DNA from: Giesbergeria anulus
GTDB lineage: Bacteria > Pseudomonadota > Gammaproteobacteria > Burkholderiales > Burkholderiaceae_C
Assembly: GCF_900111115.1 (NCBI RefSeq)
Contig: NZ_FOGD01000013.1
Coordinates: forward strand, 1-64,000
Length of the DNA: 64,000 bases
Reading direction: 5' to 3'
A model generated the notes under the pieces. That model searched no databases and had not been told where the DNA came from. It saw nothing but the letters and a program-made list of their open reading frames with translations. The stretch's first letter is position 1, and each line of letters starts with the position of its first letter. Below, one piece after another: positions 1 through 64,000 of the stretch. The position numbers were made by a program, and so were the translations under genes.

Positions 1-1
1 A

Positions 2-241
2 CTGGTACGCATCCCGGACGACCCCAGAATTCGCGCCGACCTCCGCAAAGTGCAAAAAACCACCACAACGGCAGGCAACATCCGTTTCGTTGCCGAAAGC
101 GAAGGGGACGGCCACGCCGACCGCTTTTGGGCCTTAGCTTTGGCACGCCATGCGGGTGCCAACCCCACAGCGCCCCTTGAATACACAAGCGGAGGCCCGC
201 GTGAGAGCAGCCAGCCACTAGGAGACTTCATCTATGGCTAA
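2..241 (+). CDS. Mu-like phage terminase large subunit, C-terminal end (partial)
   Basis: The frame is open from the left edge of the window, so only about 79 C-terminal residues are visible. The end contains RFVAESEGDGHADRFWALAL, which matches the nuclease-domain end of Mu gp28-like packaging ATPases, where a conserved acidic GHADRFWA stretch closes the RNase H-like nuclease fold. The ATPase domain lies outside the window. The stop overlaps the start of the portal gene by 8 nt, the usual gp28-gp29 coupling. The protein would cut and pump phage DNA into proheads. The family call rests on this tail and on the gene order. Confidence 0.8.
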   Translation: MVRIPDDPRIRADLRKVQKTTTTAGNIRFVAESEGDGHADRFWALALARHAGANPTAPLEYTSGGPRESSQPLGDFIYG

Positions 242-1754
242 ACGCACCCAGCCCACCCGCCACACCCCGATGACAGCACCCCAGCGGCCAGAACTCGATA
301 CCGAATTTGCCCACCGCCTACGCGACCCCTTTGAGCAGCACTACATGGGCGTGCTGCGCACCAACGACCCCCTGCTGTTAGAGCGTGGCAACGGCAGCGT
401 CGAGTTGTACCGCGACCTCAAGCGCGACGGAAAAGTCTTTGCTGGCCTGCAAAAACGCCAACTTGCACTGATCGGCAAACCTTGGCAAGTGGAACCCCGG
501 CAAAAAGACCATGCCAAAGCCAGCGCCGATACCGAAGTCGTGACCACTATCCTCAAAGCCTGCAACTTTGACCGGCTGTGCTCCGACCTGCTCGAAGCCC
601 TATTGGCCGGATTTACCGTGGCCGAGATTGTCTGGACGGTACGCGATGGCTTGGTCGTACCGGCCCGGATTACCAAACGGGCGCAGCGGCGCTTCGTTTA
701 TGTGCAAGCAGACGACCAAACACCCCCTTGGCTGCACCTCCTGACCCGCGACAACATGCTCACTGGCACCCCGGTACCAGAGCGCAAATTCATCGTTCAC
801 CGGGTCAACCCCGAAGACGACAATCCCTACGGCACTGGCTTGGGCCTGCAACTATTCTGGCCGGTGTATTTCAAGCGCAAAGGCATCGTCGCTTGGAACA
901 AGCTGTGCGACCGTTTTGGCTCTCCAACCCCGCACGGCAAATACCCCCGCAACGCTGGCCCGAAAGAAAAAGGCACACTGGCCGATGCCCTGCGCGCCAT
1001 GAGCAACGATGGCTACTTGATGACCCCCGAAGGCATGGAGATTGCACTGCTCGAAAGCAAGCTCTCAGGCAACGTCACCACCCAACAACAGCTTTGTGAG
1101 TACATGGACGACTGGATTGGGGCCGTACTGACTGGGCAGGAGTCGCGTGCATCAGGTGGCGGTGCCTTGGCAGCGGCCAGCAAGGAACGCCAAGACGTGC
1201 GCCAAGACCTGACGCAGGCCGATAGCGACCTGCTCTCAGAAACCCTCAACGAAACCCTGCTGGCGTGGATTTGCGAATACAACGGCTTGGAACCTTGCCT
1301 CGTCTATCGCCAGATCAAGGACGAGGACGACACCAAAGCGCTTGCCGAGGCCGACAAAATCGTCTTCGATATGGGATTCGAGTTGGACGAAGATACCGTA
1401 CGGGCCAAGTACGGTGAAGGCTGGCACAAAAAGAAGGCGTCACCATCACCGAGCACACCACAAAACACACCAAGCCCCCCCAATTTTGCCGAACCCGCTG
1501 CGGCAGGCGGCCCCGCCCTCGACCCCCTCCAGAAAGAAACCAAGCAACTGCTGACTAGCACCGCGCCGGTATGGTCTGGCATGGTGGAGCAATTGCAGGC
1601 ATTGGTTGCACAAGCCAAAGACCTCGCGCAGGTACAGCAAACACTGGTGCAAGCCTACGGCCACCTCGACAGTGCCGAGCTGGTCAAACTGATGGCCGCT
1701 GCGCTGGCACTGGCAGAACTCAAAGGCATGGCTGCCGTGCAGTCCGAAGGCTGA
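234..1754 (+). CDS. Mu gp29-like portal protein (DUF935)
   Basis: A 506-residue protein with the DUF935 pattern: an N-terminal region with LRTNDPLLLERGNGSVELYR, a core with FGSPTPHGKYP (about residues 225-235), and a low-complexity Ser/Pro/Thr linker near residues 400-430 before a helical C-terminus. Length is normal for Mu-type portals (about 500). It forms the dodecameric ring at the head vertex through which DNA enters and leaves. It overlaps the terminase by 8 nt and is followed after 4 nt by the MuF gene. It appears intact. Confidence 0.9.
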   Translation: MAKRTQPTRHTPMTAPQRPELDTEFAHRLRDPFEQHYMGVLRTNDPLLLERGNGSVELYRDLKRDGKVFAGLQKRQLALIGKPWQVEPRQKDHAKASADTEVVTTILKACNFDRLCSDLLEALLAGFTVAEIVWTVRDGLVVPARITKRAQRRFVYVQADDQTPPWLHLLTRDNMLTGTPVPERKFIVHRVNPEDDNPYGTGLGLQLFWPVYFKRKGIVAWNKLCDRFGSPTPHGKYPRNAGPKEKGTLADALRAMSNDGYLMTPEGMEIALLESKLSGNVTTQQQLCEYMDDWIGAVLTGQESRASGGGALAAASKERQDVRQDLTQADSDLLSETLNETLLAWICEYNGLEPCLVYRQIKDEDDTKALAEADKIVFDMGFELDEDTVRAKYGEGWHKKKASPSPSTPQNTPSPPNFAEPAAAGGPALDPLQKETKQLLTSTAPVWSGMVEQLQALVAQAKDLAQVQQTLVQAYGHLDSAELVKLMAAALALAELKGMAAVQSEG

Positions 1755-1758
1755 ACCC

Positions 1759-3015
1759 ATGCCCACCGCACCCCTGAACATCGGCTTTGGCACACCGTGG
1801 GCCGATCAAATTGATTTTCTGCGGCAAAAACTGCGCTTGCCCACCGAACGCTGGGACGACATTCAGCGTGCCGCACATGACCGCGCCTTCATGGTGGCCG
1901 GGGTTGCCAAAGCAGACTTATTGGCCGATTTGCAGGGGGCAGTGACACGGGCGGCAGAAATGGGCATGGGTGTAGCGCAGTTTCAACGCGAGTTTCTGGC
2001 CATCGTTGCCAAGCACGGTTGGACGGGCTGGACGGGCGAAGGCAGCGCCGCCGGTGAAGCATGGCGTACCCGCATCATCTACCAAACCAACATGGCCAAT
2101 AGCTACGCTGCTGGCCGCTATCGCCAACTCACCGACCCCGATTACCTGCGCCTGCGCCCATATTGGCGTTACATCCACAGCGATGGCGTAGCACACCCGC
2201 GCCCACAGCATCTGGCTTGGCATGGCCTGACCCTGCCGCACGATCACCCCTTCTGGCAAACCCACTTCGCCCCCAACGGCTGGGGCTGCGAATGCCGCAT
2301 TACCTCTGTGAGTCGCAAAGAAGGCGAAGCCAGCGCCCGTGCCGGACTGGGTGAGCCGCCAGCGAGCTGGGACGCCATCGACCCCAAAACCGGGGCCATG
2401 CTGGGGATAGATAAGGGGTTTGACTATGCGCTGGGGGCGGGTGTCAAACAAAGCTTTCAGCGCCTGATCGACGACAAGCTGATCCGCTTGAATGCACCGA
2501 TTGGCGCGGCAATGTGGGAAGCGTTGAAGCCCACCTTGTTACAAGAACGGCTTGTTGCATGGCAGCCGGTGGCTGATGCCACGTTCGCCAGCATGCGCAG
2601 CCAAGGTATCGCCACCCTCGTCCATACCCTAGAGCCAGCAACGGTAGCCGCACTGCAAAGCCAAGGCGTGGTGTTAGAAAACGCTGCAGTTTGGATACGC
2701 GACACCGAGCTGCTGCACGCCATCCGCCATGACAAGACCGGACGCGGTGCCGCCATCCCACATGAGGTGTGGCGCGAGCTTCCGGCGTTGCTGGCGCAAG
2801 CCACGCCCTACTGGGACAAGGTGAAGAAGAACCTGATTTACGCGATTGATCTTGGTTCCAAGGTGGGCAAGTTCGCAGTGGAGATCAACTACAACGAAAA
2901 AGGCTGGTTTGATGGCGTGCGCGCCAAGTTGGTGTCTAACTTTGTACGCACTGGGGGACTGGTGGAGCCAGCCAACCTGTTAGAGCCTAAGTATTTTCCG
3001 CTTAACGGAACCTAA
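1759..3015 (+). CDS. Mu gp30/MuF head morphogenesis protein with C-terminal PBECR2-like nuclease domain
   Basis: A 418-residue minor head protein. About residues 60-200 are the MuF/SPP1 gp7 domain, with HPRPQHLAWHGLTLPHDHPFW and an FAPNGWGCECRI Cys pair. The C-terminal ~120 residues (AVWIRDTELLHAIRHD through GWFDGVRAKLVSNFVRTGG) resemble the PBECR2 domain, a predicted metal-free RNase fold of the barnase/EndoU/colicin E5/RelE type that is known to be attached to MuF proteins and may be injected with the phage DNA. The head role is well supported; the toxin role is inferred from the domain. It ends 7 nt before the antisense tRNA-like element. Confidence 0.82.
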   Translation: MPTAPLNIGFGTPWADQIDFLRQKLRLPTERWDDIQRAAHDRAFMVAGVAKADLLADLQGAVTRAAEMGMGVAQFQREFLAIVAKHGWTGWTGEGSAAGEAWRTRIIYQTNMANSYAAGRYRQLTDPDYLRLRPYWRYIHSDGVAHPRPQHLAWHGLTLPHDHPFWQTHFAPNGWGCECRITSVSRKEGEASARAGLGEPPASWDAIDPKTGAMLGIDKGFDYALGAGVKQSFQRLIDDKLIRLNAPIGAAMWEALKPTLLQERLVAWQPVADATFASMRSQGIATLVHTLEPATVAALQSQGVVLENAAVWIRDTELLHAIRHDKTGRGAAIPHEVWRELPALLAQATPYWDKVKKNLIYAIDLGSKVGKFAVEINYNEKGWFDGVRAKLVSNFVRTGGLVEPANLLEPKYFPLNGT

Positions 3016-3022
3016 ACCGAGG

Positions 3023-3110
3023 CCTCTGATGCCGGGTTGGACTCGAACCAACATACACGGAGGACTTTCGTCCCTCGTCCCCTTCCCATCGGGGTACACA
3101 GCACCAGAGG
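3023..3110 (-). ncRNA. tRNA-like structured element antisense to the phage head genes
   Basis: Read on the minus strand, the segment has a perfect T-arm, GTTGG-TTCGAGT-CCAAC, containing the full tRNA B-box GGTTCGAGTCC. The ends 3099-3110 and 3023-3034 pair as a 12-bp stem with two G-U pairs, which are only allowed on the minus-strand RNA. CCCC(GATGGGAA)GGGG fits a D-arm, and GAGGG(ACGAAAG)TCCTC fits a 5-bp/7-nt anticodon arm that would read GAA (Phe). Departures: position 33 is C not U, the acceptor is 12 bp instead of 7, and no CCA is encoded. It may be a degenerate or repurposed tRNA. Whether it is transcribed is unknown. Confidence 0.6.
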
Positions 3111-3184
3111 TAGGTTGATTCTAGAAGAAATTGGGGACGTCGTGTTTGCGGCGATTATCGTAAAAGCGTCAATTTGAAGCATCC

Positions 3185-3709
3185 ATGATTACCATCACCA
3201 TCCAAGACCGAGAGGTACTCGCCACGCTGCAAGCCTTAACCCGGCGTATTGGCAACATGGCCCCCGTGCTACAAGCCATTGGCGACGACATCACCGAACG
3301 CACCAAGCGCCGCTTCGAGACCAGCACCGGCCCGGACGGCACACCTTGGGAAGCCAACAGCCCCACCACAATGGGTATCTACTCCCTACGCTTGGGCCAA
3401 GGCCACCGCAAGAAAGATGGCAGCTTGAACAAGCGGGGCGAAGCACGGGTAGCAGGCAAAAAACCACTGATCGACACCGGCGAGCTACGTCGCCAGATCG
3501 TGCCACAGGTATCAAACAACGTTCTCACCGTCACTGCCACCCCGGTCTATGCTGCCATCCACCAGTTCGGCGGCCAAGCTGGTGGCGGCCACAAAGTCAA
3601 AATTCCAGCCCGCCCCTACTTGCCGGTGAAAGCTGATGGCAATTTGTACCCGCAGGAACAAGCACTGATTCTTGAGACCTTGCAGTTGTTCCTGACCGAA
3701 GACCTGTGA
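3185..3709 (+). CDS. Mu gpG-like virion morphogenesis / tail completion protein
   Basis: A 174-residue protein of the phage virion morphogenesis family (Mu gene G type). The middle has GEARVAGKKPLIDTGELRRQI and the C-terminal part has YAAIHQFGGQAG followed by IPARPYLPV, all typical of this head-tail completion family. It starts at ATG 3185 about 170 nt after the MuF gene, with the tRNA-like element in the gap. It is the last phage gene present: no protease, scaffold, capsid or tail genes follow, so the prophage is cut off here. Confidence 0.85.
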   Translation: MITITIQDREVLATLQALTRRIGNMAPVLQAIGDDITERTKRRFETSTGPDGTPWEANSPTTMGIYSLRLGQGHRKKDGSLNKRGEARVAGKKPLIDTGELRRQIVPQVSNNVLTVTATPVYAAIHQFGGQAGGGHKVKIPARPYLPVKADGNLYPQEQALILETLQLFLTEDL

Positions 3710-3772
3710 CCCCGACCACGTAAATGTTCCACAATGGGACGTGCAGTGCGGGCCATCCCCTCCAGAAAAAGA

Positions 3773-3795
3773 AAAAGTGCCAAATCGGCACTTTT
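3773..3795. terminator. Bidirectional rho-independent terminator
   Basis: AAAAGTGCC-AAATC-GGCACTTTT forms a 9-bp stem with a 5-nt loop and A/T ends on both sides. It sits between the end of the phage gpG gene (+) and the end of the convergent recQ-like gene (-), so it can stop transcription from both. Confidence 0.75.
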
Positions 3796-3921
3796 GCTAT
3801 CCCGAGTTTCGATTTTCATGTGGGGAAAAAGATTTCTATAGTTCTATCCCACGTCATGCCGCAGTAGCCCAATAAATCCCGATTTATCGCGCCGCTCACT
3901 CTTTCTTTATCTCAACTCCCC

Positions 3922-6309
3922 TCAAGCAACGCCCGATTCCAGCATCATCTCGTCAGTGCTCAGGCCATCGGGAGCGTCACTGCGAAAGAGATGCTCGACA
4001 ACTGCTGCATAAGTTTTACGCGCTTTTGCATTCAGATTTGCTTTTTCCAGCTTGTCTAGCGCTTCGTCCAAGGTAGCAACCTTCAGGCTGTTGGGGAAAA
4101 CACGCGTACGGTTTTCCTTTCTTTGGAGGAAACCGCTGCGTTCAAGCCATGCAATTGCTGTAGTCACTTTGGTTGCGGCGTCTCGCGAGTCGACCTCGAT
4201 AGTTGTGCCCTCACTTTCAGCAAGCAGTTCCTTTGCTGACACAACAACCTCTGAGCTTTTCATCCGCTCACAACGTTTTCTGATGGCGCGCAATAGACCG
4301 TTGAAGTCCTGGTACCTCAGCTGCGAACCGGCTGAGAGCTTGAACTGGGTTTCAACATCTTCTTCATCAAAGAGGAGCACGCAGTGTGCAGACTCGCCGT
4401 CGCGGCCAGCGCGTCCGGCCTCCTGAAGATAGTTCTCAAGGGAGCCCGTGATGTCAGCGTGTATGACCAGGCGTACATTGGGTTTGTCCACCCCCATTCC
4501 AAAAGCATTCGTCGCAGCTATGACCTGAAGCGTGCCGCTGAGGAAGTCTTGCTGCACCTCCTTCTTCTTATCAGAGGCTAGCCCTCCATGGAAACAACCA
4601 CTGACGACACCATGCTTTTCAAGGATTTCGGCAAAGAACTCGGCATTTTTCCTCGTGGCACAAAAGACAATGGCCGCTCCATCCGGCTTAAGGTCTTCCC
4701 GAATCAGTTCTAGGATGCGCTGCGCCTTTTCTGCTTTGGTCGCAGGCACAACCGAAAACGTGAGATTGGTGCGTTCATGGCCACCCAAGAACTTTTCAAG
4801 GGAAATTCCCAAACTGTCTTGGAAGTGCTCGCACAAGTCTTCGACCACATCCAGCTTAGCTGTAGCTGTAAAGCACGCAATAGGGGCACCTTGGGCCGAG
4901 AAGTTTTCACCAATGTATCGCGCCACATAGAGGTAGTCCGTGCGAAAGTCATGCCCCCACTTGGAAAGGCAGTGCGCTTCGTCGAACACCCAAGTGGCAA
5001 TTTGTCGGTGTCGAATGGCATCACAAAACGTTCGACTCCGGAACTGTTCGGGCGAGACCAAAACGATGCCAGCATCTCCAAGACGGATTTTGTCCAAGGC
5101 TGCTCTGCGCTCGATTGGGGTGAGGAGGCCATTGATGGTGACCGCGCATTGCACGCCAGCCGCCACTAGGTTATCCACCTGGTCCTTCATCAAGGATTGA
5201 AGTGGGGATACGATGACAGTGAGCTTGCCAGTTCGCCAGTAGTGCGCCAGTGCTGGAAGCTGGTAGCAGATGGACTTTCCTCCTCCAGTCGGAAGTACAG
5301 CAAGCAAGCTATGGCGCTGGAGACCCGCTTGAACAATGGCCCGCTGCAAGGACGCACCGTCCGCAGTTGTCGGTTTATCCCTAAAGCTGGGTTTCGAGAA
5401 ATAAGACTTCAGTAGTGCTTCAGGGTCGTGCTGCGTTTGGCAATAGGTACAAGTAGGGTCGCCGCAGTCTCTCTCCCGCAGGTGCTCCACCTGCCCAAAC
5501 ACGGTGGGCATGGTCTCACTCACCCAAAGTGGCAATACTGAGTTCCCTCCTGAGACTCGAATCCATCCCAAGGCATAGGCGAGTGCAGTTTGCGCCTCGG
5601 CCGCTTCTTCAGAAAATTTGGAGAAGCCTTCCGTTAACTGGCGCAAGGCTGTCTGGCAACACTTGTTCTGAAATTTTCGTAATGCAATGTCCTGTGCGGC
5701 CTGAGGTTCGGGCGCTGTCGAAGTTCGTATTTCTCCCAGCAAGCTACATAACGGCCCATCGCGGCGTAACAGGAAATGAAGCAGAGCGAACCAGTCTTCG
5801 TCACTTCGCCACATCTCTTCCAAAGCAACCAGTTCGTCAACGAGAAGGTCGAGCGTGATACGGGCATCACGTTCGGGCTCGTTCTTAGAATCGGAGACAA
5901 GCTTGTAGCCTTTGACCAGTCGGTGGTAGGGATTGTTCGGAAAAGCAATTGTGGACAGTTCCAGCGTGTCCAGCATAGGCAGGTGCAGGCACTGCAAGGT
6001 CGGATACTGTTTTTTGAGTTCAACCAGGTCGTGGCGCCGCAGGTTGTGGCCCACCAGGAGCCTTGAATCTATAGCCAGTTCGTCGACTTTTTGAACAAGG
6101 TCTGCGGCTGTCAACGTGCTCGCGGAGAGCGTCAGGCCACGCTGGTCTAAGCTGCGAACTGCTCCCAGCTTGAAGATACGATTGTCATCTTGAGGAACGG
6201 TTTCAACGTCTACCGAAAAGGCACGCCATGTACTCAGACGTGCAAGCCAATGCTGGCGGCGGTCAGGCTCAAGCTGCACCGGGTCTAGAACCTGTTCAGT
6301 GGAAATCAA
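3922..6309 (-). CDS. RecQ-family DNA helicase with N-terminal DEDD exonuclease domain, probably C-terminally truncated
   Basis: A 795-residue protein. The N-terminal ~170 residues are a DnaQ/WRN-like 3'-5' exonuclease: FSVDVETV (D34, E36), LVGHNLRRHDL and RDARITLDLL supply the acidic residues. The RecQ helicase follows, with Walker A LPTGGGKSICYQLPAL, motif II DEAHCLSKWGHDFR and motif VI QEAGRAGRDGE. The exonuclease-then-helicase order is that of human WRN. The protein stops shortly after the start of what looks like a helix-turn-helix (GLSTDEMMLESGVA), next to the phage remnant, suggesting loss of a C-terminal part. No RecQ zinc-binding or HRDC domain is obvious. Likely roles are repair or genome defence. 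Confidence 0.85.
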   Translation of the reverse strand: MISTEQVLDPVQLEPDRRQHWLARLSTWRAFSVDVETVPQDDNRIFKLGAVRSLDQRGLTLSASTLTAADLVQKVDELAIDSRLLVGHNLRRHDLVELKKQYPTLQCLHLPMLDTLELSTIAFPNNPYHRLVKGYKLVSDSKNEPERDARITLDLLVDELVALEEMWRSDEDWFALLHFLLRRDGPLCSLLGEIRTSTAPEPQAAQDIALRKFQNKCCQTALRQLTEGFSKFSEEAAEAQTALAYALGWIRVSGGNSVLPLWVSETMPTVFGQVEHLRERDCGDPTCTYCQTQHDPEALLKSYFSKPSFRDKPTTADGASLQRAIVQAGLQRHSLLAVLPTGGGKSICYQLPALAHYWRTGKLTVIVSPLQSLMKDQVDNLVAAGVQCAVTINGLLTPIERRAALDKIRLGDAGIVLVSPEQFRSRTFCDAIRHRQIATWVFDEAHCLSKWGHDFRTDYLYVARYIGENFSAQGAPIACFTATAKLDVVEDLCEHFQDSLGISLEKFLGGHERTNLTFSVVPATKAEKAQRILELIREDLKPDGAAIVFCATRKNAEFFAEILEKHGVVSGCFHGGLASDKKKEVQQDFLSGTLQVIAATNAFGMGVDKPNVRLVIHADITGSLENYLQEAGRAGRDGESAHCVLLFDEEDVETQFKLSAGSQLRYQDFNGLLRAIRKRCERMKSSEVVVSAKELLAESEGTTIEVDSRDAATKVTTAIAWLERSGFLQRKENRTRVFPNSLKVATLDEALDKLEKANLNAKARKTYAAVVEHLFRSDAPDGLSTDEMMLESGVA

Positions 6310-6558
6310 ACCCTCTCCTTATTATTTGCGATGGTCACCGCCAGCACGGTGTTCTGTACGAATTCAGAGGAAAACCGGCAGAAATCTTTGCACGCTTTGT
6401 GTATTCGCGAAACGAGTGAGACCCGCAAAAAGCAGCCTTACGGACCTTTTGTTACTAGTCTTATAGTCACAATTCAGCCGCAACTCTAGGTTGGGTGGCG
6501 CTGATGGCATGCATGATTACTGTTCTTGGCATGATACAGAAAAGGGACTCAAACCGAG

Positions 6559-7119
6559 ATGGCGACCAAACCAATTGATAGGCTTCTGTTTGCTCAGGGC
6601 GGGGATTGCTTTTTTTGCAAACAACCGCTGGCCAAGGCAGAGGCCAGCCTTGAACATCTTGTAGCCCAGACCCACGGTGGCAAGGACAACGACGAAAACC
6701 TTGTCGTCTGCTGTAAGACGCTGAACACCCTGCTGGGCCGTATGTCGTTGAAAGAAAAGCTCGAGGTCATCCTCAAGCAGCGGGGCAAATTTCACTGCCC
6801 GGCCAAAACGGCTGCGCCTGAAAATTTGCCTACGAAAACTGTACCCACCAAGCCCGTCAGTCCACAGCCCAAGCCAGGCACCCCACTAGCCATCGTGGTT
6901 GATAACCTCAAGAAGCGGGGAAGCTCGCTGCCAACCAGCGTGGACAAGCTCTTGAACACTATCAAGACCACCCTGGAACACCAGAAACTGGATGCGTCCT
7001 TGGCTGAGAAATTACTGGTGCAGTTACGGTCCAATAAATGGATTTCGGTTACAGCTGACAGGGTGAGCTATTCGCTCCCCGGCGGCAAAGCAATCGTGCA
7101 AACCAATACGTCGCAATAG
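6559..7119 (+). CDS. HNH-motif protein with C-terminal helical/winged domain
   Basis: A 186-residue protein. The N-terminus is an HNH-type zinc finger nuclease: CFFCKQPL (first Cys pair), LEHLVAQTHGG (catalytic His) and NDENLVVCCKTLN (Asn and second Cys pair). A Pro/Lys-rich linker (about residues 85-115) leads to a 60-residue domain (SLPTSVDKLLNTIKTTL to DRVSYSLPG) that looks like a small winged helix, possibly OST-HTH/LOTUS-like, which could bind RNA. It is divergent from recQ across 249 nt. The HNH assignment is good; substrate and role are unknown. Confidence 0.72.
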   Translation: MATKPIDRLLFAQGGDCFFCKQPLAKAEASLEHLVAQTHGGKDNDENLVVCCKTLNTLLGRMSLKEKLEVILKQRGKFHCPAKTAAPENLPTKTVPTKPVSPQPKPGTPLAIVVDNLKKRGSSLPTSVDKLLNTIKTTLEHQKLDASLAEKLLVQLRSNKWISVTADRVSYSLPGGKAIVQTNTSQ

Positions 7120-7209
7120 AGGTGGGCAGTGGCACGAGTCTGTGAACACAACAGCTTCTGTTGGCCACTAGACTTGTAGAGCTCTTCGCATCGGTGTTCG
7201 AGCTCCCAA

Positions 7210-7329
7210 CGGCTTTGTTGCAAAGGCTCTCCGACTGGGAGTAAGCTTGCACCATGAGTGAAGCCAGCCATCGAGCCACGCACTACAAAACAACCAACTG
7301 GCCTCAGACAACTTCGTGCAACAAAGCCG
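7210..7329. repeat. 120-bp segment bounded by a 13-bp inverted repeat
   Basis: CGGCTTTGTTGCA at 7210-7222 is repeated inverted as TGCAACAAAGCCG at 7317-7329. This 13-mer resembles insertion-sequence ends of the IS5/IS903 type, and the interior has no gene, so it may be a miniature element. A similar GGCGGCTTTGTTGCGC lies at about 8631. Confidence 0.4.
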
Positions 7330-7353
7330 TCAAAATGGGGCAAATCCATCAGA

Positions 7354-7442
7354 GGTAAGTAAGCCCGCGCAACCGTCGTGGAAGTGACTACACTGGAGAG
7401 ACACCCAAAAAATTCCACATCAGTCCCGCGTGCTTACTTACC
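7354..7442 (+). repeat. 89-bp terminal-inverted-repeat element, copy A
   Basis: The ends are a perfect 11-bp inverted repeat, GGTAAGTAAGC (7354-7364) and GCTTACTTACC (7432-7442). The interior (about 7371-7421) is nearly identical, with two mismatches in about 51 nt, to the reverse complement of 30580-30633 in copy B. It has no coding capacity. It resembles a miniature inverted-repeat element, or a structured recombination or regulatory site. It sits directly upstream of the secreted-protein gene at 7450 and may carry its promoter. Confidence 0.65.
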
Positions 7443-7449
7443 ACTCATC

Positions 7450-7839
7450 ATGTCCATCGGACGCAAACAGCTTCTTGGTTTTACCTGTACCCTGCTATTA
7501 GGGTCGACGATTGCGAGTCTCGCAAACGCCGGGAAAGGCTACCAGATTGAATGTGAAGATGCACAAGGCCGTAAAACCCAGCATCGTGTTTCAATAGGCG
7601 GCGGCATGGATTTTTCCATGGTCACTGGCTTTTGTCGTAGCAGCAAGGAGTATGTTTCCTTTTCTTGGTCAAACAACGAGGCTGCGCCAATCTCATCTGG
7701 TAGCGGCGAAGACCAGCGTGTAACGGTGCCGACCTGTCCTGAGCCGATTAAACCGATTAAGAGCATGAATGAACTGACTTATTGTCCACAGGACAGTGGA
7801 GAGGTCAGAGGTGTTCATCTCAAAATTAGGTACGATTGA
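7450..7839 (+). CDS. Small secreted protein of unknown function
   Basis: A 129-residue protein from ATG 7450, chosen because it starts a clean signal peptide (MSIGRKQLLGFTCTLLLGST, cleavage near SLANA-GK). The upstream extension runs through the repeat element and is not protein-like. The mature part has four Cys (CEDAQG, FCRSS, TCPEP, YCPQD), possibly two disulfides, and ends GVHLKIRYD. I recognise no family. It is convergent with the gene at 7988-8560. Confidence 0.5.
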   Translation: MSIGRKQLLGFTCTLLLGSTIASLANAGKGYQIECEDAQGRKTQHRVSIGGGMDFSMVTGFCRSSKEYVSFSWSNNEAAPISSGSGEDQRVTVPTCPEPIKPIKSMNELTYCPQDSGEVRGVHLKIRYD

Positions 7840-7987
7840 GGGGCGTTCGGATGCTAGCGTTGTCTATCACCGCAAACATCCGCTTGTGAGGGTCACTGCT
7901 GCGGGCGATTTCATCCAGAAACTTGGTGCGGTGCGTACGGTAGACGCCATGTTTGTACACCCAGTCGCTGAAATTTTTGTGCCTAGC

Positions 7988-8560
7988 TCACTGCCCGGTG
8001 ACTGGCAAAGCATCTATTTCCCGCCGGAAAGCGTGGTCAAACGTCTCACTTTCCAGCAACTTCACGAACCGTTCGGTCGCACCGGTAGCAGCAAATTTTT
8101 CTAAGGCTCTACGCTCGTCAGGGCTCAGAGTTTGCAGTAAAGCAGCCAAGCGCACGGTGGCTGAGACTTTTTTATCCGCAGCTGCAGCCGCCTGTGCCTG
8201 CTCGCCCAGGAGGGTCATCTTCTTACCGAGGCTGGACTGGTAGTGGGCAGCAATCAGGGCTTTATCTGAGGCGGATAAGCCGGTCTCCAAAGCACGTGCA
8301 ATCGCCCCACCTAATGCAGTCTCGGACAGGCTGATGATTTTTTTCTCTAGCGTTAGCACATGGGGTGAATTTTTTTCAGCATGCTGTGGCAGGGACTGCA
8401 TTCGCTGGGCCTGTGCTTTGAACTCGGCGGCAAAACCCATGGATTGAACTAGCATCTCGGTCGTAGACGGGGTTGGCACCTCTGGGAAGGTTTCTGCCTG
8501 CGTTGTGAGAATAGTGGCCAGCAAAGCCGTCAACCCCATTTTTTTAAAGTTCGGGAGCAT
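7988..8560 (-). CDS. Secreted helical protein of unknown function (DUF2059-like), with open frame beyond the stop
   Basis: A 190-residue protein with a short signal peptide (MGLTALLATILTTQAETF). The rest is Ala/Leu/Glu-rich and mostly helical, in the style of DUF2059 periplasmic proteins, but the match is weak. After the TGA at 7988-7990 the same frame stays open for 53 codons to a TAA at 7826-7828 and reads as ordinary protein (KNFSDWVYKHGVYRTHRTKF, then DEIARSSDPHKRM). The TGA may therefore be a recent nonsense mutation. The 8561-8699 region upstream holds no gene I recognise. Confidence 0.5.
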   Translation of the reverse strand: MLPNFKKMGLTALLATILTTQAETFPEVPTPSTTEMLVQSMGFAAEFKAQAQRMQSLPQHAEKNSPHVLTLEKKIISLSETALGGAIARALETGLSASDKALIAAHYQSSLGKKMTLLGEQAQAAAAADKKVSATVRLAALLQTLSPDERRALEKFAATGATERFVKLLESETFDHAFRREIDALPVTGQ

Positions 8561-8699
8561 AAGCGTAGGGAGGTTAAAGTGGAATCAATTGCAAGGCCAG
8601 CGGTACACCAAACAAAACTTGACCTTTCTGGGCGGCTTTGTTGCGCAAGTCCATCTGGGGCGCTGTCCTGATGAACAAAAATCCTCAAACCCTACAGGG

Positions 8700-8954
8700 C
8701 TAAGAGAACTTACTTGGGGTCTGTAGCCTCAGCCTCAGCCTCAGCATCATCGAGTCCGTCGGCGATGGTTGAAACCCAAAATGCAGATAAAAGGCTTTCG
8801 CTTGTTCATTCAAAGCATGCACGAGCAGAGCCCGAACGCCAGCATTTTCTGAAACCGTCATGGCCCGAATCACGACATCCTGCAACAAAGCGGCTCCCAA
8901 TTTTCCAGCTACGTCGGGCCATGAGCTCGCTTTCCAGGCTGGCAAAGTCTGCAA
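8700..8954 (-). pseudogene. GNAT acetyltransferase (TacT/AtaT toxin type), 5'-truncated
   Basis: Only about 84 C-terminal residues remain: KLGAALLQDVVIRAM, GVRALLVHALNEQAKAFYLH and FGFQPSP match the acetyl-CoA-binding end of GNAT toxins that modify charged tRNA. A full toxin is about 160-170 residues, and the N-terminal half and the RHH antitoxin gene are missing. The downstream end is Leu/Arg-repetitive (MLRLRLRLQ). It is a decayed toxin-antitoxin remnant. Confidence 0.65.
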
Positions 8955-9076
8955 GACTTCGAGGTTAATGGCTTTTCAAAAAATCGCTGGCATCGCCCGG
9001 CTGTTTTCTGTAAGACTGTAGGTTTGAAAAACCTTGGATTTAGAGCTGTCTGCGCTGACACTTGGTCGTCTCAAAG

Positions 9077-9085
9077 TTATCCACA
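9077..9085 (+). promoter_or_regulatory. DnaA box
   Basis: TTATCCACA, a perfect match to the DnaA box consensus, lies immediately downstream of the Rep-like gene ending at 9088. It is a possible part of a replication origin. A single 9-mer can occur by chance. Confidence 0.45.
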
Positions 9086-9087
9086 GG

Positions 9088-10008
9088 TCACAAGTAAACA
9101 CCTTGAACTGCACGAAGCCGACCTGCTTCGATAGCTTCAACAAATGCTCTGCAGAACGGTCGAGCCAAGCGTCGCCCATCCCTTACCTCAATTAGCATTC
9201 CTAAGTTATCGACCATGACGAGCAGTTTGTCATCGCGGCTCTTGAATGTTCGGCCAGCCAAGGCTTCTGCTTTATGCTTGAGGTACTCGCGCTCTTCGAG
9301 GTCGGCAGCGCTGCGGGCCTCCTCTGTGGCACGCTTGCCAAAGTCCTTTCCTTTGGTCAACAAGGCACGTAGGTACGCGTAGAGAGCTCTCCCCTCTAGA
9401 CCCTCAAGGTACTTCCTTGTCGCAGCGACCACTGTGGAGAGGCGTTGCTGCGCTTGACTAGCAAGCTTCATGAGTTGTAGAACGCCTGAGCAGTGCATCC
9501 CTTGCTCCTTGACCAGCCAAGCAAGGTCTGTCGGCAACATGACCTTGCCAATACGCTCAAACCTGCCATTCTGTCGCAGAGGTGGGCTGCTGGACTGATT
9601 GGGGAGTTGGCTGTCCGAAATCTTCGATGGATACTTGTCGTTGACGCTCGCCTTGGCCTGCTTAGACAGTAAAAGTGTATCTAATAGTTTCTCCGTCGGG
9701 ATAAGTGGTGAGCTGGAACCGCGCAGCTCGGGTCTGGCCCGCTGCTCGCGTTTTATCAGTCCGCGCAGCTCCAGCCAGCGGACTACGCGATGAACTGTTT
9801 CAACTGATTTTCCTGATTCCTCAGCAATTTTGGCGCGACTAGCCACAATTGGAGAATCCGGCCGTTTTAGGTTGATTTTCTTAATGATTCGCAGAATGAC
9901 GCGGATGTAACCATCAGGTACTTCTTTGAAAACAGGGGATTCATCTAAGGCGGCACATGCCCGGCTGATGAGCGATGGGTAAACCGTAGGGACGATAGCA
10001 GTCATCAC
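9088..10008 (-). CDS. Winged-helix DNA-binding protein, possible plasmid replication initiator
   Basis: A 306-residue protein. Residues about 55-95 form a winged helix (SRAKIAEESGKSVETVHRVV, then WLELRGLIKREQR). A linker rich in Ser/Pro/Gln follows, then a helical C-terminal domain (LPTDLAWLVKEQGMHCSGVL, LEGRALYAYLRALL, GRRLARPFCRAFVEAI). It lies next to parB/parA and parS-like sites with a DnaA box at its 3' end, which is the setting of Rep proteins in partition modules. The role is inferred from context. It could instead be a regulator of the par locus. Confidence 0.5.
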   Translation of the reverse strand: MMTAIVPTVYPSLISRACAALDESPVFKEVPDGYIRVILRIIKKINLKRPDSPIVASRAKIAEESGKSVETVHRVVRWLELRGLIKREQRARPELRGSSSPLIPTEKLLDTLLLSKQAKASVNDKYPSKISDSQLPNQSSSPPLRQNGRFERIGKVMLPTDLAWLVKEQGMHCSGVLQLMKLASQAQQRLSTVVAATRKYLEGLEGRALYAYLRALLTKGKDFGKRATEEARSAADLEEREYLKHKAEALAGRTFKSRDDKLLVMVDNLGMLIEVRDGRRLARPFCRAFVEAIEAGRLRAVQGVYL

Positions 10009-10137
10009 AATTTTCTCTCAAGATACGAAGTTCCTTGACGAAAAGCGACCACTTTCCTAAAATTCACGCGTTTGTGAGGCTTTTGACCGATTGGCGTCGG
10101 TTTAGGCTAAGTGATTGGGATTCATCAAAATTCCTAG

Positions 10138-10170
10138 AAACCCTCAGAGTTGGCGCTCTGGGGGTTTTTG
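10138..10170 (+). terminator. Rho-independent terminator-like hairpin
   Basis: The arms 10138-10149 and 10156-10167 pair over 12 bp (one G-T) around a 6-nt loop, and the right side runs into TTTTTGTTT. It lies in the gene-free stretch between the Rep-like gene and parB. Confidence 0.6.
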
Positions 10171-10231
10171 TTTGTACGGGGCGTTTTAGGCTACTTCATG
10201 TGAGTTTTCCAAATTCATGGTTCCAAATGCA

Positions 10232-10258
10232 CCGAACCCCGCATTAAGCGGGGTTCGG
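10232..10258. repeat. Perfect 11-bp hairpin
   Basis: CCGAACCCCGC-ATTAA-GCGGGGTTCGG, with no T-tract after it. It is 124 bp before the first parS-like palindrome and may belong to the origin/partition region. Confidence 0.5.
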
Positions 10259-10381
10259 CAGCTGGGTTTAGGTAGCGAGTTGACTAAGTCTTGTGAGGCC
10301 TAGACATTTTGACCACAAACTAGCACGTAGGTTAGCTGAGTGCATGTTGTTGTGGATAAGGGTCATCAGACGAGCCAAAGT

Positions 10382-10582
10382 GTTTAGTTGACTAAACGCA
10401 CAGTTACTGGGCGTGCACAAGTGTCCTTGAGTTTCAGTCAAAAAATTAGTCCCTGGTCGGATAGAGTGCACAAGGGATGCGGAGTTTAGTTGACTAAACG
10501 GTTCCGCTCCGATTCGAGGTAGAGCCCGAGTCTTACCAATCTCGCTGGTCATGAGGTTCTCTCGGTGTTTAGTTGACTAAAC
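10382..10582. promoter_or_regulatory. Three parS-like palindromes (partition centromere)
   Basis: GTTTAGTTGACTAAAC occurs three times without mismatch: 10382-10397, 10484-10499 and 10567-10582. Each has perfect 7-bp arms around a TG centre. The core TTTAG..CTAAA resembles the KorB operator of IncP plasmids, and the adjacent ParB is KorB-like, so these are probably its binding sites, used for partition, autoregulation or both. The last copy ends 4 nt from the parB stop. An open frame of 94 codons on the minus strand (10268-10552) covers the sites but looks accidental. Confidence 0.78.
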
Positions 10583-10586
10583 AGAG

Positions 10587-11588
10587 TCATAGCTCTACGT
10601 GTTTTTCATCCGCATCTTCTGCGGTGGCTGGTGCAATCGCAGCTATCTCCAAGAGCTCTTCCAGCCCTTGGGCGAAGGCCTCGCGCTGCTCAGCAGATAC
10701 TGTGATGACCAATTCGAAAGAGTCACCACGCTGCTTGTAAACGCCGTTTGCGTACCGAATAGTCTTGCCAGCCGTCTTGGCTTTTTGGGCATTTGGATTT
10801 AGCAGAGCCTGAACTTGATTCGTCAGCCAGCGCTGCGTCTGGTCTTCGCTCGCATACTTATTCGCAAGAGAAACCGTTTTTCTAATGCCAGCTTTGTCGT
10901 AGAGCTTCGCGAGCTGATACGCCTCTGTAGCACCGAACTTACCCGGATGGAGGCGAATAATCTCGAGCACATCTTCGGGCAGTTTCCCGTAGGCTCGGTA
11001 AAAGCTCATCATTGTTTTTGATAGCTTGGCCCTGCGGGCAATTTCTGCCGCCGTTTCCCCGGCTGCGATGAGCTTCTCATAGAACATCGCACGGTCTAGG
11101 TCGCAGTGCTGAGACCTGCCTTCGTTTTGTTCATAACCAAACCAAGCCGACTCCTGCATGCTAAGGTCGGTGTGAATCTCTGCGAGCAAGGTGTCGAACA
11201 CCTTGTGCTCACGGCATGCCTGGACACGAGTCCAGCCGTCGCAGATGATAAAGCGACCAGCAGCGGATGGATTGGGTATAACGTGTATGGGGTCGTGCTG
11301 ACCTTGGACTCGCAAGTCTTCAGCCCGGTCTCGAATCATTTCCGGTGTGTAGACTTCGCGCGGTGCCAGCGGATTGGGGTCAATCAGGTTGACATTGACC
11401 GTGGTCAGCTTGCGACCCCCATTTGAGGTCTCTGGCGGGGCTACTTTATCTTGGGTTTCTATAAGGGGCGTTGTTTCATCACGGGCAACAGGACCAGGGA
11501 TGTCTGGAAGTCCGTACATTGGTGTCGCAGGCACCACGGCACCGGACTTGATGAGGCCAGACAGTTTTGGAAGGGGCTTCGACATCAT
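10587..11588 (-). CDS. parB: ParB/KorB-like partition protein
   Basis: A 333-residue protein. The N-terminal ParB/Srx domain (about residues 65-160) carries LIDPNPLAPRE and GRFIICDGWTRVQACREH, in the position of the CTPase/GERR-type region. The helix-turn-helix follows (AAEIARRAKLSKTMMSFYRA), then a KorB-like middle and a C-terminal dimerisation part. It binds parS and, with ParA, segregates plasmid copies. Its start overlaps the parA stop by 4 nt, indicating one operon, and three parS-like palindromes lie just downstream. Confidence 0.88.
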   Translation of the reverse strand: MMSKPLPKLSGLIKSGAVVPATPMYGLPDIPGPVARDETTPLIETQDKVAPPETSNGGRKLTTVNVNLIDPNPLAPREVYTPEMIRDRAEDLRVQGQHDPIHVIPNPSAAGRFIICDGWTRVQACREHKVFDTLLAEIHTDLSMQESAWFGYEQNEGRSQHCDLDRAMFYEKLIAAGETAAEIARRAKLSKTMMSFYRAYGKLPEDVLEIIRLHPGKFGATEAYQLAKLYDKAGIRKTVSLANKYASEDQTQRWLTNQVQALLNPNAQKAKTAGKTIRYANGVYKQRGDSFELVITVSAEQREAFAQGLEELLEIAAIAPATAEDADEKHVEL

Positions 11589-12652
11589 TCCTCTCCTGCC
11601 GGCAGGCCAGGCATGGTAATACCGTAGCTCCGGATGAGGCTCTTGGCTACATCAATCACTGCAGCGGCACCCACGGAGCTCGATTCGAATTCCACCAGAG
11701 GCCCTGTGTCCTCTTTTGCAGCCGGACTGAGCTGACGCGCAAATCCTGAAAACTGCGGAATGATAGAGTCATTGAGCATGCTGCCATACTTTGAGTACAA
11801 AAAGCCCATTGATTCACGCACGTGTTTCAGACTTGGGTGGTACTTGTTGATGACAACTTCCATCCCGATATTTGCACCGGTGACGGCTTTAATTTCAGCC
11901 AAGTTGGATGCAAGAGAGTCCAGCGCCCGGAGGCAGCTACCCTCAGGTTCCACGACGGTCAAAACTTTGCCGGACTGCTTTGCGGCAAACGAGAAGGCAA
12001 GCCCAATGGGAGTGGTTCCGGGTGCGGTGTCGACTACTATGACGTCGTAATGCTGGGCGAAGAATGTGCTGTTTCGATTCAAGAACAACTCAGCACGTGT
12101 GTGGCTCGACATCACAGCAACCAAACTGGCGTCTGTCTCAGCCAAGGTGATGTCAGACGGAATCAGGTCCAGTAAGCCGTCCTGATAGATGTGTTTGATT
12201 GCACTAGAGAGGTCTTCATCCGGTGAGCTGGTCGATTTCCTCAAAAAATGGCCAATGTGCAGGATGTCGGTGTCGTAGACGGCAGTCTCTATGCCGAGTA
12301 AGTTGGATGCGGATGCTTGCGGGTCTGCATCAATCATCAGGACGCGGTAGCCCATCATTGACATCGCTGCTGCGACATTGACAGAAATACTCGTTTTTCC
12401 GACGCCACCCTTGGTCATCCGGGTGACAATGACCGGCGGCAATTTGGTTATCAAAGGAAGCTGGCTGATAGCCGGTGGTTCGATACCTGCTGCCCGATAC
12501 CTCGCAGCGCGGATATCCGATGGCAGATATCGCATGTGGTGCTGTCCTGCAGGCTTCTCGCGTCCACAGAGTTCCTGCAGCTTTTTTGCAGACACATCTA
12601 GATTAGATAGCGTGAGCGCTACCGACGTTTTGAAATCAATTGCCCGAGCCAT
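11585..12652 (-). CDS. parA: ParA partition ATPase with N-terminal DNA-binding region
   Basis: A 355-residue protein of the large (class Ia) ParA type. The first ~80 residues form a DNA-binding extension (LSNLDVSAKKLQELCGRE), and the ATPase starts with the deviant Walker A MTKGGVGKTSISVNVA, followed by LMIDADPQASASNLLG and VIVVDTAPGTTP. Proteins of this size repress their own promoter, and a 10-bp inverted repeat sits 3 nt upstream of the start. It drives segregation with ParB. Confidence 0.9.
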   Translation of the reverse strand: MARAIDFKTSVALTLSNLDVSAKKLQELCGREKPAGQHHMRYLPSDIRAARYRAAGIEPPAISQLPLITKLPPVIVTRMTKGGVGKTSISVNVAAAMSMMGYRVLMIDADPQASASNLLGIETAVYDTDILHIGHFLRKSTSSPDEDLSSAIKHIYQDGLLDLIPSDITLAETDASLVAVMSSHTRAELFLNRNSTFFAQHYDVIVVDTAPGTTPIGLAFSFAAKQSGKVLTVVEPEGSCLRALDSLASNLAEIKAVTGANIGMEVVINKYHPSLKHVRESMGFLYSKYGSMLNDSIIPQFSGFARQLSPAAKEDTGPLVEFESSSVGAAAVIDVAKSLIRSYGITMPGLPAGEE

Positions 12653-12655
12653 AAA

Positions 12656-12682
12656 TGTCCCACATTGTCAACATGTGCGACA
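12656..12682 (-). promoter_or_regulatory. parA operator inverted repeat
   Basis: TGTCCCACAT (12656-12665) and ATGTGCGACA (12673-12682) are 10-bp arms with one mismatch and a 7-bp spacer, right at the parA start. A minus-strand promoter TTGCAA, 17 nt, TATGCT lies just upstream, so ParA bound here would block it. The 12683-12874 stretch otherwise is A/T-rich and gene-free. Confidence 0.6.
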
Positions 12683-12874
12683 GCATATCTCTAGAATAAA
12701 TTATTTGCAAGTTTTTTTAGATTAATTGAGAAAAAACTATGAAGAAAATTTAAACTTCAAAAAATCTAAGAAAATTGGGAAAGGTATCTTTCGTATAACT
12801 AGCCCGAAAGTTTCGCACCACCCCTTACTAGGTGGTGTGAGAGGGGCGCAGCCTAGAGCTGTCCCCTATCCCAA

Positions 12875-14707
12875 TCAATCCGCAAAAAACTTGCTGCTTT
12901 CCTCGAGCATCCGCACCCGCTCGGCTTGGACATAGATGCTCGTCGTCTGAATGGATGCGTGCCCCATGATGCGTTGCAAGACATCGATGGGCATTTTTTT
13001 GGCAGCAGCATGGGTACCGAAGGTGTGCCGGAAAGCATGGGGTGCGGCTTTGAGCAACAAATCCCGTTGCTCAGTGGTAAGCGCCAATTGTGCGTTTTGG
13101 GCCAGGGCCCGCAGCGTCTTAGTCACCACTTGGTACAGGGCATCGGGCGTAAATGGGGCCCCCGCCAGCCCTAGCCCTTGCGCCTCCCCCTCTGGCGCGG
13201 TGAGGTGCTTGGCCAGGGCACTTTGAGCATTCGACAACACCACAGGGGACACCAGTGCAAGCCCACTGGCACTATCCTCAAAGTCGTGTCCCCTGTCTGC
13301 CCAGTGCGCCTGAAGCACGTCAATAACCCTGGGAGGCAGAAAGACCGTGCGCCACTTGTTTCGCTTGCCCAGTGTTTTCAGCTCCCACAGTGGCTTCCCG
13401 GGAACCGGACGCACGTCTCGGCGTAAGGCGCGGCAGACCTCTTCTCGCCGCAACCCTGAAAACCCCATGAGCAAAATAGCCGCGCGGGCTAATCTGTACT
13501 GGACGCCTGCTACCCGCTCATCTTTGGGCCCAACGCGCTCGCCCGCTATCGGCGCTGACTGGTCACAGACCGCATCCAGTAGTCCACCCGGCTTGGAGAG
13601 TTCAGTCCAAAGTTCTACAGGCAGGGCCTTCTCAATTTCAATGGAGGTCTCTTTCTGAGCTACTGACGGGTCCGCGACGGTGACCCATGGGTTGCCGCCG
13701 AGATACCTGACTTTGACCAACCACTCAAAGCAGGCCCGGATGACTTGTACCGCGTAGCGCTGAGATGTCGGGGCCAGTTGGCCGTTAAAAGGCTTCCAGC
13801 GATGAGAATGCCGTGGGGCCCACGTACCAATCCAGTGGGCTGGAATGTTCGCCAGAAAGTCTTTGTAGGCTTCACATTCATCGGTGAGCACGGAAGAGAG
13901 CTGGGTTTTCTGCTCCAACGAGCACCACAGCAGAAAGCGCTCTAACTCTTTGCGGTAGGCCTTCAGGGTTTTGTCTTGGCCTCGAAATTTGTACAGATAC
14001 GCTTTCAGGGCATCCAGGTCATTGCGTGCGGATATGAGGCAAAAGCTCTCACACCGGTTTCGGCCATGTAGGCGATAGGTGTCGGCTGGCAAACTGGCAA
14101 TATGCTCCAAGGGGGCCAGCAGCTCCACGCCGGTGACGGCTATCAAGTGCCGCGAGGGCTCATCTGGGGACACTTTGAGCGGCCCAAGCTGGGGGTGCTT
14201 AGCGAACCAATTCTGGATGGCTTGGGCTTTTTTAACGCCGATGCGGGGTACCGCGCGGTACCAACTTTCCCCACGTTGCTCGATGTAGGCCTTGAGCTGT
14301 TCTATGGTCTTGATTTTCTCCATGCGCAGTGCCCGAACCACCCGGGGCTTAAACCACATGTCCAGCTTGTCAGCTATCAGCGCCATGGTCATGTTGGAGT
14401 CAGCAACTTGGACCAGATAGTCAATCGCGGATTTAGACCATGAATTGGTTTTGTAAGAGGTGGCCAGGATGGGGGCCAGCGCCGGGTTCTTGGTTTCTAG
14501 GCGACGCACCAGCTGCTGGCACAGGTCGGTAAGCCGCTTGCCCAGAGCTTCGAAGGTTGTGCACCCTAGCTCCTCGAGCATGTCCTCGGTGTAGTACAGG
14601 TTCGCAATGTGCGTGAGGGGAATGTTGTTGAGCCGAGCGCGCAATGCCGTGAAGTCCACGCGGGTGTAGCGGAAGGTTCTACGGGCAATGGAGGCGGTCT
14701 GGGCCAT
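12875..14707 (-). CDS. Tyrosine recombinase / integrase (DUF3701 type)
   Basis: A 610-residue integrase. The start at ATG 14707 is preferred over an upstream TTG (14737) because AAAGGAAA lies about 8 nt before it. The N-terminal ~90 residues match the DUF3701 extension of large plasmid/ICE integrases, followed by a SAM-like core-binding domain. The catalytic domain shows GFSGLRREEVCRALRRD (first Arg), HAFRHTFGTHAA (HxxR), MGHASIQTTSIY (final His and Tyr). All catalytic residues are present. It may integrate the element, resolve multimers or move the adjacent cassette. The iteron-like repeats and an inverted repeat lie upstream. Confidence 0.88.
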   Translation of the reverse strand: MAQTASIARRTFRYTRVDFTALRARLNNIPLTHIANLYYTEDMLEELGCTTFEALGKRLTDLCQQLVRRLETKNPALAPILATSYKTNSWSKSAIDYLVQVADSNMTMALIADKLDMWFKPRVVRALRMEKIKTIEQLKAYIEQRGESWYRAVPRIGVKKAQAIQNWFAKHPQLGPLKVSPDEPSRHLIAVTGVELLAPLEHIASLPADTYRLHGRNRCESFCLISARNDLDALKAYLYKFRGQDKTLKAYRKELERFLLWCSLEQKTQLSSVLTDECEAYKDFLANIPAHWIGTWAPRHSHRWKPFNGQLAPTSQRYAVQVIRACFEWLVKVRYLGGNPWVTVADPSVAQKETSIEIEKALPVELWTELSKPGGLLDAVCDQSAPIAGERVGPKDERVAGVQYRLARAAILLMGFSGLRREEVCRALRRDVRPVPGKPLWELKTLGKRNKWRTVFLPPRVIDVLQAHWADRGHDFEDSASGLALVSPVVLSNAQSALAKHLTAPEGEAQGLGLAGAPFTPDALYQVVTKTLRALAQNAQLALTTEQRDLLLKAAPHAFRHTFGTHAAAKKMPIDVLQRIMGHASIQTTSIYVQAERVRMLEESSKFFAD

Positions 14708-14864
14708 AGTTGTATTTCCTTTGAAATTAGCAACCAATTATCAGGGCTGAACATCCAAAAGATTGGTGATTGGTGGCATGAGCACCAAGTAGCCCCGAGC
14801 CCAAGGGCAGCAGCTTTAAGCAAGGTGCCTTCAGGATTTTTAGGCATAGGGCTGTCACATCCCC

Positions 14865-14893
14865 GGCTTAACCTTGCATAAAGGGGTTAAGCC
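14865..14893. repeat. 9-bp inverted repeat upstream of the integrase
   Basis: GGCTTAACC (14865-14873) and GGTTAAGCC (14885-14893) flank an 11-bp spacer. A looser CATAGGGCT/CATAGCCCT pair surrounds it. It could be a recombinase core site or an operator. Confidence 0.45.
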
Positions 14894-14959
14894 CATAGCC
14901 CTAACCCCATAAACTTTTAGGAAGCCTTTCTAATGACTTCCTAAAGAAGTCTAAAGAGC

Positions 14960-15039
14960 CTGGCTTTTGCTACGCGGTTCCTGGCTTATGCTACACGCCC
15001 GCTGGCTTTTGCTACACGCTACCTGGCTTATGCTACACG
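14960..15039 (+). repeat. Four iteron-like direct repeats, 21-bp period
   Basis: CTGGCTTTTGCTACGCG (14960), CTGGCTTATGCTACACG (14981), CTGGCTTTTGCTACACG (15002) and CTGGCTTATGCTACACG (15023) recur at exactly 21 bp, two helical turns, alternating TTTT and TTAT. This spacing puts a bound protein on the same DNA face, as in iteron origins or incompatibility loci. No protein was shown to bind. They lie between the integrase and the ProQ/FinO gene. Confidence 0.7.
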
Positions 15040-15208
15040 CCACCCCAGTGTTTGGGCTAAAAACTGATACTAACCGCGCCAGACCTGCCATTGTGCTTGC
15101 CGGAAGGGACTCGATGTTGTACGGAGGAGGTGGCAAACCTGTGGAGGCTCTAGAGCCTGCTCCTTTGATAGTATGGCCGGTATGTAGACCTACACCCTCG
15201 CTGACAAA

Positions 15209-15826
15209 ATGAGACCTACCCTCACGCTGAAAAAACGTCCAGCCGCTCCGGCCCCTTCCGATGCCGCGGAGGAGCCACCACCGGCCGATGCTGCGGCGCT
15301 CCAGCCTGCGCCCATGCCGACTGAAAACCAGCCCAAGGCGAGCAAGGCCGCCAAGCCTTCGGCCAAAGAGCTCAAAGAAGCCAGAGCCGCAGCCAATCGC
15401 TTGTTGGGCCAAGAGCAATACGCTCGCCGGGCCGCTTACCTGTCAAAGATGGAGCCGATTGTCCAAGCCCATTTGAACAACCAGCCCTTGATGCGTGACA
15501 CCATGGTGGTGGATGGCGTGGAGTGTCTCCGGCCGTTGGTCATTGGCGTGCACAAGACTTTTCTGGCCCAGCTGCTCAGCCTGCCCGAGGCGCAAGGCTG
15601 CTCCAACACGGTGATTAACGATTTAATCAAAGCTGTGATGGAGGCCCATGTTAGAAAGTCGCAGTACATGCACGGCCTGTTGAAATTTCCGCACCGCTTC
15701 GACTTGGAAGGAAACCCGGCGGGTGTTGTCGGTGATGAGCTGAGAAAGCGCGTTCAAGCCCGGCTGCACAAGCTCAGCCAGAAGAAGGCCAAGCACCAGC
15801 CTGAGGCCGATAGCGCCACTTCCTGA
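15209..15826 (+). CDS. ProQ/FinO-domain RNA-binding protein
   Basis: A 205-residue protein. The first ~60 residues are a disordered Ala/Pro/Lys-rich tail. Residues about 85-180 match the ProQ/FinO domain: RPLVIGVHKTFLAQLL, NTVINDLIKAVMEAHVRKSQY, FPHRFDLEGNPAGVVGDEL. Such proteins bind structured RNAs, and plasmid copies act as FinO-type chaperones for antisense control of conjugation or replication. It is the only gene in this interval, 170 nt downstream of the 21-bp repeats. No tra genes are visible in the window, so its target is unknown. Confidence 0.75.
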   Translation: MRPTLTLKKRPAAPAPSDAAEEPPPADAAALQPAPMPTENQPKASKAAKPSAKELKEARAAANRLLGQEQYARRAAYLSKMEPIVQAHLNNQPLMRDTMVVDGVECLRPLVIGVHKTFLAQLLSLPEAQGCSNTVINDLIKAVMEAHVRKSQYMHGLLKFPHRFDLEGNPAGVVGDELRKRVQARLHKLSQKKAKHQPEADSATS

Positions 15827-15892
15827 GCCCGTGGGTGGTTCAGAGTCAGACCGCGATAGGTTGCATCCAGCCCAAAATGCGCAACACAAATA

Positions 15893-15910
15893 GCATTTTT
15901 CTAAAAATGC
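15893..15910. repeat. 8-bp hairpin in the gene-free stretch 15827-16071
   Basis: GCATTTTT-CT-AAAAATGC, 67 bp after the end of the ProQ/FinO gene. It may act as its terminator, although no T-tract follows. Nothing else is recognised in this stretch. Confidence 0.4.
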
Positions 15911-16071
15911 GACCATGCAGCCCTTGCCGCTAGATGCTGGGCTGAGCTTGAAGCCGTTGGGTTTGCTTGCGAACGCCATCGATGATGGACTCAGCCAAGT
16001 GTCCAGCGCCCCACCAACTCCCCATTAGCCCAGACAGCCAGCGGCTGGGAGCTTGAGCGACGGGCCATGGC

Positions 16072-16338
16072 TTACCACTCCACCGTCTGGGTGTCAGGAG
16101 TCTGTGGGGCCGACTCGCGCGACTGCACGGTCAGCTGTAGGCCCAACTGGGCACACAGGGCTAAGAGCTGGTCAACGCTCAACGTCCCGGGTGCGCGCTC
16201 AAGTTCAGACACACGTCGCTGGCTCAGCCCAAGGCGCTGCCCGAGCTGGGCCTGCGTGAGTTTGAGGTTTTTGCGCGTACCTTGTAAGACGACTCCCAAC
16301 TGGGATGCCATGACGAGAGGTTGCGTTCGATGGAGCAT
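16072..16338 (-). CDS. HipB-like XRE-family regulator (orphan antitoxin)
   Basis: An 88-residue protein with a single Cro/C1 helix-turn-helix (LGVVLQGTRKNLKLTQAQLG, then QRLGLSQRRVSELER) and the short HipB-type tail (LDQLLALCAQLGLQLTV in style). No toxin gene accompanies it on the minus strand. The nearest hipA genes are at 17.5 and 19.9 kb on the other strand. It may start at an internal ATG nine codons in. Confidence 0.75.
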   Translation of the reverse strand: MLHRTQPLVMASQLGVVLQGTRKNLKLTQAQLGQRLGLSQRRVSELERAPGTLSVDQLLALCAQLGLQLTVQSRESAPQTPDTQTVEW

Positions 16339-16493
16339 GGGTTTACTGCTTATGTCAGTAAACGTATTTTAGCGGTATTTGGTCTAAAACGTAAATAGCG
16401 GGATATCCGGTAATTTGACCCAGGTAATTCAGAGTGCTGTGCCGAGGATGTCTTCGCGGTGCAGCCGCTCGGGCCAAACGTGCAGTGCGTGGG

Positions 16494-16820
16494 TCATGTT
16501 TGCCGAGCCTCAAAGTTGGGGTCGCTGGTCACAGAGGATGGGAGAGCTGCTTTGGCCGTAGCTGCTTCGTGTACCCACAGATGTTCCTTAGGCAGTACCA
16601 TCAGCATCAGCCCCAGGCCATCGAGCACGGCCAATGCCTTGTCCAATCGGACCGAACCGTGGCCGTTTTCTAGTCTCGACATCAGGTCTACCGATACTCC
16701 GATGAGTGCGGCGGTGTCGTCAATGCGCAGCAGCTGGGCTTTCCGGCGCGCACGCACGATGGGACCCAGCGCAGTAGGTGTGGTCAGGATTGTCGGTTGG
16801 AGACTAGAGGAATCGGCCAT
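16494..16820 (-). CDS. XRE-family regulator (HipB-like) with strong operator array
   Basis: A 108-residue protein with a helix-turn-helix (IVRARRKAQLLRIDDTAALI, then GVSVDLMSRLENGHG) and a HipB-like LDKALAVLDGLGLMLMVLPK. Its start overlaps one ATTTCGGAATTTCAG element, and two 21-bp copies lie upstream, so it is probably autoregulated. No toxin ORF follows downstream before the next regulator. Confidence 0.72.
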   Translation of the reverse strand: MADSSSLQPTILTTPTALGPIVRARRKAQLLRIDDTAALIGVSVDLMSRLENGHGSVRLDKALAVLDGLGLMLMVLPKEHLWVHEAATAKAALPSSVTSDPNFEARQT

Positions 16821-16938
16821 TTCGGAATTTCAGTTATTGATTGCTGGGAGCAAGTCCAAGGATGGTTATTTCTGATATTCCGAAATATAGCGACTTATCA
16901 GGGCATCATCAACTGAAATTTCGGAATATCAGAAATAA
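16819..16938. promoter_or_regulatory. Operator cluster: perfect 21-bp inverted repeat plus a third copy
   Basis: The 21-mer at 16866-16886 (centre CTGATATTCCGAAA) is repeated exactly inverted at 16918-16938. A diverged third copy, ATTTCGGAATTTCAG, covers the start codon of the 16494-16820 regulator (16819-16833). The arrangement, three sites on one side of an XRE gene, suggests cooperative autorepression. Confidence 0.7.
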
Positions 16939-17117
16939 AGGCGTCAAGTTCTGCAACGCACGCGGTAGGTCTGCAATAGCAGCCTTCCAGCCAAAGGACG
17001 GTGGCATTCGCAGCATCCGTACCGAACACAGATTTCGTGTCTGCCGATAGTCGTCCAGCATTTCGTTCAGCGGCAACGTGGCGGTCGTGTATCGACTCGC
17101 ACCAAACGACCCCCTAA

Positions 17118-17137
17118 ATGATAAACTTACTTATCAT
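17118..17137. promoter_or_regulatory. hipB operator (first hipBA pair)
   Basis: ATGATAA-ACTTAC-TTATCAT is a 7-bp perfect inverted repeat 10 nt upstream of the hipB start at 17148. The in-frame ATG at 17118 is inside this palindrome and is rejected as the start. Confidence 0.65.
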
Positions 17138-17147
17138 AGGTACAAAA

Positions 17148-17450
17148 ATGACTAATCCATTGAGCATTATTGGCGACTTGGAAGCCATGCGCAAGGCTCA
17201 AAACTTGACGCAGGAGGAGTTAGCGATGCGGGCCGGTGTGAGTCGCATGACGGTCTCCCGTATCGAGGCAGGCTTTGACCCCAAGCTGAGCACCGTCTGG
17301 GAGCTCTCCCGTGCGTTGGACTTAGAGCTGGTGCTAGTACCCAAGGCTTTATGTCGCGAAGTCCAGCACTTCATCCAATCAGGTGGCAAGGTGGTGGGCC
17401 AGCCTGCGGGCATTGAAGCCCCCAAGTCGATTGTGGACCTCCTGCGCTGA
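17148..17450 (+). CDS. hipB: HipB-like antitoxin
   Basis: A 100-residue XRE protein: LEAMRKAQNLTQEELAMRAG and VSRMTVSRIEAGFDPKLST form the helix-turn-helix, and ALDLELVLVPK is the HipB tail. It neutralises HipA and represses the operon through the palindrome at 17118. It ends 7 nt before the hipA start, so the two are co-transcribed. Confidence 0.82.
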   Translation: MTNPLSIIGDLEAMRKAQNLTQEELAMRAGVSRMTVSRIEAGFDPKLSTVWELSRALDLELVLVPKALCREVQHFIQSGGKVVGQPAGIEAPKSIVDLLR

Positions 17451-17457
17451 TACGCCG

Positions 17458-18756
17458 ATGTCCGCCATCAAGTACCTGCGCTTGTATTTGCATACGCCAC
17501 ACGGGGCTCGCAGAGCCATTGGCTACCTCTCCTCCTTTGGGGATATGCTGCGGGTTTCCTTCGATGATGAGTATGCGAACGACCCCAATCGGCCTACTTT
17601 GTCCCTGCAATACATGGGTGCCACGGAAGCTGACACCCAAGCTATTTTGCGCGCCAGCCGAGACCGCCGCTTGGTGAGTAACGATGGCCGCTGGCCTGCC
17701 TACTTTCAGAATTTGCTGCCTGAGGGCCACAACCGAGACCGCTTGGCCAAAGAGCGAGGATGCGATAAAGACGATGAGTTTGAGTTGCTCGCCGCCGCTG
17801 GCCACGACCTCATGGGTGCGATAGAAGTGGAGCCTGTGCCGGTAAGCCAAGGTATTCCGCAGGCCATTGAACACTGGCACCGGGCGATGGGCATTGAGGG
17901 CCATGAGCCCGAATTGGTGGCTGTCCCCGTAGAGGATGCAGCCTCGCTTCCAGGGGTGGTTTCAAAGTTTTCGGCGGTGCAGGATGGTCGGCGCTACGTT
18001 GTGCGTCGCCATGGCCATGCTGGCAATTTCATCCTCAAGCTGCCATCGACTCGGCATCCTGATTTGGCTGAAATCGAGTACACCGGCTTTCAGCTGTGCG
18101 AGAGTCTGGGATTAGATTGCGCCAAGGCCACGATTATTTCCAAACAGGATGCTGAGCTGCCGGAGCATGTACCGTTTGAGCACTTGCTCGCGGTGGAACG
18201 CTTTGATAGGTGCAGCACTGGGCGTATCCACATGGAAGAGTTCGCCCAAGCCATGGGATTCACGCCACGGCAAAAATACGGCACCGAGCTATTGAAGGAT
18301 TACGGCCAAATGCTGCGGGTGCTCGACAGATACTCACAGCGGCCGCAGCAGGATATCCGGGAATTTCTTTCACGCTTTGTCGCTTTTATTCTGTTGGGCA
18401 ACACGGATGCACATTTGAAAAATTGGGCGCTGCTCTACCCGGATGGCCGCTACCCGGTGTTGGCACCGGTCTACGACCCGGTGAGCGTTTCTAGTTTCTT
18501 TGCCTGCGCAGCCCGGCAAGACTATGCGATTAATCGCAAAATAGATGAGCATCTCTGTGCGCTGAGCTGGTCGGATTTGGAGCGCTTAATGCATGTCGGC
18601 GGGCTTCGTCGTGCCACCCGTTTGCTTCAGCACTGCAAGCAGGTTGTGAAAAAAGCACAAGCCGAATGGCCTGCCTTGTTGCAGGACGCGCCCCTCAGCA
18701 TGCAAACCGAAATCCATCAAAGGTTGCATGGCAAGGTGGGCCTTACATGCGCTTAA
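17458..18756 (+). CDS. hipA: HipA-like Ser/Thr kinase toxin
   Basis: A 432-residue HipA-family kinase starting at ATG 17458, just after hipB. The N-lobe couple domain is at about residues 5-100, and the ATP-binding part shows AGNFILKLPSTRHPDLAEIE. The catalytic HipA motif is LLGNTDAHLKNWALLYPDG, with Asp, His and Asn in place, followed by LAPVYDPVSV (metal-binding Asp). Length is normal. HipA toxins phosphorylate glutamyl-tRNA synthetase or similar targets and induce dormancy; this target is not known. A 9-bp hairpin at 18780 follows the gene. Confidence 0.85.
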   Translation: MSAIKYLRLYLHTPHGARRAIGYLSSFGDMLRVSFDDEYANDPNRPTLSLQYMGATEADTQAILRASRDRRLVSNDGRWPAYFQNLLPEGHNRDRLAKERGCDKDDEFELLAAAGHDLMGAIEVEPVPVSQGIPQAIEHWHRAMGIEGHEPELVAVPVEDAASLPGVVSKFSAVQDGRRYVVRRHGHAGNFILKLPSTRHPDLAEIEYTGFQLCESLGLDCAKATIISKQDAELPEHVPFEHLLAVERFDRCSTGRIHMEEFAQAMGFTPRQKYGTELLKDYGQMLRVLDRYSQRPQQDIREFLSRFVAFILLGNTDAHLKNWALLYPDGRYPVLAPVYDPVSVSSFFACAARQDYAINRKIDEHLCALSWSDLERLMHVGGLRRATRLLQHCKQVVKKAQAEWPALLQDAPLSMQTEIHQRLHGKVGLTCA

Positions 18757-18779
18757 CGCGGCTGCGCATGGGCGGCGCT

Positions 18780-18801
18780 ACGACCGGTAGCAACCGGTCG
18801 T
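18780..18801 (+). terminator. Hairpin after hipA (weak terminator)
   Basis: ACGACCGGT-AGCA-ACCGGTCGT, a perfect 9-bp stem with no T-tract, 24 nt after the hipA stop. Confidence 0.4.
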
Positions 18802-18860
18802 AAAGCGTTTCAGGGTTCATATCAATATGGCTCCTCGCGTAACGAACCGCTTAAGCATGC

Positions 18861-19244
18861 TCAACGGGCAGGTCTAACTACACCGCCCAGTCCGCGAAGG
18901 CAGCCGAAACACCGCGTTGGTTGAGTGGTGCACCCCTTAGTCGACACCGGTTCCCGCAGTACCCGTAGTACCTCAGGGTGCGCCTGAGCAACGCGTATTA
19001 AAGACTGTGCGGCCCCAGAAGGTTGTCTGAGCCCCTGTTCCCGTTCTTGCAGTGTGCGTAGGCTCACCCCCAGCAGCTTGGAAAATGCAGACTGCGAAAC
19101 CCCCACCTTGTCCCGCGCCTGTGCTGCAACTGTCAGGGTGACGTGATGCACACGCCGCTCTCCACGTTTGGCCTGCTGAATCGACTCCAGCACATCATTG
19201 ACAAACGCCTGCATTTCAGCGTCCATCTTCACGGTTTTAGGCAT
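18861..19244 (-). CDS. HigA-like antitoxin / XRE regulator
   Basis: A 127-residue protein from ATG 19244, chosen because it overlaps the end of the preceding 40-codon ORF. The fold is a helical N-terminus, then a helix-turn-helix (DKVGVSQSAFSKLLGVSLRT, LQEREQGLRQPSG) as in HigA antitoxins and NadS-like proteins. The C-terminal ~25 residues are Cys/Gly/Arg-rich and look like added sequence. No full-length toxin gene is next to it. Confidence 0.7.
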   Translation of the reverse strand: MPKTVKMDAEMQAFVNDVLESIQQAKRGERRVHHVTLTVAAQARDKVGVSQSAFSKLLGVSLRTLQEREQGLRQPSGAAQSLIRVAQAHPEVLRVLREPVSTKGCTTQPTRCFGCLRGLGGVVRPAR

Positions 19245-19359
19245 CGTAAGCATCCTTCCACATCTTCAGAACAGCGGCGGGCATATTGTCGAACTTGGCC
19301 TTGGTATAAATAGCCACCAACACCACCTCACCAGGCCTTGTCGGGGCTTCCGTGTTCAT
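19237..19359 (-). CDS. 40-residue ORF coupled to the HigA-like gene, possible toxin remnant
   Basis: The protein reads MNTEAPTRPGEVVLVAIYTK, then AKFDNMPAAVLKMWKDAYDA. The stop TAA shares eight bases (ATGCCTAA) with the antitoxin start, which is translational coupling. The VAIYTKAKFDNMPAA segment resembles the C-terminus of RelE/HigB-type toxins, so this is probably a truncated toxin or a very small toxin. I have no family match. Confidence 0.45.
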   Translation of the reverse strand: MNTEAPTRPGEVVLVAIYTKAKFDNMPAAVLKMWKDAYDA

Positions 19360-19513
19360 ACCCAGCCTGACACACCGGCATGGAACTCCAATGGGAGCAG
19401 GTGCAGCTCAAGCCACTATTTCTAAAAAGCGCTGCCCCTGGTGGTAGGGTAGCCAGCTGCCGTACTTGAGAATTCGAAGCGAGAGCACTAGGGGTAGAGC
19501 AAGCTACAATAAA

Positions 19514-19564
19514 ATGTTCGTTAAATCAATCTCACACCAATATAAAGCTCGATTTTACGAACAT
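19514..19564. promoter_or_regulatory. Operator of the second hipBA pair
   Basis: ATGTTCGTTAAATC (19514-19527) and GATTTTACGAACAT (19551-19564) are 14-bp inverted arms with one mismatch and overlap the hipB start. This is a typical autoregulation site. Confidence 0.65.
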
Positions 19565-19904
19565 GAAAATAACGCAGTCCTACGCGATTCCCAAGCACCT
19601 GCTCCTAGAATGCACGCGCATGGGCCAATTGCTGGCGCGCCTGCGTACAGCTCGAAAAGTCAAGCAAGCAGATGCTGCCCTGCGCGCTGGTCTATCACGC
19701 AACACCGCCTATCGTCTCGAAAGAGGGGAGCCCGGCCTTGCCTTGGGTCAGGTGCTGCGCTATCTGGACGCTATCGCCCCAGGCAGCACATTGTTGGACT
19801 TGCTGTTGGAAAATGACCCGGCGCTCGTCAGTTTGGCTGCGCGAGAAGCTACCAAACGCGTCCGAGACCTGAACGCACGGGAACTCCAAGAACTGGACTT
19901 CTGA
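19563..19904 (+). CDS. HipB-like antitoxin (second pair)
   Basis: A 113-residue XRE protein: LLARLRTARKVKQADAALRA and GLSRNTAYRLERGEPGLALG give the helix-turn-helix. The tail (RVRDLNARELQELDF) may reach into the HipA dimer. The start ATG lies in the palindrome at 19514-19564, so autorepression is likely. It precedes hipA by 13 nt. Confidence 0.8.
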   Translation: MKITQSYAIPKHLLLECTRMGQLLARLRTARKVKQADAALRAGLSRNTAYRLERGEPGLALGQVLRYLDAIAPGSTLLDLLLENDPALVSLAAREATKRVRDLNARELQELDF

Positions 19905-19917
19905 AGGGAGAATTCTC

Positions 19918-21264
19918 ATGGCAGCTAATCAATTGAAGCTGATGGTCTTTGCGCATTTAGGTCAAGCCTGGGCACCATGTGGGCAGTTGCTCATGACGGA
20001 GGAAGGCCAAAATATGCTCGCGTCGAGCTTCGCCTATGGCCTGAATTACGCCCGTCGTCAGGATGCGTTGGAAGTAGACCCAGTCAGCTTAAGCATGCGT
20101 GACCGTGATGCGATACGAGGCAAACGCCTGCTACCCGCCAATGGGTTACTCCTGTTCGGCGGCATTCGGGACGCTGCACCGGACGCATGGGGCCGTCGGG
20201 TCATCGAGGCCAAACTCAAAGTACCAGCGAACAGCCTGCCTGAATCCCAGTATTTGTTGCACGCAGGCAGTGACCGGGTCGGTGCGCTGGACATACGTGA
20301 AGCCATTAACGACGGTCCCGTCCAAGGTGCCAACGCCACGCACTCGCTCGAACACCTCATGGAGGCCGCTGACCGCATTGAGGAAGGATTGCCCATTCCT
20401 GCACACCTAGAAAGCATTTTCTTGGATGGAACAGCGCTGGGTGGGGCGCGACCCAAGGCCTCAATACGAGACAAGCACGGCGTGCTCTGGCTGGCCAAGT
20501 TCTCCAGCCGCAAGGATAGCTTCGACATACCGACCATCGAGCACGCTGCATTACGCCTTGCCGCCTTGGTTGGATTACATGTGCCACCCGTTTCTGTACG
20601 TACACTGGGCAACCGCAAGGTCATGCTCATCAGACGCTTCGACCGCTACTGGGCAGAACCTGGCGCGACGCTGGGTGCTGATGTGGACTTGCTCATGACA
20701 GAACCAGGAGCGAGTCGGGCCGAGCACCGCATGGGCTTCGTTAGTGGACTGACAATGGTGGGTTGCGACGAGACCGAATCACGTACCAAATCTTATGCCG
20801 ACCTAGCGCAGGCGGTTCGTCGTTATGCTCATCCGAGCGGCATCCGTGCGGACAATGCGGAGCTTTTCAAACGCATGGTTTACAACGTGATGGTCAGCAA
20901 CGATGACGACCATCTGCGCAACCACGGGTTCGTATGGGAGCCTAGATGTGCCGGTTGGCGGTTAAGCCCCCTCTACGATGTATTGCCTCGACCAAGCCAC
21001 GCCACGGAGCGATTTTTGCACCTTGGCATTGGTCCACAAGGAAGACTCGCTACGCTCGACAATGCGTTAGCATCGCACGAACAATTCACGCTGTCCCGAG
21101 CCACGGCGTGCGAAATAATAGCCAATATCTGGCGCGTCGTTCGCGAGTGGCGTGTCTACTTTGAGAACTTCGATGTTCCAGCGGAAGAAATCGACAAGAT
21201 TGCACCCGCTTTCCGGCACATAGACATGGTCTCCACACCAGAGTTACGCAGACAATTGCCATGA
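19918..21264 (+). CDS. HipA-like kinase toxin (second pair)
   Basis: A 448-residue HipA protein with a GGGAG ribosome site 9 nt before the ATG. The N-terminal couple domain is followed by DGTALGGARPKASI and LWLAKFSS (ATP loop and Lys), and the catalytic VSNDDDHLRNHGFVWEP with WRLSPLYDVLP (metal Asp). It is only distantly similar to the first HipA in the window (different couple domain and catalytic loop), so the two pairs are independent acquisitions rather than a duplication. Confidence 0.85.
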   Translation: MAANQLKLMVFAHLGQAWAPCGQLLMTEEGQNMLASSFAYGLNYARRQDALEVDPVSLSMRDRDAIRGKRLLPANGLLLFGGIRDAAPDAWGRRVIEAKLKVPANSLPESQYLLHAGSDRVGALDIREAINDGPVQGANATHSLEHLMEAADRIEEGLPIPAHLESIFLDGTALGGARPKASIRDKHGVLWLAKFSSRKDSFDIPTIEHAALRLAALVGLHVPPVSVRTLGNRKVMLIRRFDRYWAEPGATLGADVDLLMTEPGASRAEHRMGFVSGLTMVGCDETESRTKSYADLAQAVRRYAHPSGIRADNAELFKRMVYNVMVSNDDDHLRNHGFVWEPRCAGWRLSPLYDVLPRPSHATERFLHLGIGPQGRLATLDNALASHEQFTLSRATACEIIANIWRVVREWRVYFENFDVPAEEIDKIAPAFRHIDMVSTPELRRQLP

Positions 21265-21641
21265 CCCGGCTGTGCGCCAAGCTCCCGCGAGACCTAGCGT
21301 ACCCTGGGGGAGTCCTGCGCTTATCGTTGTAGCGAAAAAGTGCTGTTTTCTTATCGAAAAAAAGGGCTGTTTATCAAAAAATGGATGTTGGGAGCATCTT
21401 CGTCGCACGCATTTCTGCCGAAGATACCTTAGGATGGACTTGGATTTCCTAGAAAAGAGGCTAGACCTCCATGGCGTCGCTGCGTATTCCATCCCATCGT
21501 GGACACGATTCCACGCTGAAGGCGGACACGCCTGCTAACGGAACCTATCCACGAACCGAGAGCAAATGATGACAGCGGCCAACGTCAGTAACGCTTGGTG
21601 AATATCCAGCTGCCTCTCCAGACAAGTTATGTTAGCCACTC
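21265..21641. other. Gene-free stretch between the hipBA pair and mcrC
   Basis: I see no coding sequence, RNA or clear repeat here. The stretch contains two AAAAAA runs and a short TATC-rich part. It is the left boundary of the defence island and may hold a remnant of an insertion. Confidence 0.4.
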
Positions 21642-22940
21642 TTAATTTGGCATAGCTGTTGTAATTGCTTGAAGAAAGGCTGCTGACTGGCCCAACAGAA
21701 GCTTATCGCTGTTCAAGTCAAATGGCACCACATACATGCGCAATGCCTGGGGCAGCTCAAATGCAGGCAGCGCTGCCTGAAACTGTTCCCAGCGCGGGTA
21801 CACCAGATACATCTCTCCCTTCCCCTGCAAGTAGGTGCAACCGTATGCCAGCATCTGGTACATATCACTTTGCGGAATGTTGTACTTTTTGTCACACCGG
21901 GCTTGGTCAATCCGTTTCCACTTGCAGTCCAGAACAGTTACGGCAGACCCCTTGGTGTCGCGCACCACTAAGTCAGGCTTAAGCTGAAACATCGGATGAC
22001 CATCATGTTTGGCCAGCGAATACTGGCGCGACTGGGCATGCAACATGAATCCACTTGCCATCTGCTTGCGCAACGCACGGGTGACATAGCTTTCAAAGAG
22101 CTTTTCCATGGGAAAGAGCAGACTCACACCCAGCGAATCTCCCTTGAGCGCCAGTGGCATACCCTGTCCTAGCACCAACTCACACCACGGCTTGATGGCC
22201 TGATAGCCCGTCATCAAGCGTCCTGTTCCCCAGGCGCGCCAATCTTGCTCCGGTTGCCTGCTGAGAGGAATTTCACCCAGTCTGTGGCTCAACTCATTGG
22301 CCAGACGCCAGGTTTCTGGTTGCGCAGTAGCTTTTCGCACCCGCTCCAAAGCCAGGTGTAGCAAACGGTTGGCCGCTTGGTCGGGAGAGAAAACATCATG
22401 CCGCACATGAAAAAGATGCGCCCTAGTCAAGGGCTGGCGCATCTGCGCAGTCGTGTTTAGTTGACCGCGCAAAAACGGCAACTCCTCCTCCAGCCGTACA
22501 TAGTCAGAGCGCAAGCCTTGCTGCACCAGTTGCTGCAGGTGCTGTACAAACTGCGCCATCACCCACTCAGTTAACGGAACATCAAAGCGCTCCAGCGCCG
22601 CCGTAGAGGCCTCCTTACTAGGCAAGTCCAGCAGCGCTGCCACCATCTTGCGCAGCAGTTTGCGGCTGCTGTGTACATCAGCCGCATCTGAAAATGTCTT
22701 GGGCAGCACTTCCAGCGTGGTGCCACAAGGCGTTTGTACCACGCCCACCAGACTATCCAGCCGCAGCCAAGTCTGTCCTTCTAGCTCAAGCAAGTGGGCC
22801 CCACCTTTGCCTAACCGGCTTTGCAGCTCGCACAGCCAAGTAAAGGCCGAGGCGGATACTTGGTGTGCATCCAAGGACGGAGGACAGTCCGCCGTGGTCA
22901 GCCTAGCGTACTCCCGCACCGTAATGGTGGTAGTACTCAA
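21642..22940 (-). CDS. mcrC: McrC-like restriction endonuclease subunit
   Basis: A 432-residue McrC protein. The N-terminal ~150 residues are a beta-rich adaptor that contacts the McrB hexamer. The C-terminal PD-(D/E)xK nuclease shows FQLKPDLVVRDTKG and VTVLDCKWKRID, with Asp, Asp and Lys. Its ATG overlaps the mcrB stop by 4 nt (ATGA). It cuts DNA carrying modified bases that McrB recognises. It is intact in length and motifs. Confidence 0.88.
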   Translation of the reverse strand: MSTTTITVREYARLTTADCPPSLDAHQVSASAFTWLCELQSRLGKGGAHLLELEGQTWLRLDSLVGVVQTPCGTTLEVLPKTFSDAADVHSSRKLLRKMVAALLDLPSKEASTAALERFDVPLTEWVMAQFVQHLQQLVQQGLRSDYVRLEEELPFLRGQLNTTAQMRQPLTRAHLFHVRHDVFSPDQAANRLLHLALERVRKATAQPETWRLANELSHRLGEIPLSRQPEQDWRAWGTGRLMTGYQAIKPWCELVLGQGMPLALKGDSLGVSLLFPMEKLFESYVTRALRKQMASGFMLHAQSRQYSLAKHDGHPMFQLKPDLVVRDTKGSAVTVLDCKWKRIDQARCDKKYNIPQSDMYQMLAYGCTYLQGKGEMYLVYPRWEQFQAALPAFELPQALRMYVVPFDLNSDKLLLGQSAAFLQAITTAMPN

Positions 22941-24586
22941 TTGCCGTCACCCATCAACGCAGGCTTATGCTCTGGCACATCAAGCACAGCCGGCACGGAA
23001 CCAATTTCAATCACCTCGGCAAAGCTTGCCAGCGATTCGAAAGCTTTGGGGTTGATGCACCAGCGCTTATCGACTGCGTGTACACCATGATTGGCACCAA
23101 ACAACACATCCAAACTCCGGCCGTGCTTTTGCACAAAAGGTGGCACTTTGGAGGATTTTCGATGGTCGTTCAGCACCCACGCAATACGCTCCCAGTCATC
23201 AAAGAAATATTCCTGCAGCAGCGGCAGTATCTGATTTTTGAAAATCATCGCCAGCACCTCTCGCGTTGGCGTTTCACACAAAGGCATGAAATACGCATGC
23301 CCCAGCTGATGCTCGCGGTCCAGCAAGGCTTCAATGCGCTCATTCATCACCGATAGCAAACGTGCGATGTCCACACTCACCCCAGTTGCGTCATCACTGA
23401 CTACCACCCCCTGCAAAGCCTGAGGGTCAGGCATCAGCTCCTCAAAGACAAAGCGGCGACGCAAAGCGACATCCAGCCCGGCCAAAGAACGGTCCGTGGT
23501 GTTCATGGTGCCGATGATGTAGACATTACGCGGCACACTAAAAGGCTGCTTGGAATATGGCAGGGTTACCGCCAATGCCTCTGACGCACCGGCTCGCTTA
23601 GACGGCTCCAGCAGGGTAATCAGTTCGCCAAAAATGCGAGAGACATTGCCCCGGTTGATTTCGTCGATGACTAGAACATAGGGCAATGCTGGCACGCTTG
23701 ACTTGGCTTGAGCACCGGACAGTACATGGCCCTTGGCCAGCAGCGCTTCTTGCAAACGAGGCCAGGTGATGCGGTGCAGTTTATACATAGTCTGCTGTAC
23801 CAAGGCCGTGTTGCCATTGAGCTCCTTGACAGAAAAATCAATGTTTTTAAGCAGCCAGCGTACCGGCCTCACCTGTACAAAGTCCTTGCGCACAGGTTCA
23901 GGCACTTGGGCCTCATGGCGGTAGTCACCACTCACCACCCCCACGGCGCTGATGCAGCTATTGCCGGCAAAACACAGCACAATGTCACCAATCTGTGCTC
24001 CTTCGGAAAAAGCCCATAGTGCATTTTTATTGTGAGGACTGAAAGCGGAATTACCAAGATAATCCTTGGTAGATAAATCGCCAGCTTGAGGCCAGCCCAC
24101 GCGCATCTCATTATGAGAATAGCAATAGTCACGCGTATCACTTCCGCCGTTGATTTCACCGATAGAGATTTTCCAGACTGCTGCGTCGTCACGAACCCCC
24201 AATTGCTGGTTTTGCTCATGATTTTGCAGCGCTGCATCACAAAGTTGGGCAAAAATTCCCTTTTTAATCACGAAATTCGGTGTGCTGCTATCAGCAGCAT
24301 CATCTACCGTAGCTCGAATGCCCTCCACAAAATCTTCATAACTAAAACTCTGATGAAACGTGGTAAATGAAATACGTTTTTCTTCCTTGAGTTCATCAAA
24401 CCGCTTTTTCAATTGTTCTCTTTTTTCACCACGGTCAAGTGCTTTATCGGAGTTCACCTGCATTAGGAATGATGGGTCCAAAATTTCCAGCGCCTTGGTC
24501 ACTATGCTGTACGTTTTTCCTGTGCCAGGAGGGCCAAACAAGATTTGATTAAGTGGTACTGCATCCATAGGCGTAAATTCCTTCAT
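22937..24586 (-). CDS. mcrB: McrB-like AAA+ GTPase with EVE-like domain inserted in the motor
   Basis: A 549-residue protein. Walker A is FGPPGTGKT (residues 17-25), Walker B VLVIDEINRGN (about 315) and the GTPase signature is GTMNTTDRSLAGLD, close to MNTADRS. Between Walker A and B lies an insert of about 150 residues (VWKISIGEINGG to LHRITWPRLQ) with a WxISIG start and an IGDIVLCFAG strand. This resembles EVE/PUA-like modified-base readers. Most McrB proteins have the reader at the N-terminus instead. It probably recognises modified phage DNA. It is in an operon with the VIT-vWA gene upstream (42 nt) and mcrC downstream. Confidence 0.82.
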   Translation of the reverse strand: MKEFTPMDAVPLNQILFGPPGTGKTYSIVTKALEILDPSFLMQVNSDKALDRGEKREQLKKRFDELKEEKRISFTTFHQSFSYEDFVEGIRATVDDAADSSTPNFVIKKGIFAQLCDAALQNHEQNQQLGVRDDAAVWKISIGEINGGSDTRDYCYSHNEMRVGWPQAGDLSTKDYLGNSAFSPHNKNALWAFSEGAQIGDIVLCFAGNSCISAVGVVSGDYRHEAQVPEPVRKDFVQVRPVRWLLKNIDFSVKELNGNTALVQQTMYKLHRITWPRLQEALLAKGHVLSGAQAKSSVPALPYVLVIDEINRGNVSRIFGELITLLEPSKRAGASEALAVTLPYSKQPFSVPRNVYIIGTMNTTDRSLAGLDVALRRRFVFEELMPDPQALQGVVVSDDATGVSVDIARLLSVMNERIEALLDREHQLGHAYFMPLCETPTREVLAMIFKNQILPLLQEYFFDDWERIAWVLNDHRKSSKVPPFVQKHGRSLDVLFGANHGVHAVDKRWCINPKAFESLASFAEVIEIGSVPAVLDVPEHKPALMGDGN

Positions 24587-24628
24587 TGGCTTGTGCTAGG
24601 TAATCTGGGTGACAGGTGTTGTTGTAAC

Positions 24629-27061
24629 TTATTGACCAAATTCTGCGTAATCTAGTACCCCTGCAGGCCAATTGGTTGCCGTAATGTCTTTGAGAGCGTT
24701 GGCAATGCTCTCCTGCAGTTCGCGCTGCAAACTAGGGACATCACCCTCGAATACCGCAGTGATTTTCTTCAATGCACCTGAAATAGCTTGGCGTACAGTG
24801 AAGTCCATTCGGCTCATCACTTCCAAGAATGCCAATACCACTTCTTTTTCTGGATGCTGTTGGCCGATGACGAGGTCTAACCATTCAATCAGCCTTTGTG
24901 ACAGTGCAATACTATCCAGCTCTGCATAGGTTTTAGGCCATACGGATTGCGGATTTTTCTTCAAGCCTTCCGCAAGCCCGGCTGGGCTCAAGGTTTTGCT
25001 CGGTGTTCCAGCATCATCCGCAGAAATCCAGAACAACGGTGTTGATGCCGGAGGCTGCCAAGTCGGTTCCCTCTGCTCTATTGGGTATCCAAGCTGCTTG
25101 CGCAGGAAGGCTGGAATTTCCAAATCGTCCATGTCCCCCGAGAACAGCGCATCGACCTTGGCGGCAGCTTGGTTGCGGTTGGTACGCCAGACAGAGAAAG
25201 CCGCTGTGTTACTATGCATCGGCTCATCGACAGAACCACGGCTTTGTAACGGTGCTATTGAGGCGGCTAGCATACTACCTTGCCCGCCCCAGCCAGCTGC
25301 CAGCATGCCTTCAACAGTCCGAATTTCTGGCATATCCGAAGCCTTTTGGTCTTCTGCACGGGTCTTTACCAGAATCAGGCTGGTGTCATCTGTCACCAGC
25401 TGGTATTTTTCTGCGAGTGCTGGCAATTGCTTCTTCAGCACTTTGGGCACATTCTGCCCACGGCGTTTGAGCTGCCAATAGCGGTGGTTTGCCGCGAGGC
25501 GTGCCAAGGTGTTGGCTTCATCGGTAATGAACTCCGCATGGATTTCGGCCAAGCAAATTTCCTCTGGGACACCTTCGACCCGCCCCCACAAACGCACATT
25601 TTGGCCGAGCAGTTCTGCACTTTGAGCCTGCAAACGCACAAAAACCGTCACGTCGTCCCCATCAAACAGGCTACTTGGGAGGTCAGAGGCGGCGTGAACG
25701 CGGCAACCCTGCGGCCATTCGACCCGGCTATGGGTCACCGCTGGGGTACGCATACGCTGGTAGAGGCGAAGAATGGATGGTTCGACTGGTTCACCCGGGG
25801 CGACAAATTCACAACTGCCGCCAGTTTCTTCGGCCAGGCGGCGTAGCAAGCCTTCGGCAGGGCTGGTGCCAATGCCGACTACAAAGAAGCGATGTTTCGA
25901 TTGATGGGCAGTTTCCACCACCATATCCACGGCTTCGATTTCGCCATCGGTAATGAGTAAAACAGTTTTGTCTTCTGCACCAGGCAAGCTCAGGGTGGAC
26001 AAAATGGCGGCATTCATCTCAGTACCGCCCAAGTTCGATTCTAGTTGCTGGGCCCAGCGCCGGGCGGCGGCCAGAGCGGCAGGAGCTGCTTTCCACATGG
26101 CCTTACTGCGATGCTCGACCGTATCCCCAAACCGGCTCAAACTGAAGCGGTCGTTTTGTCCTAGGCCGGCCAAAATACCTTGCAATGCACTGCGGGCAGC
26201 TTGAATGCTGTCGCCATTCATTGAACCGCTGCAATCGACCAAGATTTTCATGGCAACCGGCAGGGCTTGGTGGCTGGGCAACCTAGGGGTAAAGTTGGCC
26301 ATCACAACACCCAACCCAGCGTCGAAGCGGTCCCAAGCCGCCAGACCTTGGCTGGCATACGGCAGTTGGTCAAACACCAGCACAAAGTCGCGGTCCAGCC
26401 ACGCTTTTGCAGCAAGACGAACCTCCGTCATCAGCCCTTCTTCGCTGTTTGTGGCAGGCATTGAACGGATAAGCACGCGATGACTTGGCGAACCGATTTC
26501 CGATTGAGCCAATTCACCTTGGATAACCAAGCTGATTGCAAACGGGTACACGGCGCTCACGCTGACCTTGGGTACAGCATGGGGTTCATACCGCCCATCA
26601 TGGATAGGATTGCCATAACGTGGGGCAATGGTGGTTGGTAGCGTCAATCGCAGACTGCCTTGCGCAGGCTGCAGAATTTGCACGTAATGCAGACGAATGA
26701 CGCAGGATTCCCCCTGCAGCAGATTGCCCAGCTCCAGCGTGTAGCTGCGGTCATGATTGACGCTCACCAAAATCCCGGTGTTGCCCTCAGATAGTGCTTC
26801 TTCGTAGTCAGTCCGTGCTTGTCCCTTGGCCTTGACCTGCCCAGTGAGGGTTTCCCCATTGAGCTCTACTTCTAATCCCAACAGCACAGCATGCCACGGC
26901 AAGGGGAAGGTATAGACCACTTCGACGTTAGTCGTTGCAGAATCTTTAAAGCGCTGCTCCAGCGTCATGTCCAGCATACGCCCCGCGACATGCCCCTTGG
27001 CGCTGATACTTTCCAGAATCAGTGTCTCTCCTGCTTTTGTTTTACAGACCGCATTTCTCAT
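24629..27061 (-). CDS. VIT and vWA domain protein in the McrBC operon
   Basis: An 810-residue protein starting at ATG 27061, with AGGAGA 8 nt upstream. Residues about 5-140 are a VIT domain (GRMLDMTLEQRFKD, YTFPLPWHAVLLGLE). Residues about 270-440 are a vWA domain with the MIDAS ILVDCSGSMNGDS and LITDGEIEA. The C-terminal third is helical with no recognised domain. There is no signal peptide or membrane anchor, so it is cytosolic. Such proteins often act as metal-dependent scaffolds for AAA+ partners. Upstream is a MerR regulator (67 nt), downstream McrB, all co-directional. Confidence 0.85.
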   Translation of the reverse strand: MRNAVCKTKAGETLILESISAKGHVAGRMLDMTLEQRFKDSATTNVEVVYTFPLPWHAVLLGLEVELNGETLTGQVKAKGQARTDYEEALSEGNTGILVSVNHDRSYTLELGNLLQGESCVIRLHYVQILQPAQGSLRLTLPTTIAPRYGNPIHDGRYEPHAVPKVSVSAVYPFAISLVIQGELAQSEIGSPSHRVLIRSMPATNSEEGLMTEVRLAAKAWLDRDFVLVFDQLPYASQGLAAWDRFDAGLGVVMANFTPRLPSHQALPVAMKILVDCSGSMNGDSIQAARSALQGILAGLGQNDRFSLSRFGDTVEHRSKAMWKAAPAALAAARRWAQQLESNLGGTEMNAAILSTLSLPGAEDKTVLLITDGEIEAVDMVVETAHQSKHRFFVVGIGTSPAEGLLRRLAEETGGSCEFVAPGEPVEPSILRLYQRMRTPAVTHSRVEWPQGCRVHAASDLPSSLFDGDDVTVFVRLQAQSAELLGQNVRLWGRVEGVPEEICLAEIHAEFITDEANTLARLAANHRYWQLKRRGQNVPKVLKKQLPALAEKYQLVTDDTSLILVKTRAEDQKASDMPEIRTVEGMLAAGWGGQGSMLAASIAPLQSRGSVDEPMHSNTAAFSVWRTNRNQAAAKVDALFSGDMDDLEIPAFLRKQLGYPIEQREPTWQPPASTPLFWISADDAGTPSKTLSPAGLAEGLKKNPQSVWPKTYAELDSIALSQRLIEWLDLVIGQQHPEKEVVLAFLEVMSRMDFTVRQAISGALKKITAVFEGDVPSLQRELQESIANALKDITATNWPAGVLDYAEFGQ

Positions 27062-27128
27062 GTGCTTCTCCTGGGTATGTGGCAAATCGTGAAGGCGCAG
27101 TGACAGTTCCCATGTCGCTTGGGTGAAT

Positions 27129-27548
27129 TCACGCCTGCGGCGGTGCTTTGGCTTGGGCCTCGATGGCATCAAACAAGGCCATAACGCCCCGGCTTAGTTC
27201 TCGCACCTGCTCTGGTGTCAAACCGGCACGGCTGGGCTCAATCACCAGCTCGACGCCGTCCGCTATGTGTAAGCGACTGACCACTTCAAGCATTCCACGG
27301 CGCTTGGAGCGTGCAGGCACTTCAGTTTCTTGCCCTGCCAGTAGCTCACGGATGCGCTCTAGTGAGAGACCGGCAGCAGTCCACTTTTTGATAAGCAGCA
27401 ATTGGTCGAGGTGCTTCTGTCCATAGCGCGCTGCACGAGTCTCCCCTTCTGGACGCTCGACTAGACCTTGCTGTACGTAGTAACGCACGGTGCGAATGGG
27501 CATATCGACCAAGGCACAGAGTTCGTTGAGCAGGTAAGTGGGTGTCAT
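27129..27548 (-). CDS. MerR-family regulator at the head of the VIT-vWA/McrBC operon
   Basis: A 139-residue protein with a MerR helix-turn-helix at the N-terminus (LCALVDMPIRTVRYYVQQGL, then HLDQLLLIKKWTAAGLSLER), a coiled linker and a short C-terminal effector part. It has no Cys, so it is not a metal sensor. It probably regulates itself and the operon. The upstream region holds an ACACAC...GTGTGT inverted repeat (27561-27589) that may be its operator. Confidence 0.82.
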   Translation of the reverse strand: MTPTYLLNELCALVDMPIRTVRYYVQQGLVERPEGETRAARYGQKHLDQLLLIKKWTAAGLSLERIRELLAGQETEVPARSKRRGMLEVVSRLHIADGVELVIEPSRAGLTPEQVRELSRGVMALFDAIEAQAKAPPQA

Positions 27549-28051
27549 AGATTGATATTAACACACTACTACTGTTTTAATAAGTGTGTATTTATCTCTG
27601 GCTCCAAGGTACTTTTTGTACGGGTCATGTTGTTTGATGTGGCCCCTGGTAGGCAGGGGGCGTGGAGTTCACTCCCTATCCACCAACTTCGCCGATATGC
27701 CGGCTTCAGGCCCTGACAGCTTCAGCTACCGCGCTGCCTATCGCAAGTCCATTGCTTTGGTCACTGGTCATAAAAATCAATGACTTAGCTCTTGGGGCCT
27801 AGAGCCATGAGTTTAAACCCGCCAAAAATGTCTAGAAAAAATTGCCACTGATAATAGGCATTATCAGGGCTGATAAAAGGCGCAACGGGGCCATGACCAG
27901 GGCAAGTTCAGGTGGGTGCAGCAGGGGAGGTTTAGCCCCCCATTAGTGACCGCCTTCGGGGTCAATGCTCGCATTGATGCCTCACGCACTACTGGCGGAC
28001 TGAACAGCCTCGGGGCTGTTCATCGTGTCTGCGATGGGATGGAATACGCAA
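27549..28051. other. Gene-free stretch with hairpins, between MerR promoter and CBASS
   Basis: It holds three stem-loops: CTGATAAT-AGGC-ATTATCAG (27848-27867), TCAATG-CTCG-CATTGA (27962-27977) and TGAACAGCC-TCGG-GGCTGTTCA (28001-28022). The last two lie after the convergent-facing end of the CD-NTase gene and may end its transcript. No protein is evident. Confidence 0.5.
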
Positions 28052-29497
28052 CTACTCGATAACGATGTAGAAGGGCTCTGAATGGCCCATGAGGCGCTGG
28101 TCCCGCTTGCGTACGACGAAGGCCTCGACAAAATGCACCCCTCGATAGCTCAACGACTCGCTGCGGATGGCACCCTCGTCGGAGGGGTAGAACTCTCCGC
28201 GCAGCTGGTTGGCGGCCACAGCCGCTTTATCGGTATTCGTGACGCGCCACTTAATGCTGTAATCATCCGTCTGATACGGCACGCCGTGGATGTCTCTCGC
28301 GCAAAACTTCACCGTATAGCCGGGCTGAAGCGGCTCGGCAGACCTAATCGACCGCATCAATTGGCCGTAATTCGCGGTTTTCAACTCTGCTGTTAAGCGA
28401 ACAGTCAGTTGCTCACTTGCGCGGCGCCACTTCGGTCGCTCAATGTGGGGGAGCCGGTGGATGCGTGTGGGAACTGCTCTGGTTCCGTAGACCTTGACCA
28501 TGGAAACCAAATCCGTGAAGTCGTGCTCAGTGACCAGCGAAGTACCGTTCGAGTGCGTGACAGTTTCGCTGATTTGACCCGCAGCTCTCTTTGTTTCACC
28601 CTCGGCGAATCCATCGCCGAACACACGACGCCACTTACCGATGCTCTCCTCCTTGTCGTCCTCGTCGTAGGCGTCGTCAATCCACTCACGGTATAAGTTC
28701 ACTTTGTCGCGGAAGTTCGCGTATTTGGTTTGGTCCCATCCGCTGGCTTGGTCTTCACCATAGAGCACAGGATTCGGCACTTCAGGCACGTTAGGTCGGG
28801 CCTGTAGCCAGTCGTCTAGGCGACCTACTAGCGTTTTAAGCGTGGTTGGCAGGTCAGCGAACTGAGCGCTGTTGCGGTCAGCGTCATAGATGCGATAGCC
28901 GAGAAGGGTGGTAAGCAGGAAGGACGGGCATGTGAAGTTGCCTTTGATGTCGCGCAGGTATTTCAACAGGCGTGTTGCCTTTTTTAGGTCGTTTCCGCCA
29001 GCAACGCCGTTCCTGCTCTTAACCCAATCGGTGTATGCGATGGGCTCAGAGTTCTCAAATGCATCCGTACCGCGATTGCAGACTTCATACGCTCCAGGGT
29101 AGAGCCGGTCGACAATGCAGGGGACGATATCAATCTTGCGCTCACCGGCGTACTCAATTGTGGCACAGTGGGAAAAGCGCCGCACCTTGTCCTTGTAGGC
29201 AGGAAGCGCGTTGAGTGCGGTCGCTAGTTTGTTGACGTAATCCTTCGCTGTCCAGTCTGGCACAGCCTTAACGAGCACAAGTAAATCCGCGTCAAAAGGT
29301 TTATCCGGTTGCGGCTTGATGATGGTCTCATGGGCCCAGGAACCCAGCTCAGCAAAGTCTGTAATCTCCGGCTCCCATGTGAGTCGCTTGACTGCCGTTT
29401 TCACCGCTTCCACGCTGTCGGTCAGCAGCCTCAGCCGGGTGTCGTTAAGATTGACGTAGTCTTCTAGGAACGTCTTGAAGTGGCTGTGCAGCTTCAT
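28052..29497 (-). CDS. CBASS CD-NTase with C-terminal AGS-C sensor domain
   Basis: A 481-residue cyclic-oligonucleotide synthase. The nucleotidyltransferase domain shows FAELGSWAHETIIKP with FDADLLVLVKA (two catalytic Asp) and KIDIVPCI (third Asp). The C-terminal ~130 residues (ELKTANYGQLMRSIRSAEPL to PFYIVIE) are the AGS-C / SMODS C-terminal sensor domain. It makes a cyclic nucleotide on phage infection that activates the adjacent membrane effector. Its start overlaps the effector stop by 4 nt. Motifs are intact. Confidence 0.85.
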   Translation of the reverse strand: MKLHSHFKTFLEDYVNLNDTRLRLLTDSVEAVKTAVKRLTWEPEITDFAELGSWAHETIIKPQPDKPFDADLLVLVKAVPDWTAKDYVNKLATALNALPAYKDKVRRFSHCATIEYAGERKIDIVPCIVDRLYPGAYEVCNRGTDAFENSEPIAYTDWVKSRNGVAGGNDLKKATRLLKYLRDIKGNFTCPSFLLTTLLGYRIYDADRNSAQFADLPTTLKTLVGRLDDWLQARPNVPEVPNPVLYGEDQASGWDQTKYANFRDKVNLYREWIDDAYDEDDKEESIGKWRRVFGDGFAEGETKRAAGQISETVTHSNGTSLVTEHDFTDLVSMVKVYGTRAVPTRIHRLPHIERPKWRRASEQLTVRLTAELKTANYGQLMRSIRSAEPLQPGYTVKFCARDIHGVPYQTDDYSIKWRVTNTDKAAVAANQLRGEFYPSDEGAIRSESLSYRGVHFVEAFVVRKRDQRLMGHSEPFYIVIE

Positions 29498-30456
29498 TGA
29501 GCCGCCTTGACCGAAGTGAGGCTGTGCTGGGCATCGGCGACGAGGGTCTCTGCCCCGTGACGTGCAAGGTCCTCATTGAGCTTCCGCCTCAACCAATAGA
29601 CCCAGTCGTACACCAACGGGTTAGACGTACGGTTGCGATAAATTGCGTCCTGGAGATTCCGGGAATCTTGTGCCAGCTCGGCGGAACTAGGTGTTTTCAA
29701 CGCCTTCGCCCAAAGTTTGTCAACCTCAGACTTCAGCGTGGTCAGGGTTTCCACAGTGTCTGACTGCTTACGATGTTCGCGCAAAACGAACGCAGCAAGG
29801 GGAATGAAGGGGACTATGACGTTCAGTAGCAGGTCGGAGAAAGTAAGGCCTTCGTGCACGCCGCGGTACATCAGGAAAGCAATCAGCACACTTGCTAAAA
29901 CAAGCCAGCCCGTAGCGTAGGCTTTCCGAACCCGCATATCGTAGGTAATGTTGGTGCGTTGGCAGATAAGACGGCCAAGCAGAAGCGGGATGGACCCAAC
30001 ACAGTGCTCATACCAACCCTCGACTTTTTTGCGTTGCGCAGCCGTGATAGGCTTAAGCGTCACGGCCCGAATAACTTCCGGGTCCACTTTAGACCCAACA
30101 ACAAACTGGTTCCACGGAAGCTGAAATACCTCGGTATCGAACTGTTCTTGAATCCGTGCGGCAGTCTTGACCCAGTCGCGCTGAACCCGCGTTCCAAGAC
30201 CGATTTCAAAGAGGAGCAACATGATACTGGTCAGTGCCAGCATGGGGCGAATCTTTGGGTCATCTGTACCCCAAATAGTCCCGACCCAAGGAAGGATGAG
30301 CGCAAGAATAAGAAACATGGTCTGCAGACGCTTTGCTCGACGGTAATACGTACGTTGCGCACGTAAAAGGTCGAGCCGGTCGTCCCGATTTTGGTCATGT
30401 ATTATTTCATTCATTTTTAGCATCCGTGAGCCTACCCGACCTAATTCTTCATGCAT
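29494..30456 (-). CDS. S-4TM (SMODS-associated 4-TM) CBASS effector
   Basis: A 320-residue protein with four hydrophobic segments: about residues 44-62 (FLILALILPWVGTIWG), 71-88 (MLALTSIMLLLFEIGLG), 195-213 (GWLVLASVLIAFLMY) and 220-245 (LLLNVIVPFIPLAAFV). This is the S-4TM effector family found beside CD-NTases. It would damage the inner membrane when bound by the cyclic nucleotide. The start could also be 30423. It is followed without gap by the CD-NTase gene. No Cap2/Cap3 ancillary genes are present, so the system is the minimal two-gene kind. Confidence 0.8.
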   Translation of the reverse strand: MHEELGRVGSRMLKMNEIIHDQNRDDRLDLLRAQRTYYRRAKRLQTMFLILALILPWVGTIWGTDDPKIRPMLALTSIMLLLFEIGLGTRVQRDWVKTAARIQEQFDTEVFQLPWNQFVVGSKVDPEVIRAVTLKPITAAQRKKVEGWYEHCVGSIPLLLGRLICQRTNITYDMRVRKAYATGWLVLASVLIAFLMYRGVHEGLTFSDLLLNVIVPFIPLAAFVLREHRKQSDTVETLTTLKSEVDKLWAKALKTPSSAELAQDSRNLQDAIYRNRTSNPLVYDWVYWLRRKLNEDLARHGAETLVADAQHSLTSVKAAQ

Positions 30457-30565
30457 AGCCTCGGTCGAGGCAGATAAAATCCGAGGACGCTATACGTAGT
30501 ATTCTCGAAGAGGTAGTTAATATTTTATAGTGAACCACCCCGGGAATTGAGTGGGAGGTATGGCA

Positions 30566-30650
30566 TAAGTAAGGTTGTGTAACCGATGTGGAATTTTTTG
30601 GGCGTCTCTCCAGTGTAGTGACTTCCACGACGGTTACGCACGCTTACTTA
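30566..30650 (-). repeat. 85-bp terminal-inverted-repeat element, copy B
   Basis: The ends TAAGTAAG (30566-30573) and CTTACTTA (30643-30650) are inverted repeats. The centre matches copy A at 7354-7442 in reverse orientation. It lies in the divergent promoter gap between CBASS and qatA. Confidence 0.6.
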
Positions 30651-30714
30651 GATGATGATGATGCGAGCCAAATATTGGCTTTTGGCAGGACTACCCAAGG
30701 GAGAATAAAAAACC

Positions 30715-32595
30715 ATGTGGTCTGACAACGAAACAACTGTTGACTATTTGAACTTCGGCGTCGTTGCTGACGCCTGTGCCAAGCTCCTACAGCAGGCGAA
30801 AGGGACGCCCATCTCCGTTGGCATCTCCGGTGGTTGGGGTGTGGGGAAGACCTCCTTGGTGCGCATGATTGAGATGCGACTGAAGAATGCCGACACGCCG
30901 GGGAAGAACACCTACGTCGTCGTGACGTTCAACCCATGGCTGTACCAAGACTTCGAGGGAGCCAGAAGTGCGCTACTTCAGCTTGTGGGAGACGAGGTAC
31001 TTCGACTTGCAGCTGCGGACGAGACTCTGCTGAAGAAGGCTAGGAAAGTGCTGAAGCGCATCAACCTGCTTCGGCTGGCCCAGTTAGGCGGTGACGCTGC
31101 CGCGACGCTCTACACGGGTGTTCCAGTCGGCAGCATCGGAGCCGCCATCATGAAAGTTGGCGGATTCTTCGAGCTAGGCGACAAGGATAATGCCGACGAC
31201 GTGGGGAGTGCCAATGATGACGAGGACAAAGCAGACAAGGAGAAAAGTGATGGCTTGCTCAAGTCGGCGGAGCCGGTTTCGTTGCCGAGCGAGATTCAAG
31301 CGTTTCGTGATGCGCTCGAGGAATTGCTTGAAGAACTGAAAGTCACTCTCGTTGTCTTCGTAGACGACCTAGACCGTTGCCTCCCAAAGACTGCAATATC
31401 GACGCTGGAGTCGATTCGTCTACTCCTGTTTCTCAAGCGCAGTGCCTTTGTCATCGCTGCTGACAACGAGTTTATCAAAGGCTCGGTGCGCGTGCACTTC
31501 GACGGGACAGGCATATCAGGCGAAATCGAGACGAACTACTTCGACAAGCTCATCCAGGTTCCTCTGCATGTTCCTAGGCTCGGCACCAACGAGGCGAAGG
31601 CCTACTTGGCACTCTTGCTCATGGAGCGGGCGCACGCAGATGGCATCTTTGACGAGCAGAAGTTCGATACTGCGAAGAAGGCCATCCCGGAACGGCTGCA
31701 AACCAGTTGGCGCGGTGACGCTGTGTCGACCGAATTCCTGCAGGCGCTGGCTGGACTGGACAACGCCCCGATGGTTGCCCTGATGGAGCTGGCCGAGGGC
31801 TTGGCACCTCTGCTGACCACTTCCAGCGTGAAGGCCAATCCGCGCTTGATGAAGCGGTTCTTGAACACGGTGTACCTTCGCTCAGCGTTGGCCGAGCCCC
31901 AGGGCATCAAGCTGGACATCCCGGCCCTCGCAAAGTGGCATCTTGTTGAGCGGTGCAACGAGCCTCTGGCGAACGCCCTAGCTGCCCTTGTTACCTCTGG
32001 GGCTGATGGTCGAGTCCCAGCGCTTCATGCTGCTGAAGCTGTAGCAAAAGACCCAGCCCAGCCACTCCCAGAGCTCTTCAAGTCCAGCGACGAGTCGTTC
32101 GCGCGGGAGTGGCTTCAACTGAAGCCGGACTTTGGCGAAGTGGACCTGCGTCCCTTGCTGCACCTGAGTAGGGATACCGCTACTCGGGAGTTCGGTGCCG
32201 ACAACATGACCGCCGAAGGTCGCAAACTACGGGATGCGTTGGCCGTTGCAACGGACTCAAATGTACCGCTGACGGATGCCATCAAGGCGGTTGATGCTAT
32301 CCAAGCAGGTATGGCGATGAGTAGGGCTTGGCAGATTCGGTCTGGTAAGCGGACTTGGCGCATGGCCGAAGATGTTGTCTCCCTCATTGAGCCCTGCAAG
32401 GTGTATCCGGAGCTCGGTGCCCAAGCGGCAGCGCACCTGTCAGAGGCACCTGTTAGCGGAGTCAGGGCGGGAATCATCCCGCGGCTGTATGAGCAGGGGT
32501 GGGCCCGCCCCATCTTGGACGGGTGGGATGAGAACTCACTTCTCGATGGGGCCGCCAAGAGAGCCATTCAAGTTGCCAGAAAGAAGGTGAAGTGA
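30715..32595 (+). CDS. qatA: QatA, KAP-family P-loop NTPase
   Basis: A 626-residue KAP NTPase. Walker A is GISGGWGVGKTSLVRM (about residues 38-53), Walker B is LVVFVDDLDRCLPKT (about 218), and a hydrophobic stretch (about 130-160, TGVPVGSIGAAIMKVGG) splits the two, as is typical of KAP proteins. It is the first gene of a four-gene operon with overlapping ends. QatA is the ATPase of the QatABCD antiphage system. Confidence 0.85.
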   Translation: MWSDNETTVDYLNFGVVADACAKLLQQAKGTPISVGISGGWGVGKTSLVRMIEMRLKNADTPGKNTYVVVTFNPWLYQDFEGARSALLQLVGDEVLRLAAADETLLKKARKVLKRINLLRLAQLGGDAAATLYTGVPVGSIGAAIMKVGGFFELGDKDNADDVGSANDDEDKADKEKSDGLLKSAEPVSLPSEIQAFRDALEELLEELKVTLVVFVDDLDRCLPKTAISTLESIRLLLFLKRSAFVIAADNEFIKGSVRVHFDGTGISGEIETNYFDKLIQVPLHVPRLGTNEAKAYLALLLMERAHADGIFDEQKFDTAKKAIPERLQTSWRGDAVSTEFLQALAGLDNAPMVALMELAEGLAPLLTTSSVKANPRLMKRFLNTVYLRSALAEPQGIKLDIPALAKWHLVERCNEPLANALAALVTSGADGRVPALHAAEAVAKDPAQPLPELFKSSDESFAREWLQLKPDFGEVDLRPLLHLSRDTATREFGADNMTAEGRKLRDALAVATDSNVPLTDAIKAVDAIQAGMAMSRAWQIRSGKRTWRMAEDVVSLIEPCKVYPELGAQAAAHLSEAPVSGVRAGIIPRLYEQGWARPILDGWDENSLLDGAAKRAIQVARKKVK

Positions 32596-33443
32596 TGGGG
32601 ACCTCCACATCAAGCTCTGGCGGGAAGGCTGGCTCGCCCTTCGACCCCGAATGGCTGACTTCATCCGGGGCTGCAGGAGGTGCGGCAGGCAGCGATGGCG
32701 TTTCCGACGGTGACGGCGATTCCAGCGTCGAAGGCGGCGCCGATGGTCAGCAGGACGGCGGTGCAGAGGGGGCTGCTGACGGGGACTTTGCGCCGAGCCG
32801 GCGGTTTGCCGACGCGCGAACCAAGATGTCCGCCTACCTCGCTGGGGGTGGTCGCCCATCGTTGCGCGCTGCGGCCAAGAGCATGGTTACCCGAGGCATG
32901 GGTGGGTCGAGTCGGGCAGCCTCGACTATGCGAGGCACCTCGCAAGGCGCGGGTGCCCTTGGCCAATTCTTGGCCGCAGCCCGTGACGGCTCCGACCCGC
33001 GGGTCGCTGACTGGGTAAATCATGCCCGGCAGTCCAACATGGCTGCGGACGACCTCATTGTGGAGCTGGTCAAGGAGGTCATGCCCAACACTGGCAGCAT
33101 TGATGACGAATCGCTGCGCAACGCTGCCGCCGAAGCCCTGGGACAACTGTATGAGCTCAACCCCGACATCGACATCTTCAACCTGACCGATGCCCAGATT
33201 CACGACGTCATGGCAATCACCATCGCCAACGATGTCTGCAATCGCATGGACCAGCAACTCGGGCAGGCCTACGAGAAGCTGAAGTACGACCCCCTGCAGA
33301 TTCAGTTGTACCGGCAGGACGTCAAGGAGTACGTGCAGTCAGAAGTGCGCGTTGTGATGGAGCGCCACGGGTCTGTTGGACTTGACCCCCAAAACCTCGC
33401 CCATGAAGTGCTGAAGTCGACCCTGGAGGTGTTCGCATCATGA
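32592..33443 (+). CDS. qatB: QatB
   Basis: A 283-residue protein. The N-terminal ~70 residues are Gly/Ser/Asp-rich and disordered; the rest is helical (FADARTKMSAYLAGGG, SLRAAAKSMVTRGMGG, LAHEVLKSTLEVFAS). It has no known catalytic motif. It is identified by its place between qatA (4-nt overlap) and qatC (4-nt overlap) and by the size and style of QatB proteins. Confidence 0.75.
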   Translation: MMGTSTSSSGGKAGSPFDPEWLTSSGAAGGAAGSDGVSDGDGDSSVEGGADGQQDGGAEGAADGDFAPSRRFADARTKMSAYLAGGGRPSLRAAAKSMVTRGMGGSSRAASTMRGTSQGAGALGQFLAAARDGSDPRVADWVNHARQSNMAADDLIVELVKEVMPNTGSIDDESLRNAAAEALGQLYELNPDIDIFNLTDAQIHDVMAITIANDVCNRMDQQLGQAYEKLKYDPLQIQLYRQDVKEYVQSEVRVVMERHGSVGLDPQNLAHEVLKSTLEVFAS

Positions 33444-34705
33444 TGAAGGTGCTGTGCACTTCTATTGACCATCTGCCGGCAACCCTAGCCGACGGCGAGC
33501 GTGCCTTCACGCTGTTCAAGAGCGCAAAGCGGGCCGGCATTGGAACTATCGCCAAGGGCTGGCGTGGCTCATTGAGGCGCAAGGGCTTTGCCCCAAGTGC
33601 GCAGACCTGGGACTTCGTTCAGTTCTGCCTATCCGCGTGTGCGGCAGACCTGTGCTGCCCACGGAACACCAGCGCCGACGGTTGGACGCGGACGATTGAG
33701 CTGACTGTTGCTTTGCACGAGCCACTTCGGTGGACGCCCTGGAAGGTTCACGCTGAGGCCCTGCTGAAGGTACTCACCGGGGACTACTGGACGCTGAACT
33801 TTGTGGACGGGGGTGTCGCCCCACCGAACGGCAAGCCCCAACCCCTGGTGCACGACTGTGTAAGTCTTCTATCCGGTGGGCTCGACAGCCTCGTTGGCGG
33901 TATCAACCTCGTGTCCGAGGGGCGGCGGCCCGCTTTCGTCTCCCAGTTGGCGCATGAGGACTCTGAACGTCAGCGTCGGTACGCCGCGATGCTTGGAGGC
34001 GGTGCAACTCATATGCAGTGGAGCCACGGCATCAGCTTCTCCGGTCGCCGTGAACCCTCGACGCGAGGGCGCTCGCTGGCGTTCTATGCGTTCGCGGTCT
34101 TGGCAGCGTCAAGGATTGCTGGTGCGCCGGTTCAGGTTTTCATCCCGGAGAACGGGTTAATCTGCATCAATCCGCCCTTGGTTCCAGGGCGGGTGGCCAG
34201 CCTCAGTACCCGCACGACGCACCCGTTGTTCATCGCGAAGTTGCAGGAGCTTCTCGATGGCCTCAACATAGGCGTCCATCTTGAACTGCCATACCAGTTC
34301 AAGACGAAGGGTGAGATGCTTCAGGAGTGCGCTGACCAGGCCTTGTTGAGCAACGTCGCCTCCGATTCGACTAGCTGCGGGAGGTACCGAACCTACAACC
34401 GGATTCACTGCGGGCGATGCGTCCCTTGCATGATTCGACGGGCAGCGTTTCTCGCATGGGGGCCGGGGCGAGACGCGACCCAATATGTGTACCAGTCCGT
34501 GGTGGGCTCCGACAAGTCCAGTGGCCCAGACGACCCTATGGCCGCAGCGCTGGCCGTGCTGTTGGCTAAGGAGAAAGGGTTGAACCGCTTCCTCGGTGGC
34601 ACGTTGGCGTTTGCTTCGTTGGCCGAACGGCCTGCGTATCGCCGGGTGCTTCAAGCCGGATTTGACGAGCTTGAGAATCTGCTTCGAGGGGATGGTCTGC
34701 TTTGA
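33440..34705 (+). CDS. qatC: QatC, QueC-like enzyme
   Basis: A 421-residue protein. SLLSGGLDSLVGGI is the PP-loop of QueC/7-cyano-7-deazaguanine synthase. The C-terminal zinc site is supplied by HCGRCVPCMIRR and an upstream Cys. QueC-like proteins of Qat systems may modify a protein partner rather than a nucleobase. The start codon shares 4 nt with the qatB end, and the stop overlaps the qatD start. Confidence 0.85.
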   Translation: MMKVLCTSIDHLPATLADGERAFTLFKSAKRAGIGTIAKGWRGSLRRKGFAPSAQTWDFVQFCLSACAADLCCPRNTSADGWTRTIELTVALHEPLRWTPWKVHAEALLKVLTGDYWTLNFVDGGVAPPNGKPQPLVHDCVSLLSGGLDSLVGGINLVSEGRRPAFVSQLAHEDSERQRRYAAMLGGGATHMQWSHGISFSGRREPSTRGRSLAFYAFAVLAASRIAGAPVQVFIPENGLICINPPLVPGRVASLSTRTTHPLFIAKLQELLDGLNIGVHLELPYQFKTKGEMLQECADQALLSNVASDSTSCGRYRTYNRIHCGRCVPCMIRRAAFLAWGPGRDATQYVYQSVVGSDKSSGPDDPMAAALAVLLAKEKGLNRFLGGTLAFASLAERPAYRRVLQAGFDELENLLRGDGLL

Positions 34706-35439
34706 TGGATTTTCACTGCCACCTTGACCTCTACCCAAGGGCAAAGGAGGTCTATCGCGAAGCGACCCAACGGAACGACTTCACCTGGTTGGTGACCACG
34801 AGTCCGAAGGCTTTTGCAGCTACATCGCGTGCGCTGCCAGCCTCGCCATCTGTGCTAATTTCGCCAGGGCTTCACCCTGAAATTGCCCATGAGCGCGCCC
34901 CGGAGCTTGACCTGCTGCTGGAGCAGATGGCTGGTGTGAAAGCCGTCGGGGAGGTGGGCCTCGACGGGTCGCCACGGTTCAGGACTCACTACGAGGTTCA
35001 GCGGCGCATCTTCCGTGCTGTTATCAAGCGGAGTGTGGAGCTGGGTGGGCGCACCTTAAGCATCCACTCCCGTCGAGCGGTCAAGGATGTGCTTGCTGAC
35101 CTTGATGCGTGTCCGGGATATGGAACGGCTGTCTTGCATTGGTTCTCGGGCAACCAGGCTGAACTGCGGGCTGCCATAGCCCACGGGTGCTGGTTCAGCA
35201 TCGGTCCCGCCTTGTTCGAGTCCGAAAACGGCCGGCGTTTGGCTGGGGCGATGCCGCATGACCAGGTGGTGCCGGAGAGCGATGGCCCGTTTGCAAAGGT
35301 AGGTGGGAGGCCGGTGATGCCCTGGAGTGCACCAGAGACTGCTCAGTGCTTGAGCGAAGTCTGGAATCTGCCTGTGAGGGTGACTGCTGATATGCTCGCC
35401 AGCAACGGTGCGAACTTGCGCAAAACGACAGAGATTTGA
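34705..35439 (+). CDS. qatD: QatD, TatD-family DNase
   Basis: A 244-residue TatD-like metal-dependent hydrolase starting at ATG 34705, whose A is shared with the qatC stop. It has DFHCHLDLY (metal-binding His pair), KAVGEVGLDGSP (Glu), TLSIHSRRAVKD (His) and VVPESDGPFAK (Asp), the full TatD metal set. It is the last gene of the qat operon. The gene ends 145 bp from an IS3 remnant, so no damage to the operon is visible. Confidence 0.85.
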   Translation: MDFHCHLDLYPRAKEVYREATQRNDFTWLVTTSPKAFAATSRALPASPSVLISPGLHPEIAHERAPELDLLLEQMAGVKAVGEVGLDGSPRFRTHYEVQRRIFRAVIKRSVELGGRTLSIHSRRAVKDVLADLDACPGYGTAVLHWFSGNQAELRAAIAHGCWFSIGPALFESENGRRLAGAMPHDQVVPESDGPFAKVGGRPVMPWSAPETAQCLSEVWNLPVRVTADMLASNGANLRKTTEI

Positions 35440-35584
35440 CGCGTCGGGTTCCCGTCAACGCCGTGGCTGAGGTGCTTGGCGAGGCCTGCGCTGTGTGCGG
35501 TGCTCAGGCCATCGCACGGGCGGCCATCAACCTGCGGCTCGCAGCTTGGACTTGCCCCGTTTTGACGGAGAGTTTGAAGACTAT

Positions 35585-36118
35585 TTATTGAGTCTGGGTG
35601 GGTGGTGATTGTGTCAGGGTTTGCTTGTCTTGCTCATGTTTCCTTTCAAAGTTGACGGGCGACATGTGATTTAGGGCTGAATGTCGGCGGCGTGGGTTGT
35701 ACCAGGCATCTATCCAGGTGAAGACAGCTGTGCGTGCCTCCGTCTTGGTCTTCCAGCTGCGTCGGGCAATGAACTCGCATTCCAGGCTGGCAAAGAAGCT
35801 CTCGGCCATGGCGTTGTCGTAAGCATCGCCCACGCTGCCCATAGAGGGGCGCACGCCCATCTCCTGACAGCGCTGGCCAAAGGCCAGGCTGGTTACTGGG
35901 CAGATTCAACCGGTCGTCATGCGCTCGCCAAAGGCCCAGCCTACGACCTTGCGGCTGTAGACATCGAGCACCGCGGCCAAGTATAAGAAGCCAGCCCACG
36001 TCGGGATGTAGGTCATGTCGGCCACCCACAGTTCGTTGATGTCGTTGGCCACAAAGCAGCGGTTAACTAGGTCGGGGGCCGAGCGCTGGCGTTTGTCGCG
36101 CTGCGTGGTCACGACGTA
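35585..36118 (-). pseudogene. IS3-family transposase OrfB, truncated and frameshifted
   Basis: Two frames together give the integrase core: 35906-36112 (LWVADMTYIPTWAGFLYLAA, VLDVYSRKVVGWAFGERM) and 35585-35860 (GVRPSMGSVGDAYDNAMAES, with the catalytic Asp-Glu). A segment of roughly 30-40 residues between them is missing or shifted near 35865-35905, and the N-terminal half of OrfB and OrfA are absent. It is a dead insertion sequence right after the qat operon. Confidence 0.82.
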
Positions 36119-36242
36119 GCTGCGCCGCCCACCAGCTTCATTTGAACTTCACATTGGTTTGTAAACGAATGCTCTTTGAGTGCGTTGTATGTGCAGGGCT
36201 ACAGTTTTTTGCAGCCCACTGCATACTGCAAAGGAATTTCAA

Positions 36243-36608
36243 ATGCGTTCACAAGTTCGTGCGTTTTCCATCGCCCTTGGCCTGTTCTGTGCCGCATCCG
36301 TATTTGCGCAAACGCCTGCGCCAGTCGCCGCCAAGGAAAGCACTCCCGCCGTTGTTACTACCCCCGCAGCAGCGACCCCTGCTGCTAAGGCTGCCGTAAC
36401 TCCCGCCGCCAAGGTTGTTGTTGCACCCGCAACTGCTACGGCCGCTAGTGGTGGCGATGGCAAGGTGTGGGTGAACACCAAGTCAAAGGTGTACCACTGC
36501 GAAGGCTCCAAGTCCTATGGCAAGACCAAAGTCGGTGAATACATGACCGAAGCCGATGCCAAAGCCAAGGGTAACCATGCCGACCACGGCAAGGTCTGCA
36601 GCAAGTAA
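36243..36608 (+). CDS. Small exported Ala/Pro-rich protein with a C-terminal Cys domain
   Basis: A 121-residue protein from ATG 36243 (AAGGAA ribosome site). It has a signal peptide ([15 protein letters not shown], cleavage before QTPAP), a Pro/Ala/Thr/Val low-complexity linker of about 45 residues, and a conserved-looking end, [20 protein letters not shown] then [18 protein letters not shown], with one Cys pair (YHC, GKVC). It may be a periplasmic binding domain. Function unknown. A strong terminator follows. Confidence 0.65.
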
Positions 36609-36620
36609 GCAGGGATTTGT

Positions 36621-36656
36621 CCAATAAAAATTGGCGCTTCGGCGCCATTTTTATTG
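36621..36656 (+). terminator. Rho-independent terminator
   Basis: CCAATAAAAATTGGCGC-TTCG-GCGCCATTTTTATTGG, a stem of about 15 bp with a TTCG tetraloop and one bulge, 13 nt after the stop of the exported protein. Confidence 0.85.
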
Positions 36657-36751
36657 GGATTTTACGCCCAAACCCTCGAAATTTCCCGCTACCGGGGGTA
36701 GCCCCAACAGTTGTGTCACCAGCCGTCACTTGGCTATTGGAAAAGGTCTTG

Positions 36752-36952
36752 GCCGCCATCATGAGTCTCATCGAGTCAGCCCGCCTCAACGGGCACGACC
36801 CCTACGCGTACCTGTGCGATGTAATGACGTGCCTGCCCACGACCAAGCGGGCCGATATCGCCAGCCTGCTGCCCCATCGCTGGCAGCCTACTGCCGTTGC
36901 TACCTGCCTCTGAACCCGTTCCCAGTCAAGGAGGGGGTTGGATGGATGCTTA
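36752..36952 (+). mobile_element. IS66-type element, right-end fragment (tnpC C-terminus)
   Basis: The + frame AAIMSLIESARLNGHDPYAY to LLPHRWQP is about 50 residues of an IS66 TnpC C-terminus. It is nearly identical to the end of the full TnpC at 37155-37320 but in the opposite direction, so the two form an imperfect inverted repeat. The end near 36952 (GTAAGCATCC on the minus strand) looks like an IS66 terminus. Confidence 0.75.
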
Positions 36953-37154
36953 CGGTTCACCAGCCTTTCCGCCGTTCGCAGCCTCGACTCTTCGACCTTG
37001 CAGCCGGACTTGAGGATTTTGTGAAAAACTTCGATTTTCCAGCGTAGTGCGTACCAGTTCAGTTTCTCGATGGCATCCTGCGAGGTGACAACCGGCAGGT
37101 CTGTTAGCAGTTTCGTAAGCGCCCAGACAACCCCCACCTTGACCGATGACGAAT
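36953..37154 (-). mobile_element. IS4-family transposase fragment
   Basis: The minus-strand frame GVVWALTKLLTDLPVVTSQD, then AIEKLNWYALRWKIEVFHKI, is the Y-(2)R-(3)E-(6)K region of IS4-family transposases. Both ends are cut by the flanking IS66 pieces. Confidence 0.75.
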
Positions 37155-38726
37155 TCAGGGGCTGGTAGCAGGTTCGCTAGGCTGCCAGTGGTGGGGCAAT
37201 AGGCTAGCGATGTCAGCCTGCTTAGTCGTAGGCAGGAGCGTCATGACATCGCGCAGGTACACGTAGGGGTCATGACCATTGAGGCGGGCCGATTGAATCA
37301 AGCTCATGATGGCTGCAGCACGTTGTCCCGCACGCAGCGAGCCTGCAAACAGCCAGTTCTTACGCCCCAGCGCAATTGGGCGCATCTGGTTCTCAGCCCA
37401 GTTGTTGTCGATAGGCCAGTGGCCGTTGTCGGCAAAGCGCGTCAATGCCGCCCAGCGGCGCAGGCTGTAATCCAAGGCCTTGGCAGTGGCCGAGCTGTCA
37501 GGTATCTGTTGGCGTTGGTGCTGCATCCACTGCTGCAGCGCCTCCAAGATGGGGCGCGAGTACTGTTGCCGTAGTGCCAAGCGTTGCTCGTCATTGAGCC
37601 CTTGGGCCTGGCGTTCAATGTCGTAGAGTTTGCCGATTTGCTCCAGCGCAAAGCCGGCAATATGGCTTTTATTAGCTGCGTGCAAGTCGAAGAATTTACG
37701 CCGGGCATGGGCCATGCAGCCCAACTCTATAACCTTTGAACCCGTAAAGATTTGCTTGTAGCCGACATAGTCATCGCACACCAGCGCACCCGACCAGCCC
37801 TGCAGAAAGTTACGCGAATGCTGTCCAGCACGTGAGTGGCAGAAGTCATAGACCACGGCGCGCAGCTCGCCCAGCATATTGCTGCTGTAAGCCCACAGGT
37901 AGGCGCGTTGCGTCTTGCCCTGACCGGGGTTGAGCATTTGCACTGGCGTTTCATCGGCGTGCAGCAGCGCAGTTTGCAGCAGTTCTTGTTTAAGCGCATC
38001 GACCAAGGGCTGCAACTGCACGCCGCAACTCCCCACCCATTGGGCTAAGGTTGAGCGGGCCAGTTCGACCCCACTGCGCGCAAAGATGCTCTGTTGGCGA
38101 TGCAGCGGCACATGGTCAGCGTACTTGGCCACCAGCACCTGGGCCAGCAGCGCGGTGCTAGCCAATCCTTTATCGATGATGTGCGCCGGGATGGGGGCTT
38201 GTTGGATGGTTTCGCAAGCACGACAGACCCACTTGCCCCGGATGTGGCGCTGCACACTAAAAACACCGGGTTGGTAGTCCAACCGTTCGCTGACATCTTC
38301 GCCGATGCGTTTCATCTCGCAGCCACAGCGGCACTGGGTTGGCTCGGGTTCGTGGTAAATCTCGTGCCGGGGTAACTCTGCCGGCAAGGCAGTGCGTCGA
38401 GGACCTACTGCTTCAGCGGTTGTCCGTTCCTTTTGCGGTTGCAGCCGCTGAAGTTCCTGTTCTAGCGCCTGCAGGTCTGCATCAATGCTTTCTTCCAGTT
38501 CGCGTTGTTCTTCAGGACTGCGGCTGTGGCGCTCACTTTGCAGGGCAAACTTCAACCGTTTGAGCACCGCCATCTCATGCGTGAGACGGTCGATGAGCTG
38601 CTGCATCTGTTGCATCTGTTGCGACATCGTCAGCACCAGTTCGCGCAACTGCGGCGCATCGAGCAAGTCCAAATGGGCAGGCGTGTGCGCCAGCGTGACG
38701 GTCATATGACCAGGCAGTATAGCCAC
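37155..38726 (-). CDS. tnpC: IS66-family transposase TnpC
   Basis: A 523-residue full-length IS66 transposase. The N-terminal coiled region (residues about 30-110, Gln/Glu/Leu-rich) is followed by a Cys4 zinc finger (CRCGCEM and CRACE), the DDE core (LLHADETPVQML, ALVCDDYVGYKQIF, IDNNWAENQMRP) and the IS66 C-terminal domain (SLRAGQRAAAIMSLIQSAR). It catalyses transposition with TnpA and TnpB. It looks intact. Confidence 0.92.
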   Translation of the reverse strand: MAILPGHMTVTLAHTPAHLDLLDAPQLRELVLTMSQQMQQMQQLIDRLTHEMAVLKRLKFALQSERHSRSPEEQRELEESIDADLQALEQELQRLQPQKERTTAEAVGPRRTALPAELPRHEIYHEPEPTQCRCGCEMKRIGEDVSERLDYQPGVFSVQRHIRGKWVCRACETIQQAPIPAHIIDKGLASTALLAQVLVAKYADHVPLHRQQSIFARSGVELARSTLAQWVGSCGVQLQPLVDALKQELLQTALLHADETPVQMLNPGQGKTQRAYLWAYSSNMLGELRAVVYDFCHSRAGQHSRNFLQGWSGALVCDDYVGYKQIFTGSKVIELGCMAHARRKFFDLHAANKSHIAGFALEQIGKLYDIERQAQGLNDEQRLALRQQYSRPILEALQQWMQHQRQQIPDSSATAKALDYSLRRWAALTRFADNGHWPIDNNWAENQMRPIALGRKNWLFAGSLRAGQRAAAIMSLIQSARLNGHDPYVYLRDVMTLLPTTKQADIASLLPHHWQPSEPATSP

Positions 38727-38742
38727 GACGGCTGGGGTTTAT

Positions 38743-39132
38743 TCACACCAGCCGTATCGCCCCATCTGGCCCGAGACGCTTCCAAGGCAACCCCAGCACC
38801 AACGCCTGCAACTGCTGCTGGCTCAGCTGTATCTGCGCTCCTGCCTGTGCATCGGCCCAGACAAAGCGGCCTCGGTGCAAACGCCGTGCTGCCAGCCAAA
38901 TCCCAATGCCATCGTGCACCAATACTTTAACCCGTGTGCTGCTGCGGTTGGCAAACACATAGGCATGGTGTGGCTGCACTGCCCCAAAGACCGCCACCAC
39001 CCGCGCCAGTGCGCTGTCGATACCCGAGCGCATATCTAAGGGTTGGGTGGCCAGCCATACCGCTTGCACCTGTATCACGTCAGCACCGCGTGCAGCCAAG
39101 TCGCGCAATCGGATGCGGCCGCCACCGGCCAA
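38743..39132 (-). CDS. tnpB: IS66 accessory protein TnpB
   Basis: A 129-residue TnpB. It has VWLATQPLDMRSGIDSALAR, HHAYVFANRSSTRVKVLVHD and GIGIWLAARRLHRGRFVW, the core TnpB motifs. The gene is 16 nt upstream of tnpC and overlaps the end of tnpA. The start region may be a few codons shorter. Confidence 0.88.
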   Translation of the reverse strand: MAGGGRIRLRDLAARGADVIQVQAVWLATQPLDMRSGIDSALARVVAVFGAVQPHHAYVFANRSSTRVKVLVHDGIGIWLAARRLHRGRFVWADAQAGAQIQLSQQQLQALVLGLPWKRLGPDGAIRLV

Positions 39133-39473
39133 CGCACCTTGAGCGTTGTCTTGCCCTGGTGCAGCTCGACTTCAATGTGTTGTGACGATTCCGATGCCAC
39201 GGTGCTGGGGCCAGGCATCTGTGCTGGCAAAGGTAGGGCGATAAAGTCCAGCGCAGCAGTCCCCATGCTGCCCATGCCTTGCCCTGCCAGTGTTAGAGAG
39301 CTTTCTCGACGCCACTTGTGCACTAAGTTGGCATTGATGCCATGGGCCTGCGCAATCGCAGCCACCGAGGTTCCGGGATGCTGGGATTCAGCCACGACTT
39401 GGGCTTTGAAGGCAGCGCTGTAGCTTCGGCGTGTGAGGTGTAATGAAGAGGGGGGCTGAGATAACGTGTGCAT
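39075..39473 (-). CDS. tnpA: IS66 accessory protein TnpA
   Basis: A 132-residue protein from ATG 39473. It has an IS66 Orf2-like helix-turn-helix (YSAAFKAQVVAESQHPGTSV, AAIAQAHGINANLVHKWRR). It is the first gene of the IS66 tnpABC operon and overlaps tnpB. With tnpC and tnpB it makes an apparently complete IS66 element. Confidence 0.85.
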   Translation of the reverse strand: MHTLSQPPSSLHLTRRSYSAAFKAQVVAESQHPGTSVAAIAQAHGINANLVHKWRRESSLTLAGQGMGSMGTAALDFIALPLPAQMPGPSTVASESSQHIEVELHQGKTTLKVRWPVAAASDCATWLHAVLT

Positions 39474-39810
39474 AAATAGGTGTCCACTTAAAAATAAGTG
39501 GACTACAGGGACTTCCGACATAGTCAAGTGCGGTATGCATAGTTTTTTGAAGACTGCTTCCTGACAATTGACGTAAACCGAACGGCATGAAACGAGGAAC
39601 AGACTGCTTATCTACAGTCGGGCTTATTGCACTTGGTGCGGCCCCAGATACGAACCGCTCAGCAGGGCTCCATTCACCATGCGTGGTACCGAGGTAGCCA
39701 CATTCCACTTATCGAGCTGACCTGCTGCCGGTCTGACCTGTTCAAAGCATCTTCGGTTTTACGTCTAGCAAGGAAAGAGACTTCGTAGCGAACATTGCCG
39801 TTCTGGTTGG
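39474..39810. other. Gene-free spacer between IS66 and IS110
   Basis: The stretch holds CTTAAAAATAAG (hairpin, about 39487-39498) near the IS66 left end and otherwise nothing I can recognise. The 106-codon minus ORF at 39388-39708 spans tnpA and looks accidental. Confidence 0.4.
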
Positions 39811-40836
39811 TTACGTTGCCGCTGGCATCGCTCCAACAGGTGGAGCACTGACGTGGTGTGCGTCATAGCGCTTGTTACCAGTCATGACAGCCCACAGGAT
39901 TCGTGCATTTTTGTTGGCCAGCGCCACGACGGCCTTCTGCCAGCCACCGCGCTCGCGCAGCCGCTGTACCCACTGCGAGATAGGGTCATCGTTGCGCTTT
40001 CCGACGAACACCGCTGCCTTAGCCCCTTGTATCAGCAAAGTACGCAAGTAATTGCTGCCGCGCTTGGTGATGTTGCCCAGGTTATTTTTGCCGCCACTGG
40101 AATTCTGTTTCGGTGTCAGCCCTAGCCAAGCGCCAAACTGGGCACCATTCTTGAACTGTTTGAAGTCACCGACGGTGGCCACAACAGCTGAGGCAGTCAA
40201 AGCGCCAACGCCCTTGAGCTCAGCAGCACGTTGGACTTGTTCGTCGTCCTTCCGGTGAGCTGCAACGCGTTCGTCACACCACTGAATATGCGCTTCGAGC
40301 TCTTGCCAATGTTCTTGGGCTCTTTGCAACACCAAACGGGCCATGCTGGCGATGTCGTTGCTGGCATCCTCGACAATCTCGCTCAGATGTCGGCGCAGAA
40401 CTGCTGGTGTCTGAGGTAAAACAATACCAAACTCGGCCAGCAAACCACGGATGCGATTGATGCACCCGCTTCGCTCCTGCTTGAGCGCCTCACGCAAGCG
40501 GTGTACGCACAACATGCCTTGCTGGGTCAGCGTCTTGGGCAGCACAAAGTTCATGTGCGGCCGAGAAGCGGCCTCGCACACGGCTGCAGCGTCATTGGCA
40601 TCATTCTTGCCGTTCTTGCCCTGGATTCGGTATGGGGCAACGAATTGCCCTGCAATCATGCGCGCATCCAAACCGCGTGCACGCAGTTGGCGACACCAGT
40701 GGTGAGCACCGCTGCAAGCTTCCATGGCCACGAGGCAGCCTGCGGGCAGCTCGGCACACCAGGCGAGGAACTTCTCGCGCTTGAGCGTGCGGTTGGTGAC
40801 CACCTTGCCAGCGGCATCGACCGCATGAACCTGGAT
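39811..40836 (-). pseudogene. IS110-family transposase, N-terminally truncated
   Basis: A frame of 330 residues from GTG 40803, with in-frame homologous sequence (IQVHAVDAAGKVV) reaching to 40836. Conserved parts are present: YRIQGKNGKNDANDAAAVCE, LKGVGALTASAVVATVGDFK, GAWLGLTPKQNSSGGKNNLG, ITKRGSNYLRTLLIQGA. The first ~15 residues with the first catalytic Asp (usually IGIDLAK) are missing, cut exactly at the Tn3-type inverted repeat at 40837. It cannot be active. Confidence 0.88.
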
Positions 40837-40874
40837 GGGGTCGCTTCAGGAAACGGAAAATAAAGCACGCTAAG
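40837..40874 (+). mobile_element. Tn3-family 38-bp terminal inverted repeat (left)
   Basis: The 38 bp start GGGGTCGCTTCAGGAAACGG and end AAAGCACGCTAAG, the Tn3-family pattern. It truncates the IS110 gene, so the transposon extends to the right. It closely matches the end at 51328-51365, which points the same way and so is not its partner. Confidence 0.85.
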
Positions 40875-40876
40875 CG

Positions 40877-41411
40877 CTAAGCCCGATCCGAGCCAGAGGC
40901 CGGCAACCAGCGGTACAGCGTCGGAACAGAGACACTGAGGTTCTCTGCCACTTCCCTGGGTGGCATGCCGCTGGCCAGCAGCTTCCTGGCCGACTCGATC
41001 TTGCTTGCGGTCATCTTGGGCTTACGCCCCCCTTTGCGACCGAGTTGACGGGCCACTTCCAGCCCGGCGCGGGTGCGCTCGACGATCAGATCGCGTTCCA
41101 TCTCGGCCAGGCTGGCCATCACGTGGAAGAAGAACCGGCCTGACGGCGTGCCGGTGTCGATCGCGTCCGTCAGGCTCTTGAACTGCACGCCCTGCTGCTG
41201 CAACTCGCCCACCAGATCGACCAACTGCTTGACGCGGCGGCCCAGGCGGTCCAGCTTCCACACCACCAGCGTGTCGCCCTCGCGCAGCATTTCCCGTGCC
41301 TTGGCCAGACCGGGACGCTCGGCTCGCGTGCCGCTGACCTGGTCCTCGAAGAGCTTCTGGCAGCCCACCTGCCTCAACGCTTCACGCTGCAACTCAAGGT
41401 TCTGGTCCTGC
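40877..41411 (-). pseudogene. tnpR: Tn3-type serine resolvase TnpR, N-terminus lost
   Basis: About 178 residues are in frame, from QDQNLELQREALRQVGCQKL to WLPASGSDRA, with LVVWKLDRLGRRVKQLVDL, AEMERDLIVERTRAGLE and a C-terminal helix-turn-helix (MPPREVAENLSVSVPTLYRW). The first ~12 residues with the catalytic Ser (usual GYARVS) are gone: a Tn402-type end starts at 41412, exactly where the frame breaks. It is inactive as it stands. Confidence 0.85.
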
Positions 41412-41581
41412 TGTCGTTTTCAGAAGACAGCTGCACTAAGCGTCAGAAGCCGACTGCACTAAAGAAGCGAAGGTGGCTGGATCATCAGGCAATGATGCGC
41501 GGCTGCCGGCCAGAAGCGGTCGCAGATACGAACTGTCATTTTCAGAAGACGACCGCACCAAACATCAGAAGTCGATTGCAC
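41412..41581 (+). mobile_element. Two tandem Tn402/Tn5053-family transposon ends
   Basis: A 25-bp terminus starting TGTCGTTTTCAGAAGAC (41412-41436, like the IRi of class 1 integrons) is followed by the 19-bp CGTCAGAAGCCGACTGCAC (41441-41459). A second terminus, starting TGTCATTTTCAGAAGAC (41534-41558, like IRt), is followed by CATCAGAAGTCGATTGCAC (41563-41581). Both point right and are 122 bp apart. The 19-bp repeats are typical TniA-binding sites. The first inserted into tnpR, the known preference of these res-hunting elements. Confidence 0.8.
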
Positions 41582-41739
41582 TGTGCCGGTGAAAGAAAAA
41601 AACTGACTAAATTCAGTACGCGCTAAACCTGCCTGTAGGGGCCAACCGACAAGCTGGGTACCTTGGCTCGGGGTCGAACTTGGCGTTGAGTTCATTGGGC
41701 GCTGTCAGATAGGGTCTTGCTCTCATCACACAACCTGCT

Positions 41740-41763
41740 AAGATAGTAATAGATTACTTTCTT
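41740..41763. promoter_or_regulatory. Operator of the TetR-controlled efflux operon
   Basis: AGTAAT-AG-ATTACT (41745-41758) is a perfect palindrome, extended to 11-bp arms with one mismatch (41740-41763), 12 nt before the tetR-type start. Repressor binding here would block the operon. Confidence 0.6.
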
Positions 41764-41774
41764 TTGGATTGGCG

Positions 41775-42383
41775 ATGAGCGAACACCCTAAGCACCTTCC
41801 GGCTGATGAACGGAGAGCGGCCACCGTAGAGGCGGTGATCAATCTGGCGGCTGAGCAGAATCCCAGCGACATCACCACCACGGCGATCGCGCAGCGCATG
41901 GGCCTGACCCAAGGCGCGCTGTTCCGGCACTTCCCCACCAAGGATGCCATTCTCGAAGCAGTGATGACATGGGTGGCGGAACGTCTTCTTTCCCGAGTAG
42001 ACAGGGCGGCACAGAACGTGACTTCTCCTCTTGCCGCGCTGGAAGCGGTCTTCATGGCTCATATCGACTTCGTTTCCGAGCATCCGGGTGTGCCACGGAT
42101 GCTCTTCGGAGAATTGCAGCGGCCCGGAGAAACACTCCCTAAAAGGATGGTTCAGACCTTAATTCAACGGTACGGAGAACGCTTGCGCCATCTACTGGAG
42201 CGGGGCAAGGCGATAGGCGAGCTTGATGCCAACCTCGATATCGAGGCTGCCTCGGTATCGTTCATCGGCTCCATCCAGGGCTTGGTGATGCAGTCACTCA
42301 TCGCGGGTGACGCCGCTCGCATCCGTCGCGATGCCTCTGGTGTTTTTGCAATCTATCGTCGTGGCATTGGGAGTGAGTCATGA
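41775..42383 (+). CDS. TetR-family repressor of the efflux operon
   Basis: A 202-residue TetR protein from ATG 41775 (a TTG two codons earlier is possible). The helix-turn-helix is TTTAIAQRMGLTQGALFRHF, followed by PTKDAILEAVMTWV. The C-terminal ligand domain has FVSEHPGVPRMLFGELQRPG. It is first of six co-directional genes overlapping by 4 nt (ATGA) with the next. Inducer unknown. Confidence 0.86.
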   Translation: MSEHPKHLPADERRAATVEAVINLAAEQNPSDITTTAIAQRMGLTQGALFRHFPTKDAILEAVMTWVAERLLSRVDRAAQNVTSPLAALEAVFMAHIDFVSEHPGVPRMLFGELQRPGETLPKRMVQTLIQRYGERLRHLLERGKAIGELDANLDIEAASVSFIGSIQGLVMQSLIAGDAARIRRDASGVFAIYRRGIGSES

Positions 42384-43531
42384 AATTTCCACCCTTACAA
42401 CGCCGCACACTGGCACTTGTCGTAATCATCATTCCGCTTCTACTACTTTTCATCTATGTTGCTTTGCGTTCAGGGCCATTGGCTCCTATTGCAGCTACTG
42501 TCAGCACGGTAGAGTCCCGCTCCGTTGCCCCAGCATTAGCTGGTATAGGGACAGTACAAGCGCGCTTTACTTACAAAATCGGCCCCACCGTTGCCGGGCG
42601 CGTCAAGCGGTTGGATGTGCATGTCGGCGATATCGTTAAGGCAGGGCAAGTGCTCGGTGAAATGGATGCGGTGGACCTGGACGATCGCGTTAGCGCTCAG
42701 CAGGCTGCAATCAAGAGTTCCGAAGCTGCACTTCGACAGGCTGCGGCCAAAGAAACTTTCGCGCAGACACAGGCCACACGCTATGAGCAGCTTTTATCGG
42801 TGCGTGGCACCAGCGAAGAAACGGTAGTCACCAAACGGCAAGAACTGGCTGTGGCGAGCGCGGCATTGGTCGCCTCGCGAGAAGATATCGCGCGTCTGCG
42901 CGCAGAGTTGGAAGCGCTCCGCGCTCAACGCGGAAACTTGCGGTTGGTGGCACCGGTTGCCGGACTGGTCGCAGCACGCGATGCAGACCCTGGCACCACG
43001 GTGGTGGCGGGGCAAGCGGTAATCGAAGTAATTGACACCGCAGGCCTGTGGGTTGATACACGCTTTGATCAAATCAGTGCCGAGGGACTGGCTATAGGGC
43101 TTCCAGCCAAGATTGTTCTGAGATCACGGCGATCTCAGGCAGTGGCGGGACACGTATTGCGAATCGAGCCTCGTGCCGATGCCGTGACTGAGGAAACCCT
43201 GGCAAAAATCGTTTTCAACGCGCCTCCAGTACCTCTTCCACCATTGGGTGAGTTGGCGGAGGTGACTGTGCAACTGGGCGAATTGCCTGCCGCGCCGACC
43301 ATCTCCAATGCCGCAATTCGGACAGTCGATGGAAAACGCGGTGTATGGAAGCTGGTTGAAGGAGGTTTGACTTTCACTCCGGTCGTGCTGGGCCGCTCCA
43401 GTCTTGATGGCCTGGTTCAGGTGCTCGAGGGCTTGAGCGTTGGCGACCAGATCGTGCTCTACAGCGAAAAGACACTCAGCGCCAAGAGTCGGATTAACAT
43501 CGTCGATCGTCTGCCAGGAGTCTCACCGTGA
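42380..43531 (+). CDS. HlyD/MacA-like periplasmic adaptor
   Basis: A 383-residue membrane fusion protein. One TM segment is at residues 10-30 (LALVVIIIPLLLLFIYVALR). The lipoyl halves are IGPTVAGRVKRLDVHVGDIV and RLVAPVAGLVAARDADPGTT, around a coiled-coil hairpin (about residues 100-190, AAIKSSEAALRQAAAKETFA). A beta-barrel and membrane-proximal domain follow. It joins the ABC permease and the TolC-like outer-membrane protein. Confidence 0.88.
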   Translation: MKFPPLQRRTLALVVIIIPLLLLFIYVALRSGPLAPIAATVSTVESRSVAPALAGIGTVQARFTYKIGPTVAGRVKRLDVHVGDIVKAGQVLGEMDAVDLDDRVSAQQAAIKSSEAALRQAAAKETFAQTQATRYEQLLSVRGTSEETVVTKRQELAVASAALVASREDIARLRAELEALRAQRGNLRLVAPVAGLVAARDADPGTTVVAGQAVIEVIDTAGLWVDTRFDQISAEGLAIGLPAKIVLRSRRSQAVAGHVLRIEPRADAVTEETLAKIVFNAPPVPLPPLGELAEVTVQLGELPAAPTISNAAIRTVDGKRGVWKLVEGGLTFTPVVLGRSSLDGLVQVLEGLSVGDQIVLYSEKTLSAKSRINIVDRLPGVSP

Positions 43532-44730
43532 TAAGCCTGGCCGGACGTGACATCCTTCATGCCTGGGGGAAATTCATCTTTACGGGCATCGGCCTGGGCC
43601 TGTTGATTGGCGTCACGCTGACCATGGCGGGTGTGTATCGCGGCATGGTCGATGACGGTAAGGTGTTGCTGGACAACAGCGGTGCCAACTTGTGGGTGGT
43701 ACAGAGAGACACACTGGGCCCTTATGCCGAGTCTTCCAGCATCCCTGATGACCTGTGGCGCAGCATCCGTACCCTGCCGGGCGTCGCAGAGGCCGCCAAT
43801 GTGACCTACCTGACCATGCAGGTCGGAAGAGGTGAAAAGGATGTGCGCGCCATGGTCGTGGGCATTGCGGCAGGCGAACCGGGAACATCGGGTTGGCCAC
43901 CTCAATTGGTCGCGGGGCGCCAGATTACGCGTGGCCACTATGAGGCGGTCGCGGACATCGCCACCGGGTTTAGGCTGGGCGATGATGTGAAAATTCGCCG
44001 CAACCACTACACAGTAGTTGGCCTGACCCGCCGCATGGTGTCCTCCAGTGGCGACCCAATGGTGTTCATCCCACTCAAGGATGCGCAAGAAGCGCAATTC
44101 CTCAAAGACAACGACGCCATTCTGATGCAGCGTCGCCGCACCGAAGCCAATCCGGCTTTTAACCGCCCCGGCGTGCCTGGTCTGCTCGATGCTGTGATTG
44201 CCTCACAAACCAGTAACAACTCGGTAAATGCCGTGCTGGTGCGTATCCAATCTGAATACTCCCCGCAGGAGGTGGCTGAACCGATACGGCGCTGGAAGCG
44301 GCTCACGGTTTATGACCGCGCGCAGATGGAAGAGATTTTAGTGGGAAAACTCATTGCCACATCCGCCAAGCAAATCGCCATGTTCCTGGTGATTCTGGCT
44401 GTGGTCAGCGCCGCCATCGTGGCGTTCATCATCTACACCCTGACGATGGACAAAATTCGCGAAATCGCAGTGCTCAAGCTCATCGGCACACGCAACCGCA
44501 CGATTTCGGGAATGATCTTGCAGCAGGCGTTGGTACTTGGGGTCATCGGTTTTGTCGTTGGCAAGATCACGGCTACCTTCGCTGCACCCTTGTTTCCCAA
44601 ATACGTATTGCTGATGCCCATTGATTCAATCTTGGGTTTCTTCGCGGTGATGGTTATTTGTGTGCTGGCCAGCGTTGTCGCCATCCGTATGGCGCTGAAG
44701 GTCGATCCGGCCGAAGCGATTGGAGGCTGA
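43528..44730 (+). CDS. MacB/FtsX-like ABC permease
   Basis: A 400-residue permease with the MacB arrangement: one TM near residues 15-38 (FTGIGLGLLIGVTLTMAG), a periplasmic domain of about 230 residues, then three TM segments near 285-315, 330-355 and 360-385 (MFLVILAVVSAAIVAFIIYT, FVVGKITATFAAPLFP, LGFFAVMVICVLASVVAIRM). The FtsX motif EIAVLKLIGTRNRTI is present. The ATPase is a separate gene 2 nt downstream, as in DevBCA systems. Confidence 0.87.
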   Translation: MISLAGRDILHAWGKFIFTGIGLGLLIGVTLTMAGVYRGMVDDGKVLLDNSGANLWVVQRDTLGPYAESSSIPDDLWRSIRTLPGVAEAANVTYLTMQVGRGEKDVRAMVVGIAAGEPGTSGWPPQLVAGRQITRGHYEAVADIATGFRLGDDVKIRRNHYTVVGLTRRMVSSSGDPMVFIPLKDAQEAQFLKDNDAILMQRRRTEANPAFNRPGVPGLLDAVIASQTSNNSVNAVLVRIQSEYSPQEVAEPIRRWKRLTVYDRAQMEEILVGKLIATSAKQIAMFLVILAVVSAAIVAFIIYTLTMDKIREIAVLKLIGTRNRTISGMILQQALVLGVIGFVVGKITATFAAPLFPKYVLLMPIDSILGFFAVMVICVLASVVAIRMALKVDPAEAIGG

Positions 44731-44732
44731 AC

Positions 44733-45443
44733 ATGACGGCAAAAGGCATTCACATCGAAGGCTTGAGCAAGCGTTACGGAGAGGGAGACACTGCGGTTCT
44801 CGCCTTGAAGAACGTGAACATGCAGGTTGCGCCGGGCGAGGTGGTTGGCCTGATCGGCCCATCCGGTTCCGGCAAGAGCACGTTGCTCAAGTGCCTGGGA
44901 GCCGTGATTGACCCCACCGCCGGTCGCATGGTGCTGGGAAACGAGGTGATTTTCGACGATGAATGGAAAGTGCGCGACCTGCGGGCTTTGCGCCGCGACA
45001 AGATCGGTTTCGTGTTTCAAGCGCCGTACCTGATCCCGTTTCTCGATGTCACCGATAACGTGGCGCTCTTGCCGATGCTCGCGGGTGTCGGCAATGACGA
45101 TGCGCGAAAACGCGCGCTCGAACTGCTCACCGCGCTGGATGTGCAGCACCGCGCCAAGGCCATGCCGTCACAACTCTCAGGCGGAGAACAGCAACGCGTG
45201 GCTATTGCTCGCGGCTTGGTCAATCGACCACCAGTGATCCTGGCTGATGAACCAACAGCACCGCTGGATTCGGTGCGTGCGATGTCTGTCATCCGCATCC
45301 TCAACGACATGGCTCGGCGTTTTGAAACCGCCGTCATCGTCGTCACGCACGACGAAAAAATCATCCCGACGTTCAAGCGCATTTACCACATCCGCGATGG
45401 CGTCACTCACGAGGAAGCGGGTGAAGGGCGCAGTTTTGAATGA
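44733..45443 (+). CDS. ABC transporter ATPase of the efflux operon
   Basis: A 236-residue LolD/MacB-type ATPase from ATG 44733, two nucleotides after the permease stop. Walker A is IGPSGSGKSTLL, the signature LSGGEQQRVAIARGLV, Walker B VILADEPTAPLDSV and the H-loop VVTHDEKI. It powers the permease. Ends overlap the next gene by 4 nt. Confidence 0.9.
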   Translation: MTAKGIHIEGLSKRYGEGDTAVLALKNVNMQVAPGEVVGLIGPSGSGKSTLLKCLGAVIDPTAGRMVLGNEVIFDDEWKVRDLRALRRDKIGFVFQAPYLIPFLDVTDNVALLPMLAGVGNDDARKRALELLTALDVQHRAKAMPSQLSGGEQQRVAIARGLVNRPPVILADEPTAPLDSVRAMSVIRILNDMARRFETAVIVVTHDEKIIPTFKRIYHIRDGVTHEEAGEGRSFE

Positions 45444-45487
45444 CTGCACCACTCGTTATCGATGTCGCTGAGAAAAGAAGAGGTCTC

Positions 45488-45946
45488 ATGAACAGCACTA
45501 AAAAACCGTTCCTGGTCATTGCCACCGTGCTTTTCACGGTGATGACCATATCAGTCAACCCTGCTGGCGCGCAGGCAGAATCCGCAAAGCCGATGGCGCT
45601 ACGTGGTGTGATGGACAAATTAGGCCGCGACATGCAAGCCATTACAGGCGCAATTTCCAAGGAAGAGTGGGCGGTGGTTGCCGAGTTGGCGCCGAAGATT
45701 GCCAACCACGCAGAGCCTCTCGTCGCGGAAAAAATGCGCATTCTTGCTTGGCTCGGAACCGATGCTGGGAAGTTTCGCAGCCACGATGGGCAGACGCACG
45801 AATCTGCTACAGCTATGGGCGACGCAGCCAAGCGTGGTGATGGTCTAGCCGTCATCTCTGCTTTTTCGAAGGTGCAACAAAGCTGTCTCATTTGTCATCA
45901 GAGCTTCCGTAAGCCGTTCCTGGAGCATTTCTATGAAAACCGATGA
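45488..45946 (+). CDS. Cytochrome c'-like exported protein
   Basis: A 152-residue protein from ATG 45488. It has a signal peptide (FLVIATVLFTVMTISVNPAG, cleavage near AGAQA-ES), a four-helix-bundle pattern (LRGVMDKLGRDMQAITGAIS) and near the C-terminus CLICHQSFRKPFLEHF, a CxxCH haem site placed as in cytochrome c'. Family members bind NO or act in electron transfer. Its place between an ABC exporter ATPase and the outer-membrane channel gene is unusual. Confidence 0.82.
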   Translation: MNSTKKPFLVIATVLFTVMTISVNPAGAQAESAKPMALRGVMDKLGRDMQAITGAISKEEWAVVAELAPKIANHAEPLVAEKMRILAWLGTDAGKFRSHDGQTHESATAMGDAAKRGDGLAVISAFSKVQQSCLICHQSFRKPFLEHFYENR

Positions 45947-47444
45947 CCTGACTTGCACGGGCCAATGCACGAAACCCAGTCAAAGTCCAGCCAGAGCCCT
46001 GACATCTCTCGCACTTGTTGGTTTGTTGGCTGGTTGTGCGGTCGGGCCTGACTTCAAACGCCCCGAAGCGCCGACTACATCCAAATACACCGTTGCCACC
46101 ATGCCAGCGCAAACCGCCTTGTCCACAATCCCCTTGGGGGAAGTGCAAACCCTCCGGGTCGGTCGGGAGGTCAGTTCGGAATGGTGGCACAGCCTGGGGT
46201 CATACAGACTCGATGCACTGATTGCATTGGCTTTACAAAACAGTCCCACGTTAGCCTCCGCAAAATCGACACTGCGGCAGGCGCAGGAGCTTCATGCTGC
46301 GCAAGCGGGATCAACGCGCTACCCCCAAGTCGATGCGAGTATCGGTGCGCAACGCCAACGCATGAGCTCCAGCGGTCTCGGATTGGCCGGCGAGGCACGT
46401 GAGTTCAGTCTTTACAACACCAGTGTTGGCGTAAATTACCGCCTCGACTTGGCCGGAGGGAATCGTCGTGCGCTGGAAGCGCTGGCCGCTCGTGTGGACT
46501 ACCGGAGCCATGAACTGGCGGGCGCGCAACTGACCCTTGCGGCAAATATCACCACCACCGCCATTGTCCGAGCAAAACTCGCGGGTCAGCTTGCGGCCAC
46601 CAAAGCGATGGTCGAAGCACAGGACGAGCAGATCAATGTCACCCGCGAGCGGGTGCGTTTTGGTCAAGCAGCACCGGACGAACTGCTTGCACAGCAAACG
46701 CAGACCGAACAGACTCGTTCTGGACTACCCCTGTTGCTCAAGCAACTGCAACAAAGTGAGCATCTTCTGGCTACGCTTTCCGGCCAGGCCCCTGGTGACG
46801 CGAAGGTGCCGGATTTCACTTTGGCCGAGTTCAAACTGCCCACCGAATTGCCTCTTGTGATGCCTTCTGATCTGGTGCGCAGACGGCCTGATATTCAGGC
46901 GGCAGAAGCATTGCTTCACGCGGCGAATGCCGAATATGGGGTGGCGATCGCCAAGCTGTATCCACAAATCAACCTCAGTGCAAACCTTGGCTCACAAGCA
47001 CTCACAACCGGGGCTCTTTTTGGCGGCAACTCTGCTGTTTGGAGTGTGCTGGGGCCGTTGACCCAGTCACTATTCAATCCGGGACTACCCGCAGAAAAAC
47101 GGGCATCGCTGGCGGCATTGGATGCCGCAGCGGAAAATTATCAGGGCGTTGTGCTCGACGCTCTGCGCAACGTGGCGGACACATTGAGCGCACTGGAGCA
47201 CGATGCACAGGCATTGAGTTCACTCGCGTTTGCAGACTCAACTGCACAGTCTTCTCTTGAATCCACGGGGCGTCAGTATGCGCTTGGCGCAGCCAGCTAC
47301 ACGCAATTGCTGATTGCAAGGCAGCAGGCTCAACAAAATAGCATTGCCTTGGTCGCAGCGCAGGCGCAACGACTTGCCGATAGTGCCGCTCTATTTCAGG
47401 CGATGGGTGGTGGTTATGATGGATTGAAGGTCAAGCCTTACTGA
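45933..47444 (+). CDS. NodT/TolC-like outer-membrane efflux lipoprotein
   Basis: A 503-residue RND-type outer-membrane factor. The lipobox is LVGLLAGCAVGPDFKRPE (Cys about residue 35). Two OEP repeats of coiled coil are visible: TLASAKSTLRQAQELHAAQA, then YRLDLAGGNRRALEALAARV, and the second half starting LVRRRPDIQAAEALLHAANA. It forms the trimeric outer-membrane channel of this pump. It overlaps the cytochrome gene by 14 nt and ends convergent with tniR, overlapping by 14 nt. Confidence 0.9.
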   Translation: MKTDDLTCTGQCTKPSQSPARALTSLALVGLLAGCAVGPDFKRPEAPTTSKYTVATMPAQTALSTIPLGEVQTLRVGREVSSEWWHSLGSYRLDALIALALQNSPTLASAKSTLRQAQELHAAQAGSTRYPQVDASIGAQRQRMSSSGLGLAGEAREFSLYNTSVGVNYRLDLAGGNRRALEALAARVDYRSHELAGAQLTLAANITTTAIVRAKLAGQLAATKAMVEAQDEQINVTRERVRFGQAAPDELLAQQTQTEQTRSGLPLLLKQLQQSEHLLATLSGQAPGDAKVPDFTLAEFKLPTELPLVMPSDLVRRRPDIQAAEALLHAANAEYGVAIAKLYPQINLSANLGSQALTTGALFGGNSAVWSVLGPLTQSLFNPGLPAEKRASLAALDAAAENYQGVVLDALRNVADTLSALEHDAQALSSLAFADSTAQSSLESTGRQYALGAASYTQLLIARQQAQQNSIALVAAQAQRLADSAALFQAMGGGYDGLKVKPY

Positions 47445-48045
47445 GCAACTTCGTTCCGTCGGAACGCAACTGACCGGAGGGTGAAATATGCCGATACAAG
47501 GTCTGCCGGGTAATCCCGAGTTCCTGGCACAAATCGCTGACCTTGGTTTCCGGTTGCCCCATAGCCGCCATGGCCAAGCGCAGCTTGGCCGCCGTCATCT
47601 TGAACGGCCGCCCGCCTTTCCGTCCGCGTGCCCGTGCCGACGCCAAACCGGCAACTGTGCGTTCGGCGATCAGCTCGCGCTCGAACTCGGCCAGCGCAGC
47701 GAAAATGCCAAAGACCAGTTTGCCGGCGGCGGTCGTGGTGTCGATGGCCGCGCCGTGGCCGGTCAGCACCTTGAGGCCGATGCCACGTCCAGTCAGGTCA
47801 TGTACGGTGTTGATCAGATGCCGCAGGTCGCGGCCGAGCCGATCCAGCTTCCAAACCACCAACGTGTCGCCGGATCGCAGCGCCTTCAGGCAGCTTGCCA
47901 GGCCCGGTCGATCCTCTCGTTTGCCTGATGCTTGATCCTCATAGAGATGAGCTGGATCGACGCCGACAGCGATCAGCGCGTCGCGCTGTAAGTCGGTCGC
48001 TTGGGAGCCGTCAGCCTTCGACACCCGCATGTAGCCAATCAGCAT
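47431..48045 (-). CDS. tniR: Tn402/Tn5053-family resolvase TniR
   Basis: A 204-residue serine recombinase. Catalytic N-terminus LIGYMRVSKADGSQATDLQR (Ser in RVS), VVWKLDRLGRDLRHLINT, AEFERELIAERTVAGLASAR, and C-terminal helix-turn-helix (KVSDLCQELGITRQTLYRHI). It is close to the TniR of Tn5053-like transposons. A res site lies at its start. tniA, tniB and tniQ, which should be upstream (right of 48050), are missing. Confidence 0.9.
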   Translation of the reverse strand: MLIGYMRVSKADGSQATDLQRDALIAVGVDPAHLYEDQASGKREDRPGLASCLKALRSGDTLVVWKLDRLGRDLRHLINTVHDLTGRGIGLKVLTGHGAAIDTTTAAGKLVFGIFAALAEFERELIAERTVAGLASARARGRKGGRPFKMTAAKLRLAMAAMGQPETKVSDLCQELGITRQTLYRHISPSGQLRSDGTKLLSKA

Positions 48046-48052
48046 GTTTCAC

Positions 48053-48082
48053 CTGTCACATATACGTTCGATTAAGTGACAG
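48053..48082. promoter_or_regulatory. res subsite of tniR
   Basis: CTGTCAC-16 nt-GTGACAG lies 7 nt upstream of the tniR start, the form of a resolvase crossover or regulatory subsite. Confidence 0.65.
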
Positions 48083-48602
48083 CATGAGCCAGAACACTCC
48101 GGTCATCAAAAATTGTTACTTAAACCGTAATTTATTCTAAGACATGCAAAGGGTGGGAAATGATCATGATGTGACAGAAATTCCGTCAGAGGCCCTTCTT
48201 GGGAGGTAAATCGAAAATTCCATAAACCTCCCGTCAATCGATCCCAAAACTGCCGCAAACCCACCGCACCAGGGACATGAACATCGTGGACAGGATGCCA
48301 GATATGTGCCTCACGGCGCAATCTGGAATTTCGCCCGCTAGGTCGCTTCGCGCCCGTCGCAGTCAACTCAGGGCTTCGCCCCGAGACCCCGGTGGAACAG
48401 ACTGACAAAGCACAGCGCGCCTGGCACGAAACCAATCCAGCCCGGACGAAGGCACGATGCGAGCTGGCTGTGTGGCATAGCCCCGACCAGAGGACTGGGG
48501 GAAAGAGGCCCTGCAGCGCGCTGAGTGAGAGCTGAAGGACATAGCCTTTGACCGGTCGTCATGTGCAATGCCGAAACTTTCCAAATCCATATCGAGATAC
48601 AA
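48083..48602. other. Gene-free junction between the Tn402 module and relBE
   Basis: After about 48140 the sequence no longer resembles the Tn402 res region, and no tni genes follow. Several GC-rich hairpins occur (for example GGGCTTCGCCCC near 48370). I see no gene. The deletion joint of the transposon probably lies in 48120-48200. Confidence 0.45.
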
Positions 48603-48618
48603 TGAATACATGTATTCA
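48603..48618. promoter_or_regulatory. relBE operator
   Basis: TGAATACATGTATTCA is a perfect 16-bp palindrome, 14 nt upstream of the antitoxin start, as expected for RelB autorepression. Confidence 0.65.
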
Positions 48619-48632
48619 AAAAGGACATGAGC

Positions 48633-48860
48633 ATGGCAACTTCTGTACGGCTTGCCCCAGAGACTGAGAAACGGCTGGACTTCCTCGCTTCGCACACGGG
48701 ACGCACCAAGGCCTTCTACCTGCGCGAAATCATCGAGCAGGGCATTGAGGACATGGAGGACTATTACCTGGCCTCCGACGTGCTGGAGCGCGTGCGCAAG
48801 GGCCAAGAGGCGGTGCATTCGGCAGCTGACGTGAGGAGCGCCCTTGGCCTGGACTATTGA
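48633..48860 (+). CDS. relB: RelB-type ribbon-helix-helix antitoxin
   Basis: A 75-residue protein from ATG 48633 (an ATG two codons earlier, 48627, is also possible). MATSVRLAPETEKRLDFLAS and GRTKAFYLREIIEQGIEDME form the ribbon-helix-helix, and the tail (LASDVLERVRKGQE) neutralises the toxin. It overlaps the toxin start by 17 nt. Confidence 0.85.
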   Translation: MATSVRLAPETEKRLDFLASHTGRTKAFYLREIIEQGIEDMEDYYLASDVLERVRKGQEAVHSAADVRSALGLDY

Positions 48861-49110
48861 TTACACGGCCTCGGCCTTGGGGCAGCTGAAGAAACTCGAC
48901 AAGCCCACAGCACGACGCATCGTTGACTACATGGAAGAGCGGATCTCAGAAATGGACAACCCGCGCAGCACCGGAAAGGCGCTGACTGGCCCGCTGGGAG
49001 GCCTATGGCGTTACCGGGTGGGCGAATGTCGCGTGATCTGCGACATCCAGGACGGCGCTTTGCGCGTTCTGGTGGTTCAGCTGGGCAACCGGCGCGAGGT
49101 CTACCGATAA
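48844..49110 (+). CDS. relE: RelE/ParE-family toxin
   Basis: An 88-residue toxin with the RelE fold: WTIDYTASALGQLKKLDKPT, ARRIVDYMEERISEMDNPRS, GLWRYRVGECRVICDIQD and VVQLGNRREVYR. The Arg/Arg/Tyr set of ribosome-dependent mRNA nucleases is present. It stabilises the plasmid with relB, adjacent to repA. Confidence 0.87.
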   Translation: MAWTIDYTASALGQLKKLDKPTARRIVDYMEERISEMDNPRSTGKALTGPLGGLWRYRVGECRVICDIQDGALRVLVVQLGNRREVYR

Positions 49111-49312
49111 CCTCAACGGATCATGCCAGTGGCTGTCGTCGCGGCCTCGCTGCGCAGCAGTGGCCATGAGTGACTATTGTGAGTTGATGCAAAAAAATCT
49201 CACGTTTTCAAGAACAAAACAATGAACTAGCATCACTGCGCAATAGCGGCCCTGCTGGGTGGAATCAGCACCCAACAGAGCCTGACCAAATTCAACTAAG
49301 CGAGAGTCAAAC

Positions 49313-50503
49313 ATGGCGTTTAATGATTTTAACCAAGGCTTCGATGAGGCCGCTTATCGCGACCAAATGATTGCGGCGGGTTTACCGGCGCAGGATGCCG
49401 CAGCAACGGCAGCAAAAACGGCAGCAGCACACCGCTTTTCAATGAACGGCAATTCGTACCGCCTCCAGCTCATCGCCGCAGGCATGGCCCCTGAGCAAGC
49501 CAAAGTGGCCGCAGCCGCTCTGTTCATGGGGGCAGCAGAAGCCAAAAAAAACAGCACACTGGTACCCAAGAAAAAGAAAGAAGCACCCGTAAAACTGACA
49601 CCACCAGCTATTTTAGAAAAGCCAAAGGTCGGGCCAGTCACAAAGCAGCAAAACAAGCTGCTGGACGTGGGCGCGGAAATCGCCAGTACGAAGCAGGACG
49701 AATACGGCGAGTTCATGTCTTTCACCCATGCCGTACTGTGCCAAGTGGGATTGCCGCGTGCCAAGACCGACGCCCGCGAGTTCATGCGCAAATCCGGCGA
49801 TGCTTGGGTGAACGTGCAAGCCGGATGGCTGGACGAGGGCAAAGGGCCAGTGCAGCAGCCTATCCCCTACGGGGCTATGCCGCGTCTGGCGCTGGCGTGG
49901 GTGTCGTCCTACGCCAAGCGCTACAACACCCGTGAAGTTCCCATTGGCAACAGCGCTGCCGAGTTCTTGCGCCTCATGGGAATGGAGAGCCAAGGCGCAC
50001 GCTATGCGACCTTGCGCAAGCAAATGCATGCGCTGGCCGCCTGCCGCTTGCAGCTTGGTTTCAAGGGCAGGACGTTTAACGGCCAGCCCGTCGAGCAGTT
50101 CGATGCATGGTTGGCAAACGGCAAGGCCGATCAGCGCACGCTATGGCCGGGGGTGATGGTGTTGTCTGACGTGTATTTTAATTCGCTGATTGAAAGCGCT
50201 GTGCCACTGGACAATCGCGCCCTACACGCCCTGAAAGGCTCTGCGTTGGCTTTGGACGTGTACGCATGGCTTGCCCATCGCCTGCACCGCATCGAGGGTC
50301 GCCCGGTCATTCTGCATTGGAAGTCGCTGCGCGAGCAGTTTGCGCAGGAGTATCAAGGAAAAGACCCTGATAAAGACTTCAAAAAGAAGTTTTTACCGGT
50401 GCTGAACAATGTGCAGGTGGTCTATCCGCAAGCCAAGGTTAAGCAGGTTACGGGCGGGTTGATGCTTATGGGTTCGTCGCCACCGATTCCGAAGAAGGCT
50501 TAA
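49313..50503 (+). CDS. repA: Plasmid replication initiator RepA
   Basis: A 396-residue RepA of the RepA_C family. The N-terminal ~110 residues are Ala/Lys-rich. The conserved part has YGEFMSFTHAVLCQVGLPRA, YGAMPRLALAWVSSYAKRYN, TREVPIGNSAAEFLRLMGME and SALALDVYAWLAHRLHRIEG, with paired winged-helix features. Five iterons lie 137-374 nt downstream. It is intact and appears to be the main replicon. Confidence 0.88.
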   Translation: MAFNDFNQGFDEAAYRDQMIAAGLPAQDAAATAAKTAAAHRFSMNGNSYRLQLIAAGMAPEQAKVAAAALFMGAAEAKKNSTLVPKKKKEAPVKLTPPAILEKPKVGPVTKQQNKLLDVGAEIASTKQDEYGEFMSFTHAVLCQVGLPRAKTDAREFMRKSGDAWVNVQAGWLDEGKGPVQQPIPYGAMPRLALAWVSSYAKRYNTREVPIGNSAAEFLRLMGMESQGARYATLRKQMHALAACRLQLGFKGRTFNGQPVEQFDAWLANGKADQRTLWPGVMVLSDVYFNSLIESAVPLDNRALHALKGSALALDVYAWLAHRLHRIEGRPVILHWKSLREQFAQEYQGKDPDKDFKKKFLPVLNNVQVVYPQAKVKQVTGGLMLMGSSPPIPKKA

Positions 50504-50639
50504 CCGCGCACCGCACGGGTGGGCTATCGTGCTGCGCATTGAGCCTTGTTCCAGTCTTACTCCTTCGGACTTCTATCCCTTTCGCCATGGTAATGGCGAA
50601 ACCACGGCGACGCTGGTCAGCGTGCCGGCGTGACTGTCA

Positions 50640-50877
50640 CGATAAATCAGACCCCCCACCATTGGCGACAGATTCGCCCGACCTGGTACGCTGCAAGTTA
50701 CCAATCAAAAGCACCCAGAAAAGAATAAAAAAACAGGCCACGCCTGTGGAAAATCCCTGTGAAAGTGGTGATTTATCCACGATAAATCAGACCCCCCCAC
50801 TGCGATAGATCAGACCCCCCCATAGCGGTTTTTCACGATAGATCAGACCCCCCTTTTCACGATAGATCAGACCCCCC
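50640..50877 (+). promoter_or_regulatory. oriV with five 18-bp iterons
   Basis: CGATAAATCAGACCCCCC at 50640 and 50780, and CGATAGATCAGACCCCCC at 50803, 50836 and 50860. The last four are clustered at 23-33-bp spacing, preceded by TTATCCACG (50772-50780, one off the DnaA box). A/T-rich sequence follows at about 50885-50935. The set next to repA marks the replication origin. Confidence 0.85.
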
Positions 50878-51327
50878 CAAAACCTGTAAGGTTTACCTAT
50901 AGTTCCTTCCTATAAAAATTACCTGTAGTTGAAGACCCAAAAACCGGGGATAACTCAACCGCCTGCGCAAAATGAAGCACCGCAAAGCGGTCTGCGACCG
51001 GGGCACCCCTGCGGGGTTCCCCCACCCTTCGGGCGGCCCCCCCTCCCGCAACACCAGCTGGCCTTCGGCCTAGAGAAATAACAACCAGGAACGCGGCACT
51101 TGCCGCGCAGGGTTGCACCACCAGACCGCCCAGAACAAAGCCCAGTGTCCAAAACCAGGGCACCGGAAACCCTAAAACCAGTTTTTCAGTAAAACACCGC
51201 AAACCGTTTGGCATGGCTTCGCCATAAACAGCCAAGGAAGGCCGGAAACGTGGCGCCAGTGTGTTTTTTGATGGCGTCTAAGGGCTACGGTGCGGCAGCG
51301 CCTTGAAACGCGCCTGCGGGCCTAAAA
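50878..51327. other. Gene-free stretch after oriV
   Basis: It has an A/T-rich part (50885-50935, TTTACCTATAGTTCC and ATTACCTGTAGTT repeats) that may be the melting region. A GC-rich part with strong hairpins (GGGGCACCCCTGCGGGG) and the left edge of a Tn3 end follow. No protein is evident. Confidence 0.45.
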
Positions 51328-51365
51328 GGGGTCGTCTCAGAAAACGGAGAATAAAGCACGTTAAG
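51328..51365 (+). mobile_element. Tn3-family 38-bp terminal inverted repeat next to tnpA
   Basis: The 38 bp begin GGGGTCGTCTCAGAAAACGG and end AAAGCACGTTAAG. The tnpA stop codon lies inside it at 51361-51363, the usual Tn3 layout. The transposon extends right. The other end of this copy is lost. Confidence 0.88.
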
Positions 51366-52158
51366 CCGATTGCAGAGGTCGCAACGGCCTGAACTTGCCC
51401 GCGCCGATCTTGGCGCTGCTGCGCCAGAGGTAATCGCCGGTCAGATTGATGTGTTCCCAGCCCAACGGCGACAGGTACTGCAATAGCGTTTCATCGACGG
51501 CATGGCCGTTGCTACGCAACGCATGCGCTGCGCGCTCCAGGTAGACCGTGTTCCACAGCACGACAGCCGCCGTCACCAGATTGAGGCCGCTGGCCCGGTA
51601 GCGCTGCTGCTCAAAGCTGCTGTCGCGGATTTCGCCCAGCCGGTTGAAGAACACGGCGCGGGCCAGTGCATTGCGTGCTTCGCCTTTATTCAGCCCGGCA
51701 TGGACGCGGCGGCGCAGCTCAACGCTTTGCAACCAGCCCAGGATGAACAACGTCCGCTCGATGCGCCCCAGCTCACGCAGGGCGACAGCCAGGCCGTTTT
51801 GGCGCGGATAGCTGCCGAGTTTCCTAAGCATCAGCGAGGCCGTCACCGTGCCTTGCTTGATCGAGGTGGCCAGGCGCAGAATTTCGTCCCAATGGGCGCG
51901 GACGTGCTTGATGTTGAGAGTGCCGCCGATCATCGGTTTCAGCGCGTCATAGGCGGCTTCGCCTTTCGGGGTGTAGAGCTTGGTGTCGCCCAGGTCTCGG
52001 ATGCGCGGTGCGAAGCGGAAGCCCAGCAGGTGCATCAAGGCAAAGACGTGATCGGTGAAGCCCGCCGTGTCCGTGTAATGTTCCTCGATGCGCAGGTCGG
52101 ACTCGTGGTACAGCAGGCCGTCAAGCACGTAGGTGGAATCGCGCACGCCGACATCCGT
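51361..52158 (-). pseudogene. tnpA: Tn3-family transposase TnpA, C-terminal fragment
   Basis: About 262 residues remain of roughly 990: [60 protein letters not shown] and [19 protein letters not shown]. This is the last third of TnpA. The catalytic Glu (near [15 protein letters not shown]) is present but the two Asp are not. The frame ends at about 52158 where a DUF559 fragment begins on the other strand. Confidence 0.9.
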
Positions 52159-52164
52159 TTAGAC

Positions 52165-52596
52165 ATGCAAGTGAAGGTCGATAACTATCGCTTGGACTTC
52201 GTTGCCAACCGGACTTTCATCATTGAGATCGACGGTGCCGCTTGGCATTCATCTCCCGAGGCGGTGGAGCGCGACAGAGTGCGCGATGCAGCTATGGTGG
52301 CGAAGGGCTATAAGGTGCTGCGCATACCCGCTAAGGTGGTACTAAATACGCCCAAGGAGGCGGTGAGGCGTGTAGACGTGTACCTGGGGCGAATCCAGCC
52401 AGAACCTGCTGTATCAAATATTAGGAAGTCGTTGAACGAGCTACTCAAGCATCAGCAAGCGCTTTCAACAGATCCAGTGATGAACCCAGCGGCCAAGAAT
52501 GTTTTGTTTGTGGAGAAGGATGGCGCGAAGCTGGATGCAGAGGTGGATGCACGGACCATGCCCCACGGCTGCATGGAATCCAAGTTCCATACCTAG
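52165..52596 (+). pseudogene. DUF559-type endonuclease-like protein, C-terminal fragment
   Basis: An in-frame segment of 143 residues from ATG 52165: VDNYRLDFVANRTFIIEIDG with AAWHSSPEAVERDRVRDAAM and VLRIPAKVVLNTPKEAV, the Vsr-like core of DUF559 (Asp, Glu, His). The N-terminal part is missing at the Tn3 joint. The upstream extension of this frame over 51502-52164 is only the complement of tnpA. It ends 4 nt into the convergent ptxE end. Confidence 0.6.
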
Positions 52597-53480
52597 GCAA
52601 TTTTCTGACTTACGCTATGCGCCAAACCCAGGAAGATCGAGATCAGTGGAGCTTGATGCCGCTCCTTTCTACAGATGAAGTGCACCTGTGTCGCCATGCT
52701 GGTGTCTGAAATAGTTAACTTAACAAGGCGAGGATCCGGCCTGTAGGCTGTTTCCGCCACGACGCCTAGGCCCAGCCCCTCCGCCACCGCCTCTCGAACG
52801 GACTCGCGGCTGCCCATCTCCAGAGCCACCTGCACCTCGACGCCTCGCTCCTTTAGTTCTTGTTCAAACACGCGTCTGGTCGTCGATCCTTCCTCTCGGA
52901 TGACGAACCTCTGACCCTGCAGATCACGCAGTTTGAGAGTGGCCCGTTGCGCGAGTGGGTGTTGGGTGTTGCCGAATATCACCAATCGCTGGGTACGGTA
53001 AGCCGCGCCAAATAGATCTGGGTGAGCGACGTGATTGAGCACCATGCCCACGTCTCCCTGGTAGTCAAGAATCTTTTCAGTGATGGTTCGCGAGTCGCCT
53101 ACGCCAACAGCCACGTTGACCTGGGGGAACTGTTTCATGAACAGCTTCAACACGGGCAGCACGTTGTGCGGCCCGATGGCATGGATGACCAGTCGCCCTA
53201 CGTATTGATTTTTCGCAGCAGCGAGCAGTGCGTGCGCATCTTCCTCGCCACTGAAGGTACGCCGGGTGTAGTTCAACAGAGTGCGTCCAAAGGACGTGAG
53301 TTCAAGCCGCCGCCCGCGCCGATGAAAAAGCTCCACGCCGAAGTCGACCTCCAGGCGCTGTATGTGTGAAGAAACAGTCGGTTGTTGAATAGCGAGCACT
53401 CTCGCGGCAGCGGTCATGCTGCCGGCTCGGGCCGTTGCGTCAAAGGCCTTCAAGGCTGCGAGGAGGCTGAGTCCAGACAT
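52593..53480 (-). CDS. ptxE: LysR-type regulator divergent from ptxABCD (PtxE-like)
   Basis: A 295-residue LysR protein with an N-terminal winged helix (LKAFDATARAGSMTAAARVL, AIQQPTVSSHIQRLEVDFGV) and a substrate-binding domain (VAVGVGDSRTITEKILDYQG, REAVAEGLGLGVVAETAY). It faces away from the phosphite genes across 190 nt that hold a palindrome. Regulation of the ptx operon is inferred from this position; ptxE is a LysR gene in known phosphite clusters. Confidence 0.78.
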   Translation of the reverse strand: MSGLSLLAALKAFDATARAGSMTAAARVLAIQQPTVSSHIQRLEVDFGVELFHRRGRRLELTSFGRTLLNYTRRTFSGEEDAHALLAAAKNQYVGRLVIHAIGPHNVLPVLKLFMKQFPQVNVAVGVGDSRTITEKILDYQGDVGMVLNHVAHPDLFGAAYRTQRLVIFGNTQHPLAQRATLKLRDLQGQRFVIREEGSTTRRVFEQELKERGVEVQVALEMGSRESVREAVAEGLGLGVVAETAYRPDPRLVKLTISDTSMATQVHFICRKERHQAPLISIFLGLAHSVSQKIA

Positions 53481-53513
53481 TGATGTGATCTATGGGTGCC
53501 CTCATTTTTAGGG

Positions 53514-53526
53514 ATGAAAGTTTCAT
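53514..53526. promoter_or_regulatory. Putative LysR binding site in the ptx divergent promoter
   Basis: ATGAAA-G-TTTCAT, a perfect palindrome, lies 34 nt upstream of the LysR start and 144 nt before ptxA. It fits a LysR-type T-N11-A related site (an A-T-rich dyad). Confidence 0.5.
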
Positions 53527-53669
53527 ATTCATGACACCTTGGTCACCCAGACTTGAGCTGTGCTTCCACTGAAGCTGTTTCTTCCAGAACCTCCTCTTTC
53601 CCGAGAGATACCTCTGACCACTTGAGTCCTGGTGTGCGTCTAGCGCACCACAACAAATGAAACCGAGCT

Positions 53670-54491
53670 ATGAAAACTGCAATTCGCGAGAGCCATCTGA
53701 GCTTGCGGGGTATCACGGTGACCTATGCCGATGGTCACACAGCGCTTGCGCCCACCTCGCTGGAGGTACAGCATGGCGGGTTCCTTGTGCTGCTGGGCGC
53801 GTCGGGCGCGGGAAAGTCAACGCTGCTGCGCAGCATCAATGGCTTGGTTAGCCCCACAGACGGAGAGGTGTCGGTGGCCGATCTGCCGGGCGGCACCGTC
53901 TCAAAACGCAACCTTCTTGAGCATCGGCGCCACTGCGGCATGGTGTTCCAGCAGCACCACCTGATCGGGCGGCAAAGCGTGCTGGCCAATGTGTTGATGG
54001 GCAAGCTCGCCACCCGCGGATCTCTGGCGTCGTTGTGGCCTTGGAGCAAGGCTGACAAGCTGGAGGCGCTGGCGGCCATTGACCGCGTAGGCCTGCTTGA
54101 GAAAGCCCTAGCACGGGCAGACACCTTGTCTGGTGGGCAACAACAACGCATTGGCATTGCGCGTGCCTTGGTGCAAAAGCCCCGCCTGCTGCTGGCCGAT
54201 GAGCCGGTGGCCAGCCTCGACCCGGCGACCGCGCAGAGTGTGTTGACCCTGCTTCACGACATCTGCAAGAAAGACCGACTCACGGCCATCGTGAGTCTGC
54301 ATCAAGTCAACCTCGCGCGCATGTTCGCCGACCGCATTGTGGGCCTTCGCCAGGGCCAGGTGGTGTTCGACGGGACAGCAGCGCAGTTGACGGAAGAAGC
54401 CCAGTCTGCCCTGTACGCGAAGTCGTCACCTGCCAACATGGGCAGTCAATTTGATTCCCCCTCTCAATCCAAGGAGTTTTTACCGTGCTGA
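53670..54491 (+). CDS. ptxA: PtxA, phosphite ABC transporter ATPase
   Basis: A 273-residue PhnC/PtxA-type ATPase: Walker A LGASGAGKSTLL, signature LSGGQQQRIGIARALVQKP, Walker B LLLADEPVASLDPAT, H-loop VSLHQVNL. It energises uptake of phosphite (or phosphonates). The phosphite assignment comes from ptxD downstream in the same operon. It overlaps ptxB by 7 nt. Confidence 0.87.
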   Translation: MKTAIRESHLSLRGITVTYADGHTALAPTSLEVQHGGFLVLLGASGAGKSTLLRSINGLVSPTDGEVSVADLPGGTVSKRNLLEHRRHCGMVFQQHHLIGRQSVLANVLMGKLATRGSLASLWPWSKADKLEALAAIDRVGLLEKALARADTLSGGQQQRIGIARALVQKPRLLLADEPVASLDPATAQSVLTLLHDICKKDRLTAIVSLHQVNLARMFADRIVGLRQGQVVFDGTAAQLTEEAQSALYAKSSPANMGSQFDSPSQSKEFLPC

Positions 54492-55360
54492 ATCGTCGCC
54501 GTTTCCAATTTATCGCTGCCGTCACTTTGGCCGCCCTGTTGCCACTTGGCGCCCATGCCGAGGGCAAAAATCCTTCCAAGCTTCGCGTTGCACTGTTGCC
54601 GGACGAAAACGCCGCCACCATCATTCAGAACGCACAGCCTCTGAAGCGGTATCTGGAGCAGACCCTGAAGAAGGAAATCGAGGTCACGGTGACCACGGAC
54701 TACTCGTCGATGATTGAAGCCATGCGCTTCGGCCGCATCGAGGTCGCCTACTTTGGACCGTTCTCTTACGTGCTTGCCAAGTCCAAGGCGCCCAACATTG
54801 AGCCATTTGCCGTTGGCGTGGAGCGCGGCTCGCCGACCTACCAGTCGGTTCTCATCGCCACGGCAGGCGGCCCGGTCAAGACCCTGGCTGACGTTCGTGG
54901 AAAGCCTTTTGGCTTTGGCGATCAGGCTTCGACGTCCAGTCACCTTGCACCGCGCGCGCACTTGCTTAAAAACCACCAACTGAACGGCGAGACTGACTAC
55001 CGCCCCGTTCACCTGGGCACGCACGATGCCGTGGCCCGAGCTGTTCAGGCAGGGCAGGTTCCCGCCGGCGCTCTGTCAAAAACCATTCTGGACAACCTCA
55101 TCGCAAAGGGCATGGTGGATGCCAACAAGATTGTGCAACTTGAACTGTCGGCACCCATTCCGAACTATCCCATTGCGATGCAAGGTAATCTCACGCCGGA
55201 GCTCAAGGAAGCCATCCGAGCCGCCTTTCTTCAGATGAAGGACGCCGAGATTCTCAAATCATTCCGTATCGAGGCCTTTGCCGCTACCGATGACAAGGCC
55301 TACGACATTCTTCGCGACACAGCACAGATTCTCAAGCTTGATCTGGGACGCATGAAATGA
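54485..55360 (+). CDS. ptxB: PtxB, phosphite-binding periplasmic protein
   Basis: A 291-residue PhnD-like solute-binding protein starting at GTG 54485, with a signal peptide (FIAAVTLAALLPLGAHA, cleavage before EGKN). Key ligand parts are YSSMIEAMRFGRIEVAYFGP and FGFGDQASTSSHLAPRAHLL, as in PhnD/PtxB proteins, where the FGF/STSS loop binds the phosphorus oxoanion. It is exported and delivers phosphite to PtxC. Confidence 0.88.
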   Translation: MLNRRRFQFIAAVTLAALLPLGAHAEGKNPSKLRVALLPDENAATIIQNAQPLKRYLEQTLKKEIEVTVTTDYSSMIEAMRFGRIEVAYFGPFSYVLAKSKAPNIEPFAVGVERGSPTYQSVLIATAGGPVKTLADVRGKPFGFGDQASTSSHLAPRAHLLKNHQLNGETDYRPVHLGTHDAVARAVQAGQVPAGALSKTILDNLIAKGMVDANKIVQLELSAPIPNYPIAMQGNLTPELKEAIRAAFLQMKDAEILKSFRIEAFAATDDKAYDILRDTAQILKLDLGRMK

Positions 55361-56157
55361 CATCGGTAGCCTTGGAATCCATAGTTGCCATCGACGGACA
55401 GCAGCGACTCAAACGGCTGGGCGCCGCCTGTGTCGTTCTGTTCGTCTGTGTGGTGGCTTTGTATGTCACCGGCTTCTTTGACGCGCAGCGTTTCATCGAA
55501 GGCGGCCCAGCGATTCAGCAGTTGGCCTCAGAGATGGTGCCGCCGAATTTCGAGCGCTGGGAGCACTGGGTCATTCCATTGCGTGACACCTTAGCCATGT
55601 CGATCGCAGGCACGGCGCTGACCGTTCTGGCGTCGTTGCCGCTGGCCCTGGTGGCGGCGCCCAACACCGCGCCGAATGCGGTGGTTGGGCGAATCGTCAG
55701 AACCATCTTGGCTGCATTTCGGTCTGTGCCTGAAATCATCCTGGGCATTCTGTTCGTCGCGGCCGTGGGCTTTGGGGCATTGCCTGGTGTGCTGGCGTTG
55801 GCCCTGCATTCCACGGGCATGGTGGCCAAGTTCTACGCCGAAGCCATAGAGCACGTGGACCCGAAACCTCTGGAGGCCGCTAAGGCCGCGGGCGCAAGCC
55901 GGTTTCAGGTCATCACCCATGCTGTGTTACCGCAGGTTTTGCCCCAGTTGGCGGACATCACCATCTACCGATGGGAATATCACTTTCGCGCATCGGCAGT
56001 GATGGGCATCGTGGGTGCGGGCGGCATTGGCTTCGAACTCATGGCAGCTCTGCGCCTGATCAAGTACGACGAGGTCTCCGCCATTTTGCTGTCCATCCTC
56101 ATATGCGTGCTCGTGGTCGACGGCATTGGGTCGGCGCTTCGCAAACATCTGAAATAG
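55357..56157 (+). CDS. ptxC: PtxC, phosphite ABC transporter permease
   Basis: A 266-residue PhnE-like permease with about six TM segments and the EAA loop KPLEAAKAAGASRFQVITHA. Cleaner TM stretches are VLFVCVVALYVTGFF (about residues 27-41) and SIAGTALTVLASLPLALVA. It overlaps ptxB by 4 nt and precedes ptxD by 17 nt. It forms the membrane channel of the importer. Confidence 0.87.
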   Translation: MTSVALESIVAIDGQQRLKRLGAACVVLFVCVVALYVTGFFDAQRFIEGGPAIQQLASEMVPPNFERWEHWVIPLRDTLAMSIAGTALTVLASLPLALVAAPNTAPNAVVGRIVRTILAAFRSVPEIILGILFVAAVGFGALPGVLALALHSTGMVAKFYAEAIEHVDPKPLEAAKAAGASRFQVITHAVLPQVLPQLADITIYRWEYHFRASAVMGIVGAGGIGFELMAALRLIKYDEVSAILLSILICVLVVDGIGSALRKHLK

Positions 56158-56174
56158 AAAGAGAGAGGAAGGTA

Positions 56175-57188
56175 ATGATGCCGAAAATTGTGGTGACGCA
56201 GCCCATCCATGAAGCAGTTCTGGCGCGTCTTCGATCCGCCGGTGATGTAGTGATGAATCAAGGGCCTGAGCCCTGGAGCGAGGAAGAGCTTTACCTCCAC
56301 CTGAAGGACGCCGACGCCATGATGGCGTTCATGCCTGACCGGGTAAACAGGCGAACTTTGTTGAACGCTCCACGGCTCAAGACCATCGCTTGCGCATTGA
56401 AAGGGTATGACAATTTTGACCTGATGGCCTGTGAACAAGCGGGGGTCAGCGTGAGCTTTGTGCCAGACCTTCTGACAGAGCCCACGGCAGAGCTGGCCAT
56501 CGGTCTGGCCATTGCCGCTGCGCGTCACGTGCTCGCTGGCGACACCCGTGTTCGCAGGGGCTACGCCGGCTGGCGTCCTCAGCTGTATGGAATAGGTCTG
56601 CACGGCTCGGTCGTGTCGGTCGTTGGCCTGGGCGCCGTGGGACGGGCCATCGTTGACCGCCTCTGCGGATTTGGTTGCGCTCAACTGCTGGGCGTGGACC
56701 CGCATGGTGATGACGAACGCCTGACCATGGTGAGCCTGGGTGAGGCCCTGTCGCAATCCGACTATGTCATTCTGGCCGTTCCGCTGCTGGACGTAACGCG
56801 TCACCTCGTCAATGACACCATGCTTGAAGGTGTTCGGCGGGGGCAGATCCTGGTCAACATTGGGCGAGGCTCGGTTGTGGACGAGGCTGCCGTGGCACGG
56901 GCGCTCAAGGACGAGCGCCTGGGTGCCTACGCCGCCGATGTGTACGAGATGGAAGACTGGCTGCTGGCAGACCGTCCACGCCAGATTCATCCGGAACTCT
57001 TGCAACACCCCTCCACGGTTTTCACACCCCACATTGGTTCGGCGGTGAAGAAGGTTCGCCGAGCCATCGAGTTGCAGGCTGCTGAAAATTTGCTCGTTGC
57101 GTTAAATGGTAATGAGCCGCTTGCACACTACGAGGCATCGCACCGAGCGGCTCATGTGGCAGCTTCGCACTGCTCGGTGCAGCCATGA
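56175..57188 (+). CDS. ptxD: PtxD, NAD-dependent phosphite dehydrogenase
   Basis: A 337-residue D-2-hydroxyacid-dehydrogenase-fold enzyme; known PtxD is 336. It has LKGYDNFDLMACEQAGVSVS, the Rossmann GSVVSVVGLGAVGRAIVDRL, NIGRGSVVDEAAVARAL, and AADVYEMEDWLLADRPRQIH, where the EMEDW/ADRP part is a PtxD hallmark. Catalytic Arg (residue about 237), Glu (about 266) and His (HIGSAVKKVR, about 292) are in place. It oxidises phosphite to phosphate with NAD, giving the cell phosphorus from phosphite. Confidence 0.9.
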   Translation: MMPKIVVTQPIHEAVLARLRSAGDVVMNQGPEPWSEEELYLHLKDADAMMAFMPDRVNRRTLLNAPRLKTIACALKGYDNFDLMACEQAGVSVSFVPDLLTEPTAELAIGLAIAAARHVLAGDTRVRRGYAGWRPQLYGIGLHGSVVSVVGLGAVGRAIVDRLCGFGCAQLLGVDPHGDDERLTMVSLGEALSQSDYVILAVPLLDVTRHLVNDTMLEGVRRGQILVNIGRGSVVDEAAVARALKDERLGAYAADVYEMEDWLLADRPRQIHPELLQHPSTVFTPHIGSAVKKVRRAIELQAAENLLVALNGNEPLAHYEASHRAAHVAASHCSVQP

Positions 57189-57395
57189 GGTCACCACACC
57201 AGAGAATGCTTTTGGACGTTCTATGGTTCTGGCCGATCTAATTCTTTGAGAAGACCTTGGCTACGTGTTTCGGACCCGCGGGCCAACTGCGGATGCTCTT
57301 CGCAATGGTTCCGATAAGCCGTGCCGCCAAGTATCCGGGGTGGGATTCCCCCGGTTTCTCGGACGGTTTTCTGGGATCGTTGCCTACATCAACAC
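57189..57395. other. Gene-free spacer between ptxD and the IS3 fragment
   Basis: No gene. There is a CCGGGGTGGGATTCCCCCGG hairpin (about 57337-57356) that could end ptx transcription. Confidence 0.45.
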
Positions 57396-58204
<809 letters not shown>

Positions 58205-58334
58205 TTGAATGCAACGCATTCGTCGAGCATTCCCACCTAGGTGCGGTTGGTCAGCGTTTTCCTCGGCTGCTCCTCTTTTTGTGAAGAGCTTGTGCACTGA
58301 AGAGCCATCTCAGCTCCTTATCCGCAGGTCTCCG

Positions 58335-60380
58335 CTAATTGACTTTACGGTCGATGATATTCGCCCGCTCATCCCACCAAGCTTCAGTGCCGCCACGAAG
58401 TGCTCTACGCACCTTATCCAGATAGCGGCGCCCCCCGTAGCTTTCCGCCGCAAGGTTGACCAACTCATTCCAGAGTTTGCCGTCGTCGACGACGGTACCG
58501 AATTCGATGGGGGGTAGTTCCCGGGCGATGAAGCTGTCGACGACCGCGTGCCGGAGCTTCTCGCACTGTTCCCACTCACGCCAGACCGACCCGTATGGCA
58601 GCCGCCGCTTGGCGATGCTCCACACCTCGTCTGTAAGGCGCTCTGATGCCATCGCCTCGTGGAGGCGCTGCACGGAGAGGGAAAAGAGCCTGCCAGCAGA
58701 CTTCGAACACCATCCTCTGGCGCGGGTGAAAAGGAGGGAGGCGAGCAAGTCTTCGCATCGCACGTCATTTGAGGCTCTCGTACGCTCGACTGCCGTCACC
58801 CATGGGTCGGTCCCGACCCTGTTCGGTAGGATGTCTGGGTCTAGGTTCTCGGCCAGGACAAACAGTAGTGGCCTGTGCCAGATGACTCCGCGCGACATTC
58901 CTTCTGCCAGATCGTCGATACGACGTGCAATCGCTTGAATCCAAGCTAGCCTAGAGCGGATTTCAGCGACATCCATGCTGGACAGTGTGCTCACCAACGG
59001 ATAGATGCCGAATCGGTCAACCATAACTGTTGCACATTCGTCGCGATTGGCCTCCATTAGCGCGCTTACGATCCTGACAGCCCTATCCTTATCTGCGTCC
59101 AGAGAGCCGATTAGTCTTGACGTGTCCAGTGAGGCTATCCGCCAGAACGATGCACGCTCGAAGACGTCCGGACGTGAGGGAAGCACTGCCATTGCAGCGT
59201 CGGGCACGGCCTCAATCAGATCGATCAGCTCCTCTGCATCCGCTTCGAGGAGCGCTGCATTGACCGCCTTATGGAACGGATCGTCCTCCGGCAGGTCGTC
59301 GGCGAGGAGGTCAGGCCTCCATCGCAGCAGGGCTCGGCCGATTATGAGCGGTTCTACGCCAAGCAGGTCACGGTCTGCGCGAACCTGCTGCAATGCGAAA
59401 TCAAACAGCCTTTGATCTACGAGTCTAGGTCGCGAGAACACCATGCGCGCAGCAGCAGCTCGACCCATGCGGCCTTGGTTCGGCCCCAGCTGCTCAAGTT
59501 CGGAAACTGCTTCGGCCAAGCCAAACGACCCTGCGTTTTGCTCCAGGGCAGCGTACAAGTGGACAAGCGGAATCATTGCCGCCCGACCGTTGGAGACGTC
59601 CGACCCCACCTCGCGCAGGAACTTCCGCAGGCCCGATCCTGTAGGCATCACGAGGTCGTAGAGAAGGGTCTCGATCCAGTCGCCCCGGTTTTTCACGTGG
59701 GCGACCGCCCGATCAGGCATTTTCGAACGACTCGTTCGACTAAAATCCATCAGCTGAAGATCAAACGCGTCGGCCGAGGTGGAGCGATCTTCCGCAGAGA
59801 ACGTGCAGAACCTAAAAGCCCGACGCAGGCGGGGCCACTGCTGCATCCATATGGCTACGATGAGCTCTTCGTCTTCGGGACGCTCGCGTTCGTCGACAAT
59901 CCTGCCCTTCGGTTTTCCATAGAGCGCGCTGACCCACTGACCAACCCGCCTCAGATCGGAAGGCGCGACTGGAGTCGGTGCCCTGGAGGCCATTACCTCG
60001 AGTTGTACTGCGAACGCTGTCCATCCGCCGGCGGAGGGGCGTTGGAGGCGCTCGAGCAGGTCGTCCACCGAGCCGAGCCTCGCGAGATCTGCAAAGTCTA
60101 TGAGAAGGGAATGGGTCCATACGCAACCCGGCCGGCTCATCTCTGAGGCGGCCCAGGTTCGCGCTAGGACGTACTTGCCAGATTCGGCGAGAGGATATCC
60201 CGTGATATAGCCGTTCGCAGGAATGCGGCTGCCGCTTCCGGACGCGTCGCTAAGCACCAACATAGTACGCGCGTCAGACTGTGGAAGCTTGAGCGATCCT
60301 TCAATAAGACGGTGGCCCTCGCTGTAGCCGTGAAGCGTCTGATCGACTTTTATGCGATCCCTAGTCAATCCATTAGCCAT
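58335..60380 (-). CDS. GAP1, GTPase-associated protein of the double-GTPase system
   Basis: A 681-residue protein. The N-terminal ~140 residues (VDQTLHGYSEGHRLIEGSLK, YITGYPLAESGKYVLARTWA, RPGCVWTHSLLIDFADLARL) match the GAP1-N domain; a middle helical region and a C-terminal all-helical part follow. It lacks enzyme motifs and is probably the effector or adaptor that reads the GTPases. Its start overlaps the DO-GTPase gene by 16 nt. It is the last gene of a five-gene minus-strand operon. Confidence 0.83.
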   Translation of the reverse strand: MANGLTRDRIKVDQTLHGYSEGHRLIEGSLKLPQSDARTMLVLSDASGSGSRIPANGYITGYPLAESGKYVLARTWAASEMSRPGCVWTHSLLIDFADLARLGSVDDLLERLQRPSAGGWTAFAVQLEVMASRAPTPVAPSDLRRVGQWVSALYGKPKGRIVDERERPEDEELIVAIWMQQWPRLRRAFRFCTFSAEDRSTSADAFDLQLMDFSRTSRSKMPDRAVAHVKNRGDWIETLLYDLVMPTGSGLRKFLREVGSDVSNGRAAMIPLVHLYAALEQNAGSFGLAEAVSELEQLGPNQGRMGRAAAARMVFSRPRLVDQRLFDFALQQVRADRDLLGVEPLIIGRALLRWRPDLLADDLPEDDPFHKAVNAALLEADAEELIDLIEAVPDAAMAVLPSRPDVFERASFWRIASLDTSRLIGSLDADKDRAVRIVSALMEANRDECATVMVDRFGIYPLVSTLSSMDVAEIRSRLAWIQAIARRIDDLAEGMSRGVIWHRPLLFVLAENLDPDILPNRVGTDPWVTAVERTRASNDVRCEDLLASLLFTRARGWCSKSAGRLFSLSVQRLHEAMASERLTDEVWSIAKRRLPYGSVWREWEQCEKLRHAVVDSFIARELPPIEFGTVVDDGKLWNELVNLAAESYGGRRYLDKVRRALRGGTEAWWDERANIIDRKVN

Positions 60381-61291
60381 TTCAACGGTTCTGTCAGGTC
60401 GTTCGATTCGCGTTCGGCGAAGACGAGACGGATGCGGTTGGCCGCGATGGCCACCTCTCGCAGTCGCTCCGCGTCGCTGCCGTTAGTGGTTTTCTTCTTC
60501 GGTGCTTCTCCGTTCACGGGTTGGGCGTTTGCCTCGTTGCCGTCGTACTCCCCGCCCTGTGCGCTGACTCCGTACACCCGGGTCGTCCAGCCGTCACGGG
60601 CGGCTTCGAGGTACTGAGCGAGGAGGGGCAGCTTTTGCCTGAGGAAGGCGTCAGGCGTAAGCCTTTCACCCTCAACCTTGTCCCAGGCGCTAATCATGAC
60701 GACGATCTTGCGTCCCGTACGGCCTACGGGAGCATGCGAGATTAATTGGAGCAGATCCACTAACTGCACCTGGGTAGGGGCGAGGCTTGGGCGCCAATCT
60801 TTCGGAAGGGTTTCACCCGTCTCCCTGCCCATCGCCCTGCGCTGTGCGGCGCGCTCCGCGACCCAGGCGGGAGCCTTCACTTTGTTGCCGTTTAAGAGCA
60901 GCAGAATGTTGCCGTCGGCAAGGCTCTCGCCCAGTACGTGCCCGAGCTCGCGATCTTCCCACATTGCGCGGAAGTCTTCGCCTGGCGCATCGGGCATCGC
61001 GACCTGAACCACCTTTCCGGCGGCGTCCTTCAGATTCATCTTTACCGCACTTAAGCCCGTGAGCCTGGTGCGCGCTTGCTCGGTCGCCTTCCGCCAAACC
61101 GTCACGATCTTGCGCAGATAGCTATGATCGTTGTCTCCGATTGAGTCGAAGGCAAGCACCTTTGTGACGCGTCGCTCGTTAACAAGCTCCCACAACGCCG
61201 CCAGAAAGGTAGTCTTGCCGGACCCTGGCAGGCCGATGATCGAGATTGATACTTGGTGCTTGCCGCTTTCAGCCACGTTTCGCCTCCTCAA
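60365..61291 (-). CDS. Double-GTPase (DO-GTPase) family GTPase
   Basis: A 308-residue P-loop protein: Walker A IIGLPGSGKTTFLAAL (about residues 17-32), the switch-like VAMPDAPGEDFRAMW, and KIVVMISAWDKVEGERL as the base-specificity region (AWDK). The pattern follows the DO-GTPase family known from the same operons. It overlaps the upstream GTPase gene by 23 nt and the GAP1 gene by 16 nt. Confidence 0.8.
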   Translation of the reverse strand: MRRRNVAESGKHQVSISIIGLPGSGKTTFLAALWELVNERRVTKVLAFDSIGDNDHSYLRKIVTVWRKATEQARTRLTGLSAVKMNLKDAAGKVVQVAMPDAPGEDFRAMWEDRELGHVLGESLADGNILLLLNGNKVKAPAWVAERAAQRRAMGRETGETLPKDWRPSLAPTQVQLVDLLQLISHAPVGRTGRKIVVMISAWDKVEGERLTPDAFLRQKLPLLAQYLEAARDGWTTRVYGVSAQGGEYDGNEANAQPVNGEAPKKKTTNGSDAERLREVAIAANRIRLVFAERESNDLTEPLKWLMD

Positions 61292-62285
61292 TCATGAGGC
61301 CGTCGAAGACACGACCGCTGTAATAGCGCTGCCTAATGCCTTGGGCCTCCGCTCCTGGCTTCATCCAGAACTCCAGCATTTCGGCCAAACCTGCGCCACG
61401 CACGACGTTCGCATCCTTGGGCGACGCGGAGGTGACGAAAGAGCCAATCTCGCCGAAGTGGGAGGCAAATGCATCTCTAATGCCATCGATGATGGCAAGG
61501 AAGTCGCGTTGCACTTGATCCTTGCGGGGCGAGGCTTGCACGGCGTCGTCCTTAGTTAGGACGATCGCGAGATTGGGCTTCCGTGAGAATGCGCCGTTCT
61601 CGACCATGCCCTGGATGATTAGCGGTATAGCGCCCATGACGTCTGCGCGGTCACGCGACGATGCTAGCCGCCGGCCATCTACCAGCACGGTGATCACGTC
61701 GGCCCGCCGGAGTTCGAACATGGTGGTTGCGTTCGCCGCAAGGTCAGCGACCTCCTCATACTCCTCGCCCGAACGGTCGGCGATGAGCAGCGACTGGAGC
61801 AGCCCATCACGCAACACATCGAAATGGTAGAAGCGTACTTCGCCTCTCTTTGTTCGCTCCGAATGCGGTTCGTCGCGCTCCGAAGCGGCCCTTGCGTCGT
61901 GACAGATTATCTCCAGCCCGTGCAAGGTTGATGACCCAGCGAAGATGATGTTGGCTACAGGGCCCATCTGGAACAAGTCGAAGAGACCGGCAATGACGCT
62001 TGTCTTGCCGGAATCGTGCACGCCGATCACGCCAATCATCCGTGAGAGTAGCGACGCGAACACGCGGTCGGCGCGTCTGCTCTCAAGCGGAAGCGCGTCG
62101 GGCAAATACACGCCGTTGAAGGGGGCAATTACCTCCTGATCATCATCGGCCTCGTCCTGATCACCCTCTTCTGGCTCCTTGCCGTAATAAAGACACTTGG
62201 CGAGATCGTCGTGGCCTTCGATGCACCGGCCACTCTGGGCGATGCGACACTCGCGGTTTGCGCAGACTAATTCAGTTTCAGCCAT
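61269..62285 (-). CDS. Second double-GTPase family GTPase with N-terminal Cys cluster
   Basis: A 338-residue protein. The N-terminus has five Cys in a zinc-finger-like cluster (VCANRECRIAQSGRCIEG, KCLYY), followed by an acidic linker. The GTPase domain: Walker A MIGVIGVHDSGKTSVIAGLF, Walker B LLIADRSGEEYEEVADLAAN, and LAIVLTKDDAVQ (TKDD in place of NKxD). It is 6 nt downstream of the GASH gene and overlaps the next GTPase by 23 nt. The zinc cluster may bind nucleic acid. Confidence 0.8.
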   Translation of the reverse strand: MAETELVCANRECRIAQSGRCIEGHDDLAKCLYYGKEPEEGDQDEADDDQEVIAPFNGVYLPDALPLESRRADRVFASLLSRMIGVIGVHDSGKTSVIAGLFDLFQMGPVANIIFAGSSTLHGLEIICHDARAASERDEPHSERTKRGEVRFYHFDVLRDGLLQSLLIADRSGEEYEEVADLAANATTMFELRRADVITVLVDGRRLASSRDRADVMGAIPLIIQGMVENGAFSRKPNLAIVLTKDDAVQASPRKDQVQRDFLAIIDGIRDAFASHFGEIGSFVTSASPKDANVVRGAGLAEMLEFWMKPGAEAQGIRQRYYSGRVFDGLMIEEAKRG

Positions 62286-62291
62286 CGTGGA

Positions 62292-63356
62292 TCAACGCAG
62301 CCAGAGGATTTCGCGGTAGAACTGTTCCGCGAGCGCGATGGGCGACATGGTGGCCCCGACATCAATACCTGTTGTGGCAGACCATCCGGCATACCAGCCC
62401 TCGCCGGCCCCAGTCTCCTGGCGCCTAAGCAGCGCAAAATGGACTGGCGAAGTGACGGGTGACGGCTTGCGTCCCTTCAGAACTGCCGATGTCCAATCGT
62501 CTGAAACGGCATTTACCGCATCAACGATCTTGATCTTACCCGTCGCTTTTACGCCGGCGCGCGACAGCAACCCTGGTATCGAGTTCGGGCCCGGGAATAT
62601 CTTCGTGAGCGATGCAAGGTCGTGCGCGAACACAAGAGGCCTCTCGCTGAGGGGGAGATCGGCGAAAGACTGATTCGAAAGCAGTGATCGCTGTCCTAGA
62701 ACCCACGATAGTAGGTCTAGCTCCTCGTCAGCTTTCTTACCAGTTTCCACGAGCACCTTGGTGGACTCATTGAACTTATCGACGAGATCGGTAAGCGCTT
62801 CGCCCACGGTTTCGGTGAATTGGTCGAAGACTGTTTTGAACGTGATTGGGGAATTATGTACCACCCCGGAAAAGTCGGGCTCGAAATCAAACTCAGGAGC
62901 GGGAATGCTGATCTTGCTGAGATCAGGTCGGACGCGGCGTGAAGCGCCAAGCCTCGACAGAGCGTTCTCGGCCAAAGTGACCAAATCAACCGGCAGTACA
63001 AGTTTGCGCGCGCCGCCGCATGCGGTAGTGATCATGGCCAGTGCAACGAGCGAATTCGAACCGAGGTACTGTAGGACGACGCCGGCAGCCAGAACCTGGT
63101 TCTGTCGAGCTCCTTGTTCGATCGATGGGTCTGCCTCCGAGAACGCTTGATGAAACGCTACCAACGCCTCCTCCAACTCATCCTCATGATGCCCTCCGGG
63201 CGGCGACTTCGTGCCAAAGACTAGCCGTGCAAGCATCTCGCCTTGTGCACGCTTCCAGCTGCTTTTAGTGATGGCTTCGATAGCGGTCCAGCGTAGGGCC
63301 CGCTGTGCGCCGTCGGTCGAGATCTCTGAGTACAGTTTGGGAAAGTCGGCGTGCAT
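62292..63356 (-). CDS. GASH-like helical adaptor of the double-GTPase system
   Basis: A 354-residue protein starting at ATG 63356 with AGGAG 9 nt upstream (an earlier ATG at 63416 lies inside the preceding gene). It is helical throughout (LRWTAIEAITKSSWKRAQGE, GVVLQYLGSNSLVALAMITT, LVDKFNESTKVLVETGKKAD). Family assignment as a GTPase-associated system helical domain protein rests on its place between the phosphoesterase and the GTPases and on length. It is weaker than for the neighbours. Confidence 0.68.
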   Translation of the reverse strand: MHADFPKLYSEISTDGAQRALRWTAIEAITKSSWKRAQGEMLARLVFGTKSPPGGHHEDELEEALVAFHQAFSEADPSIEQGARQNQVLAAGVVLQYLGSNSLVALAMITTACGGARKLVLPVDLVTLAENALSRLGASRRVRPDLSKISIPAPEFDFEPDFSGVVHNSPITFKTVFDQFTETVGEALTDLVDKFNESTKVLVETGKKADEELDLLSWVLGQRSLLSNQSFADLPLSERPLVFAHDLASLTKIFPGPNSIPGLLSRAGVKATGKIKIVDAVNAVSDDWTSAVLKGRKPSPVTSPVHFALLRRQETGAGEGWYAGWSATTGIDVGATMSPIALAEQFYREILWLR

Positions 63357-63375
63357 ATTGAGTTCCACTCCTAGT

Positions 63376-64000
63376 CTATCGTTCTCGCTCGTTGATGAGT
63401 TGTTCCAATTGGTCAAGCAGGCCGCGTTCTGCAGCGCGGATTAAGGCGACACCATAGCGTTGAGGCTCCGGCAAATTGATTTCCTCGTCGGTAATCAAAC
63501 CTAGTCCTAGCGCGATCTCGCGCCGGTCGCTCCCGTCCAAGTCCCAGAAACGGTCAACGAGATGCCTGGTCTTCGAGTCGCCCATGGCTGCCTCCGCGTC
63601 TGTACATGGTGCGGGAGCCGTCGACTGCACCTTGACAGTCTCGGGAGTGACAGCCCCCACCATCGCGCCGGTCCTTACTCCGCACGCTTCCTCGACCGGA
63701 AAGGGTATCCAGTGCCTGAAAACGTCTTGACCATCATTCTTTCGAATCGGCTGAAAGCCCTCAGGTTGCGGCTGGTACTTGTAAAGGTGACTAGCGACGT
63801 CAATCCGCCGCTCCTGGCCCTCGCCTGCCACATTCAGTTCAATGATGTTGTAACTTGGTTCGAACTGCTTGTCCGCGTGCGACGGGTTCACTGAGCCTGC
63901 ACTCCAGCGGACGTAAGTTGCAGCCTCATGGATTCGCTGCCGGTGCTTGTGGCCGAATACTTGGAACATCGCCCGCTCGTTGAGCATATCCTCAACGTCG
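63376..64000 (-). CDS. Metallophosphoesterase with C-terminal GAAD adaptor domain (partial)
   Basis: The 5' part lies beyond the right edge; about 207 C-terminal residues are seen. The first part has MFQVFGHKHRQRIHEAATYV, where GHKH is the last metal motif of calcineurin-like phosphoesterases. The C-terminal ~75 residues (HLVDRFWDLDGSDRREIALG, then LGLITDEEINLPEPQRYGVA) fit the GTPase-associated adaptor domain. It is the first visible gene of the operon. In such systems the phosphoesterase may be the effector enzyme acting on nucleotides or nucleic acid. Confidence 0.8.
   Translation of the reverse strand, partial: DVEDMLNERAMFQVFGHKHRQRIHEAATYVRWSAGSVNPSHADKQFEPSYNIIELNVAGEGQERRIDVASHLYKYQPQPEGFQPIRKNDGQDVFRHWIPFPVEEACGVRTGAMVGAVTPETVKVQSTAPAPCTDAEAAMGDSKTRHLVDRFWDLDGSDRREIALGLGLITDEEINLPEPQRYGVALIRAAERGLLDQLEQLINERER

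What the first reader, a model, noticed from the sequence alone, without database searches (positions are those of the whole stretch)
3023..3110. tRNA-like structure antisense inside a Mu-like head gene cluster
The minus strand has a perfect T-arm with the full tRNA B-box (GGTTCGAGTCC), a D-arm-like and an anticodon-arm-like hairpin, and a 12-bp end stem whose G-U pairs fit only minus-strand RNA. It is not a normal tRNA (long acceptor, C33, no CCA). It lies between MuF-nuclease and gpG genes and could be a tRNA mimic, an RNase target or a decoy for the PBECR2 nuclease, since related nucleases cut tRNA.
Basis: partly seen in the sequence, partly recalled or inferred. Interest (0 to 1): 0.62.

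Follow-up and report, generated by a model that had tools for sequence, protein, structure and literature searches.

The report
RNA partner of a phage toxin
Next to the gene for a toxin-like tail on a phage head protein lies a small tRNA-shaped RNA gene on the opposite strand, and related phages almost always carry such an RNA beside this kind of toxin, which suggests that the RNA is the antidote.

Summary
Window 3023-3110 (-) is a tRNA-like RNA gene 7 nt from the stop codon of a Mu-like MuF head protein with a toxin-like C-terminal domain. In relatives, minus-strand structured RNAs of several architectures sit at this place and follow the toxin class. Class C1 (the window's) has a tRNA-type T-arm in 26 of 26 distinct stretches; C2 has a kissing-loop cloverleaf in 12 of 20 and a T-arm in 4; C3 has a third motif in 45 of 51, in two circularly permuted forms. 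MuF proteins without a toxin domain leave no room for it (6 of 6, gaps 2-11 nt). The four C2 toxins lacking a conserved Arg-His lack the RNA too. Stems covary, a -10-like box precedes 60 of 72 RNAs, and copies occur on chromosomes without a toxin nearby. No Rfam family reached its threshold. Best reading: an immunity RNA, decoy or antitoxin, against the head-packaged RNase. Position, structure and association are shown; expression, binding and neutralisation are inferred.

The parts
1..3924 (+). Right-hand part of a Mu-like prophage; right end at 3924
   Evidence: Window and contig C28 of the same genome are identical for bases 1-3924 and then diverge
234..1754 (+). Portal protein gene (Mu gp29-like)
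   Evidence: Pfam Portal_Mu E 1.2e-95
1759..3015 (+). MuF head protein gene (Mu gp30-like) with a C-terminal toxin-like domain of class C1
   Evidence: Pfam Phage_Mu_F E 2.3e-11; tail aligned with 12 relatives
2566..3012 (+). C-terminal domain of class C1; RNase (BECR/RelE-like) fold proposed; conserved H..R..K motif and SNF..TGG
   Evidence: weak structural matches only
3023..3110 (-). tRNA-like RNA gene (type A), 12-bp closing stem included; proposed immunity RNA
3036..3052 (-). T-arm with canonical T-loop (UUCGAGU)
3118..3123 (-). -10-like box TAGAAT, 7 nt upstream of the RNA 5' end; no good -35 seen
3185..3709 (+). Phage virion morphogenesis protein gene (Mu G-like), next late gene
   Evidence: Pfam Phage_tail_S E 4.1e-23

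Best explanation
The RNA is the immunity factor of the adjacent MuF toxin. The MuF protein is made late, packaged in the head and probably injected; its C-terminal domain is probably an RNase, perhaps a tRNase. The prophage makes a small stable RNA from its own minus-strand promoter, apart from the silent late operon. For class C1 this RNA looks like a tRNA in its T-arm, its D-arm-like hairpin and its overall shape, but has a variable, non-canonical anticodon arm and no CCA, so it could occupy the toxin without being a normal substrate. Other toxin classes have other RNAs. Cells holding the RNA, as lysogens or as bacteria with a captured stand-alone copy, would be protected. Shown: position, strand, covarying structure, tracking of toxin class and of a putative active-site motif, stand-alone copies. 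Inferred: transcription, toxin binding, RNase activity, neutralisation.
For: Association: T-arm in 26/26 distinct C1 stretches; in C2, type-C motif 12 and T-arm 4 of 20; in C3, D motif 45/51 and T-arm 0/51; T-arm 0/18 behind other tails and 0/6 without a tail; shuffled T-arm rate 0.2-0.3% per locus, loose D motif 4-6%. In the MuF-based scan, C1 13/13 and C2 10/13 have an RNA, and toxin-less MuF have gaps of 2-11 nt in 6/6. Natural experiment: 16/16 C2 tails with RNA keep Arg-His, 4/4 without RNA lack it. Mu gp30 lacks the motif and overlaps G; the B3 and Pasteurella phage tails keep DILHxLRDxK and have gaps of 123 and 124 nt. Covariation: type B 97.7% of 601 cells paired, 11 of 21 pairs changed on both sides, score 0.355 against shuffled 0.173, 0/500; type C 98.5% of 332 cells, with one loop-loop pair changed on both sides in 2 of 13. 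Promoter: hexamer with at least 5/6 matches in 60/72, against 13% in mononucleotide shuffles, maximum 26% of 1000. Stand-alone copies: L261 (77 bits) and L258 (65 bits); in 18 kb around each, no phage or toxin query matched below E 0.01. Structure: the best matches of the C1 and C2 models are RNase toxins (CDI toxin 7m5f, RelE, BrnT, HigB), Z 5.0 or less.
Against: No expression, binding or toxicity data. Adjacent sequences are inherited together, so class association alone could be linkage. The match of RNA type to class is not perfect: L024, whose tail scores as C2, and L091 (class C4) carry type A; four C2 loci have tRNA-like RNAs. 16 of 18 distinct tails of other classes, PBECR2 included, show no RNA recognised here; the other two are L091 (distal type A) and L069 (loose D match). 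Eleven stretches beside such tails gave folding z +1.33 to -2.27 and C3 locus L064 +0.24, while eight RNAs of types B, C and D gave -1.68 to -4.85: the ranges overlap. L006 keeps the RNA although its toxin motif is deleted. Some gaps (L007, L014, L035, L038, L077, L086; 340-404 nt) could also hold a small ORF, that is, a protein immunity gene; not analysed. Structural matches are weak; an unrelated protein follows close behind (Z 3.6), and Foldseek alone found nothing at E 0.001 for C1.
Confidence: 0.62

Rival explanations
1. The RNA is a partner but not an antidote: a cofactor, assembly chaperone, packaged RNA or activating guide that the MuF nuclease domain binds, or its natural substrate.
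For: The same pairing with toxin class and with an intact motif would be expected. The structure is conserved as a binding surface would be.
Against: Stand-alone chromosomal copies without a recognised toxin are harder to explain. The -10-like boxes suggest expression apart from the late operon.
Confidence: 0.18
2. Antisense control: the minus-strand transcript runs on into the MuF gene and represses the toxin mRNA by base pairing, as in type I systems; the structure is only a stabiliser.
For: The RNA 3' end lies at or near the MuF stop codon, and I saw no T-run there in many loci.
Against: Compensatory changes keep specific architectures, including a loop-loop contact. Stand-alone copies have no toxin mRNA in cis. 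In one C3 subgroup (such as L188, L194) a T-run follows the closing stem, which could stop transcription before the toxin gene.
Confidence: 0.1
3. A plus-strand element of the late mRNA (processing site, terminator or translation control between F and G).
For: In the phages it lies inside the late gene cluster, and the plus strand also folds.
Against: In type B, 295 of 297 acceptor and T-stem cells pair on the minus strand against 269 on the plus; 27 are G-U pairs that would be mismatches on the plus. -10-like boxes precede the minus-strand 5' ends. Copies exist outside the cluster. MuF genes without a toxin domain manage without it.
Confidence: 0.05
4. A real or supplementary tRNA carried by the phage.
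For: ARAGORN calls it tRNA-Phe. Type A is similar to host tRNA-Tyr in D- and T-arms.
Against: No CCA, C33, no shared anticodon (ARAGORN names Phe, Lys, Cys or an unreadable anticodon in relatives). The window's 12-bp stem leaves no normal acceptor end. Types C and D are not tRNAs.
Confidence: 0.03

Closest known systems
MuF polymorphic toxins with protein immunity (Jamet et al. 2017, PMC5576092; passages seen)
   Same: Same carrier protein and same place: an immunity factor encoded just after the toxin domain, needed only when the domain is present. The paper reports 89.4% of 191 muf toxin genes followed by a small ORF.
   Different: Here the element beside the toxin is a structured RNA on the opposite strand. 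The passages seen speak of immunity proteins only.
Type III toxin-antitoxin systems (ToxIN, CptIN, TenpIN; recalled, no call)
   Same: A structured RNA paired with an RNase toxin.
   Different: Type III RNAs are (recalled) tandem repeats upstream of a ToxN-family toxin on the same strand. Here one RNA, or two, lies downstream on the opposite strand of a virion protein gene, with other toxins and with tRNA-like or permuted folds.
PBECR / MuF_C predicted RNases of phages (Iyer et al. 2017, PMC5512222; passages seen)
   Same: Class C3 is PBECR3 (Pfam E 3.1e-9). The paper calls the Mu gp30 domain inactive, which fits the missing RNA in Mu.
   Different: The passages seen name no RNA partner and suggest mRNA or CRISPR RNA as targets.
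tRNA and tRNA-like structures
   Same: Cloverleaf with canonical T-arm and a D-arm-like hairpin in types A and B.
   Different: No CCA, no shared anticodon, C33 and an extended end stem in the window; below the Rfam tRNA thresholds.

Membership tests
tRNA gene | Cloverleaf with canonical T-arm | tested here: met
tRNA gene | Free D-loop GG | tested here: inconclusive
   GG is present, but in type B the consensus fold pairs it in an invariant UUCC/GGAA hairpin
tRNA gene | Reaches Rfam gathering score for a tRNA family | tested here: not met
   No family in the window; best weaker match tRNA-Sec 22.2 of 47 bits; none in 19 related loci
tRNA gene | U33 and 3' CCA as in the host's tRNAs | tested here: not met
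   C33, no CCA; 28/28 host tRNAs compared encode CCA
tRNA gene | Conserved anticodon | tested here: not met
   Anticodon arm varies in sequence and length among relatives
Type III toxin-antitoxin | RNA antitoxin of tandem repeats upstream of the toxin, same strand (recalled) | tested here: not met
   One RNA (two in L073, L086, L091) downstream, opposite strand
Type III toxin-antitoxin | ToxN/CptN/TenpN-type toxin | tested here: inconclusive
   No Pfam match to such a family for the 8 tails tested; structural matches are other RNase toxins, weak
Type III toxin-antitoxin | RNA binds and neutralises the toxin | not testable with these tools
   Needs bench work
MuF polymorphic toxin | MuF domain with a variable C-terminal domain in a prophage | tested here: met
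   Phage_Mu_F hit; tails of several classes in relatives
MuF polymorphic toxin | Adjacent factor present when a toxin domain is present | tested here: met
   6/6 toxin-less MuF have gaps under 12 nt; 13/13 C1 and 10/13 C2 tails have an RNA
MuF polymorphic toxin | The C-terminal domain is toxic | not testable with these tools
   Needs bench work
PBECR / BECR RNase (window toxin, class C1) | Sequence match to a PBECR or MuF_C family | tested here: not met
   No Pfam match for C1 at E 10. Homologous C2 matches MuF_C at E 6.7e-4, 20.2 bits, below the cut-off of 27.6; C1-C2 hhalign probability 97.8%
PBECR / BECR RNase (window toxin, class C1) | BECR fold | tested here: inconclusive
   Top VIA rows are a CDI toxin and RelE, Z 4.0-3.8, not clearly above background; C2 model BrnT Z 5.0

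The most novel reading that the evidence does not exclude
Mu-like phages carry a modular RNA immunity system. Several unrelated structured RNAs (tRNA mimics, a kissing-loop cloverleaf, and a fold that occurs in two circularly permuted versions) each neutralise a class of head-packaged RNase toxin, and bacteria have captured some of them as stand-alone protective RNAs.
Probability: 0.55. Interest if true: 0.93.

Novelty: new variant of a known kind. Interest (0 to 1): 0.85.

Why it matters
Immunity to polymorphic toxins is thought of as protein-based, and RNA antitoxins that sequester an RNase are known mainly from type III modules (recalled). RNAs that follow toxin class and putative active-site state in transposable phages would extend RNA immunity to virion-delivered toxins. 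They would give a handle on the unknown targets of MuF/PBECR RNases, since a decoy should resemble the target. They would also be a natural collection of RNA inhibitors, including circularly permuted ones, testable with tails from isolated phages such as B3 and AFS-2018a. They may explain MuF toxins without an immunity ORF and some stand-alone tRNA-like genes in chromosomes.

Tried and rejected
Chance hairpin: rejected by conservation and covariation. Host tRNA or assembly artefact: rejected, since position and strand recur in many contigs. Plus-strand element: held unlikely on G-U asymmetry and stand-alone copies. The type B set was picked by a regex that required at least 8 of 11 pairs on the minus strand, which favours the minus strand slightly.

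RNAalifold on the sequence alignment of type D failed (4 pairs). I counted one helix, P2, by motif anchors instead (195 of 200 cells in 40 distinct stretches; shuffled mean 173, maximum 182); where several 5' motifs were possible the best-pairing one was taken, which inflates the count, and stretches without both motifs were left out. Four of 26 extracted D sequences (L200, L203, L221, L240) were left out of alignment A11. L168, near-identical to L167, was left out of A10. L056 and the Pasteurella phage RNA were added by hand to the type B set; the variants L009 and L157 were left out. In one search I set the 5' ends of 72 RNAs (4 A, 28 B, 13 C, 27 D), not of all loci. Six of 51 C3 stretches lack the regex motif (L199, L205, L223, L233, L234, L239); by eye several look like variants. 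The regex for K[KQE]..RH was too narrow for C2; the Arg-His statement is read from the alignment. L134 was listed there as lacking the C1 motif only because of the regex.

Foldseek against PDB found nothing at E 0.001 for the C1 model. A profile search of PDB sequences with class C2 found nothing relevant. hhalign did not link C3 with C1 or C2. Among phage records the window tail has one distant match, the C2 tail three records of two phages, the two C3 tails none. The interior of the B3 RNA is uncertain: the MFE is a long irregular hairpin; a cloverleaf is possible only by hand. The third RNA model was not built. Genome searches over 40 genomes used stricter filters that lose weak matches. 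L259 and L260 (51.6 and 45 bits) are less certain than L258 and L261, and only about 1.5 kb on each side of them was examined.

Full report
WHAT IS THERE. On the minus strand at 3023-3110 a 12-bp stem closes three hairpins, one of them a canonical T-arm. ARAGORN calls it tRNA-Phe and finds no other tRNA in the 64 kb. The minus strand folds better than shuffles (z -3.17) and better than the plus strand. It is below every Rfam threshold. Its 3' end lies 7 nt beyond the stop codon of MuF (1759-3015), and the gpG-like gene follows (3185-3709). The prophage ends at 3924, where the window and contig C28 of the same genome cease to be identical; the RNA thus exists in two identical copies in this assembly.

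RELATIVES. A scan with the MuF protein gave 70 viral and 24 genome loci. Among distinct proteins with both genes found, the gap between MuF and gpG is 2-11 nt where MuF has no C-terminal domain (6 of 6), 7-10 nt in three C2 proteins, and at least 72 nt in the rest. Reading the gaps on the minus strand showed structured RNAs. Tails fall into classes: C1 (window), C2 (homologous to C1, hhalign probability 97.8%; weak Pfam MuF_C), C3 (Pfam PBECR3 E 3.1e-9 for the member tested), and others (18 distinct). Scans with class-specific tails gave 35 C1, 20 C2 and 60 C3 loci, some of them the same contigs as before.

RNA TYPES. Types A (window, L006/L075, L024, L073 distal copy, L091 distal copy, L251) and B are tRNA-like: the T-arm is kept, the anticodon arm varies freely. 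The D-arm-like hairpin of type B does not vary at its four pairs, so it has no covariation support. Type B as a whole: 97.7% of 601 cells paired, 11 of 21 pairs changed on both sides, none of 500 shuffles as high. Type C, with class C2, has a closing stem and two arms whose loops can pair by four bases; that contact changes from CGGA/UCCG to CGGC/GCCG in two of 13 sequences, and 98.5% of 332 cells pair. Type D, with class C3, has the same covarying helix in two strand orders, 31 and 9 of 40 distinct stretches, which I read as circular permutation (see the bias under Tried and rejected). A model built from type B without the window finds the window RNA at E 5.7e-5, but also scores a host tRNA locus at 22.5 bits, so this does not separate homology from tRNA-likeness. 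In L073, L086 and L091 two RNAs lie in tandem. In L086 the RNA next to the toxin is of its class (D) and the distal one of another (B); in L073 the proximal is B and the distal A. Eight RNAs of types B, C and D folded alone gave z -1.68 to -4.85.

ASSOCIATION. In distinct 150-nt stretches behind the toxin: C1 T-arm 26 of 26; C2 type-C motif 12 and T-arm 4 of 20, neither in 4; C3 motif 45 of 51 and T-arm 0 of 51; other tails T-arm 0 of 18; no tail 0 of 6; shuffled T-arm rate 0.2-0.3% per locus, loose D motif 4-6%. The pairing is not strict: L024 (tail scoring as C2) and L091 (C4) have type A. In 399 genomes of the host's order the C1 profile matched 6 genomes (own included) at 11 places. I looked at 8 of these 11 places, 6 distinct stretches: four have a T-arm (L248, L250, L251, L252); the two from genome G386 fold into a branched structure with a long closing stem, not tested against shuffles. 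Linkage alone could produce class association, because the RNA adjoins the toxin codons; the next test is less open to that objection.

NATURAL EXPERIMENT. In class C2 the 16 loci with an RNA all keep an Arg-His at one alignment position; the four without (L171, L172, L180, L181) all lack it. These four are not independent: L180 and L181 are close relatives and L172 is near L167. Phage Mu gp30 also lacks the motif and overlaps gene G; the literature had called its PBECR domain inactive (PMC5512222, passages). Pseudomonas phage B3 and Pasteurella phage AFS-2018a keep DILHxLRDxK and have gaps of 123 and 124 nt; the latter holds a type B RNA (49.8 bits; it was also among the 29 sequences the model was built from) although its toxin is only 26.6% identical to the window's. 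Counter-case: L006 keeps the RNA with the motif deleted; its near-twin L075 is intact.

STRAND AND PROMOTER. In type B, 27 of 297 stem cells are G-U pairs that would be mismatches on the plus strand. A -10-like hexamer with at least 5 of 6 matches lies 3-19 nt before the RNA in 60 of 72, against 13% in mononucleotide shuffles, maximum 26% of 1000. The window has TAGAAT at 3118-3123 but no good -35.

STAND-ALONE COPIES. R1 found 2 of 399 genomes in the order, both beside C1 toxins, and 1 of 369 in the class: L261, 77 bits, behind a umuC-like gene, with a TATACT box. R2 found 3 of 399 genomes, none beside a recognised toxin: L258 (65 bits, near what I read as an IS21-type element), L259 (51.6 bits, after an MmeI-like gene) and L260 (45 bits, beside groES). 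In 18 kb around L261 and L258 no MuF, portal, gpG or toxin query matched below E 0.01; the best was 0.012.

TOXIN. AlphaFold models of C1 (pLDDT 82) and C2 (pLDDT 86) match RNase toxins best (CDI toxin 7m5f, RelE, BrnT, HigB), at Z 5.0 or less, which is suggestive at most.

READING. The simplest account is RNA immunity: a constitutive decoy or antitoxin RNA for a head-packaged RNase. Type A is most like host tRNA-Tyr among 28 tRNAs compared; for L091 the lead is clear (37.4 against 31.8), for the window it is nearly tied with tRNA-Phe (31.3 against 30.5). Those 28 come from 30 of 47 tRNA loci and lack tRNA-Ser, so this is only a hint. A cofactor role is the chief rival. My ten literature searches showed no report of an RNA partner for MuF toxins in the listings; they cover open-licence PMC papers only.

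PAPERS SEEN. PMC5576092 and PMC5512222: passages. PMC11699363: abstract, outline and opening text. All others: search listings.

Noticed in passing
window 1-3924 and G000:C28:1-3924: Two identical prophage right ends at different host sites; here the phage sits against a helicase gene (3922-6309, -; Pfam DEAD and Helicase_C), RecQ-like by my reading, which it probably interrupts.
   Followed up: partly
window 10587-12652 (-): parB- and parA-like genes side by side: this contig may be a plasmid or second replicon. The names are my reading of the translations; no search was run.
   Followed up: no
L251: The MuF gene seems to carry an intein-like insertion (begins CFPGDTLV, ends VVSN before C) and is still followed by a type A RNA.
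   Followed up: no
L242 2984-3082 (phage B3 18980-19078): Annotated B3ORF34 'hypothetical protein' overlaps the RNA region on the other strand and may not be a real gene.
   Followed up: partly
C3 loci, for example L182 against L202: The same RNA core occurs in two circularly permuted strand orders beside homologous toxins.
   Followed up: partly
L007, L014, L035, L038, L077, L086 between MuF and gpG: Gaps of 340-404 nt have room for a small ORF besides the RNA; a possible extra gene, not analysed.
   Followed up: no
L045, L046, L049 (class C4): Shared minus-strand sequence (GGCAAAAATCTCGC..., GTGCAAACGACTGAG...) beside another toxin class, perhaps a further RNA type; not supported by folding z-scores of two of them.
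   Followed up: partly
L188-L217 group: In several members a T-run follows the closing stem of the type D RNA before the toxin stop codon, resembling an intrinsic terminator.
   Followed up: no
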